From the IMG/VR virus record IMGVR_UViG_3300037963_003409, positions 1 to 36,595 of that record: a stretch of DNA of 36,595 nt, one strand, 5' to 3'. Positions 1-36,595 of the stretch are shown piece by piece. Made by a program: the position numbers and the translations under genes. Each line of letters opens with the position of its first letter. Position 1 is the first letter of the stretch. Source of the stretch: a virus. Under the pieces are notes generated by a model. It did not search any database. It saw only the letters and a program-made list of their open reading frames with translations, and was not told the DNA's origin.

Positions 1-98
1 TTCCGAGGGTTGCTCGTTCAACTCCACGGCCACGGGGTACAAAGGGAAGCATTGCCCGCGATTTGTTTTTGCTCATTTGCTTAGAACAGTGAGCCGTC
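1..98. repeat. Terminal direct repeat, left copy
   Basis: These 98 bases are identical to 36497-36594; the next base differs (t at 99, a at 36595). This either closes a circular or circularly permuted genome, as an assembly overlap, or is a real short terminal redundancy. The sequence alone cannot decide. Neither copy contains a convincing gene. Confidence 0.95.
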
Positions 99-347
99 TG
101 CCATACGCTTTCTTTCCAAGCGCCAAAAGTCAGAACGGTTCTTGCAACGTGCCTGCAAGTGCAGTATATTTGCTAACGAAATCACATGGAACCGTTCAAA
201 GTTTGTGATTTCCAAGGCGGCGCTTCCCTAACCGGATCGCCGCCGCTTTCTTTTGTAAGCCATTTCCCCAGCAAATCCAACAGAGAGTTTGCAAACTGTG
301 CAAAGTGGATTCTGCTAACCTGCAAACCCACCCCTGCGACACACACC
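99..347. other. Non-coding stretch at the end of the leftward early block
   Basis: I find no gene with a ribosome binding site here on either strand. The stretch lies downstream of the last leftward gene (348-533). It holds a GC-rich hairpin (216-244) and a plus-strand copy of the CTGCGACA octamer at 334-341. With 36268-36496 on the other side of the junction it forms about 576 bases of gene-free DNA in the circular molecule. Confidence 0.6.
216..254. terminator. Possible intrinsic terminator
   Basis: GGCGGCG (216-222) pairs with CGCCGCC (238-244) across a 15-base loop. On the plus strand it is followed by a T-rich run (GCTTTCTTTT). On the minus strand, the strand that is actually transcribed here, only two Ts follow. 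It may act in both directions or block stray rightward transcription into the early block. Confidence 0.35.
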
Positions 348-533
348 CTACAACGCAACCCCCGTTTCTTCCTTGAACCTATTGCGCAGAAGAATGTGGG
401 ATATGCCAACAACCACACCACCGCCAGGACAAGGCTCAATGCGCGCTGCATGGTCTTCCATGTTCTGCCCGCACTTCTTGCAGAACATGGTTTTAACGTC
501 GATCAGGTGGGCGTGTGCGTCGGGGTCAGTCAT
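348..533 (-). CDS. Small zinc-ribbon-like protein
   Basis: A 61-residue protein with Cys18 and Cys21 (FCKKCG) plus His28 and Cys35 as further possible metal ligands. I do not recognise the family. The ATG at 533 is preferred over one three codons upstream because it overlaps the preceding gene's stop (526-528) by 8 bases, the coupling style used throughout this operon. It is the last gene of the leftward early block. The short tail after Cys35 carries no recognisable domain. Confidence 0.7.
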   Translation of the reverse strand: MTDPDAHAHLIDVKTMFCKKCGQNMEDHAARIEPCPGGGVVVGISHILLRNRFKEETGVAL

Positions 534-690
534 GTGATTCACTGTTTTGCTTGAGTTCTTTTATTGCAGCTTCTCTTGCCTCGTCTGTTGGCTCATGGGC
601 AATGGCAACCGTCATGCCGCCAATATTTGCAGTTGTGACGTGCTGCCCGCGCTCAATCGCGGCTGCAATTTTCCATTCGAGTTCATTCAT
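526..690 (-). CDS. Small hypothetical protein (54 aa)
   Basis: An acidic, probably helical 54-residue protein beginning MNELEWKIAAAIERG. Its start ATG at 690 forms an ATGA overlap with the stop of the RusA-like gene (687-689). Its own stop overlaps the start of the next gene by 8 bases. This double coupling is the main evidence that it is real. No domain is recognised. It probably accompanies the recombination gene upstream, but nothing in the sequence gives a function. Confidence 0.7.
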   Translation of the reverse strand: MNELEWKIAAAIERGQHVTTANIGGMTVAIAHEPTDEAREAAIKELKQNSESHD

Positions 691-1067
691 GTGATTTCTC
701 CGCGATGCTCAAGCACAACAGTTTGCGGCTGCGTAAATTCAATAAGCACGTATCCAGCTTTGGTTTTGTCAGACGGGCCTCGACGAATGGACATGGACCA
801 CTCATAGTCATCCACGCCCAGCGCCATAGCGATACCGTCTAAGCCGTACTTGATGGCCCCAAGCATTCCGTCGAGATCCCGCTTACGCTTATCAGGTGGG
901 AAAAACGTTATGTCCAGGTGATGCAGTGAAGGATCAATCTTGGCATTCTTTGCCAGCGCCCAGCACGTTGACCGATACCGCTTGCGGATTGCCCCTGTGT
1001 GGCGTCGGTCTGTGCGTGTGTTGGGGTGTAGCTTTTTGTCCGGCCATGGAATTGAAACGGTGTTCAT
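687..1067 (-). CDS. rusA: RusA-like Holliday junction resolvase
   Basis: A 126-residue protein, close to the usual RusA length of about 120. It carries the RusA signature around residues 62-90: KRDLDG (Asp64, Asp66), then Lys73, Asp77, and GVDD with Asp86/Asp87. In this family these acidic residues bind the catalytic metal that cleaves four-way junctions. Phages use such enzymes to resolve replication and recombination intermediates before packaging. The start at 1067 makes an ATGA overlap with the upstream gene; an ATG six codons upstream lies inside that gene and is less likely. It fits functionally with the annealing protein and NinB of the rightward block. Confidence 0.88.
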   Translation of the reverse strand: MNTVSIPWPDKKLHPNTRTDRRHTGAIRKRYRSTCWALAKNAKIDPSLHHLDITFFPPDKRKRDLDGMLGAIKYGLDGIAMALGVDDYEWSMSIRRGPSDKTKAGYVLIEFTQPQTVVLEHRGEIT

Positions 1068-1444
1068 TGCTGCCCTCCCTCCCAATGGTCCTGCAATACC
1101 TCATCAAGAAGTTGACAACATTCTGCCAGCATGTAGGCGCGTATTTCTGTGTTGTGCACGTCAACCGGAACACCGCAATTATCCATGACCCAATCAACTA
1201 GGTGGCTGCATTCATGGATTCGGGTGTATTGGTTGGCATCTTTCCCAATATACAGGTAGAAATAAACCGTCCCATCATCTACGGTTTCCTTGATGCACAT
1301 GCCGTAAGACGCAGGATTTAGCCCCTCAATCGCTGAGAAACCAAGCGTTTTTGTGTGGTGCTTCTGTAGCTTCTTCAAGCTATCAAAAACCGCAACTTGC
1401 GTGTTGAATATTCCGATTTCAAAAACACCAATTGGCTCAGACAT
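1064..1444 (-). CDS. HExxH-motif protein, putative zinc metallopeptidase
   Basis: A 126-residue protein with HECSH at residues 77-81, the HExxH zinc-binding and catalytic pattern. A glutamate about 19 residues on (Glu100, in NTEIRAY) is placed like the third ligand of small phage HExxH proteins. The substrate is unknown. Phage proteins of this shape are usually annotated only as hypothetical or peptidase-like. The start at 1444 follows a strong GGAGGGG site and lies inside the 3' end of the preceding small gene. The stop makes an ATGA overlap with the RusA-like gene, so the two are made together. Confidence 0.72.
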   Translation of the reverse strand: MSEPIGVFEIGIFNTQVAVFDSLKKLQKHHTKTLGFSAIEGLNPASYGMCIKETVDDGTVYFYLYIGKDANQYTRIHECSHLVDWVMDNCGVPVDVHNTEIRAYMLAECCQLLDEVLQDHWEGGQQ

Positions 1445-1595
1445 CTTGCCGCCCCTCCAATGCAAACAGGATTCGACGCAGCATGTCATTTGTTGGAAGC
1501 CAATATCCACCGCTCTCGATGTTTATTGCGGCCCTAAGAACCGCAACATTTCGTGCCGTATACAGGGGCTTATCAGTTTTATTAGCTTCTCTCAT
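1437..1595 (-). CDS. Small hypothetical protein (52 aa)
   Basis: A 52-residue basic protein. The ATG at 1595 is preceded by a GAGGGG site and overlaps the Lar-like gene by 14 bases. The stop at 1437-1439 overlaps the HExxH gene by 8 bases. The C-terminal part (LPTNDMLRRILFALEGRQDV) looks helical. The pattern of repeated overlaps supports translation. No family is recognised. Confidence 0.65.
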   Translation of the reverse strand: MREANKTDKPLYTARNVAVLRAAINIESGGYWLPTNDMLRRILFALEGRQDV

Positions 1596-1821
1596 TCTCT
1601 CGCCCCTCTATCTCTCTGCGGCACTGGCGGTCTAGCTCAAAGCTGGATGGTGCGCGGGTGTTCCAAGCTTCGATGTTATGAGGCCAAACTCCAATCGCTT
1701 GAACGACACAACCATTATGGGGATGGTAATAAAAAAACTCCCCAGCGCCATCGGTATTGCTTCGTGACCCGCCTTCTAGTTTCGCGTCGCAAAATGGACA
1801 TCTTTTTACCACAACACCCAT
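1582..1821 (-). CDS. Lar-like restriction-alleviation family protein
   Basis: A 79-residue protein with an N-terminal CPFC zinc-knuckle motif (residues 8-11), a central Cys, and a closing AWNTRA motif. This spacing is typical of the Lar family (CPFCG ... AIxAWNxR). Rac prophage Lar reduces type I restriction by stimulating host modification; many phage members are assigned only by motif. Four residues of the second Cys pair are not clearly kept, so the call is tentative. It starts one base after the preceding stop and overlaps the next small gene. Placement in an early block fits protection of incoming DNA. Confidence 0.65.
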   Translation of the reverse strand: MGVVVKRCPFCDAKLEGGSRSNTDGAGEFFYYHPHNGCVVQAIGVWPHNIEAWNTRAPSSFELDRQCRREIEGRENERS

Positions 1822-1822
1822 C

Positions 1823-2068
1823 TCACACCCCCAACTCTAGGCAGCGGTCAGTTGCCCGACGAACGCGCTTGGCGGCTTTGTGCTGGCGTTGGGTGTTGCG
1901 GCTTTCCACGGCCTGCATGTACGCAAGGCAGGCCCCCTCACGCTCTGCAATGGCTTCGACCTTGGTCAGCATGTCCCGTTGCTCTGCGCGCTTTCGCGCT
2001 GCGGTTACGTCAAGCACTTGTGGGGGAGGGGTGGGTTTGCGGGTGAAGAGGTTCAGAAGGCGGCGCAT
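1823..2068 (-). CDS. Small basic hypothetical protein
   Basis: An 81-residue, strongly basic, largely helical protein (many Arg, Lys and Gln) beginning MRRLLNLFTRKPTPPP. No domain is recognised; the charge would suit nucleic-acid or membrane-surface binding, but that is inference. The ATG at 2068 lies inside the end of the upstream membrane-protein gene (16-base overlap). A longer reading frame to 2131 exists but would overlap that gene much more. Confidence 0.6.
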   Translation of the reverse strand: MRRLLNLFTRKPTPPPQVLDVTAARKRAEQRDMLTKVEAIAEREGACLAYMQAVESRNTQRQHKAAKRVRRATDRCLELGV

Positions 2069-2175
2069 AGCATCACCCCCAACCCCAGGCCAGCAACCAC
2101 CAGCATTGCCATTACAGCCACGCCGCAGCAAAAGGCGGCGTCTAGTTCGCTTGCGTTGTCCATGTGGTCAGTCAT
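2053..2175 (-). CDS. Single-span membrane micro-protein (40 aa)
   Basis: A 40-residue protein with a short polar N-terminus followed by one hydrophobic helix (about residues 17-38, rich in Val, Met, Leu, Gly and Ala). The ATG at 2175 overlaps the upstream stop by 8 bases and its end overlaps the next start by 16 bases. Several blocks of this phage carry similar single-span micro-proteins. Function unknown. Confidence 0.6.
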   Translation of the reverse strand: MTDHMDNASELDAAFCCGVAVMAMLVVAGLGLGVMLCAAF

Positions 2176-2452
2176 TGGTGCTCTCCAATTCTGGCATCAA
2201 ATCTGAATGCATTGGGCAATAGAAATCTGGGTGCGGGTGCAAAGTCGCACTGTAAGATGACCCATCCATGACGCCAGCTAAGTGCTCTTTATATTCCGGC
2301 TTTAGCGTCAAATTTTCATAGTCCTCATCCCAAGCAGTCATTTCGTACGTCATTTCGACAAGATTACATACGCCAAAACCATGCGGTCTATCCCATTCGT
2401 CAGAACTTGCCGAAAAATGGGCGCACGCTTTGCACTTTGGATGGTCTATCAT
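2168..2452 (-). CDS. Cysteine-rich small protein, zinc-ribbon-like
   Basis: A 94-residue acidic protein with a CKAC pair near the N-terminus (residues 7-10), a central Cys (GVCNL) and a C-terminal FYCPMH. Together these could form one zinc site. No family is recognised. The start at 2452 makes an ATGA overlap with the RHH-like gene, and the stop overlaps the next start by 8 bases. Its acidity contrasts with the basic proteins downstream. Confidence 0.75.
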   Translation of the reverse strand: MIDHPKCKACAHFSASSDEWDRPHGFGVCNLVEMTYEMTAWDEDYENLTLKPEYKEHLAGVMDGSSYSATLHPHPDFYCPMHSDLMPELESTND

Positions 2453-2598
2453 TGCATATCCTTTCGCGCAGCTTCCAAAAGCTTCATGCGTCCATATGCT
2501 CCAGGTCGTAGGCCGCTTTTCTTTGCTGCCTGTTCAATCACCTCTTTCTCGCTATCGCTAAGAATAAGGCGAATTTGCTCTGTTCGTTTGTCATCCAT
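2449..2598 (-). CDS. Ribbon-helix-helix-like small protein, possible autoregulator
   Basis: A 49-residue protein. A short N-terminal strand (RTEQIRLILSDSE) is followed by two helices, the second starting after SGLRPGAYGR. This resembles the ribbon-helix-helix fold of Arc/MetJ repressors and MobC-like proteins. It is the first gene of the leftward block and sits directly beside the divergent promoter region, where such proteins often repress their own promoter. DNA binding is inferred from fold similarity and position only. The start ATG is at 2598; the end makes an ATGA overlap with the next gene. Confidence 0.7.
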   Translation of the reverse strand: MDDKRTEQIRLILSDSEKEVIEQAAKKSGLRPGAYGRMKLLEAARKDMQ

Positions 2599-2688
2599 AG
2601 TCAAACCATATCATGCAAATAAATTGCACGCAAGGGGTTTACTTTGTGCAATGCCTGATTTACATTCAACCCAAGCAAGGAGAGACAC
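2599..2688. promoter_or_regulatory. Divergent early promoter region with operator-like inverted repeat
   Basis: This is the only place where leftward and rightward genes diverge, so both early promoters should lie in these 90 bases. An exact 7-base inverted repeat, ATTGCAC (2623-2629) and GTGCAAT (2646-2652), has a 16-base gap and 23-base centre spacing. A third half-site, TGCAA, lies at 2614-2618. On the plus strand TTGCAC and TGCAAT are 17 bases apart and could be weak -35 and -10 boxes. The adjacent RHH-like protein is a candidate binder (inference). Confidence 0.55.
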
Positions 2689-3003
2689 ATGTGTGTAAAA
2701 TGCAAGGGTACTGGAATTGTTTACGAGGGAACAGGCCATCAAATGACGGGCTATCCATTCGCAGAAAAAACAGCCGCAGTGAATTGTCCAAACGGTTGCA
2801 AGGGGCTGTCACTGACTGAGCTTTTGCAGCGCCGTAAACGCAACAGAGAATGGCGCGACATGTGCCACTTGCGCGCGCCTGTCAGTAAGTGCGACTGGCA
2901 TCACTGCACAGCGGACTTCGGATTGACCGCACGTATGGATAGAGCCTTTGCACGTATCTGCAAGGCGTCACCAGTTTTAACAGAGGAAGGGAAGTTGAAA
3001 TGA
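2689..3003 (+). CDS. DnaJ-type zinc-finger-like small protein
   Basis: A 104-residue protein. The N-terminus CVKCKGTG (residues 2-9) and CPNGCKG (about 33-39) resemble the CxxCxGxG motifs of the DnaJ cysteine-rich domain. A second Cys/His-rich patch (CHLRAP, KCDWHHC) follows. A good AAGGAGAG site lies 6-8 bases before the ATG. It is the first gene of the rightward block and ends in an ATGA overlap with the next. Zinc binding is likely; function unknown. A frame from 2613 overlaps it but lacks a ribosome site. Confidence 0.78.
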   Translation: MCVKCKGTGIVYEGTGHQMTGYPFAEKTAAVNCPNGCKGLSLTELLQRRKRNREWRDMCHLRAPVSKCDWHHCTADFGLTARMDRAFARICKASPVLTEEGKLK

Positions 3004-3281
3004 GTGGACACACAAAAGGCCCTTGGGTTGTTAGCGCCAAAGGAATTGGCGGTGCAACAGTTAGTGAAGATGTAAATCGGAAAAACCACATTGCGTGCCT
3101 AGTCAACAAAGAAGACGCCCACCTAATAGCCGCAGCGCCAGAACTGCTTGAGGCTCTGGAATTGGCTTTAGATGCTATAAAATGGTGGGAAAATGAGCAC
3201 TCATGCTGCGCGGGAGCAACAGATGATTCAATCGAAAAAATCTCATCGGCAATCGCCAAAGCCAAAGGAGAGAACCAATGA
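3000..3281 (+). CDS. Conserved phage protein of the LIAAAPELLEAL type
   Basis: A 93-residue protein. The start (HTKGPW) and the central block DAHLIAAAPELLEALE are hallmarks of a very common small phage protein seen in many tailed phages and prophages. Its function is unknown. The C-terminal part is a predicted helix. It overlaps both neighbours by ATGA. Confidence 0.82.
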   Translation: MSGHTKGPWVVSAKGIGGATVSEDVNRKNHIACLVNKEDAHLIAAAPELLEALELALDAIKWWENEHSCCAGATDDSIEKISSAIAKAKGENQ

Positions 3282-3433
3282 CCGACGACCAACACAAAAC
3301 CGCAATGTTTATCATCAACTGGCTGTCCTGCATTGCAGCGCTTGTTGTGATCTTCCTCTACGCAATCAACGTCACAGAGACAGCGCGGAAGAATGCGCAT
3401 GATTGGACTGTTGCGCAGGAGATGGGGCAGTGA
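3278..3433 (+). CDS. Membrane micro-protein (51 aa)
   Basis: A 51-residue protein with one hydrophobic segment (about residues 10-30, FIINWLSCIAALVVIFLYAI) and a polar tail ending AQEMGQ. The start ATG forms an ATGA overlap with the preceding gene and the end forms a GTGA overlap with the next. The last 23 bases are almost duplicated at the end of the gene after next (3761-3783). Confidence 0.65.
   Translation: MTDDQHKTAMFIINWLSCIAALVVIFLYAINVTETARKNAHDWTVAQEMGQ
3411..3433 (+). repeat. Duplicated coupling module, copy 1
   Basis: This stretch differs from 3761-3783 at one base in 23; the last 18 bases are identical. Each copy holds an AGGAGA ribosome site, encodes the C-terminal peptide AQEMGQ, and ends in an overlapping stop/start (GTGA). 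Confidence 0.9.
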
Positions 3434-3783
3434 GTGTTAATGCGCTAAAGGAGTTGGCGGGGCGCGTGGAATCTGGAAACTTCTACGGCTTCAATGAATT
3501 TGCCACATGCTGGGAGAATGCGCTTGGCATCTACACACCAAATACAGCGGGATACACCTGCGGGTATAACGCCTATAAAGGCTCCCTAGACGCCGCCAAG
3601 GCGCTGCATGAGGCTGTGCTGCCGGAATGGGGTTGGGTTTGGTCCAATAGAGGTAAAGGCCATGTCACCCCAAACAGCGGCAAATATAGCCGACTAGCAC
3701 AAACAGCCGAAAATGATGACCCCGCCCGCGCGTGGTTGCTGGCTATCCTCAAAGCTCTCATTGCACAGGAGATGGGGCAGTGA
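3430..3783 (+). CDS. DUF2591-like (ABA-sandwich) phage protein
   Basis: A 117-residue protein if it starts at GTG 3430. That codon overlaps the preceding stop (GTGA) and follows AGGAGA at a good distance; an ATG at 3403 lies upstream inside the other gene. The layout of a helical start (LKELAGRVESG), a middle with AAKALHEAVLPEWGWVW, and a C-terminal PARAWLLAILKAL helix is typical of the widespread phage DUF2591 family. No function is known. Confidence 0.75.
   Translation: MSVNALKELAGRVESGNFYGFNEFATCWENALGIYTPNTAGYTCGYNAYKGSLDAAKALHEAVLPEWGWVWSNRGKGHVTPNSGKYSRLAQTAENDDPARAWLLAILKALIAQEMGQ
3761..3783 (+). repeat. Duplicated coupling module, copy 2
   Basis: Second copy of the 23-base module at 3411-3433. 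It again carries the ribosome site and the GTG start of the next gene, overlapping the stop of the gene it ends. Confidence 0.9.
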
Positions 3784-3920
3784 AGGCTGTGTGGGTGTTT
3801 ATGTTTGGGGTGTTAATTTCAGCCGCTATAATTGATCGAGCCTGCCAACACAAAACTCAGGACAGATGCACATTCGGAGTGCCGAACCCTACCAACCAAC
3901 CGAAAGGAGCTGACCAATGA
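3780..3920 (+). CDS. Membrane or exported micro-protein (46 aa)
   Basis: A 46-residue protein starting at GTG 3780 within the duplicated coupling module. An N-terminal hydrophobic helix (about residues 3-20) precedes a polar tail with two cysteines (RACQHK, DRCTFG). This suits a membrane-anchored or secreted small protein; there is no lipobox. The end overlaps the next gene by ATGA. Confidence 0.6.
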   Translation: MKAVWVFMFGVLISAAIIDRACQHKTQDRCTFGVPNPTNQPKGADQ

Positions 3921-4114
3921 ATGCACCAGCTACAATGAGACATCAGGGCTTATTCGCCATCAAGGAAGATGTTTTGCGCGAAATCCGCACCATGACCGAT
4001 GAGCAGTTTGAAGCGTGGCTTGCTGACTTTGAGACTGACCCGATCCGCAAGAACCACCTCAACCTTGGAACTGGCGGCGCGCACCCGTTCCGCCCGCGTC
4101 GTCGTGTCGCATAG
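3917..4114 (+). CDS. Small hypothetical protein (65 aa)
   Basis: A 65-residue protein. The helical middle (VLREIRTMTDEQFEAWLADF) is followed by a basic tail ending PFRPRRRVA. The ATG at 3917 overlaps the previous stop and follows AAAGGAG. No family is recognised. A 52-base gap follows before the next gene. Confidence 0.7.
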   Translation: MNAPATMRHQGLFAIKEDVLREIRTMTDEQFEAWLADFETDPIRKNHLNLGTGGAHPFRPRRRVA

Positions 4115-4166
4115 CATAAGCCCCGCGCTCGGTGGATAATGCAGGGAAAGAAACGGAGGAAGTTTG

Positions 4167-4370
4167 ATGGACTACGTAGAAGAAACCCGCCAGAAAATCC
4201 AAGGCCACATTGACCGCGCCAAGCACCTGCTTCGCGTTAAGCTCATTCCAGAGTGGCGCAACGAGCACCTGCCAGGGATGCGCCAATACCGCCGTATGCT
4301 TGTGCAAAAGGTCATCAAGGATATTCGCTATGACCGGCTGAACCTTGCGGATTGGGAGGCTATGGGGTGA
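4167..4370 (+). CDS. Small basic helical protein (67 aa)
   Basis: A 67-residue, mostly helical, basic protein beginning MDYVEETRQKIQGHIDRAK. The ATG at 4167 follows GGAGGA; an in-frame TTG at 4164 is less likely. The end overlaps the next start (TGATG). No recognised domain. The preceding gap contains GGTGGATAAT, one mismatch from a DnaA box, but as a single copy. Confidence 0.7.
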   Translation: MDYVEETRQKIQGHIDRAKHLLRVKLIPEWRNEHLPGMRQYRRMLVQKVIKDIRYDRLNLADWEAMG

Positions 4371-4567
4371 TGAAGTTTGTCAGGGAGGGGGAATTAATCA
4401 AAGCCCTAAATACCCTCATGGAGACTGTTCGAAATAAATTCTATGGAGTCGATGAAGAGATCGAAGAACTGCATGGTGAAATCAAAGATATTCGCGCGCA
4501 GATCAAAACGCTAAAGTCAGAATTGGACACAGAGCGCCGACTGCGCCAAGGTCGCCACCTAAGATAA
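4370..4567 (+). CDS. Coiled-coil small protein (65 aa)
   Basis: A 65-residue protein. Roughly residues 28-62 have a clear heptad pattern (EEIEELHGEIKDIRAQIK and onward), so it is probably a dimeric coiled coil. The ATG at 4370 overlaps the previous stop by one base; in-frame GTG 4367 is also possible. It lies just before the recombination genes and ends immediately before a copy of the CTGCGACA motif. Confidence 0.68.
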   Translation: MKFVREGELIKALNTLMETVRNKFYGVDEEIEELHGEIKDIRAQIKTLKSELDTERRLRQGRHLR

Positions 4568-4617
4568 CTGCGACAACTGACCACATACCACCCCCACCCC
4601 ATTCTGATACTGTGGGG
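4568..4617 (+). promoter_or_regulatory. Recurrent CTGCGACA motif, copy before the annealing-protein gene
   Basis: CTGCGACA (4568-4575) is followed by a C-rich tract (CCCCCACCCC) and then GATACTGTGGGG. CCCCAC and GTGGGG can pair. The octamer starts 71 bases before the next start codon; three other copies lie 66-75 bases before a start. Regulatory role inferred; no standard sigma-70 -10 box at the expected distance. Confidence 0.45.
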
Positions 4618-4638
4618 AAAGACAGAATGGAGATAACA

Positions 4639-5268
4639 ATGACAGCCGACAACATGAAGATTTGGGATGCGGTAGGCAAGACAGACCCAAAGCACACAAA
4701 GCACGTTAACCAGCGTGGCGGGTTTACCTCAGTAAATGCTAACTCTCAGATCATGGAGGCAACGCGCCAGTTTGGGCCAATCGGTGTTGGCTGGGGATAC
4801 ACCACGGAAGACCTGTCGGTTCATAACGGAGTTGTTATTGTCAGCGTAACGCTGTGGCATGGATCGCGCGATAATGTGTTTGGGCCAATGCCAGGTTGCG
4901 CGGAGATGTTCGGAAAGCGCACTGACACGGACGCACCCAAAAAAGCCACCACCGACGCAATCACAAAGCTTCTTTCTCAGCTTGGTTTCAATGCCGACAT
5001 TTTCCTTGGTATGTGGGATGACAACAAGTACGTGCAACAGCGCATTGAAGAAACGAAAGAGAAGAAACCAGAGCCAACCGGAGCGGAACTTCGCGACAAA
5101 CTCAAAGCGTGGATGAACGCGCCCAAGACAACGCCGGAAGACGTGCGCAACGCATGGCAGAGCAATGACAACTTTAAGGCCAAGCTCGCCAGCCTTCCCC
5201 AGCCAATGCAGCACGAACTGCGCGCAGAGGCAGAGAGGATTTGCCCAGACCTCAAGGAGGCCGCATGA
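4639..5268 (+). CDS. Rad52/Sak-like single-strand annealing protein
   Basis: A 209-residue protein. Residues about 24-60 (RGGFTSVNANSQI, then FGPIGVGWGY) and about 95-130 (DTDAPKKATTDAITKLLSQL, then FNADIFLG) match the pattern of phage Rad52-superfamily (Sak3/ERF-like) annealing proteins. These form rings that pair complementary single strands during phage recombination. The polar C-terminal tail (after about residue 140) is typical. The ATG at 4639 follows GGAGAT at a good distance; upstream in-frame starts (4612, 4627) have poorer sites. SSB (34204-34659) is the likely partner. The exact subfamily is from memory. Confidence 0.75.
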   Translation: MTADNMKIWDAVGKTDPKHTKHVNQRGGFTSVNANSQIMEATRQFGPIGVGWGYTTEDLSVHNGVVIVSVTLWHGSRDNVFGPMPGCAEMFGKRTDTDAPKKATTDAITKLLSQLGFNADIFLGMWDDNKYVQQRIEETKEKKPEPTGAELRDKLKAWMNAPKTTPEDVRNAWQSNDNFKAKLASLPQPMQHELRAEAERICPDLKEAA

Positions 5269-5438
5269 TTGGCGCAGTAAGCTCCCTTGTGCTTGACGTA
5301 GAGGCCCAGCGCGATAGCGACAACCCCATGTCCCTAGAGGAGTGTGCGGTTGTCGTGGCCCGCGACTACGGCATATCTGCGCGGGATCTGCTGGCGGCTT
5401 ATGAAGACTATTTGCGGGGTGATCTGCATGGCGACTGA
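5265..5438 (+). CDS. Small hypothetical protein (57 aa)
   Basis: A 57-residue acidic, helical protein. The ATG at 5265 forms an ATGA overlap with the annealing-protein stop and has a near-perfect AAGGAGG site, so it should be strongly expressed with that protein. The C-terminal part (YGISARDLLAAYEDYLRG) is typical of small linker proteins between phage recombination genes. No function assigned. Its end overlaps the NinB start by 11 bases. Confidence 0.7.
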   Translation: MIGAVSSLVLDVEAQRDSDNPMSLEECAVVVARDYGISARDLLAAYEDYLRGDLHGD

Positions 5439-5874
5439 GACCCGAGTTGTGAAGACGGAAGAGGATCGTGAAAGGCTGGTGAAATACATCAACTTTCGCG
5501 GCCTTCCTTTTACGGCTGCGATTGCGGACGGGGTGAAGCGTACAAACCCGCAGAACGCCTTGGTTCACAAGTGGTTTGCAGAGATAGCTAGTCACATGGG
5601 GGACCGGACAGCCGAAGAGGTGAAGGCGCATTGCAATCTGACATATGGCTTGGACATAATGATGCGTGACCCAGATTGGTCTAGCGCGTTTGAATACATC
5701 TTTCAAAGCCTATCACACGCCGCCAAGCTCAAAGCCATTCGCGTTTTGGACATACCGTTTACCCGCAAGATGCGCGTGCCAGAGTTGAAAGAATACATGG
5801 ACCAGATGATGCGGGACTATCGGGAAATGGGGATTTTCCTTACTGATCCAGAATTGCGCGGATACGACCAATGA
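5428..5874 (+). CDS. ninB: NinB-like recombination protein
   Basis: A 148-residue protein, the usual NinB length. The layout fits lambda NinB (Orf), which loads recombination proteins by interacting with SSB and single-stranded DNA: an N-terminal region, NPQNALVHKWFAEIA (about 43-57), and a C-terminal PELKEYMDQM-type helix. The ATG at 5428 is chosen because the frame upstream overlaps the preceding gene extensively. The end makes an ATGA overlap with the HNH/Ref-like gene, a common ninB neighbour. Confidence 0.8.
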   Translation: MATETRVVKTEEDRERLVKYINFRGLPFTAAIADGVKRTNPQNALVHKWFAEIASHMGDRTAEEVKAHCNLTYGLDIMMRDPDWSSAFEYIFQSLSHAAKLKAIRVLDIPFTRKMRVPELKEYMDQMMRDYREMGIFLTDPELRGYDQ

Positions 5875-6248
5875 AACGCACCCCACTAAAGCGAGGCAAG
5901 CCGCTGCGCGCCAAAACTCGCATGAAGCAACGCAGCGACAAGCGCAAGGCATACCGCGCCAGTGACGAAGGCAAAGCGGCCACGGCATACTTACAGGCCG
6001 TCAAGCGCCTTCCCTGCGCTGTGTGTAGCGCTCCGCCACCGTCAGACGCACACCACGTCATTTGCGATAGGTTTGGTACGCGCAAGTCGAGCGATTGGGA
6101 CGCTATACCTCTGTGCAAGAAACACCACCAGGATGGACCGGAAGCCATACATAACGGAAAGGCAAGCTGGGTTGCGCTGCATGGGCCGGATTGGGAATAC
6201 ATCGATCAAACGCAATTGCAGATATTAGGAGAAGTGAGGGATGTTTGA
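5871..6248 (+). CDS. HNH/Ref-like nuclease
   Basis: A 125-residue protein with a very basic N-terminus (about 1-30). A zinc-bound HNH-like core follows: CAVC (49-52), AHH (60-62), and LCKKHH (81-86). The order CxxC, HH, IPLCxxHH resembles DUF968 and the P1 Ref family, RecA-dependent nucleases, and also NinG-like proteins. Substrate unknown. Position after ninB supports a role in recombination. It overlaps both neighbours. Confidence 0.75.
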   Translation: MKRTPLKRGKPLRAKTRMKQRSDKRKAYRASDEGKAATAYLQAVKRLPCAVCSAPPPSDAHHVICDRFGTRKSSDWDAIPLCKKHHQDGPEAIHNGKASWVALHGPDWEYIDQTQLQILGEVRDV

Positions 6249-6504
6249 CGCCAACGTTAGGAACAATCAAAGCATTTCGTTTAACTCAGTTGCTGGAACT
6301 ATTGTGAAAAGTTGCGAGGAAAGCAGATTTGTTCGCTTTCACATGAATTCCGAACTGGCTGAACGGATATTTTCGACGACTAAGCCGAAAATATCTTCTG
6401 ACTGGAATGCTCAGGAGATTGTTGTTTTGCAAGTAATGCTATGCGGAGGTGAGCAGTTTTTAGTTGAGTATATGTATAAAGACGACGCACCTGCGACAAA
6501 ATGA
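6241..6504 (+). CDS. Hypothetical protein (87 aa)
   Basis: An 87-residue protein of mixed strand/helix character, beginning MFDANVRNNQSISF. No motif is recognised. The ATG at 6241 overlaps the previous gene by 8 bases and follows GAGG. The last codons overlap a copy of the CTGCGACA motif (6491-6498). It is the last gene before the structured non-coding region. Confidence 0.65.
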   Translation: MFDANVRNNQSISFNSVAGTIVKSCEESRFVRFHMNSELAERIFSTTKPKISSDWNAQEIVVLQVMLCGGEQFLVEYMYKDDAPATK

Positions 6505-6538
6505 CCAATCCCCCCACCCCTACAGTGTGGGTTAGGGT
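6491..6538 (+). promoter_or_regulatory. Recurrent CTGCGACA motif, copy before the structured region
   Basis: CTGCGACA (6491-6498), a C-rich tract (CCCCCCACCCC) and GTGTGGGTTAGGGT (to 6538) closely parallel 4568-4617. Unlike other copies, no start codon lies about 70 bases on. Instead the sequence runs into two GC-rich hairpins and a terminator, so a short untranslated RNA may start here (inference). Confidence 0.4.
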
Positions 6539-6549
6539 GAATCTACACC

Positions 6550-6616
6550 GGCGGCACATCAGACTAGCCGCCACCCCGCGCCGCACTCTCCTCCCACATA
6601 GCGGCGCGGGGCTTTT
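6550..6616 (+). ncRNA. Tandem GC-rich hairpins ending in an intrinsic terminator; candidate small RNA or attenuator
   Basis: Hairpin 1: GGCGGC (6550-6555) pairs with GCCGCC (6567-6572). Hairpin 2: CCCCGCGCCGC (6574-6584) pairs perfectly over 11 bases with GCGGCGCGGGG (6601-6611), followed by CTTTTG. Its 16-base loop contains CTCTCCTCCC, complementary to GGGAGGAGAG and therefore to the AGGAGAG ribosome sites common in this phage. No gene covers it. The terminator call is firm; a discrete regulatory RNA is inference. Confidence 0.55.
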
Positions 6617-6757
6617 GAAAACAAGGGAATGAGCGCAAACGAAAGGAGTCCTTGGGTGTCGCTCAAGGTTGGGCTTCCCCCAGGAACAGACAGAGCCGCG
6701 CCAAATGGCAATGTCGCACCGCCCTTGTTTTCTAAGGCCCATTACAGGAGAGAGAGT
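6617..6757 (+). promoter_or_regulatory. Structured 5' leader with an 11-bp closing stem
   Basis: GAAAACAAGGG (6617-6627) is an exact reverse complement of CCCTTGTTTTC (6722-6732). The 94 bases enclosed can fold CCTTGGG/CTCAAGG (6650-6656 with 6662-6668; one G-U pair), TGGG/CCCA (6670-6673 with 6679-6682) and GCC/GGC (6700-6702 with 6707-6709). The closing stem ends shortly before the AGGAGAGAGAG site of the next gene. This looks like a multibranch cis-acting RNA. A coding alternative is an in-frame ATG at 6629, with a poor ribosome site. Confidence 0.45.
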
Positions 6758-6943
6758 ATGATTGGTGAAAGAATAGAGATTCCATCAGGTGGAGCGTATT
6801 TTTACGCCAGCAATGTGAAATTTCACATAAGCATTGACGGCGAAAGAATTATCATCAGGTGCGTAGAAACTCCAGATGCGCGAGGTGAAAGATTGTTCAC
6901 TCACCAACCCGCTGGAAATGTAATTTTTTTGGAAGCGCAATAG
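6758..6943 (+). CDS. Hypothetical protein (61 aa)
   Basis: A 61-residue protein, probably beta-rich, beginning MIGERIEIPSGGAYFYASN. The ATG at 6758 follows an excellent AGGAGAGAGAG site. The frame stays open back to 6629, where a segment loosely resembles the start of DUF551 proteins (SPWVSLKVGLPPG), so a 104-residue form is possible. I prefer the shorter form because of the ribosome site and the RNA structure upstream. No function recognised. Confidence 0.6.
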   Translation: MIGERIEIPSGGAYFYASNVKFHISIDGERIIIRCVETPDARGERLFTHQPAGNVIFLEAQ

Positions 6944-6954
6944 GAGCCAGGGGC

Positions 6955-7128
6955 ATGACCGATACACCACCAATCAAAATCGCAACCATCAAGATTGGCG
7001 CTTATGCTTCTGTGCAGGGGCCAGTTAAGGAAACGCTACCCTGCGGCCAAGTACGCATTCGGGTAGGGAAGCAGACATATACGGGTAAGCCGGTAGCCGC
7101 CGCAATTCGCGCCAGGGAGGGTGAGTGA
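6955..7128 (+). CDS. Small hypothetical protein (57 aa)
   Basis: A 57-residue basic protein beginning MTDTPPIKIATIKIG with a beta-rich middle (QVRIRVGKQTYTG) and a helical end. The ATG at 6955 follows AGGAGCCAGGGG. The stop is immediately followed by the ATG of the next gene. No family recognised. Confidence 0.6.
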   Translation: MTDTPPIKIATIKIGAYASVQGPVKETLPCGQVRIRVGKQTYTGKPVAAAIRAREGE

Positions 7129-7332
7129 ATGGAAGCCTTGACATATATTATAAAGCTTATCGCCATTCTCGTATGGGACACGCTTGCATTTTTTATGCTG
7201 TATTTGGTCACATATGGCTTGGCGGTTGCTTATTTGGAAGCGTCATCCTCAATAAACGTAGCTTGGATTGGCGTAGCGGTTGGGGTGTCAACTTGCATTA
7301 AGGCTGATTTGTGCAAATGGTATGAGGAGTGA
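7129..7332 (+). CDS. Small membrane protein with two spans
   Basis: A 67-residue protein with two hydrophobic segments (about residues 5-35, possibly one long or two short spans, and 42-57) and a charged C-terminus (KADLCKWYEE). It abuts the preceding stop (TGAATG), with a GGGAGGGTGAG site before it. It is the last rightward gene. Function unknown; it is not part of the lysis cassette, which lies on the other strand. Confidence 0.65.
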   Translation: MEALTYIIKLIAILVWDTLAFFMLYLVTYGLAVAYLEASSSINVAWIGVAVGVSTCIKADLCKWYEE

Positions 7333-7350
7333 GGGCTTTACGCCCCCTCC
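7331..7350. terminator. Weak hairpin at the convergent boundary
   Basis: GAGGGC (7331-7336) can pair with GCCCCCTC (7342-7349) with a two-base bulge. It separates the stops of the convergent blocks (7332 and 7351). No T-run on either side, so termination would be inefficient. Confidence 0.3.
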
Positions 7351-7596
7351 CTATGCATCGTCATCAGTATTAGTCAGAGCCTGGGCGCATTCACGGTCCC
7401 ATGTCAGGTTGGTGCGGTAGTCGCGCGCAAGGTTCCATGGGGCGTTAGCAGAGCGCCAGTCAATCTCAGCTTGGGAAAATTTGCGCGGCTCTTCAACGTC
7501 GCAAAAAAGCGCTTCCTCAATTACCGGTTTCGGCTCCGTCTGGCCGCAGCCAATGAGGGGGAACGTCAAAATCGTTAGGGTCATTAACAGTCGCAT
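7351..7596 (-). CDS. Outer-membrane spanin, Rz1-like lipoprotein
   Basis: An 81-residue protein with a signal peptide ending in a lipobox, LIGC, with Cys17 as the predicted lipidated residue. The mature part is acidic and proline-bearing. It starts inside the i-spanin gene in another frame (80-base overlap), the classic Rz/Rz1 arrangement. o-Spanins join i-spanins across the periplasm to fuse the two membranes in the last step of lysis of a Gram-negative host. It is the last gene of the late operon. Confidence 0.85.
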   Translation of the reverse strand: MRLLMTLTILTFPLIGCGQTEPKPVIEEALFCDVEEPRKFSQAEIDWRSANAPWNLARDYRTNLTWDRECAQALTNTDDDA

Positions 7597-7783
7597 CGCT
7601 TTGCATGTCCTCTGTTATGTTTGATAGGCGCGCACCGCATGTCATCAAGTCGTTGTGCAGCGCCGTCACGCGGGCCTCTAGGGCGGCGTTAGTGTTCACC
7701 AGCCCAAACACCCAGAAGCACACCCACGCGACCCCAGCAAGCAGCAGAGCGGCGGGAATGTATCGAATTGCAAATAGGCCCAT
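7517..7783 (-). CDS. Inner-membrane spanin, Rz-like
   Basis: An 88-residue protein with an N-terminal transmembrane helix (about residues 8-28) and a periplasmic helical segment (about 32-60), giving i-spanin topology. It directly follows the endolysin, and the o-spanin lies embedded in its 3' end. It is shorter than lambda Rz, as in many small alphaproteobacterial phages. The stop of the amidase overlaps its start by one base. Confidence 0.8.
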   Translation of the reverse strand: MGLFAIRYIPAALLLAGVAWVCFWVFGLVNTNAALEARVTALHNDLMTCGARLSNITEDMQSDATVNDPNDFDVPPHWLRPDGAETGN

Positions 7784-8433
7784 TACAAGATGCCCCGCTT
7801 TTGCTTTTTGATGCGGCTATAAAGAATGTAGCCAAGGCACATCAAGCCAGCGGCCACCAAACCAACCGTGATGACGTTTTGCGCAAATGCGTTGTCAGTC
7901 ACAAGCGCCGGAACCGTCTGGCTACACACAGTTGTTGCCGCCGCGCCGATTGCTGCTTTGTTGGTTCCGCTCTCAAGCACCTTGTCGGTCTTGGGTTTGG
8001 TCTCGTTCAGCCATGGTTTGACTTGGAAGCCAGGGCAGGCTTTGGCCGCGTATTGGTTGTGACCCGTCACCTTTGTGATGCTCTGGTATTCAAATTGCAG
8101 CTTGCCGATTAGCTTGCGCAGAGATGCCATTTGCTCTGCGGTGTAGTGGTCATACGGGCTGTCATTCTCAGACGACCCAAAGCCGCCCAGAAGGCAAACA
8201 CCAACAGTGCCTTTGTTGTGGCCTTTGACGTGCGCCCCGTCGCGCTCCATGGTGCGTCCTGCTGCAACCGTGCCGTCACGGTCAATGATCCAGTGATAGC
8301 CAATGTCAGACCATCCGTTGTCATCCATGTGCCAGCGCTTAATTTCGGCTACCTTTGCCGCAGTCGATTGCCCCTGCATCCAATCGTCACGCGTTGCGCT
8401 GCAATGGATAATGATTTCTGTCAGGTGTCTCAT
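7783..8433 (-). CDS. N-acetylmuramoyl-L-alanine amidase endolysin with C-terminal membrane helix
   Basis: A 216-residue Amidase_2 protein that cuts the bond between N-acetylmuramic acid and L-alanine in peptidoglycan. Predicted zinc ligands are His10 (IIHCSATR), His125 and Cys133 (GHNQYAAKACPG). Tyr46 (GYHWII) and Lys131 match catalytic residues of T7 lysozyme. Residues 1-145 form the enzyme. After a linker, a single hydrophobic helix (about 187-205) ends in a basic tail (RIKKQKRGIL), so the protein is probably membrane-anchored by its C-terminus. There is no N-terminal signal. The start makes an ATGA overlap with the preceding gene. Confidence 0.93.
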   Translation of the reverse strand: MRHLTEIIIHCSATRDDWMQGQSTAAKVAEIKRWHMDDNGWSDIGYHWIIDRDGTVAAGRTMERDGAHVKGHNKGTVGVCLLGGFGSSENDSPYDHYTAEQMASLRKLIGKLQFEYQSITKVTGHNQYAAKACPGFQVKPWLNETKPKTDKVLESGTNKAAIGAAATTVCSQTVPALVTDNAFAQNVITVGLVAAGLMCLGYILYSRIKKQKRGIL

Positions 8434-8594
8434 GCGACCTCCTTAATCTCATCAACCGGCAATCCGTCGCGCAGGGCTTTTTCCCACTGCGCCGCCTGAT
8501 CAAGCATCGCCTTCACTTGCTCACGCTGAAAGCTGCGCGGGTGCGCGGCCTCAAGCTCTTTCACTGCTGCCTTAATCTTGTTTGCAAACTGCAT
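8430..8594 (-). CDS. Small protein between holin and endolysin (54 aa)
   Basis: A 54-residue charged helical protein beginning MQFANKIKAAVKELEAAHPR. The ATG at 8594 follows GGAGGCATA and forms TAATG with the holin stop; its own stop forms ATGA with the endolysin start. Both couplings make it convincing as a lysis-cassette gene. No domain recognised; antiholin-like or regulatory roles are possible but unsupported. Confidence 0.7.
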   Translation of the reverse strand: MQFANKIKAAVKELEAAHPRSFQREQVKAMLDQAAQWEKALRDGLPVDEIKEVA

Positions 8595-8821
8595 TATGCC
8601 TCCAACTCCTTCCGCGCCTTAGCCATAGCCAAGTCATGGATTTCCTGTTTTCGCTTGTCGTCACGACGCCGGAAAATGAAATTCATGATAAACGTCAACA
8701 CAAGGATTGCACAGCCGATAAGGGCAATCCAGTCAATCGACCAAACCCAACCAGCCCCAAGCATCGAAGCACTAGTAACTCCTGCACCTTTTATTGCAGG
8801 TTCAACATAGGAGTTTGTCAT
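8594..8821 (-). CDS. Putative holin
   Basis: A 75-residue protein with a polar N-terminus, a strong transmembrane helix (about residues 31-51) followed by RRRDDKRKQE, and a charged C-terminal helix. Size, topology and position just before the endolysin fit a phage holin, the inner-membrane protein that times lysis. The N-terminal MTNSYVEPAIKGAG pattern recurs in holins of the HP1-like type. A second, weaker span (about 14-28) is possible. The start makes an ATGA overlap with the preceding membrane gene; an upstream in-frame start (8872) is less likely. Confidence 0.75.
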   Translation of the reverse strand: MTNSYVEPAIKGAGVTSASMLGAGWVWSIDWIALIGCAILVLTFIMNFIFRRRDDKRKQEIHDLAMAKARKELEA

Positions 8822-9240
8822 TTTGTCGCTTCCTTCAAACGGTATAAAACCCCTGCCAACAAATGCACACAAAACAAAACGAAAAACGGTGCTGACCTTT
8901 CCAAATCAAACACCAATTCGGAAAGGCCAGCCTGTTTTTCTGTAAACGAATAAAGCGTGCCACCCGTTCCGTAGACAACCACAAACAAAAAGTCCTCTAC
9001 CGTGTCAAAGCCGTTCCATTTGTCTAGGAAGATCTCCTTTGATGCATAGATGAAAGCGATGACAAAAAACACGTGCATTTTATACGGTATTTCACCGTCA
9101 ACCATAAACGCGCCGTAACTAATCAGAGCGACAAAGAACACACCAATGCTGGTGTGAGCAATTTGATTTGTTGCGTAGGCATACCAATCACGCTCGTAAT
9201 TGCTAGGCGTGGTCAAAGCCTTCAAAATTTGCTCAATCAT
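8818..9240 (-). CDS. Multi-span membrane protein at the head of the lysis cassette
   Basis: A 140-residue protein with about four hydrophobic segments (near residues 30-52, 58-76, 85-98 and 117-135). No family recognised. The ATG at 9240 overlaps the stop of a 7-codon frame (9237-9260). An in-frame ATG at 9327 would run into the tailspike gene and lacks a good site. Possible roles are an accessory holin, antiholin or superinfection-exclusion protein, by position only. Confidence 0.65.
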   Translation of the reverse strand: MIEQILKALTTPSNYERDWYAYATNQIAHTSIGVFFVALISYGAFMVDGEIPYKMHVFFVIAFIYASKEIFLDKWNGFDTVEDFLFVVVYGTGGTLYSFTEKQAGLSELVFDLERSAPFFVLFCVHLLAGVLYRLKEATK

Positions 9241-9260
9241 TTCACACCTAGCGCAGTCAT
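9237..9260 (-). other. Seven-codon leader frame
   Basis: ATG ACT GCG CTA GGT GTG AAA TGA encodes MTALGVK. It has a good AAAGGACGAGG site just upstream, and its stop overlaps the ATG of the next gene (ATGA). The larger gene itself has a weak site, so this may act as a coupling leader. It could also be the remnant of a truncated gene. Confidence 0.35.
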
Positions 9261-9299
9261 GGCCTCGTCCTTTGAGTGGTGGTTTAGATTTTATGTTTA

Positions 9300-11222
9300 T
9301 CAGGTTACTTCTGCGGATGTTGTCCAAGAAACAGTTTCAGCAACTGCAATTGGTGTGCCAGATGCGTCACTAAGCTGAATTGTCATGTTGCTAGACGTAA
9401 CAGCAGACACTGCCACAATCCGATTTGCGACAGTAGGCGTCACAGTGTAGGACGTGGGGGTAACTCCCATAAAGTGCGAGATTATTCCGCCATCTGCAAC
9501 GGATGCTGTGCCAGCATTCCGCGTTCTGCGGCCAATGTTCCCATTGACAAGAGACCCAGAACCAACACCCGTGACGTTCATTTGTCCTGACCCATTCCCG
9601 CGACAAATGTTGTCTGATATAATGGTTCTCTCTGGACTGTCCGACACTTGAATTCCGAAGCTGTTGTTGTCAATGCAAATATTGCCTGTGCAAACAATTT
9701 CAGATGTCTCTGTTGTTCCAGTCCCGTCAATTATCAAAATGCCGTGTGAAGAAACGCTATTAGCACAAGTGTTGGCTGTGATCACGGTGTCTGTGCACCC
9801 GCGAATGTTTATATTCGCATCTTCCGACGCATCAACAGCATTTCCTGTAATCGTAATGCCATCGCTGTTTTCGACGAGAATCCCGCTTTCGTTTGAGGTA
9901 GTACCACCTGCACTTACGGCAGTTATAGAGTTTCCAGTGACTGCGCCATGCATACTCCTAAACGAAGCTCCTAGAGTTTCCCCCAAAACAGCAATCCCAG
10001 CATTCACCGTGTTTGAAACTTCATTTCCAGATATGGAAAAATGGTGGCAATTCTCCACAATAATGCCTTCTCCGTTGGTGTCTGTCTCAGCGGTGTCAAT
10101 TGTATTTCCAGAAACTGAAACATGGCTGCACACAGATGTGCCGGAATTGTTTGGCCAATTCCTAACAAAAACTGAAGAGTTCGTGGTGTCCTTAAACGTG
10201 TTGCCATTGATGGTGATGTAATCACCGCCCGCGTGAATCCCATGATTATTGGCGTCCTCAATAACGTTGCCCTCAAATAAAACATGCCGGTTGTTTGGGC
10301 TGTATCCGCCGATCCCCCCCGCCGTTCCATTCAATCCAGTGCGCCTAACAACGTTCCCAGATATACGGAAGTGCGAGACCCCAGCAGAGGGCGTAGACAC
10401 GCTACCAGAAATTAGAGTAATGGCAACTTCTCCAGTGTCCTCAATGATATTACCGGATAAACTACAATGACTGCTTATATTTGATGCGTGATATTCATGT
10501 CTTACGCCGTTCCCGTCAGCGTCGTGTATCTTGTTGTCAGTTACATCACATTGCTCCGCCCCTGCCACAATTGAAACCCCAGTGCCAGAAGTATCGAAAA
10601 TTTCACAATTCCTAACCGAGTTCCTTACTCCATTCAAAGAAATGGCGTCCATGTCTTGCGTTTGGCTCAATTTATTTCCATCGATAAACACCCGATCAAG
10701 CGACGCGCCAGAAACAGAAGAGCTAAAGCCTATGCAAAATTCACCACTAGATGACGCAACTGCGGATTTGAGGCGCAAATCTGTAAGCAAAACGTTGCTT
10801 TTCATTTCAACATTTTTACAGAGAAATACTCCCGATTGACTTGATATGGTGCCTCCACCTAAACTTGAAACGTAGTCAATGGTGGCTTGCAATGATGTTG
10901 TATCATCCGAAACGCCATCACCAATCGCACCAAAGTCATATGGATTTTTTGGCATGGTGTCCGCATTTACAATATCAATAGGAAATATTTGTGGACTCGC
11001 CCCCGCTCCAAGGGATACAGAATATGCTCCCGATGCAGTGTAAAACTCAAAATCCCCGTTTGCCGCCGCATTAAACGGGTTCGCAATCGGGGTGGTTGCG
11101 TCTTTGTCTGAGTAGAGGGTTGCAAGGGAATTATCACTTTGCAGCCTCACCTCAACAGAGGTTGCGCCTAGCGTGTTGCCAGACCCATCAACGGCGGTTG
11201 CCTTAAATCCAGGAAGTGCCAT
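9300..11222 (-). CDS. Tailspike / receptor-binding protein with right-handed beta-helix
   Basis: A 640-residue protein. Residues 1-90 form a short beta-rich domain likely to bind the tail. From about 93, YDFGAIGDGVSDDTTSLQAT is the start of the pectate-lyase-3 superfamily. A long series of repeats such as ISGNVV, VSGNTI and ITGNAV gives the beta-helix coils. The last 80 residues form a separate C-terminal domain. Such proteins recognise and often cut surface polysaccharide. Catalytic residues cannot be read from sequence alone. It is the last structural gene, with a one-base overlap with the gene before it. Confidence 0.87.
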   Translation of the reverse strand: MALPGFKATAVDGSGNTLGATSVEVRLQSDNSLATLYSDKDATTPIANPFNAAANGDFEFYTASGAYSVSLGAGASPQIFPIDIVNADTMPKNPYDFGAIGDGVSDDTTSLQATIDYVSSLGGGTISSQSGVFLCKNVEMKSNVLLTDLRLKSAVASSSGEFCIGFSSSVSGASLDRVFIDGNKLSQTQDMDAISLNGVRNSVRNCEIFDTSGTGVSIVAGAEQCDVTDNKIHDADGNGVRHEYHASNISSHCSLSGNIIEDTGEVAITLISGSVSTPSAGVSHFRISGNVVRRTGLNGTAGGIGGYSPNNRHVLFEGNVIEDANNHGIHAGGDYITINGNTFKDTTNSSVFVRNWPNNSGTSVCSHVSVSGNTIDTAETDTNGEGIIVENCHHFSISGNEVSNTVNAGIAVLGETLGASFRSMHGAVTGNSITAVSAGGTTSNESGILVENSDGITITGNAVDASEDANINIRGCTDTVITANTCANSVSSHGILIIDGTGTTETSEIVCTGNICIDNNSFGIQVSDSPERTIISDNICRGNGSGQMNVTGVGSGSLVNGNIGRRTRNAGTASVADGGIISHFMGVTPTSYTVTPTVANRIVAVSAVTSSNMTIQLSDASGTPIAVAETVSWTTSAEVT

Positions 11223-11668
11223 CAGTCGTATTTCCTTGTATCAATTACCTGAAACGGCCCAGCGCCAACGCAACGGCGCTCACCACCAGATAGAGTTACC
11301 CATGCCTCACAGTGCTGATTGCCCTTCGGGAAGGTGCTGCTATCTGTGTTGTCGATTGTCAGAGAGAATGTGTAGTCATTTACAAGCGTAATTTCTCCGC
11401 CAGTCAGTGACCCACTGTAGAGCGACACGCCGCCAATCCCCTGCCATATGTCAAAGGTAATTTCAGTGGCTAGGCTATAGTCAACTGTGTCAGCATCTTG
11501 AAAGCTGAATGTCTTGTCTGCACTTTGCGCCATGCAGGGCGATATTTTCTTTACGCAGCAATCCATGAAGTCCACCTTTAACGTTTGCGCCGCATTCTCT
11601 CGAATTACCTCTACGCATGTTGGGATTGTAAGCCCCTGAAGCACCACGCGCTTGGGGATAGCAATCAT
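11222..11668 (-). CDS. Hypothetical late virion-region protein (148 aa)
   Basis: A 148-residue beta-rich protein with six cysteines (including DCC near residue 36). The end resembles an immunoglobulin-like strand pattern (ITLVNDYTFSLTIDN). It lies just before the tailspike and may be a fibre-associated or tail-tip protein. It overlaps the neighbours by ATGA and by one base. No family recognised. Confidence 0.7.
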   Translation of the reverse strand: MIAIPKRVVLQGLTIPTCVEVIRENAAQTLKVDFMDCCVKKISPCMAQSADKTFSFQDADTVDYSLATEITFDIWQGIGGVSLYSGSLTGGEITLVNDYTFSLTIDNTDSSTFPKGNQHCEAWVTLSGGERRCVGAGPFQVIDTRKYD

Positions 11669-11967
11669 TGACCGGCCTCCCTTTCGAGCTTACCCACTAG
11701 CGCCTCCAAGTAGGCGATCCGCTTTACATCATCCTCATTGCGCCTGTAAACAACACGCTCAACAGGCTTCTCAACTACCTTTTCAACCGTCACGGTGCGC
11801 TCAACCTCAACCTCAACAGTTCTAACGCTGCTTCGCGCTTTCTCTAGCTGAGAATGAAGTGTAATGCGTGCTTTCTGCTCTGCCTTAAAGTCCGCCTTTA
11901 GCTGAAAGACGCGAGCCGACAAATCTTTAACCTGAGCCTTAAGCTGTGCTTTCGTTAGATCAGCCAT
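11665..11967 (-). CDS. Coiled-coil protein (100 aa)
   Basis: A 100-residue, highly charged protein with heptad patterns over nearly its full length, interrupted by a valine/glutamate-rich segment (VEVEVERTVTVEKVVEKPV). It could trimerise beside the tailspike. Two ATGs (11967, 11970) are possible; the former is better spaced from GGAGG. The stop of the preceding gene overlaps the start. No family recognised. Confidence 0.65.
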   Translation of the reverse strand: MADLTKAQLKAQVKDLSARVFQLKADFKAEQKARITLHSQLEKARSSVRTVEVEVERTVTVEKVVEKPVERVVYRRNEDDVKRIAYLEALVGKLEREAGQ

Positions 11968-12403
11968 CATTGCCTCCAAGTGGATACGGTGGCGACCAGA
12001 CCGGCAGGGCGTCAACTTGCTCCTGTGACAGGCCAATCAATTCCGCAAATTTTCCAAGCATGGGCAGCGCCCTATGGACAACAACGCCGCCTCGCGCTTC
12101 CCACCGAATACGCCATTTCTCACCAACGCTTGCGCTCTTAGCTTCAGCATCAGAGAAAAGGCCAACGTCAATAAGGTGGTCTTGTAGATCCAGCATCTTG
12201 CAAACGGCTTTTGCGCGCCAATCCGACAATATTTCCTCGTCAGTTGGTGGCGTAGGCGGAACGTAAGGCGCAATGTCGCCAAGAGACCCAGACACAGCAA
12301 GCGCCCACATGTCCCTGTCAGTCGGCTCAATGATCTTAACAGAGCCGTCCTCACGCTCTGCGCTAATCATGTCCTCAGCCATATATTTTAGCTTACGAAA
12401 CAT
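11960..12403 (-). CDS. Possible tail-fibre assembly or accessory protein
   Basis: A 147-residue protein with IAPYVPPTPPTDEEILSDWR near residues 43-62. A proline-rich stretch followed by a helical segment of this kind is common in tail-fibre assembly or accessory proteins next to fibre genes. The second half is helical and includes LIGLSQEQVDALPVW. The start at 12403 overlaps the preceding gene by 11 bases; an upstream in-frame ATG (12541) lies deep inside it. Assignment is by pattern and place only. Confidence 0.55.
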   Translation of the reverse strand: MFRKLKYMAEDMISAEREDGSVKIIEPTDRDMWALAVSGSLGDIAPYVPPTPPTDEEILSDWRAKAVCKMLDLQDHLIDVGLFSDAEAKSASVGEKWRIRWEARGGVVVHRALPMLGKFAELIGLSQEQVDALPVWSPPYPLGGNDG

Positions 12404-12899
12404 CGTTGCCCTCCACCGGAAGATCAATTGGGCCTGGCCAAAGGTTTTCGCCGTTAGTTCTGATTTGCGCTGTGTAAATGCGTGACACTCCGTCCTCACC
12501 TTGGCAAATGATTGTGTCTCCTGGGATAACATCCACATCAACGTTTTGAGCGCCGCCAGATCCGAGCGTTGTTTCCGTCCCGTTTCTCAGGCGCGCAATT
12601 CTTGTGTTATTGCCACCTGAACCAAGAGTAGTCACGACATTAACCGTCCCAATCTGTAGAATTCCAAACCGAAGAATATCTAAGTCGTTTGATGTGCCAC
12701 CCGTGAATGTCGCGGTGTTCTGTGACCTAACTTGCGTTCCTGTAGCAAGCCGCTCAAGTGACTTAATGACACTGCGAGGCGCTCCCGCCGCGCCCTCTGT
12801 AATGGCAACAGGGTTATCAAGCGCCGCTGTGCCAAACTCCGAAGTTACCGGATCATTTGGTGAGGTGCCTATTGTTGAGGGGTCTGTATAAGTTGCCAT
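12393..12899 (-). CDS. Hypothetical tail-region protein (168 aa)
   Basis: A 168-residue beta-rich, glycine- and threonine-rich protein (GTSNDLDILR, LGSGGNNTRIARL). The composition fits a virion surface or fibre protein. It lies between the large tail-tip protein and the small accessory genes. No family recognised. Confidence 0.65.
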   Translation of the reverse strand: MATYTDPSTIGTSPNDPVTSEFGTAALDNPVAITEGAAGAPRSVIKSLERLATGTQVRSQNTATFTGGTSNDLDILRFGILQIGTVNVVTTLGSGGNNTRIARLRNGTETTLGSGGAQNVDVDVIPGDTIICQGEDGVSRIYTAQIRTNGENLWPGPIDLPVEGNDVS

Positions 12900-12907
12900 C
12901 TGCCTAC

Positions 12908-14686
12908 CTAAAAGAACACATAGGGTTCAGTTCCGTCAGGGAATTGTAACGTAACTTCATCAACAAAGTAAGTCCCCTGCGCTTTCTGCGCATCCGTAGA
13001 AGACCCGTAAACCGGCCTGCTGTTCTCTGTAAAGAACCCGTAACGCTTGAGGAACTGATACGTTTGCGCTTTAGCTCTGAGTTTATGCCCTGGCACCATC
13101 TCTTCGATTGATGTGATTTGCATCTGAGAAGGTAGGCTATTTCCCGTTTCATCAACCAACAACCGGCTTTGCACGGTGACGGGGCTGGCAACCTCAACGC
13201 TGTTGACATCCTTAACGTCAAACTCAAACACAATCTGCTGCGGCGTGTCTCTGTACCGGTTCAGAATGCGCGCAGATGCTGGGTTAGCAGCCGCATAGCT
13301 GCCGTCATTCCCAAGCCATCGCGTAAAGACCTCATAGGCTTGTGATTGGTCGTATTCCTGCGGCCCCTCTGCTGAAGCATCAATAGGAACAGAAACGTTT
13401 CTAAAGTTAGCGCCATCCGTAACGCTTGCGGTGTAGTCAATCACACCATGATAGAAGAACACCCGCGAAAGCCTTTGGTCATAGAGGTCTGATATTTTTG
13501 CAGTGTCCTCAATGATTGTCGCGGCGTCTGACAGGTCTGGCGCGGTTTCCCCAACATCAAGCGGGCGGTTGGCGCGCATTTTGATTTCTTGCGCCACATC
13601 ATCCCACCACCACATGACGCCAAACTGTGAAAGCTCAGACAGCAGTTTTGTCACGCCGGTTGGCTTTGTAATAATCGTGTCCAGAACATAACCAGACAGC
13701 CACCTTAGCCCCTCGCTCTGCCATGCTGGCAAGTCAATGAATGACGGGTCAATGCCTGCAAAGTTCACAAACAAATCATAGGCCACATCTTCAATGCGCT
13801 CTGCATCCGCAACATAACATAGCTGGAATGTGTCGTCTGTGCTGTGGGCGGATGCGTCGGAGCCGCCCTGCGCCCTTGCCGTAAGCGTGATTGTGTCGCT
13901 AGATCTGGTGAAGTTAACAATCTCAGATCCAATCACAGCCGTTCCGCTCGCTGGGTATTCGCTGCCAATTGTGGCTGGGGTTAGGTCAAACGAAGGCAGG
14001 CCGGTTTCTGCAATATCGCTAGCAAGTCGCCCCTCGCTAGGCTCTGGGCATTGGGATTTCTTATCTCGCGCCAAGTCCAGAACATCGGACGCCGTGATTG
14101 TGACATTTCCAGCCGCATCAGGACCGCTCCACTCCGTCACGACATAGTTGCGCGTGCGCATGGAGGCTAGGCTTTCGCCCACGTACCCCTCCTTCACACG
14201 CAAAGCACGGCCAATATAATACGGGAAGCGGCGACGCAGTTTTGCAAAGAAGGTGCCGCGATCAATCGGGTTATACCCGCCCTCGTCCGTCTGCGCCGTA
14301 CCGTCTACGCGCTCGCTTTGATAGCGGTCAAACCAAATGTCACTGTCTGCAAAGTCTTTGAGCTTGACTTGAATCCGTGCGCGCTTGCCTAGGCTTCCAA
14401 GCCGGTCATTCACGCCGCCTAGGTTAATCTCTGTCGGATTGGTGCTAACGGATTGCAGCGCGGGATAAATTCGATCCTTGCGTTCAAAGCCGTTCTGGTT
14501 TTTGGCAAATCGCAAAGTTTCCGTTGATGTGGTGAAGTTGCCTTGATCCTGGCAGCCAAAAAAGCAGTTATAGCACTTGCGCACACCGGTTGTGCCGAGA
14601 ACAGCCGTGCAAGGGCTGCTGCCGTAGGTCAGGGAACACCGCTCAATGTCAAATTCAACAATTTGCAGAAGCTCACGTGTCATCAT
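12908..14686 (-). CDS. Tail tip / baseplate hub protein with N-terminal cysteine cluster
   Basis: A 592-residue protein following the distal-tail gene, the usual position of the tail-associated hub. Its N-terminus has six spaced cysteines (17, 26, 38, 41 and 45, plus a later one), the pattern RCSLTYGSSPC...KCYNC...GC seen in tail proteins of other alphaproteobacterial phages; it may bind a metal or form disulfides. The rest is beta-rich and includes a region that may adopt a hub fold (ending SIEEMVPGHKLRAKAQ). It overlaps the previous gene by 14 bases. No enzymatic domain is visible. Confidence 0.75.
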   Translation of the reverse strand: MMTRELLQIVEFDIERCSLTYGSSPCTAVLGTTGVRKCYNCFFGCQDQGNFTTSTETLRFAKNQNGFERKDRIYPALQSVSTNPTEINLGGVNDRLGSLGKRARIQVKLKDFADSDIWFDRYQSERVDGTAQTDEGGYNPIDRGTFFAKLRRRFPYYIGRALRVKEGYVGESLASMRTRNYVVTEWSGPDAAGNVTITASDVLDLARDKKSQCPEPSEGRLASDIAETGLPSFDLTPATIGSEYPASGTAVIGSEIVNFTRSSDTITLTARAQGGSDASAHSTDDTFQLCYVADAERIEDVAYDLFVNFAGIDPSFIDLPAWQSEGLRWLSGYVLDTIITKPTGVTKLLSELSQFGVMWWWDDVAQEIKMRANRPLDVGETAPDLSDAATIIEDTAKISDLYDQRLSRVFFYHGVIDYTASVTDGANFRNVSVPIDASAEGPQEYDQSQAYEVFTRWLGNDGSYAAANPASARILNRYRDTPQQIVFEFDVKDVNSVEVASPVTVQSRLLVDETGNSLPSQMQITSIEEMVPGHKLRAKAQTYQFLKRYGFFTENSRPVYGSSTDAQKAQGTYFVDEVTLQFPDGTEPYVFF

Positions 14687-15509
14687 ACAACCTCAGACCC
14701 ATTCCAAACGCCATCAAGTCTTTAGGGCCATCGTTGCTAGGTGAGATGGTGTTTCCCTCGCGCCAGCCGTAGAAAATATCCTCTGTGTACTTTGTTGGAC
14801 GCCATGCCCAGAAAAAGCCCTTTCCGTCATTGTGGTGACGCATAAACCCTTTGAAGTCTGCACCGCGAATAAACGTTGGATCAACATACGTGATCGAAGC
14901 CTCAAAGCTTGACCCTTGGCGCGTAACAGCCGCCCCAAGAAGGTTTCCACCCTGAGATACGTTTGATTGCAGCATCACGTTTGTCGGTGTGATTGGTGGC
15001 CGGTAGCCTTGATACAAGCGCTGCGGAATGGTTAGTGCGTTACCCCAGAAGGCAACAGCAACCTCAACGTCAGAGCTTGCGAAGTTGACAAACACGCGCC
15101 AGTAATCCGACGAAAAGTCATCAAAGTAAAACAAGATGGCCCTGTCATCAGTTGGCGCAACCACGCCCGCGCCTGCATCGACCCATGAGCCGCCGCTGTC
15201 TGTGCTGTATTGAACACGAACCTGCGCCCCAATTGTGCCTATGTTGTGCGCGGCAATAGCAATGCAGTTCAGGCTCTGAGCAGAAGGCAAGACAAGCTGC
15301 AACGCCGCTTCATTAGCGCCAGACGGGGTGGCAATCCATGCGTCATAAGTGGTCCCTGTCGCTGATAGCGCTGCGCTCTCCACCTCTGTGCCAATGCTGG
15401 TTGATAGGGTGCCAGAAGATGCCGCAACGCTATCCCAAAACACAATGGGGTTGTTGCTTTCGCCTGCTGCTGCAAGGTCTGCCGCTTTTGTTGGGTCAAA
15501 TACAATCAT
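14673..15509 (-). CDS. Distal tail protein-like, possible galactose-binding fold
   Basis: A 278-residue protein between the tape measure and the tip. The middle (about 75-160: LNCIAIAAHNIGTIGAQVRV, STDSGGSWVDAG, DYWRVFVNF) has the strand layout of discoidin-like carbohydrate-binding domains. The C-terminal part (FKGFMRHHNDGKGFFWAWRP) resembles tail proteins that contact the tube. The role as a tail-end ring is inferred from position. It begins with an ATGA overlap. Confidence 0.7.
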   Translation of the reverse strand: MIVFDPTKAADLAAAGESNNPIVFWDSVAASSGTLSTSIGTEVESAALSATGTTYDAWIATPSGANEAALQLVLPSAQSLNCIAIAAHNIGTIGAQVRVQYSTDSGGSWVDAGAGVVAPTDDRAILFYFDDFSSDYWRVFVNFASSDVEVAVAFWGNALTIPQRLYQGYRPPITPTNVMLQSNVSQGGNLLGAAVTRQGSSFEASITYVDPTFIRGADFKGFMRHHNDGKGFFWAWRPTKYTEDIFYGWREGNTISPSNDGPKDLMAFGMGLRLYDDT

Positions 15510-17167
15510 GCAAACGCCACCCTTATCCCTCTGTCCCCTGCCTCGTCCTGAAGTCGATCAAAGAGGCTTTCAAGGTTAGCGCCGCTTATCATTTCGTCGG
15601 CGCTAAGGCCGCTTAAACGGACGTCAAGAGGCGCTGGCGCAGCCGGAGAGGAAGCAGCCGCACCAGCGCCAGCACCAGCGGCACCGCCGCCAGTTCCACC
15701 AGTGCCGACGCTTCGGATGGCGCTTACCGCCCCCAAACCAGCGCCAAGCACCTGAACCGCAGAAGCAACCCGTGCAAACCATGGCAATGCAGGGTCAGCC
15801 AAGACGCGGTTATGCGCAGACCATGCGTCAATCAACGCCTGAGATGCCGCAAAAGCCTTTCCAAGCTTCAAAAGCCGCTCATTGCTTGAACCCGTAAGGC
15901 TGGCAAGGTCCGTAAAGTAAGAACCCCAAGCCCCTAGCTTCCCACTCAAACTGTCTTGAGTAAGACCAGAAATGCGCTCCAAGTGCTCCCTGATACGTTT
16001 TTCCTGGTCTGACAACTTTTCGTCAAGAGACTTCCCCTCGCCGTCTTCCCCAACACCTAGAAGGTTTGGCAAGGTGATGCCGTCCTCTTTCATTTGAGCC
16101 ATTAGATCACGGATTCTTTGGATGCTCTCAAACGGAGCATCAAGCGACTGCTGCAACCCCCCCGCCGTTTCGTAAAGCGCAACTTGCTGCTCAACTATTT
16201 GATCCAAAGCGTCACTTACGGAACTAATCGCCGCCGCAGCGTTTCCACCCTCAAGCCCCATAAACGCAGGGGCGCGGGCTGCAATTCCGTCCAAGAAATT
16301 CGCAAATGCAACCTGCATGTGACCTAGGCCATTGACCCACGCAAATTGAATTTCACTGATAACAATCTGAAAGTTTGTCTTTAGTAGCTTGACGCTCATT
16401 CCGATACGCTCAAACGCTTCCCGCCCAACATCCACAATGAGAGATAGGGCCGCCCCAAATCCACCCGCAGCCTGCGAAAGTCTCGTAAACTGAAACACAA
16501 GCTCCCCAACCCCAACAATTAGCGCGCCGATTCCGGTTCGTATAAGTGCGCCGCGCAAGAAAAGAAGAGCAGAGGAAAGGCTAAACGTTGCAACTTTTGC
16601 AGCAACAAATGCAACAACCCACTTGCCCGCAAAAAAAGCCGCAGCGGTTGCGCCAATAGTTAAAATTCTATCAATGTTGTTGATTAGAACACTACCCATC
16701 TCAGAGGCAAAGCCCGCCACGGTTTGCATGGCCGCACCAATTGAACGCATAGCAGGGGCAAGCGTTCCGAAAAGCCCCTCAAGATCCGAAAACTCAACAT
16801 TCATTTCACGAAGAGATGTTGTGAGGGGGGCGGCGATAGCAACCACCGCGCCCATTACTGCACCAAGCACACCAAACCCACCAAGAAGCTGCGGAAGCTG
16901 CATTGCTAGCGCGCGACTTGCTTGCGTGCCTGCCCCAACTTGAACGGCAAAATCCCCGACTTGAAAAGCGGCGTTTTGAATGCCACGCTGCATTCCAGAA
17001 GATCGCGTTTCGATTTGCCTAAACGCTCGCCCCATTTGTTTGGTTCTGTCAGCCGCGCGATCAGCCGCGCGGCCCGTTTGGCGCATTTCATCCTGCACGC
17101 GATCAAGGCCAGCCTCGGCCTCCCTGGTGTCGGCCCCTACCTTTACTCTAATTTCAGGAAGCGCCAT
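15506..17167 (-). CDS. Tape measure protein
   Basis: A 553-residue protein with a helical N-terminus rich in Arg, Asp and Gln (residues 1-60) and hydrophobic segments (about 80-110, 160-210). It ends in an Ala/Gly-rich stretch before a short C-terminal domain. It follows the G/GT chaperone genes, as tape measures do. It sets tail length and crosses the host envelope during injection. It is short for the family, which implies a short tail. The ATG at 17167 overlaps the end of the frameshift product by 14 bases. Confidence 0.85.
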   Translation of the reverse strand: MALPEIRVKVGADTREAEAGLDRVQDEMRQTGRAADRAADRTKQMGRAFRQIETRSSGMQRGIQNAAFQVGDFAVQVGAGTQASRALAMQLPQLLGGFGVLGAVMGAVVAIAAPLTTSLREMNVEFSDLEGLFGTLAPAMRSIGAAMQTVAGFASEMGSVLINNIDRILTIGATAAAFFAGKWVVAFVAAKVATFSLSSALLFLRGALIRTGIGALIVGVGELVFQFTRLSQAAGGFGAALSLIVDVGREAFERIGMSVKLLKTNFQIVISEIQFAWVNGLGHMQVAFANFLDGIAARAPAFMGLEGGNAAAAISSVSDALDQIVEQQVALYETAGGLQQSLDAPFESIQRIRDLMAQMKEDGITLPNLLGVGEDGEGKSLDEKLSDQEKRIREHLERISGLTQDSLSGKLGAWGSYFTDLASLTGSSNERLLKLGKAFAASQALIDAWSAHNRVLADPALPWFARVASAVQVLGAGLGAVSAIRSVGTGGTGGGAAGAGAGAAASSPAAPAPLDVRLSGLSADEMISGANLESLFDRLQDEAGDRGIRVAFA

Positions 17168-17396
17168 TTTCAGCCCACCATTCTTCGTCAGTCATATCCA
17201 TTGCATCAACCATAGCGTCAACATCTGCGTTTGTCAGCTTTCCAGCGTGTTCACTTGGCCTATTCATGTCCAGCAATGTCAAAACCTCCGGCAATGTCAT
17301 CTCCCAGAAGTCAGACGGCGAAATGCCTATGCTAAACGCCGCCCGATAAAGTCCGGTCCAGTTTATTCCTTGGACTTCGCCTTGCTGGGCTTTTGC
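17154..17396 (-). CDS. T-part of the G-T tail assembly chaperone, reached by -1 frameshift
   Basis: Eighty codons in the -1 frame relative to 17363-17728, starting after the AAAAAAG slippery site. The frame has no start codon with a ribosome site of its own. It contains a TAC-like segment (INWTGLYRAAFSIGISPSDF, then EMTLPEVLTLL), as in chaperones of gene-transfer agents and alphaproteobacterial phages. The fusion would be 191 residues: 111 from G and 80 here. In lambda, G and GT chaperone the tape measure until tube subunits replace them. The end overlaps the tape-measure start. Confidence 0.8.
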   Translation of the reverse strand, partial: AKAQQGEVQGINWTGLYRAAFSIGISPSDFWEMTLPEVLTLLDMNRPSEHAGKLTNADVDAMVDAMDMTDEEWWAENGAS

Positions 17397-17728
17397 TTTT
17401 TTGCTGGCGCATCGACTGGGCTGATCGCCACAACAAGAGCCTCTGTCATTGCCGCAAAAACCTTTCCTTCATTGCTCATCAAGTCGCCCATCAGATCAAC
17501 ATACATTTGGTCTTCGTCAACTTTTTCCGCGCCCCCTGCTTTCAGGAACTCAGAGACAACAAATGCCACCTCTGAGACTGGCGGCTTTGCGCTGCCGATG
17601 CGGGCGATCATGTCGGTCAATGAAGAGGGGGAAAGCTCCCCTTCAATTTTGCGCAGAAGCCGGTTGCTTGGGGTTACAGTGTACGACTTGCCGTCATACT
17701 CCATCTCAATATCACGAAAAACGCCCAT
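17363..17728 (-). CDS. Tail assembly chaperone (G protein)
   Basis: A 121-residue protein with a short beta-rich N-terminus (MEYDGKSYTVTPSNRLLRKIEGE), a helical body and a lysine-rich end (APAKKQKPSKAKSKE). Length, place between the tail tube and tape measure, and the downstream frameshift region all indicate the lambda-G role. Near residue 110 lies the slippery sequence (17396-17402). Translation to its own stop gives G; slipping gives G-T. Confidence 0.83.
   Translation of the reverse strand: MGVFRDIEMEYDGKSYTVTPSNRLLRKIEGELSPSSLTDMIARIGSAKPPVSEVAFVVSEFLKAGGAEKVDEDQMYVDLMGDLMSNEGKVFAAMTEALVVAISPVDAPAKKQKPSKAKSKE
17396..17402 (-). promoter_or_regulatory. -1 programmed frameshift site, A AAA AAG
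   Basis: The minus strand reads A AAA AAG in the G frame (codons GCA AAA AAG), a canonical -1 heptamer as in dnaX. About 18 bases downstream, AAGTCC (17372-17377 in plus coordinates) can pair with GGACTT (17349-17354), a possible stimulatory stem containing the G stop codon in its loop. After slipping, the frame is open for 80 codons. Confidence 0.82.
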
Positions 17729-17752
17729 TTAGTTTCCTCTCCTATTTGGGGG

Positions 17753-18157
17753 TTACGCGGAAGTGTAAGTCACTGTTCCGCTGGATTGAATGTTGGCTGT
17801 GAACGTGGTTGGGTCCGTGCCTTCCGCGCCGCTCGCATCGAAGTTTGCAAGATACCAACTGCCGGTGAAAGTGCCAAAGCCCGCAGCGTCAATCTCAAAA
17901 TCGTAAAGAGATGTTTGTGTTGGGTCTGCCGCCAAAGCTAACAGCGTGTCATCTTTCAGCACGCCCTCAACGCTGGCGTCAATTGAGAATGTGCCAGTTT
18001 CCGCAAGCATGGTGCGGACGCCCGCATCGTCCTTGTCGGTAATGTCGATTCCTTCACGATTGATTGTGAAGTTGTCAGTGCGTGCGCCCGCGATGACTGC
18101 CGCGCCGCTGCCGCTGTCGTATTTGATGCGCAAAGCGCGTCCTGGTTTAGCCGCCAT
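17753..18157 (-). CDS. Major tail tube protein
   Basis: A 134-residue, beta-rich protein with the layout of tail tube proteins: GARTDNFTINREGIDITDKD near residues 24-43, then a DASVEGVLKDDT segment, and a C-terminal TFTANIQSSGTVTYTSA. It polymerises around the tape measure. It lies directly before the G chaperone with a 24-base gap holding the GAGAGGAAA site of G. Confidence 0.85.
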   Translation of the reverse strand: MAAKPGRALRIKYDSGSGAAVIAGARTDNFTINREGIDITDKDDAGVRTMLAETGTFSIDASVEGVLKDDTLLALAADPTQTSLYDFEIDAAGFGTFTGSWYLANFDASGAEGTDPTTFTANIQSSGTVTYTSA

Positions 18158-18175
18158 TGGTCAGCCCTTTCGCGG

Positions 18176-18592
18176 TCATGTGATTTCATCATAAACCACG
18201 CGCGCCATGACCATTCCGCGCTTGGTTTGTCCGTCAGGGTCTTTGCTAAATGTCTGGCTTTCGATCCGCGTCAACACATGATCAGCGCCCGTAATGTTTA
18301 GCGACCCTTTTTGCAGTAAGTCATAAATCGCGCCTGCAATTTCCTTCACTTCTATCAGATTGTTTTGCCGCGACCAAATGTCTAATTGACAAAGTGCGCT
18401 AGCGCCGTTGTCGGTCTTGGTGTCAAACGGTGACAGGTTGTCTTGGCCGATCACAACATACGGGAAATTGCTGTCACTCTCTGGCAGGTCAGGTTGTTGC
18501 ACATCTGCATAAACGCCAGTGATAAGCGCCATCAGGGGGGCGTTTCCGGTTAGGGCGTCGTATAGGGCGCGCTGTAGATTGTCTGCGTTCAT
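18176..18592 (-). CDS. DUF3168 tail completion protein
   Basis: A 138-residue protein with the DUF3168 pattern: an N-terminal LQRALYDALTGNAPLMALI helix, FPYVVIGQ (about 43-50), a strand region ending QLDIWSR, and a final block of strands. These proteins form the tail terminator ring joining tail to head. It lies between the HK97-gp10-like and tube genes, as expected. Confidence 0.85.
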   Translation of the reverse strand: MNADNLQRALYDALTGNAPLMALITGVYADVQQPDLPESDSNFPYVVIGQDNLSPFDTKTDNGASALCQLDIWSRQNNLIEVKEIAGAIYDLLQKGSLNITGADHVLTRIESQTFSKDPDGQTKRGMVMARVVYDEIT

Positions 18593-19023
18593 CGGATTTC
18601 ACCTGCAATTGCGCGCTCAATATCTGCATAGAAAGGCTGTTTTGCGCTCTCCACTTCCGGCGTCCACGCTGGGCGCGGTGCCATCTTGAACGTCCCCCAC
18701 TCAAGAAACGCCGCGTAAGCCAACCTCGACCCAACAACAGCCGAAAACTGACCTGCGCGCTCATGATAGATAGAGCCAAGCAACACGCCTGTGTCTGGGG
18801 CTGGCGGCTCACCTGGCGCGGATGCCCTATGCACAACGCTCCGGCGTTTGTATGTGCGCCCTGTGGCTGGCCCTTGCTGCATCCGTAGCTTTACGCCCGC
18901 CTCAATCTCCGCAGCGGTCTCTAGGACCACGTTAGAAACCGCCTGCTGAATGTCATCAGACAAATCATCAAGCGCCACCTGCAACGCCTTTTCGCCCTCT
19001 AGCTTGATGCTTAACCGCGTCAT
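18589..19023 (-). CDS. HK97 gp10-like protein
   Basis: A 144-residue protein with GPATGRTYKRRSVVHRASAP, then GEPPAPDTGVLLGSI, SRLAYAAFLEWGT and RPAWTPE, the signature order of HK97 gp10-like connector proteins. These act at head-tail joining. The ATG at 19023 forms an ATGA overlap with the preceding gene; an ATG at 19059 is less likely. Confidence 0.9.
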   Translation of the reverse strand: MTRLSIKLEGEKALQVALDDLSDDIQQAVSNVVLETAAEIEAGVKLRMQQGPATGRTYKRRSVVHRASAPGEPPAPDTGVLLGSIYHERAGQFSAVVGSRLAYAAFLEWGTFKMAPRPAWTPEVESAKQPFYADIERAIAGEIR

Positions 19024-19646
19024 GTCGGCACACCTTCGCCAAGGTCCAGCACCGTCCAAGCGTTGCGCTTCTGCACATCGTTGACGAATGAGATGTTATA
19101 AGCTCGCCCATCGATCAAAACGCGGTCTGTCGCGTAAAGCTGCCCCCAATAGGCAATGAGAAGACGCCACTTGCTTTCGGCGTTCAGCCGGTCAGCGTTC
19201 CAGCGTTCGTTGCCGCTCATTGCCGCAATGCCGCCGTCAACAACAGCCAAGTTTGCCCAGGCTTCGGTATATCCGCCCGCGCCGTCGCTTGTCTTCACTG
19301 CCCGCTGTAGCGTCACGCTCTTCCACAACAGGTCAGCCTCTGACGCAAGGTGGACATGGTATAGCCCCTGCGCCTTCACAATGTCCCGCGTTGCCATGAC
19401 GTAATAGGTGACGCCGCTGGTGGTCAGTTCGTCGCCTTCAATCGGCCATGTGGTGAAGCCTTCCAGATATGCGCTTTCAACGCGCTGCTCCGGCGTCGGG
19501 CTTGGGTATCCCTTTGGGGCTTTCTCCATGTCAAAGACAATTCTGCCAGTTTCCGCGCCAACCGTTGCCGCCTGTATGGCGTCGGTGATTTTCGCTTGAA
19601 CCGCGTCATATGCCTTTTGGGCAATGTCGTTGACCGTGGTTGCCAT
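19020..19646 (-). CDS. Head-tail adaptor with extra N-terminal domain
   Basis: A 208-residue protein. Residues about 110-205 (TLQRAVKTSDGAGGYTEAW, GNERWNADRLNAESKWRLLI, and DRVLIDGRAYNI) match the SPP1 gp16-like head-closure/adaptor family. Residues 1-105 form an additional domain, perhaps another connector (with YYVMATRDIVKAQGLYHVHL). Such a fusion or extension occurs in several alphaproteobacterial phages. It begins at the last base of the preceding stop codon. Confidence 0.8.
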   Translation of the reverse strand: MATTVNDIAQKAYDAVQAKITDAIQAATVGAETGRIVFDMEKAPKGYPSPTPEQRVESAYLEGFTTWPIEGDELTTSGVTYYVMATRDIVKAQGLYHVHLASEADLLWKSVTLQRAVKTSDGAGGYTEAWANLAVVDGGIAAMSGNERWNADRLNAESKWRLLIAYWGQLYATDRVLIDGRAYNISFVNDVQKRNAWTVLDLGEGVPT

Positions 19647-20182
19647 TAGCCGCGCTCCATACGCACTTGCAGACCATTCGCGCCAGCCGCAAGGTAGGGC
19701 CGCAGAAGGTCATTTACCGCCGTGTAATTGCTCATAGAACGCGGGTTAAACGGTGCGCCGCCGCTGCCGTATTGCGTCTCCGTCTCAACTGGCCCAGCCT
19801 TTGAGCGCTCGCCCGTCACTGGCCCCTTTGCGCCCTCTGTCGCATTGGCAAACGGGTCTGCGCCCTCCTGAATGTCAAACGCAAGCTCTGCCTGGGCATC
19901 CTTGAAGTCCTGCGGAACAACATTGCTGGCAACAGTAAAGCCCTTGATTTTTTTAGTCCATTCGCGCGGCAAGCAAGTGGCCTGACCCTGCTCAACTGGC
20001 GTGCCGTTGAAGCTGTAGCGCGTCGAGATTGCCCGCTGCGCTTTGATGAGGTTGGTTTCCTTATCTTGCTCCGTGCCTGTCGCCGCCTTACCGTAGAGGG
20101 CCAAGTAGGTTTCCCACTCGGCCACGGTGATGAAGCTGTTTGCGTTTGCAACGATTGTGCCGTCTTCGATAATCAGCGCCAT
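19646..20182 (-). CDS. DnaT-like head completion / connector protein
   Basis: A 178-residue protein. Its start (MALIIEDGTIVANANSFITV) is a hallmark of phage proteins assigned as putative DnaT-like (DnaT_2). Their position after capsid genes suggests a head-tail connector ring rather than replication. The C-terminal part (FNPRSMSNYTAVNDLLRPYL) is also typical. It overlaps the small basic gene by TAATG. Confidence 0.83.
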   Translation of the reverse strand: MALIIEDGTIVANANSFITVAEWETYLALYGKAATGTEQDKETNLIKAQRAISTRYSFNGTPVEQGQATCLPREWTKKIKGFTVASNVVPQDFKDAQAELAFDIQEGADPFANATEGAKGPVTGERSKAGPVETETQYGSGGAPFNPRSMSNYTAVNDLLRPYLAAGANGLQVRMERG

Positions 20183-20280
20183 TACTTCTTGCCCTTGCGC
20201 GGTTTAGCCTTGGCGGCCTTTTTCGCCGCAGCTTTGCCCTTTTTGGTATACGGGTATTTCTTACCTTTGACTGTTGGCAT
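20182..20280 (-). CDS. Very basic 32-residue protein
   Basis: A 32-residue protein, about half Lys and Arg, beginning MPTVKGKKYPYTKKG. Small proteins with this start occur at the same place, just before the DnaT-like gene, in many phages. The stop forms TAATG with the next gene. It follows GGGGGCC upstream. It is likely a nucleic-acid- or capsid-binding accessory; function unknown. Confidence 0.68.
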   Translation of the reverse strand: MPTVKGKKYPYTKKGKAAAKKAAKAKPRKGKK

Positions 20281-20290
20281 TTTGGCCCCC

Positions 20291-21583
20291 TTATGGCGCG
20301 TCGGTCACAATGTCTGCTGCCGTCATGTTATACATTACAAAGGTCGCAGTTCCTACATTGTCTTGAATGTTTGGATAAGTGTCGCCGTCCCCCATGCGCC
20401 ACCAGTGATCCGGCGGGGTTCCAAGTGTGCTTAGATCAAACGGTGTTCCGCTGTTGTAGATGCTGGCAACGTTGGCCGACTGATCAGACCCCCACACGGC
20501 AAACTCATCAACGCGGCAATTGTCGCGCATGTAGGTTCCCGAAGAATACCGGCCAATCCGCAGATTGTCTGCGTCAATGCCGCTTGACCAGCCATAGTTT
20601 GAATTACTCCAAGTGCCGCCGCTGGTTACGTCTACCCCGTCAACGTAAACGGTGAAGCGCCCGTAATAATCATTGATTGAGCCGCTAGAGCTTCCCGTTG
20701 TGCCGCCATCATAGCAGACCATGACGTGCGTCCAAGTTCCCGAAGGCAGCAAGTTGTTTGCGCCATTCCATTGAAGATTGTTGTTGTTTGACCCATACCG
20801 AAAGCGCAGGCTGTCGTTTGCGCCAAGATAACGCAAATACAAGTGACCCCCGTTGGCAGTATCAAAATCCCCAAAGTAGAAAATGGTTTGCGAGTTGTTG
20901 TTGCTTGTGCCGCCCTTAAACCAAAAGTGAATGGTCCACGCATCGCCGCTGCCGGACCCATTGCCAGAACGCCCAAGCTCCGCATCAAGAAGTGCCGCAT
21001 TTGCGCCAAGATAGTCCTGATTGTTGAAGTTGACGCTTTTGGTGTTGGAGAACGGCGGCGCAGAAACGACAAGAGCAACGGTTTCACTGTCTTGTCCAAA
21101 GTAGTTGATGGCCGTCGCCGTGATGTTGTAGGTCGCAGGTGACAAGCCAGACCCACCGATCAGCTTGCGCACGTTCCCTTCAACCGTTGTGACGCCGCTT
21201 GGTAGGTTTTGCCACTCATAGCCCACGCCGCCTGTCGCTGTCAGTTCGTAATTCAGCGTGTCGCCTTCGGTCAAGTTGACAGTCAGTGATGAGGTGATGA
21301 CAGGCGCAACGCCAGATGGATCTCCCGCTACGGAAAACAGAGTGTTAAGCGCGTTGACCACCGATTGCACGTCAGCGCCATAAACTTGGTCATTTTCATC
21401 CACCACGTCAGCCGCTTCCAGATTGGACAAAAGCAGGTTGTCGCGCGACTTATCGCGGATGCGAAACACTGTGTCTGACGGGCTGTCTGTGACCGCTTGC
21501 AGGTTGTTGAGAAACTGCGCCCCGTTGTTGTCTTCAACAAAGATGGCATTTGCCGCGTCATCCCGATAAATCTTGACCGTCAT
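20291..21583 (-). CDS. Virion protein with Ig-like and LamG/ConA-like domains
   Basis: A 430-residue protein. Residues 1-90 form a virion-associated N-terminus. About 92-180 has an Ig/PIG-like pattern (VTSSLTVNLTEGDTLNYELT, LSPATYNITATAIN). From about 185 there is a concanavalin-like lectin fold, with FTVYVDGVDV and RVDEFAVWGSDQSANVASIY typical of LamG domains. It lies among head genes, so it may decorate the capsid and bind cell-surface or environmental glycans (inference). It overlaps the previous gene. Confidence 0.72.
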   Translation of the reverse strand: MTVKIYRDDAANAIFVEDNNGAQFLNNLQAVTDSPSDTVFRIRDKSRDNLLLSNLEAADVVDENDQVYGADVQSVVNALNTLFSVAGDPSGVAPVITSSLTVNLTEGDTLNYELTATGGVGYEWQNLPSGVTTVEGNVRKLIGGSGLSPATYNITATAINYFGQDSETVALVVSAPPFSNTKSVNFNNQDYLGANAALLDAELGRSGNGSGSGDAWTIHFWFKGGTSNNNSQTIFYFGDFDTANGGHLYLRYLGANDSLRFRYGSNNNNLQWNGANNLLPSGTWTHVMVCYDGGTTGSSSGSINDYYGRFTVYVDGVDVTSGGTWSNSNYGWSSGIDADNLRIGRYSSGTYMRDNCRVDEFAVWGSDQSANVASIYNSGTPFDLSTLGTPPDHWWRMGDGDTYPNIQDNVGTATFVMYNMTAADIVTDAP

Positions 21584-22119
21584 CGCTTATAAACCTTTAC
21601 AGCCATGCCCGCATTTACAACGGAGCCGCTTGCGCTCAGTTTGACTTGCAGAAAAATGGGGTTGTCGATTGTGTTGCTGTCGCCCGCGTAGATGTAAAGC
21701 GCATTAGTTCCGCGCCGATATTCAATCCCCGCGCCCAAGTCCAATCGACCAAAAGACGTGGGCAACGTGTACTGACTCGCGCCAGCGCCAAGAAGGAAAC
21801 GAAATTCAAGGTCTGCGTTGTTGCTGTCAGGCGTTACCGTAAAGTCTGGGCGGACGAAAATATCCGAATATTGCGTCAGTTCAGATATGTCCAGCGCTCC
21901 GGTTGTGTCGTCCAATAGCGTTGTCACGCCGTTGGGCAGGTTCTCTTGCGAAAACGTGCCAAGCCCGTCATTTGGCAGCGTGGTCCATGTGTCGGCAACC
22001 AGCGCCAGGGGCGTTGTGGCGGTTGACGTGTCGTTGTAGTCGGCAAGGCCAAAGTGCGCGTCAAGAGCGCCAACCCCGTCAATATCAGCCCCGCCAGTTC
22101 TGCCCATATAACTACGCAT
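21580..22119 (-). CDS. Hypothetical virion protein (179 aa)
   Basis: A 179-residue beta-rich protein, beginning MRSYMGRTGGADIDG, with alternating strands (DIFVRPDFTVTPDSNNADLE, LEFRFLLGAG). This suggests a jelly-roll-like structural fold. The ATG at 22119 overlaps the preceding stop by 8 bases; an upstream in-frame ATG (22152) is inside the other gene. Its place near the lectin-domain protein points to capsid decoration. Confidence 0.65.
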   Translation of the reverse strand: MRSYMGRTGGADIDGVGALDAHFGLADYNDTSTATTPLALVADTWTTLPNDGLGTFSQENLPNGVTTLLDDTTGALDISELTQYSDIFVRPDFTVTPDSNNADLEFRFLLGAGASQYTLPTSFGRLDLGAGIEYRRGTNALYIYAGDSNTIDNPIFLQVKLSASGSVVNAGMAVKVYKR

Positions 22120-22396
22120 GGCTGACAAAAACCTCAATTTGTTGGTTGGCATACACCCACACGCGATTAGCGCCTGTCACGCCCGCAAAGCCAGAAGACA
22201 GAGAAAGGCCAAACTCGCCCGTTCCTGCCGTATAAAGCACGCCCTCAACGCCGGTTGGCTGAACACTTCCAGCCGTGCCTTGCACCTGCATGGGAATGGA
22301 TGCGCTTTTATTCTGGAACGTGATGCTTGAAACATCACTGTTAGTGATTTCCGTCCATGTCTTCGCCGGAATGATCAAATCCTCGGATCTAGCCAT
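22112..22396 (-). CDS. Small virion-region protein (94 aa)
   Basis: A 94-residue beta-rich protein. The pattern of IIPAKTWTEITNSDVSSITF and later VWVYANQQIEVFVSHA recurs in small head-region proteins of other tailed phages. It may be a head decoration protein. It starts two bases before the end of a very short spacer after 22399. Confidence 0.68.
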   Translation of the reverse strand: MARSEDLIIPAKTWTEITNSDVSSITFQNKSASIPMQVQGTAGSVQPTGVEGVLYTAGTGEFGLSLSSGFAGVTGANRVWVYANQQIEVFVSHA

Positions 22397-22398
22397 GA

Positions 22399-22566
22399 TC
22401 AGTCCTCCGCGCGTTTAGGCGCTGCCTTTTTGCGGCGGCGCTTTGGCTTGTCATCTGCGGGCTTGTCTGCCGGTGCAAAGCGGGCATCAAGGATTTTAAA
22501 ACCCTGCGCGCGTAACTCGGCCTTGCGCTCTGGGGTTACGGGGTGCGGTTCATATGCAATCTTCAT
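22399..22566 (-). CDS. Small conserved phage protein after the capsid gene (55 aa)
   Basis: A 55-residue protein beginning MKIAYEPHPVTPERKAELRA with LDARFAPAD, then a lysine/arginine-rich tail. This N-terminal pattern occurs in small genes just after capsid genes in other phages. The ATG at 22566 has a GGAGGTC site; an ATG at 22584 is less likely. The tail may bind DNA or capsid. Confidence 0.75.
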   Translation of the reverse strand: MKIAYEPHPVTPERKAELRAQGFKILDARFAPADKPADDKPKRRRKKAAPKRAED

Positions 22567-22593
22567 ATCAGACCTCCAAAGCAACTTGTGAAA

Positions 22594-22613
22594 GGGGCCA
22601 GCTTGCCAGCCCC
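22594..22613 (-). terminator. Hairpin after the capsid gene
   Basis: On the minus strand GGGGC pairs with GCCCC around TGGCAAGCTG, with further U-G and G-C pairs, followed by CTTTC. Its 16-base core (GGCCAGCTTGCCAGCC on plus) also occurs at 33138-33153. It may partly terminate or stabilise the abundant capsid mRNA. Confidence 0.5.
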
Positions 22614-22625
22614 TCCAGAAATTGC

Positions 22626-23594
22626 TTACAGATCAGCATCCGCCACCGCGATAACACCAGCGGTGTGCTTGACGTCAGTCATGACCTGATCCCAGTTGCT
22701 GCCGGTGGCAAGCTCGGCATCAGTCGGAGACTTCCCGCCGTTGGTTTCGTCCCAAGAGTAGCCCTTGAGGCCCAAGCCAAAGGTGTAGTCAACCTGCATT
22801 GTGGTTTCAATGCGCTCGTTGCCGTTGGTGGTTTCGATGTTCGAAATCACGTCAGACGTGTTGTTGACCATCGCGCCGCCCTGAACCAAGCCAAGAACCT
22901 TGACCTTGTTAGGGGTTCCAGCTTCGCGCAGTGCAGGCGCGTCGGTGACAATCACGGCTTTGCCCAGAATGTCCACGATAAGGATCGAGCCATATTCAAA
23001 CAGGCGGCCAGTGTTGGTGATGTTCTGATCAACCAGCTTGTGATAGGCCGCGCCATCCATAACGTCAGCGACGATCAGGCTGGAACTATCGCCAAACTTC
23101 GCGTGCGCGTTGTTGATAGCGTTGTAAGTCAGGCCAGCGGATGCGGAAACATCGTTGGTAGCGGAAGCGTTGTTTTCAATCGCGGCAACCGCAGAAGCAA
23201 TGGCGCTGTTCAGTTGGTCTTGCAGCAGGATTTTTGCAAACGCCTCAGAAGCGGCGGCAATGCCTTCCTGAGTTGGGCGTTGCAGCCATGTCATCTGTGA
23301 TGGCTCATAGAGAACCGGACCAAAGCCACCCGCAACCTTTACGGTGCTGAACTGCGCTTCCGTCAGCGCGGTTGGAGTGACAGCACCATTGGCTGCGTAG
23401 CGGTCAACGCGACGTTTGGCCGCTGACAAAGTCTGGAAAAAAGACTCACGCGCAAAGTCGCCGGTGAAGCCGTCAGTTGCCAGAGTGATTGCGCCGCCGG
23501 AAGCCGCGTTAAACTTGTCCACCTCTTGGGCCACAAGTTCGATTGTGCCAGGCATCACGTAATCGTTGAAAACCTGCATTTGAGAAAGAGACAT
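22626..23594 (-). CDS. Major capsid protein
   Basis: A 322-residue protein. Its start (MSLSQMQVFNDYVMPGTIEL), the segment FDGFTGDFARESFFQTLSAA near residues 43-60, and KFGDSSSLIVADVMDGAAYH with GRLFEYGSILIVDILGKAVI further on match a family of phage major capsid proteins with HK97-like fold. It follows the scaffold gene. Later residues form the domain ending VAVADADL. It is the most strongly supported structural gene. Confidence 0.9.
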   Translation of the reverse strand: MSLSQMQVFNDYVMPGTIELVAQEVDKFNAASGGAITLATDGFTGDFARESFFQTLSAAKRRVDRYAANGAVTPTALTEAQFSTVKVAGGFGPVLYEPSQMTWLQRPTQEGIAAASEAFAKILLQDQLNSAIASAVAAIENNASATNDVSASAGLTYNAINNAHAKFGDSSSLIVADVMDGAAYHKLVDQNITNTGRLFEYGSILIVDILGKAVIVTDAPALREAGTPNKVKVLGLVQGGAMVNNTSDVISNIETTNGNERIETTMQVDYTFGLGLKGYSWDETNGGKSPTDAELATGSNWDQVMTDVKHTAGVIAVADADL

Positions 23595-23630
23595 TTTGTC
23601 ACCTCATAGCTGTTGCAAGCGATGCCTGCG

Positions 23631-24368
23631 TTAATTCTTTGGGAGATCGGAGAAGCCTGGAATCTTTGCAGCAAGCGCCCCGAATTGCCCATCCGGTTTG
23701 GCCGCGTTTCCGCCGCCCGTCGCTGGGGTCTTTCCGCCGCCCCCTTTGCCTTTGTCCGTGAGGAGTTCAGGCATTGCCGCTGCAAGCTCTTTCGCCAAGT
23801 CGCCAAGAGTGGCAAAACCATCGGCCCCCGTGCCTGCTTGGGGTGTTCCTGCTTCGGATAATACACGCGCCTGCCCGCTTTCGTCAAGATTGACGCGCCC
23901 CATACCAGACACAGACAGCATTTCCGCAACTTTAGCCGGAAAGCCTGCCGCCTGCATCTCTGATTGAAGCGTTGCTTTTGCCGCGCTCATCTTCATTTGT
24001 GTGATTTCGCCACGCGCCGCACTCAGCGCCTTTTCGTGGTCTGCTTTGATCTGGGCAATAATTGCCTCGTGATCCGTCTGCGCCTCTTTGCCCGCTTTCT
24101 TTGGGGCTGCTTTCAGCGCCTCAATCGCGGCGTCAAGTTCGCCCGCATCATCCACGCCCAGCGCGCTAGTAATGCGCTCAACCGTTTTCCGGCGGCGCTG
24201 CGCCTCGGTTGCGTTGTCAACGGCCTTTTGGTTCACTTCCGCAAAGCGATCCGCGCTAACTGCGCCCTCCACGTCGAGAACAAACCCGCCGCTTTCGGCT
24301 TCCTTGTAAAGGGGTTTAACCGCTTCATCGACACCTTCCAGATTGTCCAATGAGTATTTGATAGCCAT
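23631..24368 (-). CDS. Scaffolding protein
   Basis: A 245-residue protein with a long helical core (about 55-150, coiled-coil rich in Ala, Glu and Lys), a Gly/Lys-rich linker (TDKGKGGGGK) and a basic, compact C-terminus. The organisation and position immediately before the capsid gene fit scaffolds that direct procapsid assembly and then leave. Two hairpins lie just upstream of its start. Confidence 0.8.
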   Translation of the reverse strand: MAIKYSLDNLEGVDEAVKPLYKEAESGGFVLDVEGAVSADRFAEVNQKAVDNATEAQRRRKTVERITSALGVDDAGELDAAIEALKAAPKKAGKEAQTDHEAIIAQIKADHEKALSAARGEITQMKMSAAKATLQSEMQAAGFPAKVAEMLSVSGMGRVNLDESGQARVLSEAGTPQAGTGADGFATLGDLAKELAAAMPELLTDKGKGGGGKTPATGGGNAAKPDGQFGALAAKIPGFSDLPKN

Positions 24369-24395
24369 GTTGGCTCCTTCGCTGCCCTGAAAACG

Positions 24396-24422
24396 GCGGG
24401 CCGCCCGCTGGGGATTATCCCC
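24396..24422 (-). terminator. Tandem hairpins before the scaffold gene
   Basis: GCGGG (24396-24400) pairs with CCCGC (24404-24408), and GGGG/CCCC (24410-24422) form a second stem. On the minus strand the first is followed by CGTTTTC, a short T-run. These may reduce read-through from the packaging genes into scaffold and capsid, or be processing sites. Confidence 0.4.
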
Positions 24423-24423
24423 G

Positions 24424-24693
24424 TTACCACTTCACTTTGTTGGCCCAGTACGCCGCAGACATCTTGCCCTTGGCGATATTCTTAGAATGCCTTGCCTTGA
24501 AGCTCTTGCGGCGCTTCTTAGCGGCCTCGCTCTCGCCCTTCTTTGCGGGGGAGCCTTTGACGCCCTGCTGACCAAAGCGGATGATTTTTTCCTTACCACC
24601 AGAGCACGCCTTGACTACATGGGATTTTGTCGGGTGCTTTGGTGTGCGCTTGGGTGTGTTGCACTTCATCTTTGACTTATCAATTCGGGCCAT
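24424..24693 (-). CDS. Small basic conserved phage protein (89 aa)
   Basis: An 89-residue, lysine-rich protein with MARIDKSKMKCNTPKRTPKH, GGKEKIIRFGQQGVKGSP and a C-terminal NIAKGKMSAAYWANKVKW. This pattern recurs widely in tailed phages (I recall it as DUF6321, unverified). Function unknown; it lies between portal/MuF and scaffold genes, so it may act in capsid assembly. Confidence 0.82.
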   Translation of the reverse strand: MARIDKSKMKCNTPKRTPKHPTKSHVVKACSGGKEKIIRFGQQGVKGSPAKKGESEAAKKRRKSFKARHSKNIAKGKMSAAYWANKVKW

Positions 24694-24709
24694 TGGTCAA
24701 ACTCCTGCG

Positions 24710-25735
24710 TCAATCTCTATCTGTGACCGATTCAACGGCCTCGCTTACGCTGTCATCACCAAACGTTTCCGCCCAGGCTTCGGCGTCCTTGGCCTTTAGC
24801 TGCTCAAGCGTTAGCTCTGCGCCTGCACGATTGACGAACCGGTCAACGGTCAACTCGCCCTTGCGGAATAGCCGCCCCTTGGTTTTGCCTAGAATGTCAT
24901 CCTGAACAGACGCAGATTGCGCCTTGAGCCAGCCGTTATAGGTCTGCCGCCGCTCAAGTCGTGCGCGGTTGCGGTTTGTCACAGGAACGCGGGTGCTTCG
25001 ACAAGCAATATGTTGCGGGGGCTTTGGCCCTTTGCCCCGGTCATAAAAGTTCCCGTCAAGCGACCTACACCGGGGCGTTGTGCGTGTGTCCAGCACTGCA
25101 ACGTATTGCTCCCACCTGATAGTTGGGTTTTCGGCGTAAGTCCTATCTCGGGCCACCGTTGCCGTGTGGTTAAACGCAGTCCGCACCATGGCCTCTGCCC
25201 CGCGCGCTGATGTCTGCAAAATCCCTGTCTGTGATCTTGTGCCGCGAAGTTGTCTGGCAACCTCAATTGCCCCTAATCCGTCCTCATAGCCTTGGCGCAC
25301 AGCCTCACGCACACGCCGCGCCGTACCTTCCGGCAATCCGCGATACCAGTCACGCAAGAGCCTGCCCTGAAATGGCCGCGCATACATTGCCGCCCAAATG
25401 TCAGCATCAGAGGCAACTCCTAAATTGCCCTGAATAAGCCCTGTCCGCTCAAGCATGTCTGCCTGCCAGCCACCTTCATACGCACCGAAGTCGCGCAATG
25501 TCTGGTCAATATCCTCGATCACAGGCTCATAGCCAGACCGAATCATGCGGTTAAGCTCTGCAAGGAGTGCTTGCAGTTCTCGGCGGGTTAGGTTCTCAAG
25601 GTCCGACGCAGCAACCGTGGTGAAGATCTGATTGCCAAGAGGGCGCAGAAGGTCCAGAACCTCCCGCACCGCACGGACTTTCATTCTCTCGATGTAAACG
25701 CTGTGGCGCGTTACTGCATCAAACGGAGTTGTCAT
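24710..25735 (-). CDS. Phage head morphogenesis protein, MuF/SPP1 gp7-like
   Basis: A 341-residue protein. Residues about 190-260 contain TAFNHTATVARDRTYAENPT, VAVLDTRTTPRCRSLDGNFY and QHIACRSTRVPV, the Mu F/SPP1 gp7 head-morphogenesis signature. These minor head proteins follow the portal and are often injected. It overlaps the portal gene by 17 bases. Confidence 0.9.
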   Translation of the reverse strand: MTTPFDAVTRHSVYIERMKVRAVREVLDLLRPLGNQIFTTVAASDLENLTRRELQALLAELNRMIRSGYEPVIEDIDQTLRDFGAYEGGWQADMLERTGLIQGNLGVASDADIWAAMYARPFQGRLLRDWYRGLPEGTARRVREAVRQGYEDGLGAIEVARQLRGTRSQTGILQTSARGAEAMVRTAFNHTATVARDRTYAENPTIRWEQYVAVLDTRTTPRCRSLDGNFYDRGKGPKPPQHIACRSTRVPVTNRNRARLERRQTYNGWLKAQSASVQDDILGKTKGRLFRKGELTVDRFVNRAGAELTLEQLKAKDAEAWAETFGDDSVSEAVESVTDRD

Positions 25736-27206
25736 CGCTTACCACTGGCTGTGTCGGCGCGGCAGGCTCGTTAAACATATCGCCACCTTCCTCAACGATT
25801 AAATCCGCCTCATCATCCGCGTCAACATCCTCATCTAGAACGCCACGGCGGCGGGCCTCAGCAATATAGGTTCGCTTGCTGATAACGCTTTGAATATACA
25901 TATCGCGCACCTGATCCATGCTTAGATGATTTAGCGCGGCATATTCCTTGTTGACGAACACGTCAGTGTCAGCGTCAGGCGTTCCAGCAAGTTCGGCCAT
26001 CCACCCCATGCAGGTTTCCAGCGTGTCCTTGAGGTTGTCGGCGTAGATAGAAAGGCGGCTGTTTTGCTTCTGCTCGTCAATCGCGTCGCCGGTTGCCGTG
26101 TTGCCGCCCGTCTTGGAAATGACAAGCTGCAAGCCCATTGCCTGCATCTGAAACTCAAGGTCTTTCAACTCAATGCGGGCTTTATCAATACCGCTGCCGC
26201 TGATTTCAACCCACTCCATGCCCGCCGTGTCGCTGTTTGCAGCGAATGCGTAGCCGGTGGATATAACAAGCTCGCCGGTTTCCTCGGCCTCAACACCCAT
26301 GTTTTTGAGGAACAACAGCGGAGACAGTGACTTGTGAAGGCATGACGCCTTGTCAGACTGCAAGCGCCAGTGTGCGAGGTTGATTTCGGTCAGGTCTTGC
26401 AGCGGTGACGTTGCCACCATAAAGCCTGCGCGCTCGGTGTAGAACGGAGCAACCATGATTTGCGTTTGGTCTGTGGTGTATTCTTCCGCAAGCTCAAAGC
26501 CGGTGCCGTCTACGCGCCCCGTTGTCCGGTTTACTAGGCCGCCCTTGCTGCTTGTTGTGGTCCCGCGATAGAGGCGCACACGCACGCGACCTTCAACCAG
26601 ATCCTGCACGCGGATTTGCAAAAGCGTTTCATCGCTAAACTCATCGCGGTCAGGGTCTTCGACTTCCTCATAATTGCGAAACTGTGTCAGCATGGGAGCA
26701 TTGTTGATGTTTTCCCACTTCCAGCCTAGAACATCGTCAAGCGGCAAGAATGACATTGAAGGCCGCAGATTCATCGCCTGCGCCTGCCCCCGCGTAACCT
26801 CGCCATCGCGGCGCGGCGCATCAACCATGACAAAGCTCACACCGCGCAACATGCCTGCGTTGAAAACGTCATTCGCAAAGTTGGATAGGTCGCGCCCCTC
26901 AAGGTCGATGTTGCTTGTGAACTCGGACAGGGGGTTATCCTCAACCGACTTGAGCGCAACCGGCTGCTGAAACACTTTGCCCGCCGCATCCTCAACAAAC
27001 TTGTTCACGCCATTGAACAGCGATGAGCTTTGCAGGCGCGCATTGTAGTCTTCTGCCGTTTCCTGCGGGAATTGAGGCAGGTATTTGGTCGCCTGCTTGC
27101 GCATGTGCGGGCCACCCATATCAACATCAACCACCCGCTGGCTTTCGTTGAGCATGTTTTGCACAGTCGTTGAAACGGTGCTGACGGAATAGGAGGATTG
27201 CGCCAT
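25719..27206 (-). CDS. Portal protein (DUF4055)
   Basis: A 495-residue protein of the DUF4055 portal family: an early LFNGVNKFVEDAAGKVFQQP segment, RPSMSFLPLDDVLGWKWENI near the middle, and EINLAHWRLQSDKASCLHKS and DAIDEQKQNSRLSIYADNLK later. Portals form the dodecameric DNA channel. A promoter-like site lies before its start. The acidic C-terminus (DADDEADLIVEEGG) is typical. Confidence 0.92.
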   Translation of the reverse strand: MAQSSYSVSTVSTTVQNMLNESQRVVDVDMGGPHMRKQATKYLPQFPQETAEDYNARLQSSSLFNGVNKFVEDAAGKVFQQPVALKSVEDNPLSEFTSNIDLEGRDLSNFANDVFNAGMLRGVSFVMVDAPRRDGEVTRGQAQAMNLRPSMSFLPLDDVLGWKWENINNAPMLTQFRNYEEVEDPDRDEFSDETLLQIRVQDLVEGRVRVRLYRGTTTSSKGGLVNRTTGRVDGTGFELAEEYTTDQTQIMVAPFYTERAGFMVATSPLQDLTEINLAHWRLQSDKASCLHKSLSPLLFLKNMGVEAEETGELVISTGYAFAANSDTAGMEWVEISGSGIDKARIELKDLEFQMQAMGLQLVISKTGGNTATGDAIDEQKQNSRLSIYADNLKDTLETCMGWMAELAGTPDADTDVFVNKEYAALNHLSMDQVRDMYIQSVISKRTYIAEARRRGVLDEDVDADDEADLIVEEGGDMFNEPAAPTQPVVSDDNSV

Positions 27207-27235
27207 GACCGGCCCCTTGTGATTTAACTTGCGAC

Positions 27236-27263
27236 TTTATACCGCACTTGACAGGTTTTTCAA
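27236..27263 (-). promoter_or_regulatory. Sigma-70-like promoter before the portal gene
   Basis: On the minus strand TTGAAA and TATAAA are separated by 16 bases, in the gap between terL and portal (27207-27259). The boxes are close to consensus. An AAGGGG ribosome site follows before the ATG at 27206. It would raise structural-gene expression relative to terminase. Confidence 0.55.
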
Positions 27264-28516
27264 AGGCGCACCACAACCTTGCTTGCCGCTTTTCGCTTCA
27301 TTAGCGGCACCAAGGCATAACGCAGGGCGTCAATGTAGTGGTTGTTCGCATCGACAATGACCGGCAGAATGTCACCTGACAGACGGTCAATCTTGAAACT
27401 GTATAGCCGAAACTCTCGCGCCACTTGCTGGCAATCTGGATGGATAACCACCTTTTCAAACGACTTGATAAATTCCACGCCATCCTCAACGCTACCAGCC
27501 CACTTCTTGACGCTCTCCATGCGTGGCAGGTAAGCCGCCGCCTTGTCGCCTTTCTGTGGTCGCTTGAGGTAGCTAATAGACTCAGGCCGCGCGCTGTCTG
27601 CTCTGGTTGCGTATTTCTCAAACTCTGGGATTGCACGGCATAGAAAGCCCGCTGTGTCGTCAAGCTCCAGCTTCACCTTGCCCGCCTCATTGCGGATATA
27701 CAAAACGCGGTCCTTGATGTAGCACCGCACCGCCGCCGTAGGGTCTTGCGCAAAGCCAAAATCAAGCCCCTGATAAGGCCCGTCAAAGCTGCCATCTGGC
27801 TCGAACTCATCCACAACGAACTTTCCGCCAAACACTTGAGCCTCTGTCAGCGTCAGGAAAGCGCCCTCCCAAACGTGGTCATAAGTGTCTGGCCTCAGAC
27901 GTTGGTCGTCTAGCCGCTCTGCCTCTAGGCCGCTCTGCTTCCACCATGGATTGTCCCGCCAGTTGATTGTGGTCACAATGCAGTTAGTTGGCGACGTCTC
28001 CACAAAGCGCTTATGCGTTGCGCTCTCTGGGCTTTCGGGGTTGTAGGTCAGCCAGTTTTCCAAATCCGTGCCGCCGCGAATAGTCGGGATTAGCTTGCGC
28101 CATGCCGGTTCGCTTACGCCTTCGGCTTCATCGGTCCAGTTTAGCAGGATGTTGGCTTTTGACTTAATGCTGTCCAGGTTATGCCGCAGACCAGCAAAGG
28201 CATAGGAGACACGCCGGTTCTTAGTCCTGACGTATTTCTCCCCAATGTCGTAATAGTCATTCAGCCAATCAACTGACTTGATGGCGGTCTTGATTTCCTC
28301 AAGGCTGCTTTCCTCAAGGCTGTTGAGGTGTTCACGGCTGGCAAGCAAAACACCTTCCCGCCCCGCTTCTGCGAACCTATAGCCGTATATGGCAGACATG
28401 AGCGCAGCGCCGCGCGTCTTACCTGATCCACGGCCACCTTTGAAAACGCGATGCTTGGCAGGCTGTAGAAAGTTGGCCTGCATTTTGGGCGGGAGCTTAA
28501 TCTGTGCTTTGGTCAT
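27260..28516 (-). CDS. terL: Large terminase subunit
   Basis: A 418-residue protein with an N-terminal ATPase and C-terminal nuclease. Walker A is GGRGSGKT (residues 27-34) and Walker B ILLNWTDE (123-130). The nuclease begins with GLDFGFAQDP (Asp252) and has further acidic positions in DSARPES and DANNHYIDALRYAL. It is of the Terminase_3/PBSX type. It packages DNA into the procapsid through the portal. The ATG at 28516 overlaps the small-subunit gene by 20 bases; one at 28543 is within that gene. Confidence 0.95.
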   Translation of the reverse strand: MTKAQIKLPPKMQANFLQPAKHRVFKGGRGSGKTRGAALMSAIYGYRFAEAGREGVLLASREHLNSLEESSLEEIKTAIKSVDWLNDYYDIGEKYVRTKNRRVSYAFAGLRHNLDSIKSKANILLNWTDEAEGVSEPAWRKLIPTIRGGTDLENWLTYNPESPESATHKRFVETSPTNCIVTTINWRDNPWWKQSGLEAERLDDQRLRPDTYDHVWEGAFLTLTEAQVFGGKFVVDEFEPDGSFDGPYQGLDFGFAQDPTAAVRCYIKDRVLYIRNEAGKVKLELDDTAGFLCRAIPEFEKYATRADSARPESISYLKRPQKGDKAAAYLPRMESVKKWAGSVEDGVEFIKSFEKVVIHPDCQQVAREFRLYSFKIDRLSGDILPVIVDANNHYIDALRYALVPLMKRKAASKVVVRL

Positions 28517-28865
28517 CCGGCACCGGCTCGGCCACCAGTTCAATCACGGTTGGCTTGGGTGCCATACTGCCATCATCTGAACGGTGATTAATGTCCTGAC
28601 TGGGCGTGCCGTGCGCTCTGTCTTCGCTATCTTTGATGAGCTTTAATGTCGCCGGATTGAGTATCAACTCAAGATCCATTGCGCTCATTTGATCGCCGCC
28701 GACCTTATCCTGTAGGCAGGAAAGTGCTTTAAGCCTCAAGTTTGCCGCGATTTTGGCCGCTTCTACATTGGCCGCTTGCTCTTCCTTGCTGCGCCCTGAC
28801 GGGTTGCCCGACTGACCCTTTTTAAATCGCGTTGCCGGTGACGGGTTAGGATTTCCCTTTGGCAT
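28497..28865 (-). CDS. Small terminase subunit-like protein
   Basis: A 122-residue protein with a basic N-terminus (KGNPNPSPATRFKKGQSGNP) of the DUF5681 type, a helical middle and an acidic end. Its place immediately before terL and its length fit a small terminase that recognises phage DNA. A GAAGGAT site precedes the ATG. The sequence upstream (28880-29007) holds a repeat array that could be its binding site. Confidence 0.72.
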   Translation of the reverse strand: MPKGNPNPSPATRFKKGQSGNPSGRSKEEQAANVEAAKIAANLRLKALSCLQDKVGGDQMSAMDLELILNPATLKLIKDSEDRAHGTPSQDINHRSDDGSMAPKPTVIELVAEPVPDDQSTD

Positions 28866-28879
28866 ATGCTATCCTTCTC

Positions 28880-29007
28880 GCTGGCTTTCGCCTATCGCTG
28901 CAAGCTGTTGCCTGCTTGGGTAGCATACACCTAAAAGGCTGGTCGCACAATGTTAGCTGGTCGTTTGCCTGCCCCAAGCTGGCTTAACGCCCACCCAGTG
29001 CTGGCTT
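28880..29007. repeat. GCTGG repeat array upstream of the small terminase gene
   Basis: Five same-orientation copies on the plus strand: GCTGGCTT (28880-28887), GCTGGTCG (28938-28945 and 28956-28963) and GCTGGCTT (28978-28985 and 29000-29007). The last four are spaced 18, 22 and 22 bases apart, about two helical turns. CCCCAAGC (28972-28979) and GCTTGGGG (29004-29011) also form an 8-base inverted repeat. It may be a terminase or late-activator binding region. Confidence 0.6.
28922..28950 (-). promoter_or_regulatory. Late promoter candidate before terS
   Basis: TTGTGC and TATGCT on the minus strand are separated by 17 bases, and the start lies about 57 bases upstream of the terS ATG at 28865. 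The second GCTGG repeat (28938-28945) overlaps the spacer and -35 edge; another (28956-28963) lies just upstream. That placement suits an activator or repressor. Confidence 0.6.
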
Positions 29008-29011
29008 GGGG

Positions 29012-29239
29012 TTACAAATGCTTTAGGGCGACCTCAATGGCCTTAGCCAGATTTGACCCATCATAAACAGTAAGTCCTGGTCCGTTAATTTGCGCCAATC
29101 GTTTCTGGGACTCGCGCCTGTCAATTTTTCCCTGTCGCCTCAGTGCGGCAAGCTTTTGCAAGGCAGCCGTCTTCTCTGCATCCTTTTCTTTGTGCGCCAA
29201 GAACCTTTCAAACTCTTTTTTGGCGTCATCCAAATTCAT
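29012..29239 (-). CDS. Small charged helical protein (75 aa)
   Basis: A 75-residue protein with strong coiled-coil tendency in the first half (DDAKKEFERFLAHKEKDAEK) and KIDRRESQKRLAQIN later. No family recognised. The ATG at 29239 is coupled to the preceding gene, whose stop it almost touches (TGATATG); GGAGGGG lies upstream. It is the last gene of the third early block, followed by the repeat array. Confidence 0.68.
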   Translation of the reverse strand: MNLDDAKKEFERFLAHKEKDAEKTAALQKLAALRRQGKIDRRESQKRLAQINGPGLTVYDGSNLAKAIEVALKHL

Positions 29240-29240
29240 A

Positions 29241-29420
29241 TCACCCCTCCTCCCTATCTAGTTCAGCAATGAGAGCGCGAGCAATCCGAACAGTTCTAGC
29301 CGCCAAATATTCAGCACCAAAAGACATTCCGAATGGTTCTGCTTGTTCGTTAGCCAGAAGCCCCTGCATCGCAGCGGTAGCAATGTGCTCTAGGCGGTCT
29401 TTGTCGCTTTGCGTATTCAT
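29241..29420 (-). CDS. Small hypothetical protein (59 aa)
   Basis: A 59-residue protein, mainly helical, beginning MNTQSDKDRLEHIATAAMQG and ending with an acidic tail. The ATG at 29420 follows GGAGAGACGAG and the frame fills the gap between its neighbours. The pattern resembles small phage genes with an LAARTVRIARALIAEL C-terminal helix. Function unknown. Confidence 0.65.
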   Translation of the reverse strand: MNTQSDKDRLEHIATAAMQGLLANEQAEPFGMSFGAEYLAARTVRIARALIAELDREEG

Positions 29421-29430
29421 CTCGTCTCTC

Positions 29431-29751
29431 CTATTTCAATGCGCTGAGAATGCGGCGTTCATAGTCGGCTTGGGCTGCGGTTTTGGCTTCTTTCAGGGTC
29501 TCATGGCGGCGCATTGTAGTGTATTCATTCACCCACAACTGTTCCGGCCCCCAAAATTTGATATTGTAGCGACTATCTGTTTCACACTTAGAACCTGCCG
29601 GATAATCAGACCACTCCAAAGGTTTTACAGTAGGTGCGGCGCGGGCGAGGTCTGCGCGGATGTATTCTGTATTTCCTACACCCAAATCAACTTTGTCAAA
29701 GTCATGCCCTTCTGGGTCTGCCCAAATCCGTTCCGGTGTATCCTCACTCAT
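29431..29751 (-). CDS. Conserved phage hypothetical protein (106 aa)
   Basis: A 106-residue protein. The N-terminus (ERIWADPEGHD, TEYIRADLA) and the C-terminal EAKTAAQADYERRILSAL helix are hallmarks of a common small phage protein family of unknown function. It also contains PLEWSDYPAGSKCET, a variable middle. The start makes an ATGA overlap. Confidence 0.75.
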   Translation of the reverse strand: MSEDTPERIWADPEGHDFDKVDLGVGNTEYIRADLARAAPTVKPLEWSDYPAGSKCETDSRYNIKFWGPEQLWVNEYTTMRRHETLKEAKTAAQADYERRILSALK

Positions 29752-29996
29752 ATCCGATGCCCCTTAAAAAGCCTACCTTTACGCTGAGACCAGCTAAGTT
29801 TGTGATAGCGTTGCCTGTCTTTAGGCTTGCTTCGTTTTTGCCAAAGTTTTTTGTTTTTGCGTCTGGGCGTGCACCTCTCAACCTCCTCACGCATTTTATC
29901 CGCAGTCGGGGTCAAGGGAAGTGGAGCGGGCGGCATGTTGTGACCAATTCCAGCAAGAGCCGCAGAAGCTGCCGCTGCAATAAGAAGCTTCCTCAT
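29748..29996 (-). CDS. Small exported basic protein (82 aa)
   Basis: An 82-residue protein with an N-terminal signal-like segment (MRKLLIAAAASAALAGIGHN) and then a very basic, proline-containing mature part. No lipobox. It may be periplasmic; role unknown. Both ends form ATGA overlaps. Confidence 0.65.
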   Translation of the reverse strand: MRKLLIAAAASAALAGIGHNMPPAPLPLTPTADKMREEVERCTPRRKNKKLWQKRSKPKDRQRYHKLSWSQRKGRLFKGHRI

Positions 29997-30310
29997 GTGT
30001 CGTCTCCGATGACTTCGTGGACGTGGATTGCCTCAAATCCATCTTTCTCCATTGCTTTTGCCATTTCCTCATCATCCGTCCAATTCGGACCAATCAGCCA
30101 CCATTCACGCGGCTCCTTGTGTTCCTTGGTTACGCGGAAGGCGACAACAGGAAAATCCCCACCCCAAGATACCGCACTTGCAGCCATTTCTGGAGTGTGA
30201 TCTTTTGCCCCTCCTACCGGCAAAACCGCAACCATGCTTTTAGGGTGAACAGGGCATTCGCCGCCGGTCCATGGGTGCCAAAATCCGTCATTGTAGTTTG
30301 TGTCTGTCAT
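29993..30310 (-). CDS. Hypothetical protein (105 aa)
   Basis: A 105-residue protein with FWHPWTGGECPVHPKS near the start and AFRVTKEHKEPREWWLIGPN further on. The first pattern (HPWxGGxxPV) occurs in small phage proteins of unknown role. Both ends overlap neighbours by ATGA. Confidence 0.7.
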   Translation of the reverse strand: MTDTNYNDGFWHPWTGGECPVHPKSMVAVLPVGGAKDHTPEMAASAVSWGGDFPVVAFRVTKEHKEPREWWLIGPNWTDDEEMAKAMEKDGFEAIHVHEVIGDDT

Positions 30311-30507
30311 GTGTTCTCTCCTTTTCCCAACTTGATACGCAGGCGCGCGGCTTCCCGAATTTTCTTCTTGCGGTCAGTCTCCAAGAAATCAATCAGCCTT
30401 TCGTTTTGCTTAATCTCATGTCGCAGCATTGCATTCGCGTGACTTAATTCAATAATGCGCGTCCGCAACACTGGTGTATCAAAAAAGCGCTTAATCGCTT
30501 CAATCAT
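30307..30507 (-). CDS. Coiled-coil small protein (66 aa)
   Basis: A 66-residue basic, helical protein (SHANAMLRHEIKQNERLIDF, then DRKKKIREAARLRIK). It is the first gene after the intrinsic terminator; an AAAAGGAGAG site and a CTGCGACA motif 66 bases upstream of the start precede it. No recognised function. Confidence 0.68.
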   Translation of the reverse strand: MIEAIKRFFDTPVLRTRIIELSHANAMLRHEIKQNERLIDFLETDRKKKIREAARLRIKLGKGENT

Positions 30508-30527
30508 AACATCTCTCCTTTTACCTT

Positions 30528-30573
30528 ACCCTACCACACCAGCACAGCAATTGCCTGTGGTGTGTTGTCGCAG
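30528..30573 (-). promoter_or_regulatory. Recurrent CTGCGACA motif after the terminator
   Basis: On the minus strand CTGCGACA (30566-30573 in plus coordinates) is followed by a CA-rich stretch and then GTGTGGTAGGGT, ending about 20 bases before the next start. Its position between an intrinsic terminator and the next start codon strongly suggests a promoter-associated element, though no ordinary -10 is seen. Confidence 0.5.
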
Positions 30574-30600
30574 GTGGGGGATTTGCTGAGAAAAGGCCAG

Positions 30601-30638
30601 GAAAGAAAAAGACCCCGCCGGAGAGAGCCAGCGAGGTC
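30601..30638 (-). terminator. Strong intrinsic terminator
   Basis: On the minus strand an 11-bp stem with two G-U pairs (30611-30638) around CTCTCT is followed by TTTTTC (30601-30610). It ends transcription of the 36267-30722 block. No gene lies in 30508-30721 apart from this and the motif. Confidence 0.82.
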
Positions 30639-30721
30639 AAGTGATCAACAGGGAAGTTGAAAGCGTGAGGCAGTAAATGAGTAGTCACGCAGTGTTATTA
30701 TCGCCGCGAGTGGCTTTGGCG

Positions 30722-31030
30722 TCAAGTGTTCTGTGTGTCTGGCGGGGTGTCTAGGGGCTTCCATGCGTCTGGAATACCAAAGATTGCGTTTCGGTGAGCG
30801 CACCACCATTCCCCATCTTCAGGGTCAAGGATGGCAATCCGATGCTCACCCAAGCATGAAACCAAAACAGGTTCATCCCTCGGCGCGTTCTCCATGTCTG
30901 TGCGCCATTCGTGGGCCTCTAGGGCGTCTGCTGCGTCTAGCAGGGCTGCGCCAATATCATCGTCATCAAGACCCTCTTGATAAATCTCTGCGCCAGACCG
31001 GCATCGTTTTATCAAATCCGCATTGCTCAC
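30722..31030 (-). CDS. DUF551-like phage protein (102 aa)
   Basis: A 102-residue acidic protein. The C-terminal part (WRTDMENAPRDEPVLVSCLG through AWKPLDTPP) is the DUF551-type pattern found in many phages. The N-terminus is a helical extension. The start is GTG, either at 31030 in a GTGA overlap with the MazG-like stop or one codon before. Function unknown. Confidence 0.7.
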   Translation of the reverse strand: MSNADLIKRCRSGAEIYQEGLDDDDIGAALLDAADALEAHEWRTDMENAPRDEPVLVSCLGEHRIAILDPEDGEWWCAHRNAIFGIPDAWKPLDTPPDTQNT

Positions 31031-31554
31031 CACTTCTTCCCCCCTGCTTGTGCGCGGTTCTCGCGCTTGTGGTCCGCTCTCTGGGCGTTGTATGCCCGCT
31101 TCTCTTCAATAATTTCCAGCAAAGGAATGCGCTTGTATTTGCAAAGAGTGATGATGCGGAATAACGCTACATCCATCCCCTTTACATAAACAGACCTCGC
31201 AACAATATCCAAACGCTCTAAGTCATTTCGCATCCTATCCCAAAACTGGCTCCAATACCCCGCACCATTACCATTTCGTGCTGCATCCTTAAAATTCAAA
31301 TTGATTTCACACGCCCCCGCCAGATCAAGAATGCGTATCGCAGCGTCAGCAAGCTCAACGTCCAGCATTTTGCGGTGTGGCAGGTGGTCGTCCATCAAGT
31401 CCTTGCGCGCGCCCTCTGCGCCCTCTGCAAGCTCTGTGACAATCAACATGCGGGCGGTGTTGTAGCGGTCTTTGCGGTTGGGCCATTCGTCCCACCATCC
31501 CGCATCAACGTTTGCCTGGTGAATGCTTTGCGCTAGTGCGTTCCAGTCAGTCAC
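31027..31554 (-). CDS. MazG-like nucleotide pyrophosphohydrolase
   Basis: A 175-residue, all-helical protein with the MazG/dUTPase-like motif: ELAE at residues 41-44 and ELAD at 67-70, four acidic residues that bind Mg2+. The intervening segment contains MDDHLPHRK, typical of phage forms. It probably hydrolyses a non-canonical nucleotide or (p)ppGpp-like substrate, though substrate choice cannot be read. It overlaps the GapR-like gene by 8 bases. Confidence 0.85.
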   Translation of the reverse strand: MTDWNALAQSIHQANVDAGWWDEWPNRKDRYNTARMLIVTELAEGAEGARKDLMDDHLPHRKMLDVELADAAIRILDLAGACEINLNFKDAARNGNGAGYWSQFWDRMRNDLERLDIVARSVYVKGMDVALFRIITLCKYKRIPLLEIIEEKRAYNAQRADHKRENRAQAGGKKW

Positions 31555-31783
31555 TTACCCGCTCCATAGCTGCCTTGTAAAGGTCTTTGACCGCCTCTTG
31601 CTCGGCCACGTCGTTGGGGTCTTTTTTGCGCTCGCGGATGATTTCCTTAATCACCTTTACGTCATAGCCACGCCCCTTGAGTTCAGAAAACCGCTCCTTG
31701 ATAAGCTCGGCTGTTTGCGCGCGCTCTGCCTCAAGCCCTTCAATAGCCTCAATGGCTGCTGTCAGTTCTGCACCGTTTGTCAT
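31547..31783 (-). CDS. gapR: GapR-like nucleoid-associated protein (DUF2312)
   Basis: A 78-residue protein with the GapR/DUF2312 layout: an N-terminal coiled coil (IEAIEGLEAERAQTAELIKE), then GRGYDVKVIKEIIRERKKDP and a C-terminal helix (LYKAAMERV). Caulobacter GapR forms tetramers that clamp overtwisted DNA ahead of forks and stimulate topoisomerases. A phage copy may support replication of its own DNA or reprogram the host chromosome (inference). The family is largely alphaproteobacterial. Confidence 0.87.
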   Translation of the reverse strand: MTNGAELTAAIEAIEGLEAERAQTAELIKERFSELKGRGYDVKVIKEIIRERKKDPNDVAEQEAVKDLYKAAMERVSD

Positions 31784-31796
31784 TTTTCTCTCTCCC

Positions 31797-32033
31797 TTAG
31801 TAAAATGCGCTAAGAATAGCTGCGGTAGTCAAAGCCGCGCCAGTTCCCGCAATTGCTGCATCCTGTGCCGCCTTGGCGCCACGAAACCCGCGCTCAACGC
31901 ATTGGGTGTATTCCGCGCTGCCCTTGGCATATCCGATTTGGTCACACTGCCCGTGCGCTTGCTGGATCATTTCCGCATCTGTGCAAGCTGCCAGGGTGGC
32001 CGCGCCGATGATTGCTGTGATTGTCTTATGCAT
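31797..32033 (-). CDS. Small lipoprotein (78 aa)
   Basis: A 78-residue protein with a signal peptide ending LAAC (Cys17), a lipobox. The mature part contains two further cysteines (GQCDQIGY, YTQCVERG), a pattern like small exported phage proteins with CDQIGYxxGS. The C-terminal region is hydrophobic. It may remain in the envelope and block superinfection, by inference. The start overlaps the preceding stop by 8 bases; an ATG at 32072 is less likely. Confidence 0.7.
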   Translation of the reverse strand: MHKTITAIIGAATLAACTDAEMIQQAHGQCDQIGYAKGSAEYTQCVERGFRGAKAAQDAAIAGTGAALTTAAILSAFY

Positions 32034-32601
32034 TGTCGTATTCCTCAACTTTCGCCTTGATGATTGCCGCACCCTCTGCGGTAAGAGTGATTGTGTTTCC
32101 GTCCTTGGTGATAAAACCTGCCTTCCTTGCCAGAGACACCGCTGGCGCTGCCGATGCTTCGGAAAAGCCCATTGCGACCATTTCCGCCTTCACCTCGTCA
32201 ATTGTAGAATGTTCGCCTTCGTCGCCGTATGGCGCAACAGCGCGGCGCACAGGTTCAAGCGTACCATTGCCCCAAGGCATTAGGCCGCGCAGCTTGTGAA
32301 AGTGAACCTCGTCTTGAAGCTCTTCGATCCGCGAATTGTCCTCCGGCGCGTCCTGCGATTGGCTTTCCTTGAGCGCCATCGCCTTTGCCATGTAGGGCGT
32401 GGACCCGCTCATGTCGTTGTTGTTTCGGTCTAGCACCATGTCAAACACGCTGCCCGCTGTGCTCTCATCCCATCCAAGCGTTTTGACGATGCTTGCGGGA
32501 ATATAGACCCCATGGCCCCCCTGCGTCATACCAAACGCAAAAGATGGCACATTGTCCTGTTGGCTGCGGCCAACCTTAGTGACTGTAACTTGATTGTTCA
32601 T
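32026..32601 (-). CDS. Hypothetical protein, possible DNA-binding (191 aa)
   Basis: A 191-residue protein. The first half has a strand-rich region (MTQGGHGVYIPASIVKTLGW, SVFDMVLDRN), loosely like small beta-domains of AbrB or cold-shock type. The last 60 residues (IDEVKAEMVAMGFSEASAAP, then ARKAGFITKDGNTITLT) fit a winged-helix-like domain. Confidence in binding DNA is low. A GAAAGGAAA site lies before the ATG at 32601. Confidence 0.6.
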   Translation of the reverse strand: MNNQVTVTKVGRSQQDNVPSFAFGMTQGGHGVYIPASIVKTLGWDESTAGSVFDMVLDRNNNDMSGSTPYMAKAMALKESQSQDAPEDNSRIEELQDEVHFHKLRGLMPWGNGTLEPVRRAVAPYGDEGEHSTIDEVKAEMVAMGFSEASAAPAVSLARKAGFITKDGNTITLTAEGAAIIKAKVEEYDNA

Positions 32602-32629
32602 GGCTTTCCTTTCGTGTGTTTATTTAATC

Positions 32630-32646
32630 TTAGCCCTGTCGGCTAA
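32630..32646 (-). other. Small hairpin before the 191-residue gene
   Basis: TTAGCC (32630-32635) pairs with GGCTAA (32641-32646) across a 5-base loop. On the minus strand it lies between the stop of the 39-residue gene and the ATG at 32601, followed by GATTAAATAA. It lacks a T-run and may affect mRNA stability. Confidence 0.35.
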
Positions 32647-32657
32647 AAGAGAATGCG

Positions 32658-32777
32658 TCAGCTTTGGAAGGTTTTTGTGTACTCCCTCTCCTGAAATAGA
32701 AACTTGTTTGTCTTTGTGTTGAACCACGCCCAGCCGTATCGGTAGGGGCGGCGGATGATGTGGGGAGGGTGGGTCAC
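32658..32777 (-). CDS. Small hypothetical protein (39 aa)
   Basis: A 39-residue protein, rich in aromatic and basic residues (RRPYRYGWAWFN, KTNKFLFQERE). The GTG start at 32777 overlaps the previous stop (GTGA). The composition is unlike random translation. Function unknown. Confidence 0.6.
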   Translation of the reverse strand: MTHPPHIIRRPYRYGWAWFNTKTNKFLFQEREYTKTFQS

Positions 32778-32956
32778 GCTTCAAACCCGTCATCAAAGCC
32801 AAGGCCAGACGCGGCGGATTCGCAGTCGTCAGCGATGCAATACCCATCGCATTCTGCGTTATCATAAAAATGCATCGCATCAGGGCAATTCTCACGAATG
32901 ACTTTTGCTGCAATGAAAAGCATTTCAGTTGCCCGTTCTAACTCTTTATTTTCCAT
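32774..32956 (-). CDS. Acidic cysteine-containing small protein (60 aa)
   Basis: A 60-residue acidic protein with a helical start (ELERATEMLFIAAKVIREN) and three cysteines in CDGYCIADDC, perhaps a metal site. The ATG at 32956 follows AAGGAGAGAG. The C-terminus overlaps the next gene by GTGA. The frame remains open upstream to 33064 but without a ribosome site. Confidence 0.68.
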   Translation of the reverse strand: MENKELERATEMLFIAAKVIRENCPDAMHFYDNAECDGYCIADDCESAASGLGFDDGFEA

Positions 32957-33261
32957 ATCTCTCTCCTTATGGGTTGGGCGCGTCCTGCGGCGAACCATAT
33001 CATTCGCCCTCACTTCTGGCGGGTGCAAGATCCGCGCCCATGTAGATAGCCCCAACCGGATCATCCGGCAGTTTCCCCAAACAACGCGACTTTATGAAAA
33101 AAGAAGCTGGGGCTATCCGCAAAGAAGCGGTGTCACCGGCCAGCTTGCCAGCCGGTAACTTTGGCTTAGATACTGATCACCTCCTTGGGGTTCTGTATCA
33201 TCGTGTTTCACTCACGTTGCCGTTATTGGCATGTTTAGATTAGCCCGATAGGCTGCTCGCC
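32957..33261 (-). other. Non-coding structured region with a 16S-tail match
   Basis: These 305 bases hold no convincing gene. Visible are an inverted repeat (GATAGCCCCA 33045-33054 with TGGGGCTATC 33108-33117) enclosing a CCGGAT/ATCCGG palindrome (33056-33068); a hairpin (33135-33156); AAAGAAGC repeated near 33099-33107 and 33120-33128; and GATCACCTCCTT (33175-33186), whose complement AAGGAGGTGATC is a full-length match to the anti-Shine-Dalgarno. No start codon follows that site at usable distance. It may encode a regulatory RNA. Confidence 0.5.
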
Positions 33262-33265
33262 TCAA
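33237..33265 (-). promoter_or_regulatory. Promoter-like sequence before the structured region
   Basis: On the minus strand TTGAGG and TAATCT are separated by 17 bases, giving a weak sigma-70-like pair. A transcript would begin near 33230 and run through the 16S-complement site and the hairpins. It overlaps the 3' end of the winged-helix gene. A CTGCGACA copy lies just upstream (33276-33283), inside that gene. Confidence 0.35.
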
Positions 33266-33708
33266 TGCGGCGAGGTGTCGCAGTCTGGTTTCATGTAGAT
33301 GTGAGATCCGCGCGGGCCGTTTTCGCGAATAAGAACGCCTTCCGCAATCAGCTTCTTGACGTACTTCAAAATATAAGACTTGCTGCCAGTAAAATTTGCG
33401 GTCAACTCGGAAAGGCTGGCGCTACCGTCTCCGATGTAATCCACAATATCGTCAAGCTTTCTTTTGACTTTCTGCTTGTGAGGGGTCAGGTGCTCCTCTG
33501 TACCTGTCTGTCTCGTCATCACCTCATGCACTTTGTATTTCTCCGCAAGCTGGGGGAACTTGAATGCGTTAGCCTCAAGGAATCGAATTTCCTCAAGGGT
33601 CAGCGCGCTCCCGTCAAGCGGCATGTGCGTGGCCTTGCGAACCTCAAACTCCTGGCCTGCGTATTTGTCGGGGTGTTGGGCGTTGGCTGTGAACTGTGAT
33701 TGCAACAA
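33262..33708 (-). CDS. Winged-helix protein, possible transcriptional regulator
   Basis: A 148-residue protein with a C-terminal winged-helix-like domain (KLDDIVDYIGDGSASLSEL, then YILKYVKKLIAEGVLIRE). The N-terminal half has a helix pair (LTLEEIRFLEANAFKFPQLA). The only plausible starts are TTG (33708 or 33705), preceded by AGGAGAG, so initiation is probably low-efficiency. It may regulate the blocks around it. Confidence 0.65.
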   Translation of the reverse strand: MLQSQFTANAQHPDKYAGQEFEVRKATHMPLDGSALTLEEIRFLEANAFKFPQLAEKYKVHEVMTRQTGTEEHLTPHKQKVKRKLDDIVDYIGDGSASLSELTANFTGSKSYILKYVKKLIAEGVLIRENGPRGSHIYMKPDCDTSPH

Positions 33709-33718
33709 TGGTTCTCTC

Positions 33719-34159
33719 CTATTTGTGTCGTTTTGCGTGGCACGTTGCGCAAAGCCAATCGACTTCTAAGGGCTTAGAGTAGTCCTCGTGGTGGCCGTGT
33801 ATTCGGCCTCCAGCGCCGCACTCTTGGCAGACGTCTGGCTTTTCCACATCACCGCGCTTAATGGCGCTTCCTAGCAAAACGTGCGCGGCCCTTTTTTCTG
33901 GGTTAGCCTCAAGCCACTTCTTGCGCGCCCTACCCATTGCGGCCTTTCCTGCATCGGTTTTTTGGTATCGCCTATGTCTTTGTTTTACCTTCGGGTCATT
34001 CTGGAACCTGTCAGCGTCGTATTTTCTGTAATACTCCGCGTTTTCCTTTCGGTTTTCCCGAACCTTTGCCTTGTGGCATTCCTTGCAGCGAGAAGTGACG
34101 CCCTTATAGAACTCCGACTTCTCGCTATCCGTTCCGCATATGTTGCATGTGTATGTCAT
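33719..34159 (-). CDS. HNH-type protein with two zinc sites
   Basis: A 146-residue protein. CNIC (residues 5-8) and CKEC form one zinc site; CQEC, HGHH and CATCH near the C-terminus form an HNH-like second (CQECGAGGRIHGHHEDYSKP). Such freestanding HNH proteins may be homing nucleases or phage DNA processing enzymes. The middle is basic and helical. The ATG at 34159 is chosen over 34180. Confidence 0.75.
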   Translation of the reverse strand: MTYTCNICGTDSEKSEFYKGVTSRCKECHKAKVRENRKENAEYYRKYDADRFQNDPKVKQRHRRYQKTDAGKAAMGRARKKWLEANPEKRAAHVLLGSAIKRGDVEKPDVCQECGAGGRIHGHHEDYSKPLEVDWLCATCHAKRHK

Positions 34160-34203
34160 ACAGCAAGCATACGCGCTCAAAATGGTATGTTCAAGATATT
34201 CCG

Positions 34204-34659
34204 TTAGAACGGTATTTCCGAGTCATCCCCAAGGTCGGCATTGTTTCCAGCATACTGCGACTGCCCATATCCCCCGCCTTGTTCGTAGCCACCGCCCTGC
34301 TGGCCTACGTCGCCGCCTGCGCTGTCAAGCATGGTCAGCACGCCGTCAAAGCCCTGAAGCACAACCTCTGTGCTGTAGCGGTCTTGCCCGCTCTGGTCCT
34401 GCCATTTGCGGGTTTGCAATTTGCCTTCGATGTAAACCTTGGAGCCTTTGCGCAGATACTGCTCTGCGATGCGCACAAGGTGTTCATTGAAAATCGCCAC
34501 CGATACCCATTCTGTGCGCTCTTTTCGCTCACCCGAACTCTTGTCCTTCCATTTCTCGGTGCAGGCAATTCGCAGATTGCAAACCTTGCCCCCATTCTGA
34601 AAGCTTCGAACCTCTGGGTCGCGCCCTAAGTGGCCAATGAACAGGCATTTATTCAACAT
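34204..34659 (-). CDS. ssb: Single-stranded DNA-binding protein
   Basis: A 151-residue protein with a typical OB-fold domain: [18 protein letters not shown] at the start, [20 protein letters not shown] near 50-69, and [20 protein letters not shown] near 76-95. A Gly/Gln-rich linker follows ([13 protein letters not shown]). The acidic tail DSEIPF is the interaction tip for host and phage partners. It likely works with the annealing and NinB proteins. Confidence 0.95.
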
Positions 34660-34700
34660 CTCGTGTGTTCCTTGTGTTTGTGGTGTGGGGGTTAGGTGGA

Positions 34701-34892
34701 TTACTCCACCAAGTCCGCCTCTTCCTTGTAAAAGTCACCCAGATCAAGCCCTTTCGAACATTGGTGACACAGAGACGCATGTGGTGGGTTTTCATTCAAA
34801 GCCATATCAATTGCAGCGCCTTCGGTTTCCGCCTCAAACTCGCCAAGGCAAACTGATGCCGTCGCCAGTGAATAAATTCGATACTTCGGCAC
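34701..34892 (-). CDS. Small conserved phage protein (63 aa)
   Basis: A 63-residue acidic protein beginning [20 protein letters not shown], with [20 protein letters not shown]. This layout resembles small phage proteins of unknown function that begin with a beta hairpin. The stop overlaps a hairpin (GGTGGA/TCCACC, 34695-34710). The GTGTGTGGC and AAGGAGAGAG upstream serve as motif and ribosome site. Confidence 0.7.
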
Positions 34893-34914
34893 AATCTCTC
34901 TCCTTCGTGTGTGG

Positions 34915-34965
34915 CCCTATACTGGGCGGTTTGTGGTTGCTGGGGAATGCGGCAGGGTGTCGCGC
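34915..34965 (-). promoter_or_regulatory. Recurrent GCGACA motif before the 63-residue gene
   Basis: On the minus strand GCGCGACA begins at 34965, 73 bases before the start codon, and TATAGGG follows 36 bases later. A second GCGACA copy lies at 35011-35018. These belong to the group seen at 4568, 30573 and 36119. Confidence 0.4.
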
Positions 34966-34967
34966 CC

Positions 34968-35345
34968 CTATGTGTGTTGCGCCAGTGTGGCGTTGGGTGC
35001 TGGTCGCGTGTGTCGCGGTCCTGATTTGCAAAGCATAATCCTAACAGCCCCAATCGGTTTCTTAGCCTGTATCGCTCGCCGCATTTGGGCAATCTCTTGC
35101 GCATACTCAGGGTCTTTTTTAATGCGCTTTTTGACCTGAGAAATGCTGTGAATGACCGTTGTGTGATCTCGGTTGATATGTTCACCAATTAACGTGACGC
35201 TGCAATCCGTTAGCTCCCTTGCTAAAAAGGTGAACTCCTGTCTGGGGTAAACGAAGTCCCTCGTGCGCTTATATCCCTGCATTCGCGTAATGGATAAATC
35301 GCGAAACCTGCTAACCTCTGAAATGACGTCATCCAGCTTTATCAC
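34968..35345 (-). CDS. Stand-alone DnaA domain IV protein
   Basis: A 125-residue protein matching the DNA-binding C-terminal domain of DnaA: an initial helix, then TRDFVYPRQEFTFLARELTD, IGEHINRDHTTVIHSI (about 53-68) with RDHTT at 59-63 and a final helix. There is no AAA+ domain. It may bind DnaA boxes to redirect or block host initiation, or act with the adjacent replication-like protein. The GTG at 35345 overlaps the preceding stop; an upstream start at 35366 is possible. Confidence 0.85.
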   Translation of the reverse strand: MIKLDDVISEVSRFRDLSITRMQGYKRTRDFVYPRQEFTFLARELTDCSVTLIGEHINRDHTTVIHSISQVKKRIKKDPEYAQEIAQMRRAIQAKKPIGAVRIMLCKSGPRHTRPAPNATLAQHT

Positions 35346-35815
35346 AGCACTCCTACCTTTCTGCATTCGTCTTCTGTCACAAGGCCATCTGCAATGAGAG
35401 TGCGGGCCTTGGTGGGGGTTATGTTTGTGCAGAGAAAGCGCTTGCCCGACTTGATGTTTTTAGCTGCCATCTGGCGCGGATCGTATGCGGCCTTTTCCTG
35501 ACGGCGCTTCATCTTCTCAGCAATCACTTCCTCTTCATAGTGACCGCCGTTTAGAAACGTGGACACATGCAAGCCCAGCGCGCCGAAACGCTCCTCTGGC
35601 GTTAGCGTGTAGAACACGGGCGCGCGCTCTGCGGCTAGGGACTGCTCCTGCGGTGTGAGCTTGCGCCACGCCTTCTCTGCGTTCTTCTTGCTGCCCTTGG
35701 TTACGCCCTTGCTGGGGATGCTGGCCCAGAACTCTGCAAAGGTGGTGTCAGGCTCTTGCTGGTCTGGCATTGGCTGCCCACATGTTGGACATGTGCATTG
35801 AAAGAGGTCATTCAT
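35342..35815 (-). CDS. Replication-like protein with zinc ribbon
   Basis: A 157-residue protein with an N-terminal CTCPTCG ribbon (residues 7-13), then TFAEFWASIPSKGVTKGSKK and AWRKLTPQEQ near the middle, and LGLHVSTFLNGGHYEEE further on. The last pattern resembles the C-terminus of phage replication initiators or loaders (FxxFWxxYPxK...LHxxTWLNxxxW). It lies directly before the DnaA-like gene. It is short for an O-like protein, lacking the N-terminal DNA-binding part. The ATG at 35815 overlaps the previous gene by 8 bases. Confidence 0.72.
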   Translation of the reverse strand: MNDLFQCTCPTCGQPMPDQQEPDTTFAEFWASIPSKGVTKGSKKNAEKAWRKLTPQEQSLAAERAPVFYTLTPEERFGALGLHVSTFLNGGHYEEEVIAEKMKRRQEKAAYDPRQMAAKNIKSGKRFLCTNITPTKARTLIADGLVTEDECRKVGVL

Positions 35816-36044
35816 TTCCAAAGCACCACTTCTCTATGGATTCATCCCTCTCTGACACCATTTGCTTGTGGTAATCTTCGTCAAAAGCACTCATCAAAAA
35901 ATCATGCAAAAGCAAATTTTCGGAAATAGAATAACCGCTCTTCATGCTTTGCAACTTATCCAAAACGTGCCCTCTTGAAGATTTGGTGCCGTCATTGAAT
36001 GCTGCTGACACCGCCCACTGTGGAACAATTTGCAACTCACTCAC
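35808..36044 (-). CDS. Hypothetical protein (78 aa)
   Basis: A 78-residue acidic protein beginning MSELQIVPQWAVSAAFNDGT. The GTG start at 36044 has a strong AAGGAGAGAG site. No family recognised. It overlaps the neighbours by 8 bases on both sides and lies 75 bases downstream of a GCGACA motif copy. Confidence 0.68.
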   Translation of the reverse strand: MSELQIVPQWAVSAAFNDGTKSSRGHVLDKLQSMKSGYSISENLLLHDFLMSAFDEDYHKQMVSERDESIEKWCFGNE

Positions 36045-36267
36045 AATCTCTCTCCTTCGTTACTCTCTCCCCATCCTGCATGGCTTGGGGTGGGTGGGGA
36101 AGTTGACAAAATGTCGCGGGGGTTAGGGCATCTTTAACTCTGTGTATCGGAATATTTCTGGCTTTCGTGCCGTCCGACACAAACTTGACGCTAATCCTAG
36201 ACCCGCATCGGCTCACGCCAATTACTTCCGCAAGCTCTCCAAGATAAATAACCTTAGCTCCGATCAT
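36037..36267 (-). CDS. Small beta-rich protein (76 aa)
   Basis: A 76-residue protein beginning MIGAKVIYLGELAEVIGVSR with a strand pattern that could form an SH3-like barrel (ISVKFVSDGTKARNIPIHRV). It is the first gene of the third early block. GGAAGGAAAG lies upstream. The last third overlaps a GCGACA motif copy. Function unknown. Confidence 0.65.
   Translation of the reverse strand: MIGAKVIYLGELAEVIGVSRCGSRISVKFVSDGTKARNIPIHRVKDALTPATFCQLPHPPQAMQDGERVTKERDCE
36069..36119 (-). promoter_or_regulatory. Recurrent GCGACA motif inside the end of the 76-residue gene
   Basis: On the minus strand CCGCGACA begins at 36119. C-rich sequence (CCCCACCCACCCC) and GGATGGGG follow, to 36069. The motif begins 75 bases before the GTG at 36044. 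It is largely within coding sequence, so it could be coincidental. Confidence 0.4.
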
Positions 36268-36496
36268 CCGTCTTTCCTTCCATTAGATACACTTCCCCCT
36301 TTTCCTGCCGTGGAGATAGCCACCTACCTTAACCACGGGGGCAGACCACGCCCAGCTTTCGCCCAGTACTCATTTCCTTTGGCTCTCGCCCTGCTGGTTT
36401 CCCAACACCTGCCAAGGTCTTTTCCAGGCGACCTTACCAAAAAACGCCATATTGGGGGTCAAATTCCAACACAGGCGCAAAATTTGGCGCTTTACC
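36268..36496 (-). promoter_or_regulatory. Gene-free region upstream of the third early block
   Basis: No supported gene. It holds a hairpin (CTGCCGTGG 36305-36313 with CCACGG 36333-36338 and CAG 36342-36344), a CTGGGCG direct repeat on the minus strand (near 36347-36363), and a palindrome GCGCaAAATTTgGCGC (36475-36490) with one mismatched pair, operator-like. TTGACC on the minus strand near 36455-36460 could be a -35 box but no good -10 follows. The promoter of the block should lie here. Confidence 0.5.
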
Positions 36497-36594
36497 TTCC
36501 GAGGGTTGCTCGTTCAACTCCACGGCCACGGGGTACAAAGGGAAGCATTGCCCGCGATTTGTTTTTGCTCATTTGCTTAGAACAGTGAGCCGTC
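36497..36594. repeat. Terminal direct repeat, right copy
   Basis: Identical to bases 1-98. See the left copy for interpretation. Confidence 0.95.
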
Positions 36595-36595
36595 A

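Follow-up and report, generated by a model that had tools for sequence, protein, structure and literature searches.

Organization of the locus

The DNA examined was the IMG/VR virus record IMGVR_UViG_3300037963_003409, all 36,595 bases of which are referred to here as the window. Rightward early-type genes (exonuclease, NinB-like, HNH) extend to about 7.3 kb, whereas the lysis, tail, head, and terminase genes point leftward and fill the stretch from about 28.9 kb down to 7.35 kb. More leftward genes (replication initiation, endonuclease, pyrophosphatase) occupy 29 to 36.6 kb. The RNA module considered here is situated toward the end of the rightward early group, between an 87-aa and a 61-aa gene (Table 1). 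A search for tRNA and tmRNA genes found none.

TABLE 1 Features of the module and its surroundings, in window coordinates. L002 is the related viral record described in the text; SD, Shine-Dalgarno; aSD, anti-Shine-Dalgarno
Feature	Position	Strand	Remarks
87-aa gene	6241..6504	+	Upstream of the module; nearly identical in L002
Conserved module	6545..6735 (191 bp)	+	95.8% identity in L002 (BLASTN/alignment); flanks differ on both sides
Hairpin 1	6550..6572	+	6-bp stem, GGCGGC (6550-6555)/GCCGCC (6567-6572); loop ACAUCAGACUA; identical in L002
Hairpin 2	6574..6611	+	11-bp perfect GC-rich stem, CCCCGCGCCGC (6574-6584)/GCGGCGCGGGG (6601-6611)
Hairpin 2 loop	6585..6600	+	16 nt, ACUCUCCUCCCACAUA
CUCUCCU	6586..6592	+	Complementary at all 7 nt to AGGAGAG, the commonest early SD of the phage
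aSD motif in hairpin 2 loop	6588-6595	+	CUCCUCCC; 8 of 9 letters of the ar14/cuckoo motif CCUCCUCCC
Hairpin 2 tail	6612..6616	+	CUUUU (continuing CUUUUG); weak intrinsic-terminator-like U tract
Long-range stem	6609..6740	+	19-nt arms at 6609-6627 and 6722-6740; 11-bp perfect core, with pairing resumed beyond a U.U mismatch
3' domain interior	6628..6721	+	Predicted small hairpins
SD-like AAAGGAG (6642-6648) and GTG (6656-6658)	6642..6658	+	L002 has ATG in place of GTG; may start a small ORF, the frame of which is not conserved
AGGAGAG Shine-Dalgarno	6746-6752	+	Precedes ATG 6758; complementary to hairpin 2 loop
61-aa gene	6758..6943	+	Downstream of the module; absent from L002; codon usage examined

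An initial annotation, made from the sequence alone, had described this stretch as two GC-rich hairpins in tandem followed by an inverted repeat that encloses smaller hairpins and ends just before a ribosome site. The tandem hairpins are indeed present. The predicted fold of 6545-6616, which spans both, had an energy of −38.4 kcal/mol (z = −6.6) that none of 200 dinucleotide shuffles equaled, and hairpin 2 alone (6573-6613) gave a z of −5.7 against shuffles. Folding of the whole region from 6490 to 6760, which had been suggested as a check, gave z = −3.1, with 1 of 200 shuffles equal. The 11-bp stem is perfect, as claimed. The "terminator tail" attributed to it has only four U residues, versus the U-rich tract of about 5 to 8 expected of an intrinsic terminator. 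Our simple terminator scan was limited to loops of 8 nt or less and so did not list hairpin 2, with its 16-nt loop. Elsewhere in the window, a second perfect 11-bp hairpin (CCATGTTCTGC/GCAGAACATGG) followed by TTTT lies on the plus strand at 458-490, within the frame of ORF 186-554.

The 11-bp perfect inverted repeat (6617-6627 with 6722-6732) was also confirmed, and proved to be part of a longer pair of 19-nt arms. Among inverted repeats confined to 150 nt, this pair scored highest in the entire window, and 5 of 200 window shuffles reached its score. The ribosome site lies just beyond it. The outer part of this long-range stem overlaps the U tract and the final three bases of the 3' arm of hairpin 2. 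Those three are the only hairpin bases common to both structures, which coexist in the minimum-energy fold, and a strict terminator/antiterminator switch is therefore unsupported. The small hairpins enclosed by the stem are predicted, as described, and are weaker than the other elements: the segment 6616-6734 had an energy of −44.1 kcal/mol (z = −2.5, 3 of 200 shuffles equal), a value that includes the 11-bp closing stem. Structure inside the 3' domain is thus only moderate.

The module is conserved in a relative with different flanks

The sole relative that we found was the 51-kb record IMGVR_UViG_3300034788_000438 (L002). There, the shared upstream gene is separated from the module by a gene for 113 aa and by a simple-sequence repeat, and the downstream flank lacks gene 6758. 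The repeat, a degenerate TCGTGG/TCGCGG/TCGCTG array at L002 positions 4060-4217 (frame WSRSRSWSLS...), adjoins the module directly on its 5' side. Because the block is kept in L002 while its flanking sequence differs, it behaves as one unit, hairpins and 3' domain together.

Eight differences separate the two copies: one at 6599 in the hairpin 2 loop, a group at 6649-6656, the deletion of 1 nt together with a change at 6665-6666, and one at 6716. In L002 a predicted inner hairpin loses two of its pairs, and the block holds no compensatory pair, in a comparison confined to two near-identical sequences. The extension of the long-range stem just outside the block is roughly kept, with a score of 13.3 in L002 versus 15.3 in the window.

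The initial annotation had found no convincing gene here and had named, beforehand, a conserved protein frame from 6629 as one of the observations that would count against its reading. The deletion at 6665 puts that frame out of register in L002, so no protein frame is conserved at 6629, and the comparison as a whole argues against a protein and for a noncoding block. A minus-strand ORF at 6380-6742 was rejected, its frame being lost across the same indel. We also considered a mobile element and discarded the idea, having seen no terminal repeats at the block ends and no second copy in the window.

Wider searches returned nothing further. DNA comparisons with phages and plasmids gave short chance matches only, and exact 19-mers and the exact inverted-repeat pattern, sought across IMG/VR, occurred in the L002 contig alone. 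One 19-mer match, in Pseudomonas sp. GM80, was dismissed as chance, the surrounding sequence being without similarity. Protein 6758 led to no related viral loci, and among 80 viral loci found by way of the amidase, only the L002 contig held the module.

The loop of hairpin 2 resembles the anti-Shine-Dalgarno loops of alphaproteobacterial sRNAs

Hairpin 2 presents CUCUCCUCCC in its loop, and both the predicted fold and a scan for motif-bearing hairpins place this aSD sequence exposed in the loop of a stable hairpin. When the whole window was shuffled with dinucleotides preserved, only 2 of 300 versions contained a hairpin of at least 11 bp with no more than one mismatch to CCUCCUCCC in its loop. 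Pairing of the loop with the phage's translation starts also exceeded that of shuffled loops, 2 of 300 of which were equal. Across IMG/VR, the pattern CGCCGC-aSD-GCGGCG was found in 65 stretches versus 24 for a scrambled loop, a rough contrast because many of both lay in coding sequence; by our own count, stems of at least 9 bp numbered about 14 among the aSD matches and 2 among the scrambled ones.

Such loops are known from sRNAs of the alphaproteobacteria. The ar14 sRNAs carry the aSD motif CCUCCUCCC in hairpin loops (PMC10746234, PMC3927594), and one of them, NfeR1, has three hairpins with the motif unpaired in each and uses these loops to silence ntrB, repressing at translation starts (PMC10746234). 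Cuckoo/CcsR-like aSD sRNAs consist of tandem stem-loops with the motif (PMC3927594) and are associated with the gene for a DUF1127 protein at the CIN1 locus (PMC10253847).

The region gave no Rfam match at the gathering threshold. Its best subthreshold match was ar14 (RF02344), aligned on hairpin 2 with 18.7 bits against a gathering score of 58.8 (E = 0.17). Other permissive matches (F6, CC1840, ErsA, and others, with E values of 0.49 or more) were set aside as GC-hairpin look-alikes. Covariance models discriminate poorly for such families, in which stems diverge and loops stay (PMC3927594), so the low ar14 score is not decisive. Membership in ar14 nevertheless fails, and the decisive point, more than the score, is that the loop of hairpin 1, ACAUCAGACUA, lacks the aSD motif. 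The module thus has one aSD hairpin, with 8 of 9 motif letters, where ar14 has three; likewise, the motif occurs in only one of its two tandem hairpins, unlike the tandem stem-loops of the cuckoo/CcsR-like RNAs, and the neighboring genes scanned against Pfam gave no DUF1127 match. What it shares with ar14/NfeR1 is a GC-rich hairpin, CUCCUCCC in the loop, and a 3' U tail; it differs further in its early-operon site and its large 3' domain.

These results bear on what the initial annotation had proposed. Its remark that no known class could be recognized stands as far as Rfam gathering-level matches go, but it overlooked the likeness of the aSD hairpin to ar14/cuckoo. The "riboswitch-like leader" finds no support, given the lack of an Rfam match at the gathering threshold and the absence of downstream gene 6758 from L002. 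An "attenuator" or a "small RNA followed by a cis-element" would both be compatible with a noncoding, structured block conserved as a unit.

Two further systems invite comparison. The ar8/SisA-D sRNAs use an anti-SD signature for repression, and the Caulobacter sponge CrfA has a G/A-rich loop complementary to the aSD sRNA signature (PMC12559287), comparable to the minus strand of our module; the ar8 motif, UUUCCUCCCU, by contrast lies in a single-stranded stretch rather than in the loop of a terminator hairpin, and the ar8 genes are chromosomal. The c4 RNA of phages P1 and P7 has loops believed to block translation by pairing around one of the phage's own ribosome-binding sites (reviewed in PMC12197685). 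By analogy, both it and the module would be phage-encoded regulatory RNAs acting, in principle, at ribosome-binding sites. Whereas c4 has one target (ant) and pairs specifically, the 7-nt SD complement of the module would serve many early genes. On our best reading, the module may work like the ar14/cuckoo RNAs or the P1 c4 RNA without belonging to ar14.

AGGAGAG sites mostly precede early genes

The 3' end of alphaproteobacterial 16S rRNA pairs with AGGAG and should not pair with a following AG. AGGAGAG is the commonest AGGAGNN form in the window (13), and 11 of the 12 sites outside the hairpin lie 4 to 8 nt before a start codon. Ten of these 11 are in early regions and one is in the tail region, a contrast weakened by early genes being shorter and more numerous per kilobase (roughly P ~0.03 by gene number, our own estimate). 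L002 has 8 AGGAGAG-N3-11-ATG sites versus none for the reversed pattern. All 8 fall at 14.7 to 28.4 kb, a part syntenic with the early regions of the window, whereas the 26 other AGGAG-ATG matches in L002 are scattered along the full 51 kb. In 79 amidase-related viral loci other forms are preferred, AGGAGAG accounting for 85 of 969 AGGAGNN sites.

The hairpin 2 loop fits all seven bases of AGGAGAG, which is the strongest hint of function that we have, still a correlative one. Given an aSD core, the chance of the two flanking bases also fitting "AG" is about 1 in 16, and a pyrimidine-rich loop pairs with any SD. At most of the sites pairing would end at 7 bp, the next base being A where the loop also offers A.

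A candidate aSD riboregulator and its alternatives

We favor, tentatively and with less than even confidence, the reading that the module is an aSD riboregulator encoded by the phage, which sits distally in the early operon, doubles as a leaky terminator, and carries a structured 3' domain. From the observed anatomy, conservation, complementarity, and AGGAGAG distribution, we infer that early plus-strand transcription would reach hairpin 2 and, with only U4 behind the stem, terminate there in part, and that the resulting stable RNA 3' end would expose the aSD loop. Once enough of this RNA had accumulated, it could pair with the AGGAGAG of early mRNAs, that of gene 6758 included, and lower their translation, which would help early expression give way to late. 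The 3' domain would form on transcripts that read through; its closing stem takes in the U tract and the final three bases of hairpin 2, so this domain may adjust how efficiently termination occurs or how stable the RNA is. We identified no promoter for the module.

An unlikely extension, which we offer as speculation, is a genome-wide, code-matching switch in which one aSD RNA would silence the AGGAGAG early genes as a set and spare late genes with other SDs; the last two bases of AGGAGAG, unneeded for 16S pairing, would be those that fit the phage hairpin. Anti-SD sRNAs are a characteristic alphaproteobacterial route of translational repression, and a limited literature search found no phage-encoded aSD RNA of this type. 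If the loop truly acts on AGGAGAG, it would offer the phage a simple RNA route for early-to-late control, with an SD variant as the address label.

The main rival, a serious contender that we find somewhat doubtful, is a plain intrinsic terminator or attenuator, in which hairpins 1 and 2 plus U4 would stop part of the early transcription short of the small genes at 6758-7332 and the pyrimidine-rich loop would be incidental. In its favor, the GC-rich 11-bp stem is followed by UUUU, the hairpin at 458-490 likewise has an 11-bp stem and TTTT, and the scan, with its short loops, listed no better terminator-like site on the plus strand between 5800 and 7500. A terminator leaves unexplained the 16-nt aSD loop, a rarity in window shuffles (2 of 300), the match of that loop to the phage's own early SD, and the conservation of the 3' domain along with the hairpins; its U tract is also short.

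A cis-acting leader of gene 6758 strikes us as improbable. In this view, hairpin 2 and the competing long-range stem would act as a terminator/antiterminator-like pair, or else AGGAGAG at 6746-6752 would be masked by the aSD loop. The overlap of the stem with the 3' arm and U tract, the complementarity of the loop to this SD, and the rough retention of the stem extension in L002 all fit, but L002 keeps the module without the gene, the two stems share three bases and coexist, and no ligand-binding or Rfam class was found.

We think it very improbable that the module acts from the opposite strand, as a sponge modeled on CrfA. A leftward read-through RNA would show GGGAGGAG in hairpin 2 and sequester host aSD sRNAs (ar8/ar14/cuckoo); the minus-strand loop, UAUGUGGGAGGAGAGU, does complement 8 of 9 letters of CCUCCUCCC, and the leftward late genes end near 7351. 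This would, however, require about 750 bp of read-through from the late operon, the sole U tail is on the plus strand, the minus-strand loop would equally be an SD, and no minus-strand promoter or transcript is known.

Least of all do we credit a small protein encoded in the 3' part, from ATG 6629 or from GTG 6656 behind AAAGGAG: this SD-like sequence is kept in both phages with a GTG or ATG start, and four differences cluster between the two elements at 6649-6656, but the indel gives the two phages different proteins, codon usage gives an ambiguous signal for the 6629 frame (coding pieces score as low in about 9% of cases, and noncoding pieces as high in 6%), and there is no Pfam or PHROG match.

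Anti-SD hairpins in other viral contigs

One or two aSD hairpins with CUCCUCCC loops were found in six other viral contigs, L090 (7693-7771), L119 (3323-3404), and L121 (7543-7616) and, on the minus strand, L125 (locus about 928-1001), L089 (hairpin 7127-7153), and L094 (about 9696-9760). All of these except L089 have two in tandem. In L089, L090, L119, and L125, the hairpins immediately precede a short early-type gene, in most cases with a repressor-like helix-turn-helix gene close by, and those of L125 come after a TTGACA-like sequence and a palindromic, operator-like sequence. None reached an Rfam gathering score, and their MAFFT alignment with the hairpin of the window was poor, so no covariance model was built from them. 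They look like a recurring leader RNA of phages or prophages, probably alphaproteobacterial ones. The short proteins encoded after the tandem hairpins of L090 (from 7798, MKAESTNVTAADRADRALMVKLFQERGPQTDKQLLAAGISFESQAKN...) and L119 (from 3437, MKTKSEITAADRRDRSIMLRLYQDRGPQTEKTLLAAGISLESQARN...) are similar to each other and have no Pfam match. Separately, the scrambled-loop control brought up a terminator-like hairpin common to four viral contigs, L157, L158, L160, and L165, CGCCGC-CGCCCTTCCCCC-GGCGGCG with a T6-T7 tail.
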